Assembly: GCA_903872065.1 (NCBI GenBank)
Contig: CAIQJJ010000752.1
Coordinates: 1 to 33,995, forward strand
Direction: 5' to 3'
Length of the DNA stretch: 33,995 bases
Source of the DNA: an uncultured Anaerolineales bacterium
Lineage (GTDB): Bacteria; Chloroflexota; Anaerolineae; Anaerolineales; UBA4823
The number at the start of each line of letters is the position of its first letter. Position 1 is the first letter of the stretch. Of this stretch, positions 1 to 33,995 are shown one piece after another. The notes under the pieces are model-generated. The model was not told where the DNA came from and searched no databases. It saw only the letters and a list, made by a program, of their open reading frames with translations. The position numbers and the translations under genes were made by a program.

Positions 1-96
1 AATCTTTAACCAATCGGCGCGGTAAGATTTGCCCATTAATTGGATGACCGATAGCTGAAAATTCCAAAAGTCTATAAAAATACGTGTGGTTGTCAC
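1..96 (-). CDS. NYN-domain protein, N-terminal fragment (runs off the left edge)
   Basis: Thirty-two codons are visible, reading leftwards from a GTG at 96. The translation starts (M/V)TTRIFIDFWNFQLS and continues to RADWLKI at the window edge. The hydrophobic strand followed by D-x-W-N is how NYN (PIN-like, Mg-dependent ribonuclease) domains begin, and the D in FIDFWN would be the first catalytic acid. GTG is chosen because GGGAG lies at 107-103 with a 6-nt spacer; no other start fits. The gene lies downstream of the PLD/SNF2 helicase on the same strand, with a terminator hairpin between them. NYN proteins are thought to process or degrade RNA, and some act in phage defence. Family assignment rests on only 32 residues, so other PIN-like proteins are possible. 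Confidence 0.6.
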   Translation of the reverse strand, partial: MTTTRIFIDFWNFQLSVIQLMGKSYRADWLKI

Positions 97-115
97 AAGA
101 AACTCCCGCTTATAG

Positions 116-149
116 AAAAAAAATGGAGAAGCGCGAACGCGCTCCTCCA
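116..149 (-). terminator. Intrinsic terminator between helicase and NYN gene (possible attenuator)
   Basis: On the minus strand a 12-bp stem (one A-C mismatch) with a 2-base loop occupies 149-124 and is followed by eight T (123-116). It lies about 120 nt past the helicase stop and 20 nt before the NYN start, downstream of a candidate promoter at 253-225. It may therefore end the helicase mRNA, attenuate the NYN mRNA, or both. Confidence 0.8.
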
Positions 150-224
150 AAAGTTACATTTACAGATGGACTAATTCCAACAGTCCGGCGGACGCTGGTA
201 CCACCTGTGGGTTCTATTATCCAT

Positions 225-253
225 AAAATACTACAAAAATGGACATTTGTCAA
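225..253 (-). promoter_or_regulatory. Candidate sigma-70-type promoter for the NYN gene
   Basis: Minus strand TTGACA (253-248, perfect -35), a 17-nt spacer, then TATTTT (230-225, weak -10). The predicted start near 218 would give a leader of about 120 nt containing the terminator hairpin at 149-116. The perfect -35 and spacing are seen directly; activity is inferred. Confidence 0.45.
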
Positions 254-270
254 GCTGTACAAGTTGAGCG

Positions 271-3200
271 TCATATTTCAATACCTGACAATCCCAAAGA
301 ACAAATGATATGCGGTTCTTGTATCTCAGCTTCTTCTTCCACCCAACACAGGCGATCTTCGGCGCGCAGGGCCACCACCAGTTCCGCCAATTGTTGATTT
401 TGGATGCCGCTGCGCAGTTGGCGGTTGAGAGTATCGCGCGCCGATTCCCGCAAGGGATAGCGATAAATATCGTCAATGGCTTTGAGCAGTTCTTGCGTCA
501 CCCACAAGGTTCCCTGGTTCTCATCCACAAAGCGTTTCAGACGCTCATACGCACGGAAGCGCGCCCCGGATGGCCGGCCCAACGCCCCGCCAACAGTTCT
601 CTCTTCGTGCAAAACCAACTCGACGCCCTGCTTCACCAGGTCATGGTGGTTCTCGTGGCGAGGCCGGGCTGGCGTATTGGGGGCGCATTCCGCCGCCCGC
701 AGGATGGCAAACTGCGACTCGGTGACAATGCCGCCTTGCTGGTTCACCCAGGTCAAGGCGTCGTTGCCTTCTGGCGTGCGCAGGTACACCAGCACCCCAT
801 CCGGTTCTCTGAGGCTGGGCAGGTGGGCTTTGGTAGAATAGGCCACCGGCGGCAGATCGGGAATGGAACGCTGCAAGGCCGGGTCGAGGGTAATGGCGTT
901 TTTCCAGATCTGATAGGCGTAAGAAGCCAGGTCAACCTCGCTGTCCTCGTCGCCATCCAGAATGCCTGCTTTCTCGTTGTACAGATCCAACACGGCCTGG
1001 GTTTTGTGATCATCCTCGAAGAAAGCTTCATCCGTACCGACCACCTCCGCGTTCTCTTTGAGACGCTGGCGGACGCGTTCGCGCAGGCGGATAATGCGCT
1101 CCACACCCTCGGCCGGCAGGAAGGAATAGCAGAGGATATTCTCAGCTTTTTGGCCGATGCGATCGACACGCCCGGCGCGCTGGATCAGACGGACGATGGC
1201 CCAGGGCAGGTCATAGTTGACCACAATATACCCATCTTGCAGGTTTTGGCCTTCGCTCAACACATCGGTGGCGATCAGGATGCGCAGTTCATCTTCTGGC
1301 GGTATCTGCGCTCGCTTTTCGTTGCTTTCCGGGCTGAAGCGCCAGGCCAGGGCGGTGGGATCGCTGGAGCCGCCTGTAGCGCCGGCGAGACTGGTTAATC
1401 CGTGCGCTTTGAGTTGGGTTTCGAGGTAGCGCACCGTGTCGGCGAACTGGGTGAAGATCAGCGCTTTTTCGTGGGGATGCTGATGGGTTAGCAGGTGAAG
1501 CAAGGCTTGCAGCTTGGTATCTTTGCCGCAATCCCAATGCTGGCATTTGGCCAGGATGTGCATCAATTTATGGGCGTCTTTTCGCAGGTCTTTCGCCAAC
1601 TGGGCGTTGAATAGAGGCGCGCTCAGCCATTTGAAGTGCGAGGGATAGACGGTTTTGTATTGGTGGTAGATTTCTGCCGCGCGCTGTTTGAATTCTGCTT
1701 CGGTGCGCAGGCTTAAACCAGCGGGGCCGGCTGGAGTCTCGATTCCAGATAAGCTATCGGCTAAAGCCTCGCCTCCAGATAAGTCGCCGGTCGAAGTCTC
1801 GATCCCAGATGGGCTATCGGCTAAAGCCTCGCCTTCAGAGGAGGGGGTTTCGTTGTCATCGGCGTCGCCGGGGAGGGGGATGTCGTCGGTGTCCTCGTCG
1901 TTGAGGCGGGTGTCCAATAAGCCAGCATCCTGGGTGCCAATGGGCAAAGGCAGGCTGTTTTCCAGGGCGTAGAGGAAAATGTAGTTGCGCAAAATATGCC
2001 GCTCGACCGACTCCAGGAAAACCTGCCCACTGCTCTCCAGGCGTTTGAACAAATTCGTGCGGCAGAATCCCATCAGGCGCTTGCCGGCGCGCCCCAGGTT
2101 CTGCAGAAGGCGCGCTTCTGCCTGGGTGGGCGGCTGCTTGTGGCGGGACAGTACATAGTTGCCCAGGCCATAGCGCGGCAGATTCAGTTCGTTGATCGCG
2201 TCCACCACATCCGGGGCATACAGGCGGGCGTATTGATCATTTGGGTCGTTCTCGTCAATGACAAACTTCACCGTGCGCGGCAAACGGGTAGGAAAATAGG
2301 ATCGCGTTCCATCGGCCAGCGGTAAATACTTACGGCCCGTCTCTGCCTCAGTTTGGGCGTAATTCTGAATGATGAAACTGCGCGTGCGCCGCACCATGTA
2401 CAGGCGCATGAGTTCGCGCCAGTCATCGGGATATTCGCTCTTTTCAAAGGCGGCCAGTGAATGGGGTGAGCATTGATGCTGGCGAATGAACTCGGTTTCG
2501 CCGATCTCACGCAGCAGCTTTTCGGGGCGAATACCCAGGTCTTTCTCTTCAGGGACGAACAAGCGCAACTGGCTGGAAAGATCGAGATAGGTTTTGTTAT
2601 AGGGCGTGGCCGAAAGCAGGATGCAGCGGCTCTCGTTCTTCTGGATATATTCCTGGATGGCGCGGTAACGCTTGCCCTCCCGGTTACGCAGGTTATGACT
2701 TTCATCCAATATCACCAGGCGATAGCGGCGCAAATTGGGCAGTTCTTGGGTCGCCTGGCTGATGGAGAGAACCCTGGCGCGCAAACGATACTGATCGCGG
2801 TAGCCTTCCCACATCTTGACCAGGTTCTTGGGGCAGATGATCAGCGTTTCTAAATCCTGATCGTCTTCAAAGATGCGGGCAACCGCCGTCGCCATGAGCG
2901 TCTTACCCAGGCCTACCACATCGCCGATCAACACGCCGCCGCGCTTATTCAGGTGGTGCGCCGCGATCTTGACCGCCGCCGTTTGGAAATCGAACAACCG
3001 GTCGCCGAAATCGCGCGGGATGCGAAATTCGTTCAACCCGGCGCGCGCCTCCTGCGAAAGGTGATAGGCCATCTTGACGTAGATATGATAAGGCAGGATG
3101 GTTTGTTCGCGCGCCCAGGATTCTTCAATCACCTGCGCCAGCTCGGCGGATATATCCACACACCAACGATCATTCCAACGATCGTCGAACCATTTGCTCA

Positions 3201-3759
3201 GTTTTTGGCAAGCGTCGCCGTCAAGGACATCCACGTTCAACTCACCCTGCGCAGAAAGCCCTGCCAGGGTCAGGTTACTGCTGCCAATGTACCCAATGAT
3301 CGGGTTGAACAGGTCCTGACGGAAAAGCAAATACAACTTGGCGTGTAAAGGATGACGGAGAAAGAGTTTGACCGTCACTTTCTGGGAGCGAATTTGAGCC
3401 GCCAGGCGACGCAACGCGACTTCGTCAGCGTTGGTCGGCGCGCCAATCGCCACTTGCATGCGAAATTCCTCCGCCAATTTCCGCTTCAGGCGCAGGGAGG
3501 TTTGAGTATCCATTTCGGTTTGCGCGTCTGCGAAGCGATAAAAGGCGCGCAGCTCATCCTGAGGCAAGCGCTGCATCCCCACCAGCAGCCGGACACAGTG
3601 ACCATCGCCCCCGGCCCAATTTTCAATCTTCTGGTCAATTTCCTTCCAACCGCGCAGATTGAAATAGCCCACCGAGAAATCCGCCCGGTAGGCGGCTTGA
3701 AGAGCCTGGCGCAGATCAGGCAGCAGGTGCAAAGAGATATTATCGAAAATTCGCGGCAT
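271..3759 (-). CDS. PLD-like nuclease / SNF2-family helicase fusion
   Basis: A 1162-residue protein. The N-terminus carries a phospholipase D-type HKD motif: H139-x-K141 in HAKLYLLF, then GSSN at 159-162. This matches the arrangement known as PLDc_N_Snf2_like. An SNF2/RapA-type superfamily 2 helicase follows: Walker A GDVVGLGKT at 279-287, DESH at 352-355, SATPY shortly after, then the C-terminal lobe with KALIFTQF and motif VI QRAGRVDRIGQ. It probably translocates on double-stranded DNA, and the single HKD motif suggests nuclease activity as a dimer. Between the two helicase lobes lies an acidic, repeat-derived linker (see 1736-1840). Start: ATG at 3759, with no good ribosome binding site, overlapping by 20 nt a possible upstream ORF that could couple translation. 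Fusions of this type are frequent in defence islands; a role in restriction of foreign DNA is inference, and DNA repair is the alternative. Confidence 0.88.
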   Translation of the reverse strand: MPRIFDNISLHLLPDLRQALQAAYRADFSVGYFNLRGWKEIDQKIENWAGGDGHCVRLLVGMQRLPQDELRAFYRFADAQTEMDTQTSLRLKRKLAEEFRMQVAIGAPTNADEVALRRLAAQIRSQKVTVKLFLRHPLHAKLYLLFRQDLFNPIIGYIGSSNLTLAGLSAQGELNVDVLDGDACQKLSKWFDDRWNDRWCVDISAELAQVIEESWAREQTILPYHIYVKMAYHLSQEARAGLNEFRIPRDFGDRLFDFQTAAVKIAAHHLNKRGGVLIGDVVGLGKTLMATAVARIFEDDQDLETLIICPKNLVKMWEGYRDQYRLRARVLSISQATQELPNLRRYRLVILDESHNLRNREGKRYRAIQEYIQKNESRCILLSATPYNKTYLDLSSQLRLFVPEEKDLGIRPEKLLREIGETEFIRQHQCSPHSLAAFEKSEYPDDWRELMRLYMVRRTRSFIIQNYAQTEAETGRKYLPLADGTRSYFPTRLPRTVKFVIDENDPNDQYARLYAPDVVDAINELNLPRYGLGNYVLSRHKQPPTQAEARLLQNLGRAGKRLMGFCRTNLFKRLESSGQVFLESVERHILRNYIFLYALENSLPLPIGTQDAGLLDTRLNDEDTDDIPLPGDADDNETPSSEGEALADSPSGIETSTGDLSGGEALADSLSGIETPAGPAGLSLRTEAEFKQRAAEIYHQYKTVYPSHFKWLSAPLFNAQLAKDLRKDAHKLMHILAKCQHWDCGKDTKLQALLHLLTHQHPHEKALIFTQFADTVRYLETQLKAHGLTSLAGATGGSSDPTALAWRFSPESNEKRAQIPPEDELRILIATDVLSEGQNLQDGYIVVNYDLPWAIVRLIQRAGRVDRIGQKAENILCYSFLPAEGVERIIRLRERVRQRLKENAEVVGTDEAFFEDDHKTQAVLDLYNEKAGILDGDEDSEVDLASYAYQIWKNAITLDPALQRSIPDLPPVAYSTKAHLPSLREPDGVLVYLRTPEGNDALTWVNQQGGIVTESQFAILRAAECAPNTPARPRHENHHDLVKQGVELVLHEERTVGGALGRPSGARFRAYERLKRFVDENQGTLWVTQELLKAIDDIYRYPLRESARDTLNRQLRSGIQNQQLAELVVALRAEDRLCWVEEEAEIQEPHIICSLGLSGIEI
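1736..1840. repeat. 60-bp imperfect tandem repeat inside the helicase gene
   Basis: A 60-bp unit at 1736-1795 is followed by a second, partial copy of about 45 bp (1796-1840) with few differences; both contain GCTATCGGCTAAAGCCTCGC. In protein terms GEALADSPSGIET is repeated as GEALADSLSGIET within an acidic, Ser/Gly-rich linker between the helicase lobes. The unit looks like an intergenic-type repeat that was captured in frame. Confidence 0.75.
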
Positions 3760-4057
3760 TTAAACGCTCACTGAGAACCCATGATTTCTGATATAGTACC
3801 AGTTCCGACGCCAGAATTTCATCGCTTAGTTCCTTTTCTTGTCTACCGCCCGACATTGTCGGATAATAAAAGTATACTTCATCCACAGGGAAACATGGGG
3901 AAAATCCGATCCGCCCTTCCCGAAATCCTTTTCGAGCGCATTCAGCGTCGAGGGATGGAAAATCCGCCAATAAAACGCGAGGGTCATGCGATAGGCAGAG
4001 ATAATCAAAGTTCCAACCGAGGAAGAGATAGATCTGTTTGATTCTACGAGTGAATGC
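3740..4057 (-). pseudogene. Possible C-terminal remnant of an unknown gene upstream of the helicase
   Basis: An open frame reads leftwards with a protein-like composition. It passes through GWNFDYLCLSHDPRVL, then DEVYFYYPTMSGG, and ends SERLNAANFR at a TAA that overlaps the helicase ATG by 20 nt. I recognise no family. No start codon has a convincing ribosome binding site, and the upstream part runs antisense into the methyltransferase promoter and gene, so it is at best a decayed 3' end. The overlap with the helicase start would allow translational coupling, which fits the lack of a ribosome binding site there. It could equally be chance. Confidence 0.28.
3850..3862. repeat. Perfect 13-nt palindrome CCGACATTGTCGG
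   Basis: CCGACA-T-TGTCGG, about 90 nt upstream of the helicase start. The size and symmetry suit an operator for a dimeric regulator, but no regulator is encoded beside it. It also lies inside the possible ORF remnant, so function is open. Confidence 0.3.
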
Positions 4058-4066
4058 TAGTACAAT
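4038..4066 (+). promoter_or_regulatory. Promoter of the methyltransferase gene
   Basis: TTGATT (4038-4043), a 17-nt spacer, TACAAT (4061-4066). Transcription would start near 4073, ahead of the AAGGAGA ribosome binding site at 4088-4094. The TTG at 4038 is therefore part of a -35 box and not the start codon. Confidence 0.65.
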
Positions 4067-4103
4067 TTGGAAGCGTATCACACCCGAAAGGAGATTTCCC
4101 ACA

Positions 4104-4850
4104 TTGGATATACCACGGATCTTCAATATCACTGAGAGTGCTCACCGCATCCACAACCCGATCACACCCGAAAAGCTCGCCACTCTCGGCGCAGCGCTGC
4201 GTCTGGAATCGGGGGCCCGAGTGCTCGACCTCGGCAGCGGTTCGGGGGAGATGCTTTGCACCTGGGCACGCGATCATGGCATCATCGGCGTCGGCATTGA
4301 CATGAGTCAGTTGTTCAGCGAGCAAGCGAAACGCCGCGCGGAAGAACTCGGCGTCGCCGCTCAAGTCAAGTTCATCCATGACGATGCAGCCGGTTATGTC
4401 TCTGACGAAAAGGTTAGTGTGGCAGCCTGTATCGGCGCCACCTGGATCGGTGGGGGAGTCGCCGGCACGATCGAGCTTCTGGCGCGGAGCCTGTGCGCCG
4501 GAGGGATCATCCTCATTGGCGAGCCCTATTGGCGGCAGTTTCCGCCGACGGAAGAGGTTGCCAAGGAGTGCCATGCCAACTCGATCTCCGATTTTCTCAT
4601 GCTTCCAGAACTTCTCGCATCTTTCGACCGTCTTGGCTACGATGTCGTTGAAATGGTTCTGGCTGACCAAGACGGTTGGGACAGATACGAGGCGGCCAAA
4701 TGGCTCACCATGCGCCGATGGCTTGAAGCCAACCCCGACGACGAGTTGGCGAAAGATATTCGGGCCAAATTGACTTCGGAGCCTGGTCGCTACGCCGCTT
4801 ACACGCGTGAATACCTGGGCTGGGGTGTGTTCGCGCTGATGCCGCGGTGA
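4104..4850 (+). CDS. Class I SAM-dependent methyltransferase
   Basis: A 248-residue soluble protein with the Rossmann-type motif I VLDLGSGSGEML, an acidic residue at the end of strand 2 (GIDMSQLF), and motif FIHDDAAGYV. It transfers a methyl group from S-adenosylmethionine to an unknown small molecule. The N-terminus DIPRIFNITESAHRIHNP is typical of a widespread but uncharacterised subfamily. Start: TTG at 4104, 9 nt after AAGGAGA and downstream of a clear promoter; the longer frame back to 4038 would begin inside that promoter. Length is usual for the family. It is followed after 68 nt by the LarA-like gene; nothing shows the two are related in function. Confidence 0.85.
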   Translation: MDIPRIFNITESAHRIHNPITPEKLATLGAALRLESGARVLDLGSGSGEMLCTWARDHGIIGVGIDMSQLFSEQAKRRAEELGVAAQVKFIHDDAAGYVSDEKVSVAACIGATWIGGGVAGTIELLARSLCAGGIILIGEPYWRQFPPTEEVAKECHANSISDFLMLPELLASFDRLGYDVVEMVLADQDGWDRYEAAKWLTMRRWLEANPDDELAKDIRAKLTSEPGRYAAYTREYLGWGVFALMPR

Positions 4851-4918
4851 TGAGAGGATTAAGGATAGTCAAAGGACTGTCGAAGTAGTGCCAAAAAATA
4901 GCAGAAAGCGCATATACC

Positions 4919-6217
4919 ATGATCCCTGAAACACGCAAAGCCTTTGAATGGCAAGGGCAGATGCCCTTGCTGCAAAAAGTGCGGCAGACTTTCCTCCAGC
5001 CGCGCCTGGAAGATGTCCCCGCTGCCGTCCGCCAGGGCGTGGACGAAATGCTGCCGCAGCCCGACCGCGTGCGCGGCAAGCGCATCGCCCTGACCGCCGG
5101 CAGCCGCGGCATCACCGATATGCCGCTCATCCTGGCGACGCTGGTCAGCAAGCTGCGCGAGATGGGGGCGCAGCCGTTCATCGTCCCGGCCATGGGCAGT
5201 CACGGCGGGGCAACCGCCGAGGGGCAGCAAGCTCTGCTGGCCGACCTGGGCGTGACCGAAGAGAGCGCCGGCGCGCCGATCTGCGCCTCGATGGAGACGG
5301 TCGAATTGGGCCGCCTGGACAACGGCATGCCCGTCTACTGCGACCAACTGGCGGCGGCGGCGGACGGGATTGTGATCGTCAACCGCATCAAGCCGCACAC
5401 CGATTTCAACGGCGAGTTCGAAAGCGGCCTGGCCAAGATGGCCGCCATCGGGCTGGGCAAGCTGCGCGGGGCGGACACGATCCACCGCTTCGGCTGGCAG
5501 GGATTGCGCGACCTCGTCCCCCAGGCGGCGCGCCTGGTCTGCCAAAAAGCGCCCGTGCTGTTTGGGCTGGCCGTCCTGGAGAACGCGCATCATCAGTCCG
5601 CGCAAATCGCCGCCCTCGCCCCGCACGACATTGCCGGAGCGCGCGAGGCCGAACTGCTGCGGATCGCCTACCAGTGGATGCCGCGCCTGCCCTTCCACGC
5701 CATTGACGTCCTGGTCGTCGAGGAGATGGGCAAGAACATCAGCGGGGTCGGCATGGACACGAAAGTCATCGGGCGCATTAAAGTGCATGGCGTCCCCGAC
5801 CAGGCCGCCTGCGCCATCGCCGCCATCGCCGTGCTGCGCCTGACCCCCGCCTCGCACGGCAACGCCGCCGGCATTGGGCTGGCCGATGTCACCACGCGCC
5901 GCCTGCTGGAGCAGATTGACTTTGAAACCACCTATTTGAACTGCATCACCTCCGGCATTACCGCCATCCAGCGCGCCGCACTGCCTGTGGTCGCGCCGAA
6001 CGAGAAAGCCGCTATCGAGACCGCCCTGCGCGTCTGCGGGCGGCCCGACCCGTCCCAGGCGCGCCTGGCGCGCATCAAGAACACCCTCTCGCTGGACGAG
6101 ATGGATATTTCGCCCGGCCTGCTGGCGGAGGCCCTGCCCGGCAGCACCCTGACGCCGATCGGCGCGCCCTTCGCCTTGCAGTTCGATGCGCAAGGCAGCC
6201 TGGTCGCCAACGATTAA
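4919..6217 (+). CDS. LarA-like protein (Lar_N / DUF2088 family)
   Basis: A 432-residue protein with the Lar_N features of the nickel-dependent lactate racemase superfamily: a strand leading to GSRGITD, then PAMGSHGG (90-97) and NRIKPHTDF (155-163). LarA itself uses a pincer-nickel cofactor tethered to a lysine and two catalytic histidines; I cannot assign those residues here with confidence, although H95 and H160 are candidates. The protein is therefore a LarA homologue of unknown substrate, perhaps a racemase or epimerase of a 2-hydroxyacid. ATG at 4919 has only a weak AGAAAG upstream. Its stop is 25 nt from the E1-alpha start of a 2-oxoacid dehydrogenase complex on the same strand, which suggests one transcript and supply of an oxoacid precursor. 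lar maturation genes (larB, larC, larE) are not in the window. Confidence 0.72.
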   Translation: MIPETRKAFEWQGQMPLLQKVRQTFLQPRLEDVPAAVRQGVDEMLPQPDRVRGKRIALTAGSRGITDMPLILATLVSKLREMGAQPFIVPAMGSHGGATAEGQQALLADLGVTEESAGAPICASMETVELGRLDNGMPVYCDQLAAAADGIVIVNRIKPHTDFNGEFESGLAKMAAIGLGKLRGADTIHRFGWQGLRDLVPQAARLVCQKAPVLFGLAVLENAHHQSAQIAALAPHDIAGAREAELLRIAYQWMPRLPFHAIDVLVVEEMGKNISGVGMDTKVIGRIKVHGVPDQAACAIAAIAVLRLTPASHGNAAGIGLADVTTRRLLEQIDFETTYLNCITSGITAIQRAALPVVAPNEKAAIETALRVCGRPDPSQARLARIKNTLSLDEMDISPGLLAEALPGSTLTPIGAPFALQFDAQGSLVAND

Positions 6218-6242
6218 CTGCTTCCACATCTCCCATCCTCCT

Positions 6243-7220
6243 ATGAACCATCCCAATCCCCTCGACCTTGAACAAGGCCTGCACTTCTACGAGCAAATGC
6301 TCAAAATCCGCCTGTTTGAAGAACAGGTCAACCAACTTTACCTGACGGCGAAGATGCCCGGCCTGGCGCACCTGTACGCCGGCGAGGAAGCCATCGCCGT
6401 GGGCGTGTGCGAGACGCTGCGCAAAAACGATTACATCACCAGCACGCACCGCGGGCACGGCCACTGCCTGGCCAAGGGGGCGGCGGTGGATCGCATGTTT
6501 GCCGAGCTGCTGGGCAAATCCGCCGGCTACTGCCGCGGCAAAGGCGGCTCGATGCACATCGCCGACCCGGAGAGCGGCAACCTGGGCGCCAACGCCATCG
6601 TGGGCGCGGGGGCCGGCCTCGCCACCGGGGCCGGCCTCTCAATCAAGCTGCGCGCCTCCAACCAGGTGGCGGTCGCTTTCTTCGGCGAGGGCGCCATGGG
6701 GCAGGGCCTGGTCTACGAGGCGCTCAACATGGCCTCGCTCTGGCAACTGCCCGTGGTCTACGTCTGCGAGAACAACCACTACACCGAGTACACCGCCTTT
6801 CGCGAGGTGCTGGCCGGCGAGCTGCGCGACCGCCCGGCGGCCTTCCAGGTGCCGTCCAAGGAGGTGGATGGGCAGGATGTGCGCGCCGTCTACAACGCCG
6901 TCCTGCCGTTGGTAGAGCGAGCGAGGCGCGGCGAGGGGCCGGCCTTTCTGATTTGCGACACCTACCGCTATTACGGCCACCATGTCGGCGACATCAACCG
7001 CGCCTATTACCGCCCCAAGCAAGAGGAAGAACACTGGCGGACGGCGCGCGACCCCTTGCAGATTTGCGCCCAGTGGCTGCGCGGCGAGTATGCCGTCCCG
7101 CCGGCGCTGCTCGATGAGATCGGCCAGCGTGTAGCGGATGAGATCCGCCTGGGCCTCGAATTTGCCATGCAAGCCCCCTTCCCCACCCCCAGCGAATTGA
7201 TGGAGGACATCTATGCCTGA
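6243..7220 (+). CDS. 2-oxoacid/acetoin dehydrogenase E1 component, alpha subunit
   Basis: A 325-residue thiamine diphosphate enzyme subunit. It binds ThDP with Mg and, with E1-beta, decarboxylates the oxoacid (or cleaves acetoin) and passes the acyl group to the lipoyl arm of E2. Seen: AHLYAGEEAIAVG (42-54), the conserved STHRGHGHCLAKG (67-79), RGKGGSMH, and the ThDP motif starting GEGAMGQG (148-155) and ending ENN (176-178). The usual Asp of GDG is Glu here. ATG at 6243 is preferred because the family begins with a short leader before the LYEQML-type helix; there is no ribosome binding site, so translation may be coupled to the LarA-like gene. The closest well-studied relatives are AcoA of acetoin dehydrogenase and PdhA; substrate is not resolved. 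Its end overlaps E1-beta by 8 nt. Confidence 0.88.
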   Translation: MNHPNPLDLEQGLHFYEQMLKIRLFEEQVNQLYLTAKMPGLAHLYAGEEAIAVGVCETLRKNDYITSTHRGHGHCLAKGAAVDRMFAELLGKSAGYCRGKGGSMHIADPESGNLGANAIVGAGAGLATGAGLSIKLRASNQVAVAFFGEGAMGQGLVYEALNMASLWQLPVVYVCENNHYTEYTAFREVLAGELRDRPAAFQVPSKEVDGQDVRAVYNAVLPLVERARRGEGPAFLICDTYRYYGHHVGDINRAYYRPKQEEEHWRTARDPLQICAQWLRGEYAVPPALLDEIGQRVADEIRLGLEFAMQAPFPTPSELMEDIYA

Positions 7221-8214
7221 AACCACTTCTTCCCTGCACGAGATCACCATGAGCCAGGCCATCCACGACGCCCTGGCGGAGGAGATGCGCCGCGACCCGC
7301 GCGTCTTCATCATCGGCGAGGATGTGGCCGAAGCCGGCACCCCCTTCAAGGTGTTGGCCGGGCTGGTGGATGAATTTGGCAAACAGCGCGTCATTGATGC
7401 GCCCATTTCTGAGCCGGGCTTTGCCAGCATCGGCGTGGGGGCGGCCATGACCGGCATGCGCCCGGTGGTGGACATCATGTTCGGCGATTTCCTGGGATTG
7501 GTGATGGACTCGATCGCCAACCAGGCCGCCAAAGTCCACTACATGTCCGGCGGCAAGCTCAAAGCGCCGATCGTCTTCCGCACCACGCTGGGCGCGACGC
7601 GCCGCGCCGCCGCCCAGCACAGCCAGAGCCTGCAAGCCTGGCCCAGCCACATCCCCGGCTTGAAAGTGGTCCTGCCGGCGACGCCGTTCGACGCCAAAGG
7701 GCTGCTCAAGAGCGCCATCCGCGACGATAACCCGGTCGTCTTCATCGAGGACAAGTTAAGCTGGCAGATCAAGGGCCTGGTGCCCGAGGAAGAATACACG
7801 CTGCCGCTGGGCGTGGCGGACATCAAGCGAGTTGGCTCGGACATCACCCTGGTCGCCACCAGCAGCATGGTGCAGGCGGCGCTGGGCGCAGCCGAAAAGC
7901 TGGCCGTCATTGGCATCCAGGCCGAGGTGATCGATCCGCGCACCACTGTCCCCCTCGACCGGCAAACGCTGATCGAATCGGCGAAGAAGACCAGCCGCGC
8001 CATCGTCATTGACGAGGGCTACGAGCAGTACGGCGTCACAGCGGAGATCGCCTCGGTGATCGCCGATGGGGCCTTTTACTGGCTGGACGCGCCGGTCAAG
8101 CGCATGGGGGCGCTGAACACACCCGTGCCGTTCTCGCCGGCGCTGGAAGACCTGACCGTGCCTACGCCGGCCAGCATCTTCGAGATGGCGAAAACGCTGT
8201 GCGGCGCGCATTAA
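7213..8214 (+). CDS. 2-oxoacid/acetoin dehydrogenase E1 component, beta subunit
   Basis: A 333-residue transketolase-type pyrimidine-binding subunit that forms the E1 heterotetramer with the preceding gene product. Seen: the start LHEITMSQAIHDALAEEM, then FIIGEDVAEAGTPFKV with the Glu that activates ThDP, the stretch RVIDAPISEPGFASIGVGAA, and the C-terminal domain with EVIDPRTTVPLD. Length and order match AcoB/PdhB. ATG at 7213 lies 7 nt after GGAGG, which is inside the end of E1-alpha; the two genes overlap by 8 nt, so they are translated together. A 16-nt gap separates it from E2. Confidence 0.92.
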   Translation: MPETTSSLHEITMSQAIHDALAEEMRRDPRVFIIGEDVAEAGTPFKVLAGLVDEFGKQRVIDAPISEPGFASIGVGAAMTGMRPVVDIMFGDFLGLVMDSIANQAAKVHYMSGGKLKAPIVFRTTLGATRRAAAQHSQSLQAWPSHIPGLKVVLPATPFDAKGLLKSAIRDDNPVVFIEDKLSWQIKGLVPEEEYTLPLGVADIKRVGSDITLVATSSMVQAALGAAEKLAVIGIQAEVIDPRTTVPLDRQTLIESAKKTSRAIVIDEGYEQYGVTAEIASVIADGAFYWLDAPVKRMGALNTPVPFSPALEDLTVPTPASIFEMAKTLCGAH

Positions 8215-8230
8215 GGGCAAGGGAGAGGCT

Positions 8231-9382
8231 ATGACAGACATCATCATGCCGGCGTTGGGTATGTCGCAGGATACGGGGCGGCTGGTCAGTTGGCTGAAGC
8301 AGGTCGGCGATTGGGTGGAAAAAGGCGAGCCGCTGATGGAGATCGAGACGGACAAGGCGGCGGTGGAGGTGGAGTCGCCGGCCTCGGGCTATCTCAGGCA
8401 GCTTCTGGTGGAGGCGGGGGAAGAAGCGCCGGTGGGGCAGGTGATCGCCCTGCTCGAGGAAAAAGCAGAGCGGTCACCTGCGCCCGCGGCGGCCATCCTC
8501 GCCTCGCCCAAGGCGCGCGCCCTGGCCGCGCAGCGCGGCCTCAGCCTGGCGCAGATGCACGGCAGCGGCCCGCACGGCGCGGTGCTGGTGGCGGATGTCC
8601 TGGCGGCGAACGCTCCGCCGGCCGCCGAACCCCCGCCCACCCCCTCCCATGAGGCGGCCAAAGAAGCCGGCCCACAAACAGTAGAGCCGCCGGAAACAGA
8701 AGCGCCGCTGCACGAAGCGCCATTGAGCGCCGCCTGGCGGCAAATGATCGAGCGCCTGTCGGCAAGCTGGCCGGCGACGCCGCAGTTCAATTTGCTGCGC
8801 GAGGTAGAAGCGACGCAGTTGATCGCCTGGCGCAAACGTCTCAATGAGCAAACTCAGCCGCCGGCGCCCAAGATCACCTTTACCGATCTGCTCATCCGGC
8901 TGACCGCCCTGGCGCTGCGCCAGCACCCGCAGGTCAACGCCATTTTCCAGCATGGCAAGGTCTGGCGCTGCCAGGAGATCGCGATTGGCCTGGCGATTGC
9001 ATTGGAAGATGGATTGGTCGCGCCGGTCATCCACCACGCCGACCGCCTGAGCATCGCCCAGATCGCCCAGGAGCGCCTCGATCGGATCGCCCGCGCCGAA
9101 ACCGGCCGCCTGCGCCTGGAAGATGTGCAGGGCGGGGCGCTGACCATCAGCAACCTGGGCATGTATAAAGTGGATGGCTTTGCCGCCATAGTCAACCCGC
9201 CGCAGGCCGCCATCCTGGCCGTCGGGCGCATCGCCGAGCGCGTCGTCGCCTTGAACGGCCTGCCCGTCGTGCGTTCCACCCTGCTGTTGAGCGTCTCCTT
9301 CGATCACCGCGTGGTGGATGGGGCGCGCGGGGCGCGCTTCCTGGACACGCTGGGCGATCTATTGGAACAGCCGCCGGGTTAA
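8231..9382 (+). CDS. Dihydrolipoamide acyltransferase (E2) of the same complex
   Basis: A 383-residue E2 core protein. Domains in order: one lipoyl domain (about 1-76) with the lipoylated lysine K42 in ETDKAAVEV; a peripheral subunit-binding domain (about 91-125, SPKARALAAQRG) that docks E1 and E3; a Pro/Ala-rich linker; and a catalytic acyltransferase domain (about 165-383) with the active-site motif DHRVVDG (H359, D363). It takes the acyl group from E1 and gives it to CoA. Start ATG at 8231 has GGGAGAGG just upstream. No dihydrolipoamide dehydrogenase (E3) gene follows, so E3 must be supplied from elsewhere. A single lipoyl domain is usual for AcoC-like proteins. The substrate is left open between acetoin, pyruvate and a branched-chain oxoacid. 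Confidence 0.9.
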   Translation: MTDIIMPALGMSQDTGRLVSWLKQVGDWVEKGEPLMEIETDKAAVEVESPASGYLRQLLVEAGEEAPVGQVIALLEEKAERSPAPAAAILASPKARALAAQRGLSLAQMHGSGPHGAVLVADVLAANAPPAAEPPPTPSHEAAKEAGPQTVEPPETEAPLHEAPLSAAWRQMIERLSASWPATPQFNLLREVEATQLIAWRKRLNEQTQPPAPKITFTDLLIRLTALALRQHPQVNAIFQHGKVWRCQEIAIGLAIALEDGLVAPVIHHADRLSIAQIAQERLDRIARAETGRLRLEDVQGGALTISNLGMYKVDGFAAIVNPPQAAILAVGRIAERVVALNGLPVVRSTLLLSVSFDHRVVDGARGARFLDTLGDLLEQPPG

Positions 9383-9405
9383 CCGGCCAGCGGAGAGGCT
9401 GAGGC

Positions 9406-9834
9406 GTGAACGAACGACCGGATGCCCACCTGGCCGCGCTCTTAAAGGCGCTGGACTTGCTGTTGGAGCAGGCACGCGTCTATGAGCGGGTGCTGCCGGC
9501 GAACAATTACCCGGCGCGGGCGGCGGTGGCGGCGTTGAGCCGCCTGGCGGAACAGGCGCGCCAGGAAGCCCGCCGCCTGGCCCCGGCCGCGCCGGGCGGC
9601 CAGGACAGCCCCCCGCCGGCGGAGGCGGCGCCCTTTTCGCCGCGCGAGCAGCAGGTCTTGGAACTGGCCGCGACCGGGCTGACCAACAAAGAGATCGCCT
9701 TCCGCCTGGGGATCAGCGACCGCACCGTGCAGTTTCACATTAACTCGATCTTCAACAAGACGGCGACCAATTCACGCACTGAGGCGGTCGCAGTGGCATT
9801 GCAGCGCGGCTGGATTCCACCGGCGCGAGGCTGA
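9406..9834 (+). CDS. Small LuxR-type (GerE) DNA-binding protein
   Basis: A 142-residue protein. Residues 1-50 are predicted helical with no recognised domain, followed by an Ala/Pro-rich linker. Residues about 75-137 are a LuxR/GerE helix-turn-helix: FSPREQQVLELAATGLTNKE then IAFRLGISDRTVQFHINSIF. There is no receiver, PAS or autoinducer domain, so the signal it senses is unknown. Start is GTG at 9406, 7 nt after GGAGAGG, and 23 nt after the E2 stop, so it is probably the last gene of the dehydrogenase operon. That position suggests, but does not prove, that it regulates the operon. Confidence 0.8.
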   Translation: MNERPDAHLAALLKALDLLLEQARVYERVLPANNYPARAAVAALSRLAEQARQEARRLAPAAPGGQDSPPPAEAAPFSPREQQVLELAATGLTNKEIAFRLGISDRTVQFHINSIFNKTATNSRTEAVAVALQRGWIPPARG

Positions 9835-9886
9835 ATGCCTGGCTTTATGGTTAACAAATCTCAAGCGCTGCACACTGCCTGATCGC

Positions 9887-9915
9887 TTCAAAAAAATGAA
9901 CTGATCGGATATACT
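9887..9915 (+). promoter_or_regulatory. zupT promoter, placed for a leaderless mRNA
   Basis: TTCAAA (9887-9892), a 17-nt spacer, TATACT (9910-9915). The expected transcription start, 6 to 7 nt after the -10 box, falls on the ATG at 9922. No Shine-Dalgarno sequence lies between. Confidence 0.6.
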
Positions 9916-9921
9916 TCCCCT

Positions 9922-10722
9922 ATGGAACAAAACGTTTTAATAGCCTTCGGGTTGACCATCTTTGCTGGCCTGGCTACCGGCATCGGCAGCCTGTTGGCGC
10001 TAATGAGCCGCCACACAAACAAGCAATTTTTATCGGCCGCGCTGGGCTTTTCCGCCGGCGTCATGATCTATGTTTCTTTTGCAGAGATCTTCAATAAAGC
10101 CAAGATCTCACTCACCGCAATCCTGGGACAAGCTGGTGGAAGCTGGGTGACTACGCTGGCGTTTTTTGCCGGCCTCCTGTTAATTCTGCTCATTGACCGA
10201 ATCATTCCATCACAAGAAAACCCTCACGAGCCCCACCTTATCGAGGAAATGTCTGCTCACAAACCTGAGAAGAAATTGATGCGGATGGGGTTGATGACTG
10301 CACTGGCCATCGCCATCCATAATTTTCCCGAAGGACTGGCAACCTTCAGCGCAGCACTGCTTGACCCCAAAATTGGTCTATCCATCGCCTTTGCAGTCGC
10401 CATTCACAACATCCCAGAGGGGATTGCTGTCGCGGTTCCGATCCACGCAGCAACGGGCAGCCGTAAAAAAGCCTTCTGGTACTCTTTCATTTCTGGGGTT
10501 TCCGAGCCTATCGGGGCGATAGTTGGATACACCATCATGCGCTCGTTCTTTTCCCCACTGACTTTTGGGATTTTATTTGCCTCGGTAGCCGGGATTATGG
10601 TTTTTATCTCTCTTGATGAACTGCTGCCAACCGCCCGCGAGTATGATACGGGTCATACCGCCATCTATGGCGCAATCAGTGGTATGGCGGTCATGGCGGT
10701 CAGCCTGCTGTTGTTTTTATAA
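9922..10722 (+). CDS. zupT: ZIP-family divalent metal transporter, ZupT type
   Basis: A 266-residue integral membrane protein with about eight transmembrane segments, importing zinc and probably other divalent metals into the cytoplasm. The two signature metal-site motifs are present: HNFPEG (133-138) and HNIPEG (162-167), with SEPIGA in the following helix. A short polar loop (about 96-118) with several His and Glu lies between TM3 and TM4, the usual variable loop. Length matches ZupT. The ATG at 9922 has no ribosome binding site but sits right at the predicted transcription start of a good promoter, so translation of a leaderless mRNA is likely. No Zur-type operator was recognised. Confidence 0.92.
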   Translation: MEQNVLIAFGLTIFAGLATGIGSLLALMSRHTNKQFLSAALGFSAGVMIYVSFAEIFNKAKISLTAILGQAGGSWVTTLAFFAGLLLILLIDRIIPSQENPHEPHLIEEMSAHKPEKKLMRMGLMTALAIAIHNFPEGLATFSAALLDPKIGLSIAFAVAIHNIPEGIAVAVPIHAATGSRKKAFWYSFISGVSEPIGAIVGYTIMRSFFSPLTFGILFASVAGIMVFISLDELLPTAREYDTGHTAIYGAISGMAVMAVSLLLFL

Positions 10723-10878
10723 TCCGCGCCGGGGCGCAGGGGTAGAGAGCATGAACAACGACGAAAGCAAAGAAGCCTGACCTGTGGCAATGGCGGAGGC
10801 GTGGGAGGGGGTTGTGTGCGAAAATGGACATGTCTTCAAAGAATAGATCCACGAAATCGCCCAAGAAAGGAAATTCAC

Positions 10879-11868
10879 ATGTCCATGTCTAATATTCTCT
10901 CTACACTTGGCCCACTGGCCGCTTACTACGAAGACCCCACGGTCTCAGAAATTATGGTTGACTCGCCCGATAGCGTGGTGATCGAACGCAGCGGCAAGTT
11001 GGAAGATACTCCGCTGCGCTTCGACCCGCCGGAGACGCTGCGCATGTTGATTGACGAACTGCTGGCGCTGACGGGCGTCAAACTGGCCCCCGGCGAGACG
11101 CTGCGCGATATCCGCCTGCCGGACAATTTCGCCCGTGTGCAAATTGTCCTGCCGCCAACCGCCCTCAACGGCCCATGCCTGGTTATTCGCAAGATGTTCA
11201 CCCATCAAGTGACCTGGGAAATGCTCTTCAAGTTCGGCGCGCTGACGCAGGAAGCGTATGATCTGCTGCAAAGCGCCATCCGCGCCGATGTCAACATCCT
11301 GATCGCCGGCAACATGAGCAGCGGCAAGACAACCATCACCAACCGCCTGGTTGAAACCATCCCGGCCGAGAAACGCCTGGTAGTGGTCGAGGCCGCCCAC
11401 ACCTATCAGATCGATCACCCGCGCACCGTCTACCTGGAAGCCGCCGCCACCCGCATGTCCCTGCGCACATTACTGGACGCCGCTGCCAACATGCGCCCGG
11501 ACTGGCTGATCGTGAGCGAACTGGAGACGCCGGACGCCGCGCGCGTGCTGGAACTCTTCCGCAGTGGGCATGTCGGCATCACCAATATCCACGGCAACGA
11601 TCCCGAAGACACCCTGACGCGTCTCGAGTCGCTGTGCCTGATGGCAAACCTGGGCCTGGGGCTGCCCGAAATTCGCTCCCTGATCGTCAACGCCCTGCGC
11701 CTGCTGGTGCAGCACAACCGCCTGCCGGATGGCCGCCGCCGCATCGTCCAGATCGTTGAGATCTGCGGGCTGGAGAACAACCAGTATTTGCTCCAACCTT
11801 TGATGATCTACAACCCGGCGCTGGACAGGCTCGAAGCGACCGGCGCAAAAGCCACCTGGCTTGGGTAA
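10879..11868 (+). CDS. Orphan secretion/pilus ATPase of the VirB11/CpaF (T2SSE) family
   Basis: A 329-residue P-loop ATPase. An N-terminal domain (about 1-125) precedes the RecA-like domain with Walker A GNMSSGKT (144-151), an Asp-box region around VVVEAAHTYQID, the Walker B strand DWLIVSELE (208-216) and the His box TNIHGNDPEDTLTRLES. Relatives power type IV secretion or Tad pili from the inner face of the membrane as hexamers. Here the usual GE-x-R after Walker B reads SELE, so the Arg is missing. No platform (TadB/C), pilin, prepilin peptidase or secretin gene lies nearby, so it is an orphan. Start ATG at 10879 lies 7 nt after AAAGGA; a longer frame back to 10801 has no support. Confidence 0.8.
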   Translation: MSMSNILSTLGPLAAYYEDPTVSEIMVDSPDSVVIERSGKLEDTPLRFDPPETLRMLIDELLALTGVKLAPGETLRDIRLPDNFARVQIVLPPTALNGPCLVIRKMFTHQVTWEMLFKFGALTQEAYDLLQSAIRADVNILIAGNMSSGKTTITNRLVETIPAEKRLVVVEAAHTYQIDHPRTVYLEAAATRMSLRTLLDAAANMRPDWLIVSELETPDAARVLELFRSGHVGITNIHGNDPEDTLTRLESLCLMANLGLGLPEIRSLIVNALRLLVQHNRLPDGRRRIVQIVEICGLENNQYLLQPLMIYNPALDRLEATGAKATWLG

Positions 11869-11879
11869 TGGTCGTTATG

Positions 11880-11924
11880 AAAACAGACCCTTAGGGTTTC
11901 AGAAACCCTAAGGGTCTGTTTTTT
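11880..11924. terminator. Bidirectional terminator; perfect 20-bp palindrome
   Basis: A 20-bp perfect stem (11880-11899 with 11903-11922) closes a 3-nt loop, with A/T-tracts at both ends. It lies between the convergent ends of the ATPase gene (11868) and the EamA gene (11935) and can end transcripts from both. Its core AGACCCTTAGGGT is shared with the palindrome in hisA at 30399-30441. Confidence 0.88.
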
Positions 11925-11934
11925 AGCCTGACTT

Positions 11935-12357
11935 TTAGATCGTGAGGGTGATAATGCCGGCGACGGTTAAGACGATGCCGATAGCGGTCTTCCAGGTCAG
12001 CGGCTCACCGCCGAAGAGAATGCCCATCAGCGCGCCGAAAAGCGGCGAGGTGAAGGCGATCGGCATCACACGGTTGAGCGGCGCGCCTTTGATGGCGGCG
12101 TAAAAGCAGAGCATCCCCACCGCGCCGGCTGTCACCCCGCCGCCCAAGATCATCATCGTCAGCGCCTTAGGGCCGGCCTGGGGCAGCGTCTTCCACTGCG
12201 GGAAGCTGACCGCCCCCAGGATGAGCAGCGCCACGGCGGTGCGCACGGTAATCCCCATTTGGGGCGAGAGATTGCCCAGGTGCAGGCCTTTTTTTTCAAA
12301 GTAGCCGCCGATGCCCCAGGCGGCGGCCGTTAAGAGGGCTAAAAGTTGTGGTTTCAT
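11935..12357 (-). CDS. Half-size EamA/DMT-family transporter
   Basis: A 140-residue membrane protein with about five hydrophobic segments and one EamA domain, covering MKPQLLALLTAAAWGIGGYF to VLTVAGIITLTI; GEPLTWKTAIGIVL near the end is characteristic. Full drug/metabolite transporters have ten segments, so this one probably works as a dimer. The substrate is unknown. Start ATG at 12357 has AAAAAAGGAG just upstream; a longer frame back to 12417 would cross the divergent promoter. It is divergent from the AspT-type gene, with a 63-nt gap. Confidence 0.82.
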   Translation of the reverse strand: MKPQLLALLTAAAWGIGGYFEKKGLHLGNLSPQMGITVRTAVALLILGAVSFPQWKTLPQAGPKALTMMILGGGVTAGAVGMLCFYAAIKGAPLNRVMPIAFTSPLFGALMGILFGGEPLTWKTAIGIVLTVAGIITLTI

Positions 12358-12378
12358 CAAACGCTCCTTTTTTCGCCT

Positions 12379-12384
12379 ATTATA
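12379..12384 (-). promoter_or_regulatory. -10 box of the EamA gene promoter
   Basis: A perfect TATAAT on the minus strand (12384-12379), 21 nt before the ATG and followed by the AAGGAG site. No good -35 is visible. It overlaps the divergent control region of the AspT-type gene. Confidence 0.5.
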
Positions 12385-12407
12385 GCGGAGCGACCGTCCT
12401 AATACGG

Positions 12408-12413
12408 TATAAT
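12408..12413 (+). promoter_or_regulatory. -10 box of the AspT-type gene, leaderless arrangement
   Basis: A perfect TATAAT at 12408-12413. The transcript would start at about 12420-12421, which is the ATG itself. The -35 region (near 12385-12390) is a poor match, so an activator or a -10-driven promoter is possible. Confidence 0.5.
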
Positions 12414-12420
12414 CCACTTT

Positions 12421-14049
12421 ATGGATTATTTATTCTCCCAACAAATGCTGGTCTTGTTTGCCATCCTGGCGCTTGGCTCTTGGGTTGGGCAGCTTTCCAT
12501 CCGCGGCCTATCTTTGGGCGCAGCCGGCGTCTTGTTCGTCGCCCTCGTCTTCGGCCACTTCGGCTTGACCGTCCCCAAAGAAATTATGGATCTGGGCCTG
12601 CTCTTGTTTGTCTATGCAGTCGGGCTGACCGCCGGGCCGCGGTTCTTCCGCACCTTCCGCCAGCGCGGCATCCAGTTCGTGATCATCGCCTTGGCCACAG
12701 TCGTCACCGGCGCGGTGGTCACACTGGGGCTGGCTGTTGTCCTGGGATTCGATGCGCCCCTGGCGGCCGGCCTCTACGCCGGCGCGATGACCTGCACCCC
12801 GGCCCTGGCCGCGGCGATTGACGCCGTCGAGCGAGTCAACCCAGGCGGCAGCGCCAGCGTCTCGGTTGGCTATGGCATCGCCTATCCCTACAGCATGATC
12901 GGCGTCGTCCTGCTGATCCAATTCTTGCCGCGCCTGCTGCGCCGCAACCTCAAGAAAGAGGAAACCGACTGGCTGCAGGAAAAACAAGCCGAATCGCCCA
13001 GCCTGGAGACGCGCCAGTTTCGCGTCACCAACCCCAACTGCGTTGGCCGCAGCGTCTTTGAACTCAATCTACACCGCATGAGCCTGACCAATATCTCGCG
13101 CGTCAAGCGCGGCGAAAGCGTCTTTGCCGCCGGGCCGGATGTGGTCTTACAGGCTGGCGATGTGGTATTGGTGGTCGGCACGCCCGGCGAGCTGGAAAAA
13201 ATGCGCTTTTTGTTGGGCGAACCGGCGCAAGAACGCATGGATGTCAACGCCAATGTGTTGAGCGTGGATGTGGAAGTGACCGAAGAAATGATCTGCGGCA
13301 AGACGCTGGCGGCGATGAAAGTTTGGGAACGCTATACGGTGGTCATCACCCGCATCCGCCGCCAGGGGCTGGAGATCGCCCCCACAGGCAACGTCACCCT
13401 CGAAATGGGCGACAGCATCCGGGTAGTGGGCGATCGCGCTGCGGTAGATGACTTTGCCAGGTTGGCGCACGGCGCGGCGCGCCGCGCCGATGAGACCAAT
13501 ATGCTGCCGTTCCTGGTAGGGCTGCTGCTGGGCATCCTGGTGGGCGTCATCCCAATCGATCTGCCAAACGGCATGACGGTTAAATTGGGGATGGCTGGCG
13601 GGGCGTTCTTGGTCAGCCTGCTGGTGGGACATTTCGGGCGAATCGGCCCGCTGCGCCTGTACGTACCGCAGGCGGCGCGCAATCTCTCGCGCGAACTGGG
13701 GCTGATGCTCTTTCTGGCCGGGGCGGGCGTCAACGCCGGGGCGCATTTCGTCACGGTCTTGCAGCAGCAAGGCCCCCTGCTGCTGATCGCCGGCGCGCTG
13801 ATCACCACCCTCTCGGTGCTCGCCGGCATCCTGGCGACAGATCGCCTCTACCACATGAATCTATTGGCGACGATGGGCGCGCTCAACGCCTGCATGACCA
13901 ACCCCCCCGGCCTGGGAGCCGCCAACGCCCAAACCGAGACCGATCTGCCGGCGCTCTCCTACGCCAGTGTCTACCCGGTTTCCCTGATCTTCAAAATTCT
14001 ACTGGCTCAAATCCTGGTTGAAATCCTCTTTTATTTCTGGCGCGGTTAA
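12421..14049 (+). CDS. AspT/YidE-type transporter with two RCK_C domains
   Basis: A 542-residue membrane protein of the aspartate:alanine exchanger family. Layout: about five transmembrane segments (1-180) including GAMTCTPALAAAIDA, then two cytoplasmic TrkA-C/RCK_C domains (about 198-265, FRVTNPNCVGRSVFEL; and about 275-350, ending GDSIRVVGDRAAVDDF), then a second set of about five segments (360-542) with the repeated motif GALNACMTNPPGLGAA. The family exchanges amino or dicarboxylic acids across the cytoplasmic membrane, and the RCK_C domains probably bind a regulatory ligand. The substrate cannot be read from the sequence. The ATG at 12421 has no ribosome binding site and sits at the predicted transcription start. 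It is followed by the SDR gene after 62 nt. Confidence 0.85.
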   Translation: MDYLFSQQMLVLFAILALGSWVGQLSIRGLSLGAAGVLFVALVFGHFGLTVPKEIMDLGLLLFVYAVGLTAGPRFFRTFRQRGIQFVIIALATVVTGAVVTLGLAVVLGFDAPLAAGLYAGAMTCTPALAAAIDAVERVNPGGSASVSVGYGIAYPYSMIGVVLLIQFLPRLLRRNLKKEETDWLQEKQAESPSLETRQFRVTNPNCVGRSVFELNLHRMSLTNISRVKRGESVFAAGPDVVLQAGDVVLVVGTPGELEKMRFLLGEPAQERMDVNANVLSVDVEVTEEMICGKTLAAMKVWERYTVVITRIRRQGLEIAPTGNVTLEMGDSIRVVGDRAAVDDFARLAHGAARRADETNMLPFLVGLLLGILVGVIPIDLPNGMTVKLGMAGGAFLVSLLVGHFGRIGPLRLYVPQAARNLSRELGLMLFLAGAGVNAGAHFVTVLQQQGPLLLIAGALITTLSVLAGILATDRLYHMNLLATMGALNACMTNPPGLGAANAQTETDLPALSYASVYPVSLIFKILLAQILVEILFYFWRG

Positions 14050-14111
14050 GCGCTGCGCGTCTGTTTCGCAAGACGCACGCTTTGCCCACGCCAGGCCCCC
14101 TCGCAACTCTT

Positions 14112-14906
14112 ATGACCCCTCGACCCACCGCCCTGATCACTGGCGCATCCTCCGGGATTGGCGCTGCATTTGCCCATCGTTTAGCGGCCTCCGGCCATGA
14201 TCTGATCCTGGTTGCGCGCCGCGTCGAAAAACTCAATGCCCTGGCCGGTGAACTACGCGCCGCCCACACCGTCGCAGTGGAGGTCTTCCCCGCCGACCTA
14301 TCGCGCCCGGAGGAGGTGCAGCGCGTGGCCGACCGCCTGGCGGCTTGCGAGAGCCTGGCGCTGTTGGTCAACAACGCCGGTTTTGGCAAGTCCGGCAAGT
14401 TCTGGCAAGCGGAGGCGCGCGGGCAGCTTGAAATGAGCCAGGTGCATGTGATGGCGACGGTGCAGCTTACCCGCGCCGCCCTGCCGGGGATGGTCGCACG
14501 GCGGCAAGGCGGGGTGATCAACGTTTCTTCGGTGGCGTCTTTTCTCCCGCGCAGCAGCGGGACAATGTACCATGCAACCAAAGCCTTCCTGAACGCCTTC
14601 AGCGCCGGCCTGGAGCTTGAACTGCAAGGTACAGGGGTGCGCGTGCAGGCCCTCTGCCCCGGCTTTACCGTGACCGGTTTCCACGACAGCCCCGAATATC
14701 CCAACTTCCGCCGCTCAAAATACCCGGCCTTTCTCTGGCTCTCCGCCGATCAGGTGGCCGCCGACTCCCTGGCCGATCTGAAGCACGGCCGCCTGATATG
14801 CGTCCCCGGCCGGCAGTATCAGGTCCTCGTGGCTTTGCTCACCGGCTGCCTGACGCGCCCGCTGATGATCTGGATTTCCCGCCGCTTCCTCCGCCGTTCC
14901 GTCTAG
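14112..14906 (+). CDS. Short-chain dehydrogenase/reductase (DltE-like)
   Basis: A 264-residue classical SDR. Seen: the nucleotide-binding TGASSGIG (10-17), an Arg-rich end of strand 2 (VARR) that favours NADPH, NNAG at 87-90, the catalytic Ser at about 139-140 (NVSSVASF), and Tyr153-x3-Lys157 in YHATK. The C-terminus carries a hydrophobic, basic tail that may touch the membrane. The substrate is unknown. ATG at 14112 is chosen because the beta strand begins nine residues later as in relatives; an earlier TTG at 14082 adds ten unlikely residues. There is no ribosome binding site. recO follows after 23 nt. Confidence 0.87.
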   Translation: MTPRPTALITGASSGIGAAFAHRLAASGHDLILVARRVEKLNALAGELRAAHTVAVEVFPADLSRPEEVQRVADRLAACESLALLVNNAGFGKSGKFWQAEARGQLEMSQVHVMATVQLTRAALPGMVARRQGGVINVSSVASFLPRSSGTMYHATKAFLNAFSAGLELELQGTGVRVQALCPGFTVTGFHDSPEYPNFRRSKYPAFLWLSADQVAADSLADLKHGRLICVPGRQYQVLVALLTGCLTRPLMIWISRRFLRRSV

Positions 14907-14929
14907 GAACACGGAACTTTTCACCGCCC

Positions 14930-15685
14930 ATGCCTGCGCGCGAACGCTCTCAACGCGTTGAAGCCGTGGTTTTGCGCCACACCGATTGGGGCGAGGCCGA
15001 CCGCCTGCTCTGGCTCTATACGCGCGAATCGGGCAAGATCCGCGCCATCGCCAAGGGGGCGCGCAAAATGCGCTCACGCAAGGCCGGCCATCTCGAACCG
15101 TTCACACGCGTCAACTTATTGCTGGCGCAAGGCCATGATATGCCGCTGGTGACGCAGGCTGAAACCGTAGATGCCTACCTCAGCCTGCGGGAAGACCTGA
15201 TCCGCGTGGCCTACGCCAGCTATGTGGTGGAACTGCTCGATCGCTTTACTTACGAAGAGGGCGATAATCTCTCGTTGTATCGTATTCTGATTGATACTCT
15301 CGCCCGCCTGAATCGCGAGGCAGAGCCGCAGTTAGCCATCCGCTATTACGAAATCCGCCTGCTGGATCTGCTCGGCTTCCGCCCTCAATTGTTCGCCTGC
15401 GCCCGCTGCAGCAATGACATTCAACCCGAAGATCAATACTTTTCTGCGGCGGAGGGCGGTGTGCTTTGCCCAACCTGCGGTCAAAACCATCCCGCGGCGC
15501 GCCCGGTTTCGTGCGAGGCGCTGCGCTACCTGCGCCACCTGCAGCGCAGCAACTACAGCGAGGCGCTGCGCGCCAATATCCCTGCTCCGATCAACACGGA
15601 GATGGAACGCCTGATGCAGTATTACCTGACCTATCTGTTAGAGCGCGGGCTGAATACGCCGGATTTTCTGCGCCAGGTGCGTTGA
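14930..15685 (+). CDS. recO: DNA repair protein RecO
   Basis: A 251-residue protein. The N-terminal OB fold (about 8-85) begins RVEAVVLRHTDWGEADRLL; the helical C-terminal part contains a zinc-ribbon pair CARC (157-160) and CPTC (180-183). RecO loads RecA onto SSB-coated single-stranded DNA together with RecR. Length matches the family. Start ATG at 14930; no clear ribosome binding site and 23 nt after the SDR stop, so translation may depend on coupling. It is followed by a strong terminator. Confidence 0.92.
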   Translation: MPARERSQRVEAVVLRHTDWGEADRLLWLYTRESGKIRAIAKGARKMRSRKAGHLEPFTRVNLLLAQGHDMPLVTQAETVDAYLSLREDLIRVAYASYVVELLDRFTYEEGDNLSLYRILIDTLARLNREAEPQLAIRYYEIRLLDLLGFRPQLFACARCSNDIQPEDQYFSAAEGGVLCPTCGQNHPAARPVSCEALRYLRHLQRSNYSEALRANIPAPINTEMERLMQYYLTYLLERGLNTPDFLRQVR

Positions 15686-15695
15686 TTTTCCAAAC

Positions 15696-15731
15696 AAAAA
15701 GGCGTAAGTGGTTGCCCACTTACGCCTTTTT
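15696..15731. terminator. Bidirectional terminator after recO
   Basis: A 16-bp perfect stem (15696-15711 with 15716-15731), a 4-nt loop and A/T-tracts on both sides. It lies between the convergent ends of recO (15685) and the RRM gene (15759). Confidence 0.92.
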
Positions 15732-15758
15732 GTCTCTATGTGAATAATTGGGGAGGGA

Positions 15759-16151
15759 TTACCAACTGCCGCGCTGGCGATCGTTGCCGAAACCGCCACT
15801 GCCGCCGCCGCGATTGAAACCACCGCGCCCGCCGCCGCCACGACGTTCACCGCCGCCGCTGCCGCCGCCGAAACCGCCACGATCGCCGCCGGCCCGAGGC
15901 GGGCGCTCTGCACGTGGACGAGCTTCATTGATGGTCAAAACACGGCCTTGCAACTCTTTGCCGTTCAGCCCTGCGATTGCCGCATTGGCTTCACTCGCCG
16001 TCGGCATTTCGACAAATGCGAAACCGCGCGAACGAGAAGTCACCTGATCTTTGATGATTGCAACCGACGCAACCTGACCGTAGGCGCTAAAAACCTGGCG
16101 CAGATCATCTTCGGTGGCTTTGAACGACAGATTCCCGACATAGATATTCAT
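15759..16151 (-). CDS. RRM-domain RNA-binding protein with glycine-rich tail
   Basis: A 130-residue protein. Residues 1-80 form one RNA recognition motif with RNP2 IYVGNL (3-8) and RNP1 RGFAFVEM (43-50); residues 85-130 are a Gly/Arg-rich tail with RGG-like repeats ending RQRGSW. Such proteins in cyanobacteria and Chloroflexota bind single-stranded RNA, and many respond to cold; the RGG tail adds nonspecific RNA affinity. The ATG at 16151 has AGGAGTT at the right distance. A candidate promoter at 16299-16272 would give a leader of about 115 nt, which suits RNA-level control. Confidence 0.93.
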
Positions 16152-16271
16152 TTGAACAACTCCTGCTTACGAATGGTGAACCACTCTAACTTTGAACCAT
16201 GACCCCGATCGCGCACACGGCTTACCGAAAGTCATCCTCCCACATCAACTGAGGGGCAAAGACCAATTTGG

Positions 16272-16299
16272 ACTATACCATACAATGCCCCTGTGTCGA
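16272..16299 (-). promoter_or_regulatory. Candidate promoter of the RRM gene
   Basis: Minus strand TCGACA (16299-16294), a 16-nt spacer, TATAGT (16277-16272); each box differs from consensus at one position. The rest of the 16152-16432 gap holds no gene I can support. Confidence 0.45.
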
Positions 16300-16432
16300 G
16301 ATGGAGAACCATCCCGAATGGCCCACCCCACCCCCTGGCGCAAACCGTCAGCATTCATGGCAACTATCCTTACCCTAATTATATCTGGATTCATGAAAAA
16401 TGAAAATGCTATTTTGGGTAAAAAAGCAAAAC

Positions 16433-17395
16433 TCAATAATTGGTTTTTAAGTCCATACCCGCGTACAACCCGCTGACTTCCTCGGCGTAGCCATTGAACA
16501 TCAAAGTCGGCCGCCGTTTGCCATCTCCGATGCGGCGCTCGCTGCTTTGCGACCAGCGCGGGTGATCCACCTGCGGATTGACATTGGCATAAAAGCCATA
16601 CTCATTGGGCGCAAGAGCGCTCCACAGTGTGGCTGGCTGCTCCTCAGTCAATTCAATCTTGACGATGGACTTGATGCTTTTGAAGCCATACTTCCACGGA
16701 ACGACCAGACGCAGGGGCGCGCCGTTCTGCGGCAGGCTGGGCTTGCCATATAACCCGCTTGCCAGGATCGCCAGGCGGTGCTGCGCCTCATCCAGGCGCA
16801 GGCCCTCCGTATACGGCCAGGGAAAGCTCGAGCTGCGCTGGCCGGGCATTTGTTCTGGATCGTAGAGGGTTGTAAAACGCACATACCTGGCGCTGCTCAT
16901 CGGCTGCGCTTCCTTGATCAGCGCCCCCAGTTCAAAACCCTGCCACGGAATAACCATAGACCATGCTTCCACGCAGCGCAGCCGGTAGATGCGCTCTTCT
17001 TGGGGAAACTGCTTGAGCAGATCCTCGATGCCGTAGGTCTTGGGATTTTGCACCAGTCCGCCCACCTCCACCGTCCAGGGCGTTGTTTTAAACCCCTGCG
17101 CCAATCCAGCGACTTCCTGTTTGGAGAAACTGAACTCGTAGTAATTGTTGTAGTTGGTCACATCTTCGTAGCCGGTCAAAGCATCCCCCAACTCATCCGT
17201 GCTGCCATCAGACTGCACCGTGGCGGCGCGCGTCGGGGTGGAGGCAGTCTGCTGCCCGCCGCACGCGCCTACCACCGCAGCCGCGGCGACCACGGCTGCG
17301 GTTTTAAGAAACGCCCGCCGCCCGCGGTAAACCGCCTCCGGGGTAATTTCGGAGGCAGAGATCGTTTTGTCGTGAAAAACAGGCCTGGATATCAT
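16433..17395 (-). CDS. msrP: Protein-methionine-sulfoxide reductase catalytic subunit MsrP (YedY)
   Basis: A 320-residue molybdopterin enzyme that reduces methionine sulfoxide in exported proteins. Seen: a twin-arginine signal with RRAFLKT (R26, R27), a hydrophobic stretch, and a lipobox-like VVGAC with Cys45, so it may be a TAT-exported lipoprotein. The sulfite oxidase-type Mo domain follows: [18 protein letters not shown] with the likely Mo ligand Cys141, then [13 protein letters not shown] and [16 protein letters not shown]. The C-terminus ending [12 protein letters not shown] fits MsrP. The ATG at 17395 has GGAGGG 5 nt upstream. The haem partner MsrQ is not adjacent; the gene upstream on the same strand is a truncated nitroreductase 20 nt away. 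Confidence 0.93.
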
Positions 17396-17415
17396 GGCCC
17401 TCCGTAACAGAGAAT

Positions 17416-17751
17416 TTAGCTTAAAATCAGCTCTTCCAGCGGATTGCGCACCTGCACTGCCTTCTCGCGCGCTTGCAGCCCTTCAGGCAGTTGGGCGATC
17501 TCACCCCGGTAACCGATTGCAATCATCGTCACCGGTCTTACATCCGCCGGGAGATTAAAGAGCGTCTGCGCCTTTTCAGGCGAGAAACCGCCCATGTTGT
17601 GGACATACAGGTCTAACGCCGACGCCTGCAGGGTCAAATTTCCAATTGCCAGGCCCAGATCGTGCAGCGCCCAAGGATTGGGCTGACCGCTTTGGGCGAA
17701 ATTGAGCTTGACCAGCGTCAGGATCACGTTTTGGGGGCTTGACCGGCGCAC
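17416..17751 (-). pseudogene. Nitroreductase-family gene, 5' half missing
   Basis: The 111-residue frame matches only the C-terminal half of FMN-dependent nitroreductases: WALHDLGLAIGNLTLQASAL, then [28 protein letters not shown] and the ending PLEEL. The normal protein has about 200 residues, and its N-terminal part with the FMN-binding Arg-Arg-Ser region is absent. No other frame upstream restores it, and the promoter of the divergent gene at 17812 occupies the break region (17735-17770). This is a deletion remnant, probably inactive. The ATG at 17751 is only the first in-frame start. Confidence 0.8.
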
Positions 17752-17782
17752 CGAACACTGAGATAATGGATAAATATTATCC
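17739..17782 (+). promoter_or_regulatory. Promoter with an operator-like palindrome for the CDP-alcohol phosphatidyltransferase gene
   Basis: TTGACC (17739-17744), a 17-nt spacer, GATAAT (17762-17767). A perfect inverted repeat GGATAA-ATA-TTATCC (17768-17782) starts right after the -10 box and covers the expected transcription start near 17774. Such a position suits a repressor site. The regulator is unknown. Confidence 0.55.
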
Positions 17783-17811
17783 TATTTACCTAAAAATAGC
17801 CAGAGGTCAAC

Positions 17812-18966
17812 GTGAATCATTTATCATTTCTTCACTTTCCTTCAGGCTTCCTCTCGCCGGAGGCGACCCTGACCCGGCTGCGCCAGCAGAGTTTCCTGGT
17901 ACTTGCCGTCAGCCTGCTCTCGCTGTCAGCAGGATTTTTGCTCTTGGGAGCAGCTTGGGATTGGCAAATCGCCCTACACTGGGGGCTGATTTCCTTATCG
18001 GTCAATATTTACCTCTTCAGTCAGCTTGTGCGCCGCCTTGATCTCAACCATCGCGCTGGAGAAACTGCTCTGCTGCCTGGGTTGGGACCGGGCAACCTGC
18101 TCTCCATCGCCCGCGCCGTTCTCCTGGCGCACCTGGCCGGCTTTCTCGTCCTGCCGCGACCGGCCGGCTGGCTGCTCTGGCTGCCGGCGGCTCTTTATAC
18201 CCTGGCCGCGCTGCTCGATCTCCTGGATGGCTATGCGGCGCGGCGCGCCAATCACGCCACCGACTTGGGGGAATTCCTTGACATGCTGTTCGACAGTTGG
18301 GGCATGCTCCTGGCGACAACGCTGCTGGTGATATACCAGAAAGCGCCGCCGTGGTACCTGTTGATCGGCCTGGCGCGCTACCTCTTCCTGGCCGGCCTGG
18401 CCCTGCGCGACCGCCTGGGTCTCCCCAACCTGCCTCTGCCGCCATCCAACACACGCCGCCTCAACGCTGGCTTGCAAATGGGCCTGACCTTTGTACTGCT
18501 CTGGCCGCCCATCACCCCCGCCACCGCTTCCTACGCCGCCATATTTTTCTCCACCCCATTTTTGATCTTCTTTCTCAAAGACTGGTTAACTGTCAGTGGG
18601 ACGCTCAAGCCAGAGGCGAAACGCTGGGCCGGCGGACCGCGCCGCGCCGCCCTGCACCATTGGCTGCCGCTGGCTTTGCGCCTCCTGGCGGCGGCGTTAG
18701 GGGCGGCGCTCTCGCTGCCGGTTGTTTTTGCACCTGGCAGCCAGCCAACCCCCTATCCCTGGCTGCTGCTCGCCTCGCTTGGCCTCTTGTTGGGCGTCGC
18801 CCCGCGCTTGATGGCGATCCTGGCGGCGCTGCTGCTTGGCCTGCTCCCCGCAGCGCCGCCCTTGACCCTGCTGCTGCTCGCGCTCAGCGCAATCTTATAT
18901 CTTGGCCCTGGCCCTTTCGCCCTCTGGCAGCCTGAGGGACGCTGGTTTGCGGCGCGACAAGGTTAA
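17812..18966 (+). CDS. CDP-alcohol phosphatidyltransferase family membrane protein
   Basis: A 384-residue membrane protein with about nine or ten hydrophobic segments. The full signature D136-xx-D139-G140-xx-A143-R144-x8-G153-xxx-D157-xxx-D161 is present, with NLLSIAR (95-101) before it. These enzymes swap the CMP of a CDP-alcohol such as CDP-diacylglycerol for a second alcohol in phospholipid synthesis. It is about twice the length of PgsA or PssA; the C-terminal 180 residues add four to five transmembrane segments with no recognised domain. Start GTG at 17812 lies shortly after AGAGG. The stop overlaps the convergent homocysteine methyltransferase gene by a few nt. Confidence 0.82.
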   Translation: MNHLSFLHFPSGFLSPEATLTRLRQQSFLVLAVSLLSLSAGFLLLGAAWDWQIALHWGLISLSVNIYLFSQLVRRLDLNHRAGETALLPGLGPGNLLSIARAVLLAHLAGFLVLPRPAGWLLWLPAALYTLAALLDLLDGYAARRANHATDLGEFLDMLFDSWGMLLATTLLVIYQKAPPWYLLIGLARYLFLAGLALRDRLGLPNLPLPPSNTRRLNAGLQMGLTFVLLWPPITPATASYAAIFFSTPFLIFFLKDWLTVSGTLKPEAKRWAGGPRRAALHHWLPLALRLLAAALGAALSLPVVFAPGSQPTPYPWLLLASLGLLLGVAPRLMAILAALLLGLLPAAPPLTLLLLALSAILYLGPGPFALWQPEGRWFAARQG

Positions 18967-19850
18967 TGTGGTTCTTTTCCATGCACCGCCTGGGCAATGG
19001 CGCGGATATGATCCGGGTTGCTGCCACAGCAGGTACCAAAGATTTTCACGCCCAGGGCAGTAAACTTGAGCGCATATTCGGCCACGATTTCCGGCGTCAC
19101 ATCATACACTGAGTCGCCGGCGTCCAACCGCGGCAGGCCGGCGTTGGGTTTGGCCATCAACACCGCCCCATCAACGGCCTGGCGCATTTCCTGGATCGCC
19201 TCCAGCGTCTCGCTGAGCGTACGCCCGCAGTTGGCCCCGATCACATCCACCCCCAGGCCGGCCATGGTTTTGGCCGCCTTGGATGGCTTGACGCCCATCA
19301 TCGTCCGCCCGCGCGTATCAAAACTGAACGTGACCAGGATCGGCAAATTCGTCGCCTGGCGCACACCCTCCACCGCCGCCGCCGCTTCATTCAAATCGCT
19401 CATCGTCTCGATCAAGATGGCATCCACCTTGCCGGCGGCCAGCCCATCAGCCTGTTCGGCGAAGATGCGCACCGCCTCCGCCTGGCTCAATGGGCCGAGC
19501 GGTTCGACCAATTCGCCAGTGGGGCCAATATCGCCCAACACCAACACTTCGTCGCCGGCGACCTGGCGCGCCAGTTCAGCAGCCTTGCGATTGATCTCAA
19601 TCACGCGCTCGCCCAGGCTGTTCTTCGCCAGCTTGGGGCGGCTGCCGCCAAAAGTGTCGGTCAGGATAATATCGGAGCCCGCCTCGATATAACTACGGTG
19701 CAGCGCCTTGACCCCTTCCGGGTTTTCCAGCACCCACAATTCTGAGGGCGCGCCCACTGGCAGGCCAGCGCGCTGCAGCATTGTACCGGTAGCGCCATCG
19801 GCCACCAGCACACCTTCTTGCGTCAAACGTTCTCTAAACTTGTTCATCAT
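18963..19850 (-). CDS. Homocysteine S-methyltransferase family protein
   Basis: A 295-residue TIM-barrel enzyme of the zinc-dependent homocysteine methyltransferase family (like the N-terminal domain of MetH, MmuM and BHMT). Seen: VLVADGATGTMLQRAG near the N-terminus, the zinc Cys208 in GANCG and Cys274-Cys275 in GTCCGSNPDHI. It moves a methyl group to homocysteine to give methionine; the donor is not clear, and there is no cobalamin domain in this gene. Start ATG at 19850 has a weak AAGG upstream, and a second ATG follows immediately. The aldo/keto reductase gene ends 30 nt upstream, so co-transcription is likely. No SAM riboswitch fits in that gap. Confidence 0.87.
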   Translation of the reverse strand: MMNKFRERLTQEGVLVADGATGTMLQRAGLPVGAPSELWVLENPEGVKALHRSYIEAGSDIILTDTFGGSRPKLAKNSLGERVIEINRKAAELARQVAGDEVLVLGDIGPTGELVEPLGPLSQAEAVRIFAEQADGLAAGKVDAILIETMSDLNEAAAAVEGVRQATNLPILVTFSFDTRGRTMMGVKPSKAAKTMAGLGVDVIGANCGRTLSETLEAIQEMRQAVDGAVLMAKPNAGLPRLDAGDSVYDVTPEIVAEYALKFTALGVKIFGTCCGSNPDHIRAIAQAVHGKEPH

Positions 19851-19880
19851 TTTCGTTGCCTTCTCTATAACGGGTTTCTG

Positions 19881-20861
19881 CTAAGAATGACCCAGCACCG
19901 GATGCGGTTGGTAGAGTTCCTCAAGCCGCTGGATTTCTTCCGCCGAAAGTCGGATGGACAGGGCGGCGACGGCGTCTTCCAGGTGATGCAGTTTGGTGGC
20001 GCCGATGATCGGGGCGGTAATCACAGACCTGGCGAGCATCCACGCCAGGGCGACCTGGGCGCCCGGTACGCCGCGCGCCTGGGCGACTTCATCCACCCGC
20101 GTCGCAATCGCGAAATCATCGTCGCGGGTGTACAGCCGCCTGGTGAAGCCATCAGTGCGGGCGCGCTCGGTCTCGCTGCCGTCGCGCATCCGCTTGCCGG
20201 TCAGCAAGCCGCGCGCCAGGGGCGACCAGGGAATGACAGCGATCTTTTGATCCTGGCACAGCGGCAGCATCTCGCGCTCTTCCTCGCGGTAGATCAGGTT
20301 GTAATGCGGCTGCATAGAGACAAAGCGCGTCCAGCCATGCCGATCGGCGGTATAGAGCGCCGTGGCAAACTGCCAGGCATACATCGAAGACGCGCCGATG
20401 TAACGCGCCTTGCCCATGCGGACAATGTCGTGCAGCGCCTCCAATGTCTCCTCGATGGGCGTCTCATAGTCCCAACGATGAATCTGATACAAATCCACGT
20501 AATCAGTCCCCAAGCGTCTCAAACTGGCGTCAATCGAACTCAGAATATGCTTGCGGGACAGGCCGCGGTCGTTGGGGCCAGGCCCCATCACGCCATGCAC
20601 CTTGGTAGCGATGACTACCTGATCGCGTGAGGCGAAATCGCGCAGCGCCCGCCCGGTCACTTCCTCGCTCATCCCGTTCGAGTACACGTTGGCAGTGTCG
20701 AAGAAATTGATGCCCAGTTCCAGGGCGCGGCGGATAAAGGGCCGGCTGGTCTCTTCATTCAGCGCCCAGGGACGCTGCTCAGTAGGCTGCCCGAAGCTCA
20801 TGCAGCCCAGGCATATTTTTGAAACTTTGAGGCCAGTGGCCCCGAAGCGAACGTATTCCAT
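19881..20861 (-). CDS. Aldo/keto reductase
   Basis: A 326-residue NADPH-dependent TIM-barrel oxidoreductase. The catalytic tetrad is complete: Asp55 (FFDTANVYSNG), Tyr60, Lys87 (IATKVHG) and His128 (YQIHRWD). The C-terminal cofactor motif PIIGATKLHHLEDA is present. It resembles the YajO/Gfo-like branch of AKRs that act on small aldehydes or ketones; the exact substrate is unknown. ATG at 20861 lies after AGGAGACC, and a minus-strand TATAAT sits some 40 nt upstream of the start. It probably forms a unit with the downstream homocysteine methyltransferase gene. Confidence 0.92.
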   Translation of the reverse strand: MEYVRFGATGLKVSKICLGCMSFGQPTEQRPWALNEETSRPFIRRALELGINFFDTANVYSNGMSEEVTGRALRDFASRDQVVIATKVHGVMGPGPNDRGLSRKHILSSIDASLRRLGTDYVDLYQIHRWDYETPIEETLEALHDIVRMGKARYIGASSMYAWQFATALYTADRHGWTRFVSMQPHYNLIYREEEREMLPLCQDQKIAVIPWSPLARGLLTGKRMRDGSETERARTDGFTRRLYTRDDDFAIATRVDEVAQARGVPGAQVALAWMLARSVITAPIIGATKLHHLEDAVAALSIRLSAEEIQRLEELYQPHPVLGHS

Positions 20862-20934
20862 AATGGTCTCCTATGGTGACGACTTCAATCAGGCAAGATT
20901 ATATTACAACTTGGTCATGCTGCGTTTGTTGATT

Positions 20935-21354
20935 GGATTTGGAAATTGCTGGCGACACACTGATGCGCTTGATGCAAACCGGAGTAAAATTAAGTATCAG
21001 AGACCCGTGGTCAGTTTCAACTTTGACTGTTGCGGTTATGGTTGGCGTGCCTACGATATTGCTGTATTCCGATGGGGTGCTCGTGGGAATAGTAAAGAAA
21101 AAGAAAGATGGCCACATTTCTTACGAAGCTATCGCGAAGTGAGGCGGATCAGTGAAGTGGCTGTACAGGCAACGTCGTATTTTGTAGCGATTCGTCACTT
21201 GTGGCTATTAGGCTTGCACACAGGGAATGGACAGGATTGGGGATTTGGTTGGATGAACGACCAATATTTCGATTGGGCGATTAAGTTCTTTCGCGATTGG
21301 GAAGCTGAACAGACTGACGAAAGGCAGCTTGAGCAAACCGGTACGGCGGGCTAA
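20935..21354 (+). pseudogene. C-terminal remnant of an APH-type phosphotransferase
   Basis: In-frame residues from 21010 match the C-terminal part of aminoglycoside/homoserine kinase-type phosphotransferases: NFDCCGYGWRAYDIAVF with the metal-binding Asp of the DFG-equivalent, then FVAIRHLWLLGLHTG, and FRDWEAE at the end. The N-lobe is missing altogether, and the catalytic loop H-G-D-x4-N is not intact; the nearest in-frame residues read FGNCWRHT at about 20938-20961. The stretch has lower GC than its neighbours and no start signal. It is a decayed gene and should not be active. Confidence 0.72.
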
Positions 21355-21390
21355 CATCGGTGTGTGTCACTCTTCGACGAAATTTCCCTC

Positions 21391-21421
21391 TTGACTCTTA
21401 CGTAACGTCATGGTTTATGAT
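21391..21421 (+). promoter_or_regulatory. MerR-type promoter with 19-bp spacer
   Basis: TTGACT (21391-21396), 19 nt, TATGAT (21416-21421). A 19-bp spacer is the hallmark of promoters activated by MerR-family proteins through DNA distortion. The palindrome TTACGTAA (21398-21405) lies within it. The next gene is itself a MerR regulator, so autoregulation is likely. Confidence 0.5.
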
Positions 21422-21449
21422 CAGCCATAAGAAATTACGAGGCGCACCG

Positions 21450-22208
21450 ATGTATACTGTCAAACAACTGGCAAAACTGGCTGGCGTCAGCGTCCGCACC
21501 CTGCACTACTATGACGAGATCGGACTGCTTACGCCGGCCTCGGTCGGGGCCAATGGCTACCGCTATTACTCCGACGAGGCGATTTATCTCTTGCAGCAGA
21601 TTTTATTCTACCGCCGGCTGGATATGGAATTGTCACAAATCAAGCAGATCATCCACGATCGCCGCTTCGATCTGATCAGCGCCCTGCAAGCCCATCGCGG
21701 CAGCCTGCAAGAGGAAATCCAGCGCCTGCAAACCTTGATCCACACCGTAGACGCCACCATCATGGATTTAACTGGAGAAATTAAAATGAGCAAAAAGAAA
21801 CTTTTTGAAGGCTTCAGCGAAGAAAAGCAGAAGCAGTATGAACAAGAAGCCATGCGCCGCTGGGGTGAAGACCGCGTCAAGCAGTCCACCCGGCTGTGGA
21901 ACAGCTATTCAGCGCAAAAACAGGAGCAGATCAAGCAAGAAGGCGGCGCCATTTACACCGGCCTGGCAGCACACATCGGCGACGGGCCGCAGCACCCCCA
22001 GGTGCAGGCGCTCCTGGATCGCTGGCAGCAGCACCTGCGCTACTTCTACGAACCGTCGTTGGAAGTGCTGCGCGGCCTGGGCAACGCCTACAACGAAGAC
22101 CCCGATTTCAACGCCACCTTCACCGCCATCCATCCCGATCTGCCGGCGTTTTTGCAAAAGGCGATCAATTTTTATGTGGATCAGATTGAGTCAAAGAGGC
22201 AGAACTGA
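21450..22208 (+). CDS. MerR-family regulator with TipAS drug-binding domain (TipAL-like)
   Basis: A 252-residue protein. Residues 1-70 form the MerR winged helix: MYTVKQLAKLAGVSVRTLHY, then YDEIGLLTP and NGYRYYSDEAI. Residues about 75-112 form the dimer coiled coil. From about 115 to 248 is a TipAS-type domain (KKLFEGFSEEKQKQYEQEA ... NFYVDQI), which in TipAL traps thiopeptide antibiotics and other hydrophobic drugs. It should activate its own promoter on drug binding. No drug resistance gene lies next to it, apart from the decayed phosphotransferase remnant. ATG at 21450 has a modest GAGG; the longer frame to 21360 would run through the promoter. Confidence 0.88.
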   Translation: MYTVKQLAKLAGVSVRTLHYYDEIGLLTPASVGANGYRYYSDEAIYLLQQILFYRRLDMELSQIKQIIHDRRFDLISALQAHRGSLQEEIQRLQTLIHTVDATIMDLTGEIKMSKKKLFEGFSEEKQKQYEQEAMRRWGEDRVKQSTRLWNSYSAQKQEQIKQEGGAIYTGLAAHIGDGPQHPQVQALLDRWQQHLRYFYEPSLEVLRGLGNAYNEDPDFNATFTAIHPDLPAFLQKAINFYVDQIESKRQN

Positions 22209-22265
22209 ATAGACCAGGGCTTAAAACTCTTTTTTAAGAGCAATATGAGAGTCTAACACTCCTTC

Positions 22266-22294
22266 TTGACCAGAAGCCATCGATTCGGTATAAT
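22266..22294 (+). promoter_or_regulatory. rpoB promoter
   Basis: TTGACC (22266-22271), a 17-nt spacer, TATAAT (22289-22294). This is close to consensus and the strongest promoter in the window. Transcription would start near 22301 and give a leader of about 146 nt. Confidence 0.8.
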
Positions 22295-22372
22295 GTCCTT
22301 TCGTCGCTTCCCAGACTCAGCATATCTTCAACCGACTTACATGAATGATTGCAACCCTGGTCATGCTTTTTT

Positions 22373-22407
22373 CGTGCGAGGTCAAAATGCCCTGCCTCGC
22401 ACGTTTT
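22373..22407 (+). terminator. Attenuator-like hairpin in the rpoB leader
   Basis: A perfect 9-bp GC-rich stem, CGTGCGAGG (22373-22381) with CCTCGCACG (22395-22403), a 13-nt loop, then TTTT (22404-22407). It lies between the rpoB promoter and the ribosome binding site, so it can stop or slow RNA polymerase before rpoB. That it is regulated is inference. Confidence 0.6.
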
Positions 22408-22446
22408 GTCGTATTAACTAACCAATCTGCACTTTAGGAGTGTCGT

Positions 22447-25400
22447 ATGGCCTCTCGCCTTCCAAGCAAGTCCTATGCCCGCATTTCTGTTCAACTCCCT
22501 CTGCCGGATTTGATCGAGGTTCAACTTGAATCATTTGAACGCCTCAAAAAAGAAGGGCTTGCCGACCTGTTTCACGAGATTACTCCCATTGAGTCTTATA
22601 ACAAAGAGCTAAAGCTCTACTTTCCGAGCAATACCCCCGAAGCCAAGCAATTCGAACTGACCTATTGGTTCGACGAACCCAAACACAATCTTGAAGAGTG
22701 CGTCGAACGCGACCTGACTTACTCCAGCCCGCTGTGGGTCAAAGTTCTGCTGGTGGACAAAGTCAAAGATCAAACCCTCGTCCAGCCCATCTTCCTGGGC
22801 GATTTCCCTGAAATGACTGAGAAGGGGACGTTTATCATCAATGGCACTGAGCGCGTCGTTGTCTCGCAGTTGATCCGCTCGCCCGGCGTTTATTTCGAGA
22901 AGACCGAAGATCGCTCAACGGGGCGCGCCCAGGCGATGGCCAAGCTGATCCCCGATCGCGGCGCCTGGATGGAGTTTGAAACCCGCAAAGCGGATTACCT
23001 CACCCTGCGGTTCAACCGCAAGCGCACCGTCCCTGTCACCATCTTTTTGCGCGCCCTGGCCGCCGTCAATGATGGCCTGGCCGATTCGCCCATTAAGACC
23101 GGCAGCGATGAGGAGATTTTGAGCCTGTTCGCCGATGTGGATAATAACCCCGACCGTATGTACATTGCCTCATCCTTCTACCAGGAACCAGAATGGGACC
23201 TGGGCAGCGGGATGAGCATCGGCGAGGCGGCAATCCTGGAGTTCTTCAAGCGCATGCGGCCCGGCGACCCGGCGACGCTCGACAACGCCCGCGAATTTCT
23301 GATCGAGCAGCTCTTCGATCAGCGCCACTACGATCTCGAACGCGTGGGGCGTTATAAGCTCAACCAAAAACTCGGCCTGCGCGAGTTCATCCCCGTCACG
23401 CATCGCACCATCACCAAGCGCGACATCATCGGCCTGCTGCGCCGCATGATCAACATCAATAACGGCGTGCAAGAAGCCGATGATATTGACCACCTGGGCA
23501 ACCGCCGCGCCAAGACGGTCGGCGAACTGATCCAGAACAAGCTGCGCATCGGCCTGCGCCGCATGGAGCGCGTGATCAAAGAGCGTATGTCCATCCGCGA
23601 TCAGGAACAACTGACCCCCCGTCACCCTGATCAACATCCGCCCGGTGGTCGCCGCCCTGCGCGAATTCTTTGGCTCCAGTCAGCTTTCGCAGTTTATGGA
23701 TCAAACCAACCCGCTGGCCGAGCTGCGCCACAAACGCACCCTCTCGGCGCTTGGCCCTGGCGGTCTGCGGCGTGAGCGCGCCGGCTTCGATGTGCGCGAT
23801 GTCCACCATTCCCATTATGGCCGCATTTGCCCCATCGAAACGCCAGAAGGCCCGAACATCGGTTTGATCGGCCGTCTCTCGACCTTTGCTCGCGTCAACG
23901 AGTATGGATTCATCGAAACCCCCTACCGCCGCGTGCGCAAGACCTTGAAACCGGATGATCCCCGCCTGGTGGGACGCATTCCCCGCGAAAACCTGGCCGA
24001 TCCGGCGACGGGCGAAGTGATCGCCAAAGAAAACGAGCGCATCACCGCCGCTGCAGCCGAGCGCATCGCCAAACTCAAGGTTTCTGAAATCCTGGTTGTG
24101 CCTTTCGTGACCGAGGAAACCGAGTATCTCTCCGCGGATGTCGAAGACCGCTTCGTGATCGCCCAGGCCAACGCCCCACTGACCGATTACAAAGAATTTG
24201 TGCGCCGGCGCATCTCTTCCCGTTACAAATCCGGCTTTATGTTTACCACCTCGGACAATATTGACTACATGGATGTCGCCCCGCACCAGGTGGTTGGTAT
24301 TTCGGCGGCCTTGATCCCCTTCCTCGAGCATGACGACGCCAACCGCGCCCTGATGGGTTCCAACATGCAGGCGCAGGCGGTGCCGCTGCTGCGCCCGGAC
24401 ATTCCGCAGGTCTCGACAGGCATGGAATACCACGCCGCGATGGATTCGGGCCAGGTGGTCATCGCCGAAGAGGACGGCGAGGTAACCTCGGTAACAGGCA
24501 GCACGATCACCATGCGCACCAACCAAAGTCAATCGCATACCTACACCCTGCGCAAATACCAACGTTCTAACCAAAGCACCTGCATTGACCAACGCCCGGC
24601 GGTGGTCAAGGGGCAGCGTGTACGCAAAGGCGAGGTCATTGCCGACTCATCCTCCACCGAAAGCGGCGAACTGGCCCTGGGACAGAATGTCACCATTGCC
24701 TTCATCTCTTGGGAAGGGGCCAACTTTGAAGACGCGATTGTCATTTCGGAGCGCCTGGTGCAGGATGACAAATTTACCTCGGTGCATATCGAGAAATACG
24801 AGGTCGAGTCTCGCGACACCCGTCTTGGGCCAGAGGAAATTACCCGCGATATCCCCAACGTAGGCGACGAGGCGATCAAAGACCTCGACGAACGCGGCAT
24901 CATTCGCGTGGGAGCTGAAGTCGGCCCGAACGACATCCTGGTGGGCAAGATTTCGCCCAAAGGTGAAAAAGAACTGACCCCCGAAGAGCGCCTGCTGCGC
25001 GCCATCTTCGGTGAAAAATCGCGCGATGTCAAAGACACCTCACTGCGCATGCCGCACGGCGAGCGCGGCAAGGTAGTGGATGTCAAAGTCTTCACGCGCG
25101 AAGACAACGCCGATCTCTCAGCCGGGGTGGATATGATGGTGCGCGTCTCGGTGGCGCAGCGCCGCAAAATCACCGCCGGCGACAAGATGGCCGGCCGCCA
25201 CGGCAACAAAGGCGTGGTCTCGCGCGTCGTCGCGGTCGAGGATATGCCCTTCCTCGAAGACGGGACACCTGTAGACATCATTCTCAACCCCACCGGCGTC
25301 CCCGGTCGTATGAACCTGGGCCAAATTTTGGAAGCGCACCTGGGTTGGGCCTCCAGCCGGCTTGGCTTCCGCGCCATCACCCCAGTTTTTGACGGCGCTA

Positions 25401-26356
25401 CTGAAGTCGAGATTGAGGCTGAACTGGCTCGCTCCTGGCTGCTGGATCGCGCCTGGAAATTCACCGGTGAGATCGCCTGGCGCTGGTTGAAAGAACAGGG
25501 TTACGACCCCGAAACCATCCAAGATGATGACGAAGTGCGCCGCCTCTACATGGAAACCTGGCTGGGTGGACGAGGCTACAATGTCTATAAGATGATCTCC
25601 GATCCCACCTATGCGCGGCATTCGGCGCTGCGTGAATGGCTGCGCGATCAGGAGCTTGACCCGGACGCAATCGCCAACCTGGATGACTCGAAGCTGCCGC
25701 TCGCGCAGCGCCAGAGCAATAACAGCGCGGCGATCAACAACTGCATCCGGCTGTGGATGCTCGAAATGGGCACCGACCCGGCTGGAATGCCGGATGAAGC
25801 TCTGCCAGCCAAGGCCGAAGAAGTGGCCTTGCTGACCGGCCACCCGGTGCCGACTCTGGGAAAGCAGTATCTGCGTGATGGGCAATCGGGCCTCCCTTAC
25901 GACCGTCCCGTCACGGTGGGCGTGATGACCATGCTCAAGCTGCACCACCTGGTAGAGGACAAAGTCCATGCCCGTTCGACCGGCCCTTACAGCCTTGTCT
26001 CGCAGCAGCCGCTCGGCGGTAAGGCTCAATTCGGCGGCCAGCGCTTCGGTGAAATGGAAGTCTGGGCGCTGGAAGCTTATGGGGCGGCCTACATCCTGCA
26101 GGAAATGCTGACCGTCAAATCGGACGATGTCCAGGGACGCGTCAAGACCTACGAGGCGATTGTCAAAGGCGAACCCATCGAAGAACCTTCCATCCCGGCT
26201 TCGTTCCGTGTGTTGGTCAAAGAGCTTCAATCGCTGGGCCTGTCGGTCGAGGCAATCACCGACGGCGGCGACCTGATCAAGTTTGGCAAAGACGAAGAGC
26301 GCTCCAAGCCGCCCAAGCTGGCCACCGGTCTACTCGGACTTGGTGAGGAGTATTAA
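22447..26356 (+). CDS. rpoB: RNA polymerase beta subunit RpoB (frame broken by one extra C)
   Basis: Beta subunit of RNA polymerase, about 1302 residues once the frame is joined. The first frame (22447 to about 23620) covers the protrusion and lobe domains, starting [20 protein letters not shown]; the second frame covers the rest to 26356. Seen: rifampicin-pocket region [71 protein letters not shown] and the C-terminal [20 protein letters not shown]. Joining requires removal of one C in the C6 run 23615-23620, giving [22 protein letters not shown] at 22447 follows AGGAG. It has its own promoter and leader; rplL does not precede it and rpoC does not follow it. Because the protein is essential, the shift is either a sequencing error or is corrected by slippage. 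Confidence 0.95.
23615..23620 (+). other. Frameshift site in rpoB: run of six C
   Basis: The run ACCCCCCGTC must lose one C to read Thr-Pro-Val; as given, the first frame ends 155 nt later in nonsense. All residues on both sides match RpoB, so no other change is needed. Confidence 0.9.
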
Positions 26357-26378
26357 GCTTTCATTTTCAAGTTCGATC

Positions 26379-26407
26379 AACCCCCCGGTGTCCAAACGGG
26401 GGGTTTT
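26379..26407 (+). terminator. Terminator between rpoB and hisG
   Basis: AACCCCCCG (26379-26387) pairs with CGGGGGGTT (26397-26405) around a 9-nt loop, and the T-run 26404-26407 follows the G-run. Only 16 nt separate it from the hisG ATG, leaving no room for a separate promoter. Confidence 0.85.
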
Positions 26408-26423
26408 CGTTTGGAGCAGCCGT

Positions 26424-27437
26424 ATGACCCAACCCCATCCGATCCGTCTTTCTCTCCCTTCCAAGGGCCGCCTGGCAGAAGAAGCGCTTGACTTTCTCGC
26501 CCGCTGCGGCCTTAGCGTGTACCGTCCCAACATCCGTCAATACGAGGCCACTATGCCCGACCTGCCCGGCCTGACGGTCATTTTCCAGCGTCCGACCGAT
26601 ATCGTCGTCAGCGTGCGCGATGGCAGCGTAGATTTTGGCATCGCCGGCCTGGACCTGGTCGTTGAGCGCAGTCATCTGCACCCCCTGGGCGAAGCGGGCA
26701 AGGTGATTGTAGTGCATGAAGCCTTGCGTTTTGGTCACTGCGCCCTGGCGCTGGCGACGCCAGAATCCTGGCCCGTGCAGACTGTGGCCGATCTGGCAGC
26801 CTATATCGCCGCCCAGCCGAATCCCATGCGCATCGCCACCCAATTCCCACGCCTGACACGGCGCTTCCTGGGTGAGCGCGGCATGGATCACTATACCCTG
26901 GTCGAGGCGGAAGGCACATTGGAGGTGGCCCCGGCCATCGGCTACGCCGATATGATCTGCGACCTGGTCGCCTCCGGCCAGACCTTGCGCGATAACCGGC
27001 TGCGCCCCGTGGCGGATGGCTACATTTTGCATTCGCAGGCGGTGTTGATCGCCAATCGCGCCGCTCTGCAGAACAACCCGGCCGCCCTGAAACTGATTTC
27101 ACAACTGCTTGAATACATCGAGGCCCACCTGCGCGCCGAAGACAACTACCTGGTGATCGCCAATATACGCGGCGACTCGCCCGAAGCAATTGCCCAGGCG
27201 CTCTTCAACCAACCCGACCTGAGTGGGCTGCAAGGGCCAACCATCGCCCCGGTATTCACCCGCGACGGCGATCCCTGGCGCTCGGTCAGCATCGTCGTGC
27301 GCAAAGACCGCATCATCCCGGCGGTGCGCGCCCTGCGCGCGGTCGGCGGCAGTGGTGTGATTGTCTCGCCGGTTAAGTACATTTTTGAAGAAGAACCCCC
27401 ACGTTATAAAGCCATGTTGGAGGCGCTAAAACCATGA
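26424..27437 (+). CDS. hisG: ATP phosphoribosyltransferase, long form
   Basis: First enzyme of histidine synthesis: joins ATP and PRPP to give phosphoribosyl-ATP. A 337-residue protein, the long form that carries its own C-terminal regulatory domain (from about 215), so HisZ is not needed. Seen: IRLSLPSKGRLAEEALDFLA, then VDFGIAGLDLVVE, ATQFPRLTRRF, LVEAEGTLEVAPAIGYADMI with the PRPP-binding E-x-x-G-T-L-E region, and IVVRKDRI in the C-terminal domain. Start ATG at 26424 after GGAGCAG; the longer frame would start inside rpoB. ATGA overlap with hisD. Feedback inhibition by histidine is known for this form but not visible here. Confidence 0.93.
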   Translation: MTQPHPIRLSLPSKGRLAEEALDFLARCGLSVYRPNIRQYEATMPDLPGLTVIFQRPTDIVVSVRDGSVDFGIAGLDLVVERSHLHPLGEAGKVIVVHEALRFGHCALALATPESWPVQTVADLAAYIAAQPNPMRIATQFPRLTRRFLGERGMDHYTLVEAEGTLEVAPAIGYADMICDLVASGQTLRDNRLRPVADGYILHSQAVLIANRAALQNNPAALKLISQLLEYIEAHLRAEDNYLVIANIRGDSPEAIAQALFNQPDLSGLQGPTIAPVFTRDGDPWRSVSIVVRKDRIIPAVRALRAVGGSGVIVSPVKYIFEEEPPRYKAMLEALKP

Positions 27438-28678
27438 ACCTGCGCGAAAAAAGTTGGTTGAAAAGAAACCCTTTGACAGAAGATTTGACCTACCTGGAGC
27501 GCGTGGCAGCCATTTTGAGCGAGGTGCGCGCCCGCGGCGACGCCGCGCTGCGCGAGTACACGGCGCGCTTCGACGGTGTGACGCTGGAGGATTTTCGCAT
27601 CCCGCCGTCTGCCATCCAGGCTGCCTATGCCAGCGTATCCTCCGAGGTGATCGCCGCCCTGAAAACCGCCGCGGCGCGCGTGGAAAAATTTCACCAGAAA
27701 CAGCCGCTCACCTCGTGGATTACCCATGAATTGGGCGGCGCGCTCGGACAGATCGTCAACCCGCTGGATCGGGTGGGAATCTATGTACCTGGCGGAACAG
27801 CGCCGCTGCCCTCCTCGCTGCTGCACGCCGCCATCCCGGCCAGGGTCGCCGGCGTGCGCCAGGTGATTGTGGCGACGCCGCCCAATCCTTCGCCGGTCAT
27901 CCTGGTCGCGGCGGATATTGCGGGGGTCAGCGCCGTTTACCAGGCGGGCGGGGCGCAGGCCATCGCCGCCCTGGCTTACGGCACTGAATCGATCCCTAAA
28001 GTGGATAAGATCGTCGGGCCGGGCAATATTTACGTAGTGTTGGCGAAGAAACTGGTCTTTGGCGTGGTAGGCATCGAAAGCCTGCCCGGCCCGACCGAAA
28101 CCGTGGTGGTGGCGGATGAAACCGCCAACCCGAAGTGGGTGGCTGCCGATCTTTTGGCGCAGGCTGAGCATGATGTGCTGGCCTCAGCCGTGCTGCTGAC
28201 GCCCTCAGCGGCGCTGGCGCAGGCGGTGCAGGCCGAAGTTGCGCAGCGCATCGAATCGCTCTCACGCGCCAGCATTATCACTCAGACCTTCGAGCGCGGC
28301 TCAGGAATTGTGCTGACGCAGGATGTGGCTGAGGCGGTGGCGCTGGCCGATGACTATGCGCCAGAGCATCTCTGCCTCTCTGTGCGCGACCCGTGGACGT
28401 GGGTTGCCAAAATCCATCATGCTGGCGGGATTTTCGTCGGCGAGCATTCTTTTGAGGTCCTGGGCGACTATGTCGCCGGGCCGAGTCATATCATGCCAAC
28501 CGCCGGCAGCGCCCGCTTCTCCTCGCCGCTGAACGTCTGGGACTTTGTGCGCCTGACCAGCCTGGTGGCGTTGGATGCCGCAACAACGGCGCAAATTGCT
28601 CCCACGGCGGCGCTCATTGCCCGCGCCGAGGGCCTGGATGGTCACGCCGGCGCGGCCGAGGAACGGGTGAAATCATGA
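27434..28678 (+). CDS. hisD: Histidinol dehydrogenase
   Basis: A 414-residue zinc enzyme that oxidises histidinol twice, with NAD, to histidine, the last step of the pathway. Seen: VRARGDAALREYTARFDG, GIYVPGGTAPLPSSLL, VDKIVGPGNIYVVLAKK, LPGPTETVVVADE, YAPEHLCL with the catalytic Glu-His pair, and GDYVAGPSHIMPT with the zinc-binding His. ATG at 27434 overlaps the hisG stop by 4 nt, and the end overlaps hisC by 4 nt. Length is usual for the family. Confidence 0.96.
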   Translation: MNLREKSWLKRNPLTEDLTYLERVAAILSEVRARGDAALREYTARFDGVTLEDFRIPPSAIQAAYASVSSEVIAALKTAAARVEKFHQKQPLTSWITHELGGALGQIVNPLDRVGIYVPGGTAPLPSSLLHAAIPARVAGVRQVIVATPPNPSPVILVAADIAGVSAVYQAGGAQAIAALAYGTESIPKVDKIVGPGNIYVVLAKKLVFGVVGIESLPGPTETVVVADETANPKWVAADLLAQAEHDVLASAVLLTPSAALAQAVQAEVAQRIESLSRASIITQTFERGSGIVLTQDVAEAVALADDYAPEHLCLSVRDPWTWVAKIHHAGGIFVGEHSFEVLGDYVAGPSHIMPTAGSARFSSPLNVWDFVRLTSLVALDAATTAQIAPTAALIARAEGLDGHAGAAEERVKS

Positions 28679-29787
28679 ACCCTCGCACACACCTTGCCTC
28701 TTTCCCGCCTTATACACCGATCGAGCCGTTCGATGTGCTGTCGGCGCGCATGGGGCGCGCCCCACAAGACATCATCAAACTCGATGCCAACGAGAATCCT
28801 TATGGGCCATCGCCGCGCGTGCGCGAAGCCCTGGCCAGGCTAGAATATCCACACATTTACCCCGACCCCGAAAGCCGTGCCCTGCGCGCCGCCCTGGCCG
28901 CCTTCACCGGCGTAGCGGCGGAGTATTTGCTGGCCGGCTCAGGGGTGGATGAACTGCTGGATTTGCTGCTGCGTGTGCTGCTGGAAACCGGCGAGAAGGC
29001 GTTGATTTGCCCGCCAACCTTTGGTATGTACGCCTTCGATACACGCTTGAACGCTGGGCAGGTGGTCGAAGTCCCCCGCCGGGCGGATTTCTCGCTGGAC
29101 ATTGAGGGGATCCAACGAGCGGTGGAGACGCAGAAACCGAAGGCGCTCTTCTTGCCCACGCCCAACAATCCAGATGGATCATTCCCCCCCGCGGCTGAGA
29201 TTGATTTCTTGCTGACACTGCCTCTGCTGGTGGTGCTGGACGAGGCTTACATCGAGTTCAGCGGGCAGGGCCGCCTGGGAGAGGGTCTGACGCGCATCCG
29301 CCAGGCGGCGCAGCGCGAAAACCTGATCGTCATGCGCACCTTCAGCAAATGGGCCGGCCTGGCTGGCCTGCGCGTGGGCTACGGGGCCTTCCCCGCCTGG
29401 CTGCTGCCAACGCTTTGGAAAGCCAAGCAGCCCTATAATGTCAATGTGGCCGCCAGCGAGGCCGCGCTGGCTTCCTTACAAGATGTGGAGACTCTCGCTG
29501 AAGTCGTCGAACAGTTGATCCGTGAACGCCAACGACTGTTCGCTGCGCTGTCCGCCATCCCCTATCTCCAGCCATACCCCACCTGCTCCAATTTCATCCT
29601 GTGCAAGATCACCTCAGACTGGGGCGATGCTTCCACCTCACCCGGCCAGGCGTTAAAGAATTACCTGGCCGGGCAGGGCATCATGATCCGCTATTTCGAC
29701 AACCCACGCCTGCGCGACCATGTGCGCATCTCTGTCGGCAAACCGGAACAGACAGACGCGGTGATCGCCGCCCTAACAAGCCGCTGA
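28675..29787 (+). CDS. hisC: Histidinol-phosphate aminotransferase
   Basis: A 370-residue fold-type I PLP enzyme that transaminates imidazole-acetol phosphate with glutamate. Seen: [12 protein letters not shown] (37-48), [21 protein letters not shown] (163-169), the PLP-binding Asp189 in VLDEAYIEF and the Schiff-base Lys225 in [16 protein letters not shown]. The conserved C-terminal Arg region is [17 protein letters not shown] at 28675 overlaps the hisD stop; hisB starts 10 nt after the end. Confidence 0.95.
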
Positions 29788-29797
29788 AGGAGAAGCC

Positions 29798-30385
29798 ATG
29801 AGGACTGCCAGTATTTCGCGCACAACCAACGAGACCAGCATTTCAGTGACCCTCGATCTGGACGGAAGCGGCCAACATACGATCGCCACTGGCCTGGGCT
29901 TTCTCGATCACATGCTGACGCACATCGCCGTTCACGGGCTGTTCGATCTGACCGTCCAGGCCAGCGGCGACCTGCACGTGGACGAGCATCACACGGTCGA
30001 GGATGTGGCGCTCGTCCTGGGCGCGGCGTTTGCCAGCGCGCTGGGCGATAAGAAAGGGATTGTGCGCACGGCGCACGCTTACGTCCCAATGGACGAAAGC
30101 CTGGCCTTTGTGGCCCTCGACCTTTCGGGGCGTCCCTACGCGGTGATCGAAGGCCGCTGGCATACGCCGGCGGTGGGAGGCATTGCGACCAGCCTGTTCG
30201 ATCACTTCTTCGAGAGCTTCGCCGCCGCGGCGCGCTGCAATCTCCATGCGCGCGTGCTGTATGGGCGCGATGACCATCACCAGGCGGAGGGCCTCTTCAA
30301 AGCCTTGGGGCGCGCCCTGGACGCAGCGACCCAAATTGATCCGCGGCGGGCAGGCGTCATTCCTAGCACGAAGGGCAGCTTATGA
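29798..30385 (+). CDS. hisB: Imidazoleglycerol-phosphate dehydratase
   Basis: A 195-residue monofunctional dehydratase, without the histidinol phosphatase domain found in enteric bacteria. It dehydrates imidazoleglycerol phosphate with two Mn ions. Seen: the metal motif [11 protein letters not shown] in the first repeat and [19 protein letters not shown] in the second, plus [13 protein letters not shown] and [12 protein letters not shown] at 29798 has AAGGAG upstream. The stop overlaps the hisA start (ATGA). The histidinol phosphatase needed for the pathway is not in the window. Confidence 0.96.
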
Positions 30386-31173
30386 ATGCTTTCGTCACAG
30401 ACCCTAAGGGTGTTGCGCTTGGCGCAACACCCTTAGGGTCTACATCCTTCACCATCTTCCCGGCCATAGACCTGCGCGGCGGCAAAGTCGTCCGCCTGGC
30501 GGAGGGAGATCCGGCGCGCCAGACCACCTACGGCGATGACCCGCGCGCCTGGGCAGAACGCTGGCAGGCCGAGGGGGCGCGCTGGCTGCACGTAATCAAC
30601 CTGGACGGGGCCTTCGGCGAGGATACGCGCCCCAACCTGGCCGCCCTGCAGCAGATCCTGGCCGTCGGTCTCAAGGTGGAGTTTGGCGGGGGCCTGCGCA
30701 CACCGGCGGCTATCGCGACGGCGCTTGAGATGGGAGTGGCGCGCGTCTTCTTAGGCACGGCCGCCATTCAAACGCCGGCCCTGGTGGATTGGGCGTTGGA
30801 GCGCTATGGCGCGTCACGCGTGGCCGGCGATATCGGGGCGCGCGACGGCCTGGTGCAGATCAAAGGCTGGCAAGAAGCCGTCCCATTGACCGCGCTCGAA
30901 GCCGGGCGGCGCTTGCGGGCGCAGGGCATTGCATGGTGTGTCTTTACCGATGTGGCGCGCGATGGGATGGGCCGCGGCGCGAACCTGGCCGGCGCGCTGG
31001 AATTGCAAGCCGCGACCGGGCTGCAGGTGGTAGCTTCGGGCGGCATCGCGGCGCGCGAAGATGTGCAGCGGGCGCGCCAGGCCGGCCTGGCTGGCGTCGT
31101 GGTTGGGCGCGCCCTGTATGACGACAAACTGCACCTGGCCGATTTATTATCCCTGGCGGCAGAACAGCTTTAA
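30382..31173 (+). CDS. hisA: ProFAR isomerase HisA with a palindrome-derived N-terminal extension
   Basis: A 263-residue TIM barrel that isomerises ProFAR to PRFAR. Core motifs: [14 protein letters not shown] with the catalytic Asp30, EFGGGLRTP, and [12 protein letters not shown] with the second catalytic Asp. The family normally starts two or three residues before PAIDL; here about 20 residues ([20 protein letters not shown]) come first, most of them encoded by a perfect 43-nt palindrome. The ATG at 30382 overlaps the hisB stop in the same ATGA style as the rest of the operon, so it was the original start and the palindrome was inserted behind it. No in-frame ATG or GTG lies between the palindrome and the core. 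Confidence 0.93.
30399..30441. repeat. 43-nt perfect palindrome in the 5' end of hisA
   Basis: Arms 30399-30418 and 30422-30441 (20 bp, perfect) with a 3-nt loop. The outer part AGACCCTAAGGGT is almost the same as in the terminator at 11880-11924, while the inner part GTTGCGC is different. It starts 15 nt after the hisA ATG codon. No T-run follows, so it is not a normal terminator. It looks like a mobile or dispersed REP-type element. Confidence 0.88.
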
Positions 31174-31184
31174 GAGAGGAAACG

Positions 31185-31796
31185 ATGATTACCGTAATTG
31201 ACTACAATGCCGGCAACCTGACTTCGGTCAAACGGGCGCTGGATCACCTGGGATTGGAAAGCCAGATTACCGCCGATGCGCAGATCGTGGCGCGGGCGGA
31301 ACGCATTATCTTTCCCGGCGTTGGTCATGCCGCGGCTGCCATGCGCGTGCTGCATGCGCGCGGCCTGGATGAGGCGCTGCAAGAGGCTTTTGGAGACGGA
31401 GCGCCGATCCTGGGCATTTGCCTGGGTTCGCAGATCGTCCTGGCGCATTCCGAAGAGGGCGATACTCCCTGCCTGAACCTGCTGGCAGGGAAATGTCATC
31501 GTTTTGCCCTGGCTGATCCGAGCCTGAAGATACCCCATATAGGTTGGAACGCGGTCAAGGTCGAGCAGCCGCATTTCATCCTCAAAGATTTGCGCCCCGG
31601 CGACGAGTTTTATTTTGTCCATTCCTATTACCCGCAGCCGGCGGATGCAGCGCACATTTACGCCAGCAGCGAGTACGAATTGACTTTCCCGGCGGCGATT
31701 GGGATAGCGAACCTGTTTGCAACCCAATTTCACCCCGAAAAGAGCGGCGCGATCGGCTTGAATTTGCTGCGCAACTTTGCCGCCTGGCAGCCTTAA
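31185..31796 (+). CDS. hisH: Imidazole glycerol phosphate synthase, glutaminase subunit
   Basis: A 203-residue class I glutamine amidotransferase that supplies ammonia to HisF. The triad is complete: Cys79 in LGICLGSQ, His183 and Glu185 in TQFHPEKSG; FVHSYY is also present. Start ATG at 31185 follows GAGAGGAAA, 11 nt after hisA. The partner hisF does not follow; the next gene is a sensor kinase. HisF must be encoded elsewhere. Confidence 0.95.
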   Translation: MITVIDYNAGNLTSVKRALDHLGLESQITADAQIVARAERIIFPGVGHAAAAMRVLHARGLDEALQEAFGDGAPILGICLGSQIVLAHSEEGDTPCLNLLAGKCHRFALADPSLKIPHIGWNAVKVEQPHFILKDLRPGDEFYFVHSYYPQPADAAHIYASSEYELTFPAAIGIANLFATQFHPEKSGAIGLNLLRNFAAWQP

Positions 31797-31828
31797 AAAG
31801 TGAGACGATATCTTCCCTGGGTAATCAA

Positions 31829-33232
31829 ATGACGCCTCTGGCGCAGTTCATGGAACTCAACCGAAACATCATCCTGTTTCTTTATGGGTTGGTGTTCTTT
31901 TCGTTGGGCCTGACCCTGGCAATGCAATCACGCAGCCATTCTCGCCTGGAACTGGCGCGCAGCTTGAAGTGGCTGGCGGCTTTTGGGCTAATTCATGGCA
32001 GCTACGAATGGGGGGAATTGATCATCCCGCTCCAGTCGCCCAATTTAAGTGTGGCCTCGCTGTTTTTCTGGAAAGCTGCCCAGTTATTGGCTCTGGCTGC
32101 TTCATTTGCAGTCTTGTTTCAGTTTGGCATTTCTCTGCTGGCGCTTACCGGCAAATGGCGTTGGCTGCATATCTTGCCAACCGCGCTCTTTTTGCTCTGG
32201 CTGGCGGTGGTCTACGGAGTGCTGCTGCCGGTAATGCCAGATACTGATACCTGGCGCAACACGGGAAATGCTCTGACGCGTTATTTCATCTCACTGCCAG
32301 CAGGCTTATTGGCCTCGTTTGGGCTGCGACGGTATGCACAACAACGAATCGTTATGTTCAACGCGCCGCATATTTTACGAACCCTGCAAACTGCCAGCCT
32401 GGCGTTATTCCTGTATGCTTTATTGAGCGGGCTGATCGCTCCACCCGCGCCATTCTTCCCAGCAAACTGGCTCAACACAATCTCGTTCAGCCAGGTAACA
32501 CAAGTCCCGGTGCGCATTTTTCGTTCAGTGATCGGCCTGCTGCTGACAATTTCCATGATCCGCGCCCTGGAAATCTTTGACCTGGAATATCTACGCCAAA
32601 TCGAGGCTATGGAACGAAAACAAATCCTGGGGGTCGAACGTGAACGGCTGGGACGTGAACTACACGATGGAGCGATGCAAGCGGTCTATACCGCCGGCTT
32701 ACTGGTTGAATCAGCAGTCAGTCTGGCTGCGCCTGGCAGTCCGCTGGCAGAACGTTTGCAAAGCGCGATCGGCGCCCTGGATGGCGCGGTGCAAGATATG
32801 CGCCGCAGTTTGAATGAACTGACTACCACAGCAGAAAACCAATCTCTGGTTGAAGCCTTAAGCCAGTTGGTGCAAGACCCGCGCCTGGCGGAAGGTGTGC
32901 GCATTCAATTAGCACTGAACCTGCCAATAGAGCGCAGCCTTTCGCCATCTGCTACCGCGCATGTCCTGGCGATCGTGCGCGAGGCGCTGGTGAACATCAT
33001 TCGCCACGCCAACGCCAGCCTGGCTAAAATAAGCCTGGAGGACAATGGTCAGCAAGCGCACTTATCCATTTGTGATAATGGACGCGGCATGTCGCCAGAC
33101 ACACTCCCAGGCTATGGCTTGCGCAATATGAGCGACCGGGCGCGCTTGCTGGGCGGTAAGCTGACCATCTCTGGACAACCGGGAAAAGGAGTCGCCCTGC
33201 AACTAGATTTTCCCTGGGAGGAAAAAGCGTGA
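31829..33232 (+). CDS. Membrane sensor histidine kinase, NarL/DegS type
   Basis: A 467-residue kinase. Residues about 1-255 hold seven or so transmembrane segments (for example NRNIILFLYGLVFFSLGLTL) without a recognised sensor domain. The HisKA_3 dimer domain follows with ERERLGRELHDGAMQ, where His279 is the phosphorylated residue, and then a HATPase with an N box REALVNIIRHANA, a G box CDNGRGM and YGLRNMSDRARLLGG. Signal unknown. ATG at 31829 is preferred; upstream in-frame codons run into hisH. There is no good ribosome binding site. The stop overlaps the response regulator start, which identifies its partner. Confidence 0.88.
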   Translation: MTPLAQFMELNRNIILFLYGLVFFSLGLTLAMQSRSHSRLELARSLKWLAAFGLIHGSYEWGELIIPLQSPNLSVASLFFWKAAQLLALAASFAVLFQFGISLLALTGKWRWLHILPTALFLLWLAVVYGVLLPVMPDTDTWRNTGNALTRYFISLPAGLLASFGLRRYAQQRIVMFNAPHILRTLQTASLALFLYALLSGLIAPPAPFFPANWLNTISFSQVTQVPVRIFRSVIGLLLTISMIRALEIFDLEYLRQIEAMERKQILGVERERLGRELHDGAMQAVYTAGLLVESAVSLAAPGSPLAERLQSAIGALDGAVQDMRRSLNELTTTAENQSLVEALSQLVQDPRLAEGVRIQLALNLPIERSLSPSATAHVLAIVREALVNIIRHANASLAKISLEDNGQQAHLSICDNGRGMSPDTLPGYGLRNMSDRARLLGGKLTISGQPGKGVALQLDFPWEEKA

Positions 33233-33897
33233 TGGAAAAAATTCGCGTTTTGTTGGTGGATGATCATGAGATTGTACGCCTGGGTCTGATGACCTTGATC
33301 AACGATCAGGCAGAAATGCAAGTGGTGGGCGAAGCCGGTACCGCCGCTGAGGCGCTGGTCTGCGTAGAAAAACTGCACCCCGATGTGATTTTGATGGATA
33401 TTCGCCTGCCCGGTCTGAGCGGAATTGAGGCAACCCGCCAGATTGTGCAAAAATTCCCCAACAGCAAGATCATCATGTTGACTTCTTATACAGACAACGA
33501 ACTAGTTGTACAGGCAATCCGCGCCGGCGCCAGCGGGTATGTGCTTAAACAGGTAGGCAACAGCGAATTATTGCGCGCCATCCGCGCCGCGGCGCGCGGG
33601 GAAGCCTTGCTGGACACAAATGCTGCCGCTCGCCTGCTGGCGCACCTGCGCCATGTAGAAAAAAAATTGGATGATCACGCTTTCCAAAACCTTTCTGAGC
33701 GTGAACTGGATGTACTGCTTGAAGTCGTACGCGGCAAGACCAATCTTGAAATCGGTCAAACGCTCAACCTGCAGGAAAAAACCGTCCGCAATTACGTTAG
33801 CAGCATTTTGGAGAAACTTAACTTAAGCAACCGGGTTGAACTGGCAGTGTATGCAGTCCAGCATCATCTGTTAGAACATATTCCAAAGAAAAGTTGA
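33232..33897 (+). CDS. LuxR/NarL-family response regulator
   Basis: A 221-residue two-domain regulator. The receiver (1-120) has the acidic pair Asp10-Asp11, the phosphorylated Asp56 in VILMDIRLPG, and the switch Thr and Lys in MLTSYTD and YVLKQVG. The GerE helix-turn-helix (about 150-212) reads LSERELDVLLEVVRGKTNLE then EKTVRNYVSSILEKLNLSN. It is phosphorylated by the preceding kinase. GGAGG at 33217-33221 fits either ATG 33232 or GTG 33229 (one extra residue). Target genes are not visible. Confidence 0.93.
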   Translation: MEKIRVLLVDDHEIVRLGLMTLINDQAEMQVVGEAGTAAEALVCVEKLHPDVILMDIRLPGLSGIEATRQIVQKFPNSKIIMLTSYTDNELVVQAIRAGASGYVLKQVGNSELLRAIRAAARGEALLDTNAAARLLAHLRHVEKKLDDHAFQNLSERELDVLLEVVRGKTNLEIGQTLNLQEKTVRNYVSSILEKLNLSNRVELAVYAVQHHLLEHIPKKS

Positions 33898-33912
33898 TTG
33901 GCGCAGATAAAT

Positions 33913-33953
33913 AAAAAAAAGCCGTGGGCCGGCGCTGAATGACCGACCCACGG
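33913..33953 (-). terminator. Terminator of a minus-strand gene beyond the right edge
   Basis: On the minus strand CCGTGGG (33953-33947) and CCCACGG (33928-33922) pair, extended by 3 bp after one mismatch, followed by eight T (33920-33913). There is no T-run on the plus side, so it serves leftward transcription; the gene itself lies outside the window. Confidence 0.7.
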
Positions 33954-33995
33954 AGCATTCCTGGAGATGGAAGATTAAGCTCAGGGCATATTTAA

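Follow-up and report, generated by a model that had tools for sequence, protein, structure and literature searches.

Type III toxin–antitoxin systems (ToxIN, CptIN, TenpIN) and AbiF with its abiF RNA (RF03085) share a simple layout, in which a small structured RNA lies beside a ribonuclease-type gene, and they have plasmid and viral carriers. For the zinc-ribbon NYN nucleases, we know of no described control mechanism. Among restriction systems, a recent account describes Type-2 BREX-related (BR) systems that combine an HKD nuclease, N-terminal on a Swi2/Snf2 helicase, with an N6 adenine methyltransferase (Rakesh & Krishnan 2026, PMC12839542). Here we analyse a stretch of 33,995 nucleotides (the window) from an uncultured Anaerolineales bacterium, beginning at base 1 of contig CAIQJJ010000752.1 (C752), in which an HKD-SNF2 helicase gene and the start of a NYN gene flank a structured RNA, all on the minus strand.

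The helicase and its methyltransferase partner

The helicase gene (271–3759, minus strand) encodes 1162 residues, with an HKD (PLD-type) nuclease at about residues 20–195 and a SNF2 helicase core at about 255–875. The open reading frame, Pfam matches to PLDc_2 (3.4e-8), SNF2-rel (1.1e-11) and Helicase_C (1.8e-15), a match to the PADLOC profile C3a139 'HKD+Snf2' (1.3e-50; residues 13–910 on profile positions 12–768 of 948) and an alignment of 43 sequences, in which HxK (H139, K141), Walker A (G279–T287), D352/E353/S354 and QR.GR.DR are invariant or nearly so, confirm that the fusion described in the initial annotation is real and intact. The predicted structure has a modest mean pLDDT of 72, its structural matches are generic SNF2 enzymes only, with RapA first, and the score against curated DrmD of DISARM was 130.6 bits, below the cut-off of 610.

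Placement of the helicase in a defence-type family also held, given its patchy distribution and conserved methyltransferase partner. At E ≤ 1e-60, homologues occur in 4 of 61 genomes, one of them the source genome, and at E ≤ 1e-40 in 26 plasmid records. Downstream and on the same strand, a BrxX/PglX-like methyltransferase is found in all 82 homologous loci that have at least 300 bp of downstream sequence; the helicase is therefore the effector of a restriction-like system whose normal partner is this methyltransferase, and an ordinary component of an anti-phage restriction system of known type. The methyltransferase would mark self DNA, and the ATP-driven helicase would cut unmarked DNA through its HKD nuclease. 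In 55 of 80 loci no more than 23 nt separate the two genes, and in some loci the interval holds toxin–antitoxin-like genes. When the ORFs predicted in 87 helicase loci are clustered, the methyltransferase cluster is present in 81 and a DprA-like cluster in 31, with the next commonest in 6; the first three clusters were Pfam-scanned individually, and the window's own left side lies beyond the contig end.

When only best fold matches are considered, BrxX (9ewz, E 1.9e-15) ranks first for the methyltransferase structure model, yet the methyltransferase of locus L024 scored 71.4 bits against curated PglX, below the cut-off of 500, and instead of a full BREX gene set, no gene past the methyltransferase and the DprA-like gene recurs in more than 6 of the 87 loci. 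Type-2 BREX-related systems (PMC12839542) share the HKD-Swi2/Snf2 helicase and N6 adenine methyltransferase with the present loci, but the latter lack a recurrent large third gene such as DUF499 or a recurrent DUF3780-like gene, no recurrent cluster of DUF499 ATPase or DUF3780 type being found among the predicted ORFs of the 87 loci. PADLOC lists C3a139 and REase_MTase_IIG (PDLC03628) as separate entries, whereas here helicase and methyltransferase are clustered in 82 of 82 loci; the two methyltransferases scanned, from L024 and Synechocystis pSYSX, scored 1092.5 and 2661.8 bits against PDLC03628. Defence annotation would be tidier if the 'HKD+Snf2' and 'Type IIG' entries were united as a single restriction system in which the effector is conserved and the methyltransferases can be exchanged.

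A structured RNA linked to a zinc-ribbon NYN family

The zinc-ribbon NYN gene starts with GTG at position 96, downstream of GGGAG, and is cut to 32 codons (1–96, minus strand) because the window starts at base 1 of C752; the remaining domain, including the zinc ribbon, lies past the contig end. The NYN-type RNase of the initial annotation is thus identifiable as to family, but present only as this fragment. Pfam gave no match on the 32 residues. All three matches among plasmids are annotated 'NYN domain-containing protein' (best E 4e-3), and the fragment matches a 285-residue frame of a relative (65%, E 9e-11). It contains IFIDFWN, and the stretch RIFIDFWNFQLS..YRADW aligns with four relatives, with both the FxDFWN start and the R.DW segment present. 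Across eight aligned NYN relatives, FxDxWN, the C..C pairs and several acidic positions are invariant in every one.

Carriers of the NYN family include small plasmids, viral contigs and bacterial chromosomes, and in two viral contigs the gene adjoins what appear by eye to be terminase and portal genes; among INPHARED phages none was found at E ≤ 1e-5. Few genomes carry the family (8 of 400 and 1 of 385). The homologue on pKHC110_1 matches PADLOC HEC-09, a Hma-embedded candidate, at 1.2e-11 and NYN/LabA at 5.3e-5, both matches being partial and weak (residues 125–194 and 142–186); in those parts of the HEC-09 literature that were examined, no accompanying RNA was seen. Defence loci repeatedly contain NYN nucleases, and in the relative G056 a NYN gene follows a helicase, a methyltransferase and a DUF499-like set that looks Hma/BREX-related by eye.

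This NYN family is linked genetically to an RNA of about 70–105 nt with two hairpins, P1 and P2, a linkage in which we have high confidence. Each hairpin is usually preceded by an AUnnnnACCC-like segment, giving by eye two motif-plus-hairpin units per RNA whose hairpins are unlike in sequence; the inner part of P1 varies in length and in many copies forms a hairpin. A promoter-like −35/−10 sequence, judged by eye, precedes most copies, and a U-run follows many. By eye only, the ACCC segments could pair with a GGG-rich ribosome site in some copies.

Alignment of 16 leaders with MAFFT put P1 out of register, so that RNAalifold saw P2 only, and a covariance-model route was therefore taken. The model R1, seeded from seven copies in regions chosen by eye upstream of NYN, recovered the untrained loci L157 (1.8e-6), L137 (4.6e-5) and L165 (0.007), as well as copies on the strand opposite to NYN in L172 (twice, 0.012; P1 is misplaced by the model there) and L164 (0.032); a smaller search added L171 (0.0029). 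It also matched one unrelated place (L137:16112–16199) and, in 4 of 17 hits, the antisense strand of its own copies, the L147 antisense scoring 21.1 bits, near the 21.9 of L164. Because of these antisense matches, R1 alone leaves the strand of L164, L171 and L172 unsettled; their strand rests on the order motif–P1–linker–P2–U-run, and the second model, R2, was trained on these three.

Built from 14 copies of 13 loci and searched against 100 loci, R2 gave 20 hits at E ≤ 5. Every one lies next to NYN; they cover 19 of 21 NYN loci (13 of the 19 in training), and none falls in 78 helicase loci that served as controls. The six untrained loci comprise L155 (1.1e-6), L151–L154 and L156 (5.6e-4 to 0.064), near-identical copies occurring in L151–L153, from one genus, and in L148/L149; two NYN loci, L166 and L173, had no match. 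Over 19 distinct rows, 98.9% of cells were paired, against 68.6 when shuffled, and all 14 pairs showed double changes (P1 5/5, P2 9/9), with a covariation score of 0.818 against 0.231 shuffled and at most 0.119 when slid; this family alignment excludes the window. A blind scan of 400 Chloroflexota genomes returned two hits at E ≤ 0.05, each adjacent to NYN, of which the one untrained hit is the same place as L155; of seven genomes in which NYN matched strongly, the scan missed five. A pattern derived from the L147–L150 copies matched only those four contigs in viral_contigs.

In the window, the RNA of about 100 nt (118–220, minus strand) was found by R2 over 4 kb with filters off, at 17.7 bits (E 0.0049) with the window outside the training set, against 3.0 bits for the next best match; at this strength it was too weak to be reported at E ≤ 5 in 1.6-Mb searches with either model. 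Its fold z-score is −4.9, against −3.2 for bases 90–222. In the MFE structure, P1 (162–208, minus strand; 208–201 with 169–162) encloses an inner hairpin (198–177), and P2 (124–149, minus strand; 11 pairs, loop of 4) is followed by T8, resembling an intrinsic terminator. This terminator match alone is weak, since bases 1–4300 hold six terminator-like sites where 4.6 are expected. Upstream lies a sigma-70-like promoter of the RNA/NYN unit, TTGACA-17-TATTTT (225–253, minus strand), with 10 of 12 consensus positions, in a region (bases 1–4300) with seven promoter-like sites against 2.4 expected. The copy is divergent, its second ACCC segment reading AACUUUU. The RNA, its promoter and its terminator were all overlooked in the initial annotation. 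A known riboswitch, with T-box considered, was rejected: across 4227 Rfam families, neither the window nor ten NYN loci gave a gathering-score match, and bases 1–420 yielded no credible match at E ≤ 10.

Two elements at a contig end

The initial annotation proposed that helicase and NYN act together, and named homologues that are never neighbours as evidence against this; neighbourhood analysis came close to that outcome. In favour of cooperating parts of one defence operon, the two genes are same-strand neighbours, toxin–antitoxin-like genes fill the helicase–methyltransferase gap elsewhere, and at L082 a NYN gene lies within a helicase–methyltransferase–DprA operon. That NYN, however, belongs to a different subfamily and is the only one that two NYN profiles found when run on the ORFs predicted in 87 helicase loci, and neither the helicase nor its methyltransferase was detected at E ≤ 1e-10 in any of the 12 NYN loci compared (L147–L158, 3.6 to 16.6 kb each). 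In the window, moreover, the 174 bp between the genes carry separate promoter-like and terminator-like sites. The neighbourhood counts led us to reject a single operon, and cooperation of the two is highly improbable and strongly disfavoured. Whether the helicase is itself an orphan or decaying effector that has lost its methyltransferase is a separate matter, and we regard this as somewhat unlikely. No methyltransferase is visible beside the helicase within the window, repeats rather than a methyltransferase follow a second helicase copy on C546, and the typed helicases closest to that of the window (G022, L024) have methyltransferases of type A, while the source genome shows only a type B fragment. 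Against this loss, the helicase frame and motifs are intact, both copies run out at contig breaks, and the type B fragment, at the start of C408 in the same genome, is the C-terminal part of a partner-type methyltransferase (453 codons, 62% to that of L070). The first 200 bases of C752 have no match elsewhere in the genome beyond spans of 19–30 nt, and joining C752 to C408 or C546 was rejected, as by eye the contig ends do not overlap.

Decay of the flanks had also been read from the sequence in the initial annotation. The lower GC is real (0.53–0.60 over bases 1–4500, against 0.62–0.69 from 4.5 to 9.5 kb), yet other parts of the window are just as low in GC; the putative remnant at 3740–4057 is a 130-residue frame with no Pfam match. 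Ten window ORFs were Pfam-scanned, nine of them belonging to metabolic, transport, regulatory or housekeeping families and none to a defence family; judged by these ten, the visible side is therefore not a defence island. That two unrelated defence-type elements meet at the contig end, taken jointly with an antitoxin role for the RNA, we put at an even chance.

Possible roles of the RNA–NYN pair

Lying beside NYN on plasmids, viral contigs and chromosomes, the RNA may form with it an unrecognised RNA–nuclease module. We saw no such module in the literature, where subscription papers fell mostly outside the search, so absence from print is not implied. As in type III toxin–antitoxin systems and AbiF, the RNA directly adjoins a ribonuclease-type gene with plasmid and viral carriers. 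In contrast to ToxN/HEPN, the nuclease is a NYN protein with a zinc ribbon, set apart from ToxN/CptN/TenpN-type toxins by annotation (three of three plasmid matches) and motifs (eight of eight relatives); the NYN domain has a PIN-like fold. The RNA also differs in having two dissimilar hairpins, in lacking a gathering-score Rfam match (window and ten NYN loci) and in that it may sit on the opposite strand (4 of 20 modules).

These orientations bear on what the RNA is. In 16 of the 20 modules it lies upstream on the same strand, at a distance of 5–24 nt from the start codon for 14 of these 16 (57 nt in L154; in L156 it overlaps the called ORF), and in the window and L137 a clear terminator-like site directly precedes NYN. 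This placement favours a cis-regulatory 5′ leader, which NYN or another factor would bind or cleave, with P2 attenuating transcription or ACCC masking the ribosome site. Under a permissive criterion, 8 of the 13 copies inspected have a terminator-like U-run after P2; where it is missing, transcripts may continue into NYN. However, the RNA is divergent in L164, L171 and L172 and convergent downstream in L155, where the NYN frame lacks its N-terminus, and in all four the RNA strand has a U-rich 3′ end. There can be no cis-acting leader in such opposite-strand copies, and the RNA is therefore probably a gene separate from NYN; a leader is accordingly an unlikely explanation. Conserved P1, P2 and ACCC segments around a length-variable inner P1, on defence-type and mobile carriers, would suit a guide or scaffold of a NYN ribonucleoprotein aimed at foreign nucleic acid, but the hairpin fold of the inner P1 in many copies and the rarity of the family make this quite improbable.

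We tentatively favour, at just under an even chance, an RNA antitoxin with an RNase toxin, type III-like but with a different toxin fold. The NYN protein would be an endoribonuclease that the RNA binds and restrains, and the order promoter–RNA–terminator–nuclease in the window would hold the RNA in excess of the nuclease. Such a module would help to maintain a plasmid or prophage or act in abortive infection, and would have inserted behind the helicase, in the slot where some other copies carry toxin–antitoxin genes. With slightly more reserve, the pair may represent a new class of RNA-controlled toxin, a zinc-ribbon NYN (PIN-like) ribonuclease checked in trans by a dedicated two-hairpin RNA. 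Small plasmids, viruses and chromosomes from two or more phyla carry it, and it would enter and leave defence loci. In Chloroflexota genomes, on proteobacterial plasmids and on viral contigs, one NYN family is accompanied by a covarying RNA that takes three orientations, and the pair, about 100 nt of RNA and about 210 amino acids of protein, is a small, testable unit. If the RNA is indeed an antitoxin, RNA-restrained toxins would extend to the NYN/PIN-like fold.

The helicase and its methyltransferase partner

The initial annotation named a fusion of an HKD nuclease to an SNF2 helicase, and this is genuine: the minus-strand gene at 271–3759 encodes 1162 residues with PLDc_2, SNF2 and Helicase_C domains. 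Its top PADLOC match is C3a139 'HKD+Snf2' (1.3e-50), and an alignment of 43 sequences shows little or no variation in the HxK pair, Walker A, DES(H) box and QRxGRxDR motif; the protein is an additional member of a known defence-type family. Close homologues are patchy, occurring in 4 of 61 genomes at E ≤ 1e-60, counting the window's own genome (7.49 Mb, 927 contigs). In that genome, the 3.7-kb contig C546 carries a further copy with 74% identity; there, ~60-bp tandem repeats (identified by eye; L007, 3594–3747) follow the gene up to the contig end and likely caused the assembly break. Another HKD-SNF2 helicase, 35% identical, lies on contig C705 (L018, 1–6297), with a methyltransferase fragment and, by eye, DarT- and DarG-like genes ahead of it. 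Elsewhere in the window (22447–26356), the N-terminal part of an RNA polymerase beta-subunit (442 aa) and a 903-aa frame in a different register overlap; the two may be one rpoB gene interrupted by a frameshift or by an assembly error.

Gene neighbourhoods were compared across 87 helicase loci, comprising the best 80 of 426 confirmed relatives in genome_contigs (62–70% identity, many phyla) and 7 from viral_contigs; an ORF matches the helicase at E ≤ 1e-30 in 85 of the 87 (all but L109 and L110). When the 1243 ORFs called by a simple longest-ORF rule were clustered, a single neighbour dominated, a ~1090-aa methyltransferase present in 81/87 loci and always on the same strand, followed by a ~213-aa protein (31/87) and a next cluster in only 6. 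Pfam assigns Eco57I and MmeI methyltransferase domains to the large neighbour (3 proteins scanned) and DNA_processg_A (DprA) to the small one (1 protein scanned). The clustering placed the methyltransferase downstream of the helicase in 80 of the 82 loci whose downstream sequence reaches 300 bp or more, and tblastn found it beneath a spurious antisense ORF in L050 and L077, bringing the total to 82/82. The intervening gap is at most 23 nt in 55/80 loci, with a maximum of 1805 nt. An AlphaFold model of the methyltransferase from locus L024 (mean pLDDT 84) is nearest in fold to BrxX/PglX (9ewz, 8c45; E 1.9e-15), with CamA, DrdV and MmeI next.

On Synechocystis plasmid pSYSX, the helicase and methyltransferase genes are separated by a small gene and one annotated as VapC. 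Published work on pSYSX reports two methyltransferases, M.Ssp6803IV and V, and assigns the latter (Slr6095) to a type I system; we infer that M.Ssp6803IV is the one paired with the helicase. This partner gene (L113, 13132–16431) matches PADLOC PDLC03628 'Type IIG' end to end (2661.8 bits), which suggests that the model was built from it, though the neighbouring helicase has an HKD nuclease domain.

The exchangeable METHYLTRANSFERASES is of type A in 70 of 83 typed loci and of type B in 13, as typed by best score against two references (L050 and L077 by hand); type B members share ~31% identity with L024, the type A reference. Mapped onto a 90-helicase FastTree tree, the type label changes at least 11 times, a rough count given weak support for 31 of the 87 inner branches, and the sister helicases L079 and L069 carry type A and type B, respectively. 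Further sister pairs with differing types are L066/L094 and L025/L039. The repeated changes suggest a constant effector with exchanged specificity modules, as expected for a restriction system. The window helicase clusters with the C546 copy, G022 and L024 (100% support), the last two of which have type A. Its own genome's clearest methyltransferase of the partner type is a 453-codon C-terminal portion, of type B, at the start of contig C408; this portion can be linked to neither own-genome helicase and is unlike the helicase's nearest kin in type.

The NYN gene and its family

The remainder of the cluster, expected to the left of the window, is not on contig C752, whose first base is also that of the window. 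The NYN-type RNase call holds as a family match to annotated NYN genes, but the window contains just 32 codons of the frame (1–96, minus strand). These residues match a 285-aa frame of the order-level relative G056 (65%, E 9e-11) and three plasmid genes annotated NYN. As read, the G056 NYN diverges from the family past its zinc ribbon, and upstream of it lie SNF2 helicase-, Abi-like, methyltransferase- and DUF499-like ATPase genes (labels by eye). This gene set, with the broken NYN and its RNA, spans L137:1670–13646 on contig C8; an abiF RNA (RF03085) stands immediately before the Abi-like gene, scoring 37.3 bits against the Rfam gathering cut-off of 37. The homologue on pKHC110_1 matches PADLOC HEC-09 (1.2e-11), HEC being expanded as 'Hma embedded candidates' in PMC10855318. 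The family is rare, found in 8/400 Chloroflexota genomes (one, G401, only at 6.9e-12) and in 1/385 genomes from the class of a Rhizobium; its carriers include 5 plasmid records and 7 viral contigs, with none among INPHARED phage records.

A structured RNA beside NYN genes

Between the helicase stop (271) and the NYN start (96), the minus strand carries a near-consensus promoter (253–225) followed by a folded stretch (the RNA, 118–220) and a terminator-like site (11 pairs, T8). The layout is identical at the G056 NYN, with other stem sequences, and on reading, the shape is common to regions upstream of other NYN genes. Minimum-free-energy folds of most single copies give this shape (not L136, L151 or L173), and each of 20 copies tested is more stably folded than shuffled sequences (z −2.5 to −8.0 against 60 per copy). 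In the window and ten NYN loci, no Rfam family matches this RNA at gathering scores.

A first covariance model, R1, built from 7 alignable copies, gave 17 matches at E ≤ 5 over 100 loci: the 7 trained copies, untrained sense matches in L157, L137 and L165, previously unmarked matches opposite the NYN strand in L172 (twice) and L164, with the remaining 4 being antisense to its own copies. A search of smaller scope yielded, in addition, L171 (opposite strand), L156, another antisense match and one unrelated place. At 21.1 bits, the best antisense match (L147) falls only just short of L164 (21.9), so the strand assigned in L164, L171 and L172 rests on layout, which by eye reads motif, hairpin P1, linker, hairpin P2 and U-run on the opposite strand.

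The successor model, R2, was built from 14 matches in 13 loci, and over 100 sources all 20 of its matches at E ≤ 5 lie beside NYN, in 19 of 21 NYN loci (13 trained, 6 untrained); none was found in NYN loci L166 and L173 or in 78 helicase loci. The window copy, unmatched at E ≤ 5 in that search, is the best match in bases 1–4000 with filters off, at 17.7 bits (E 0.0049) against 3.0 bits for the runner-up. An alignment of 19 distinct rows has 98.9% of its cells paired, double changes at 14/14 pairs (75 cells vs 20.6 in shuffles) and a covariation score of 0.818 vs 0.231 shuffled and at most 0.119 with the partner slid; a 13-row set is similar (13/14 pairs). Both alignments were fitted to the structure, a procedure biased towards it, and related rows inflate the shuffle control. 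A blind R2 scan of 400 Chloroflexota genomes matched two, each time at an NYN gene: the trained G442 and, untrained, G341 (2.7e-6), whose match is the L155 site. Under its stricter filters, 5 of 7 genomes with strong NYN matches were missed.

Among 20 modules (window included, L172 counted once), the RNA lies upstream on the NYN strand in 16, with the called ORF start overlapping the RNA end in L156; it is divergent upstream in L164, L171 and L172, and convergent downstream in L155, whose NYN frame lacks the N-terminus. Since the RNA changes strand and side yet stays beside NYN, it is, from sequence, best read as a separate gene. By eye, promoter-like −35/−10 sequences immediately precede most copies, including L155.

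The NYN module as a probable passenger

That the helicase and NYN act together, as initially proposed, is not supported by the neighbourhoods: 0/12 NYN loci carry the helicase, NYN is not its usual partner, and the two genes are best not read as one helicase-NYN system. One helicase-methyltransferase operon (L082:18833–20479) additionally encodes a DprA-like protein, a 648-aa protein and an NYN from a different subfamily. The space separating helicase from methyltransferase contains the annotated VapC on pSYSX (L113) and, by eye, apparent other toxin-antitoxin genes elsewhere (L032, L062 and L065), indicating that it is probably a common insertion slot in which the window NYN module is a passenger.

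What is new here is the RNA family, which covaries and accompanies a family of zinc-ribbon NYN nucleases. No description of the module was found in the literature searched, coverage that mostly excludes subscription journals and does not establish absence from print. The favoured mechanism, drawn by analogy from type III toxin-antitoxins and the abiF RNA, would have the RNA bind the NYN nuclease and inhibit it, and the window terminator would allow mostly RNA plus some NYN mRNA. Small plasmids encode little beyond the NYN, functions for replication and mobilisation, and a few hypothetical proteins, a gene content in keeping with a maintenance role.
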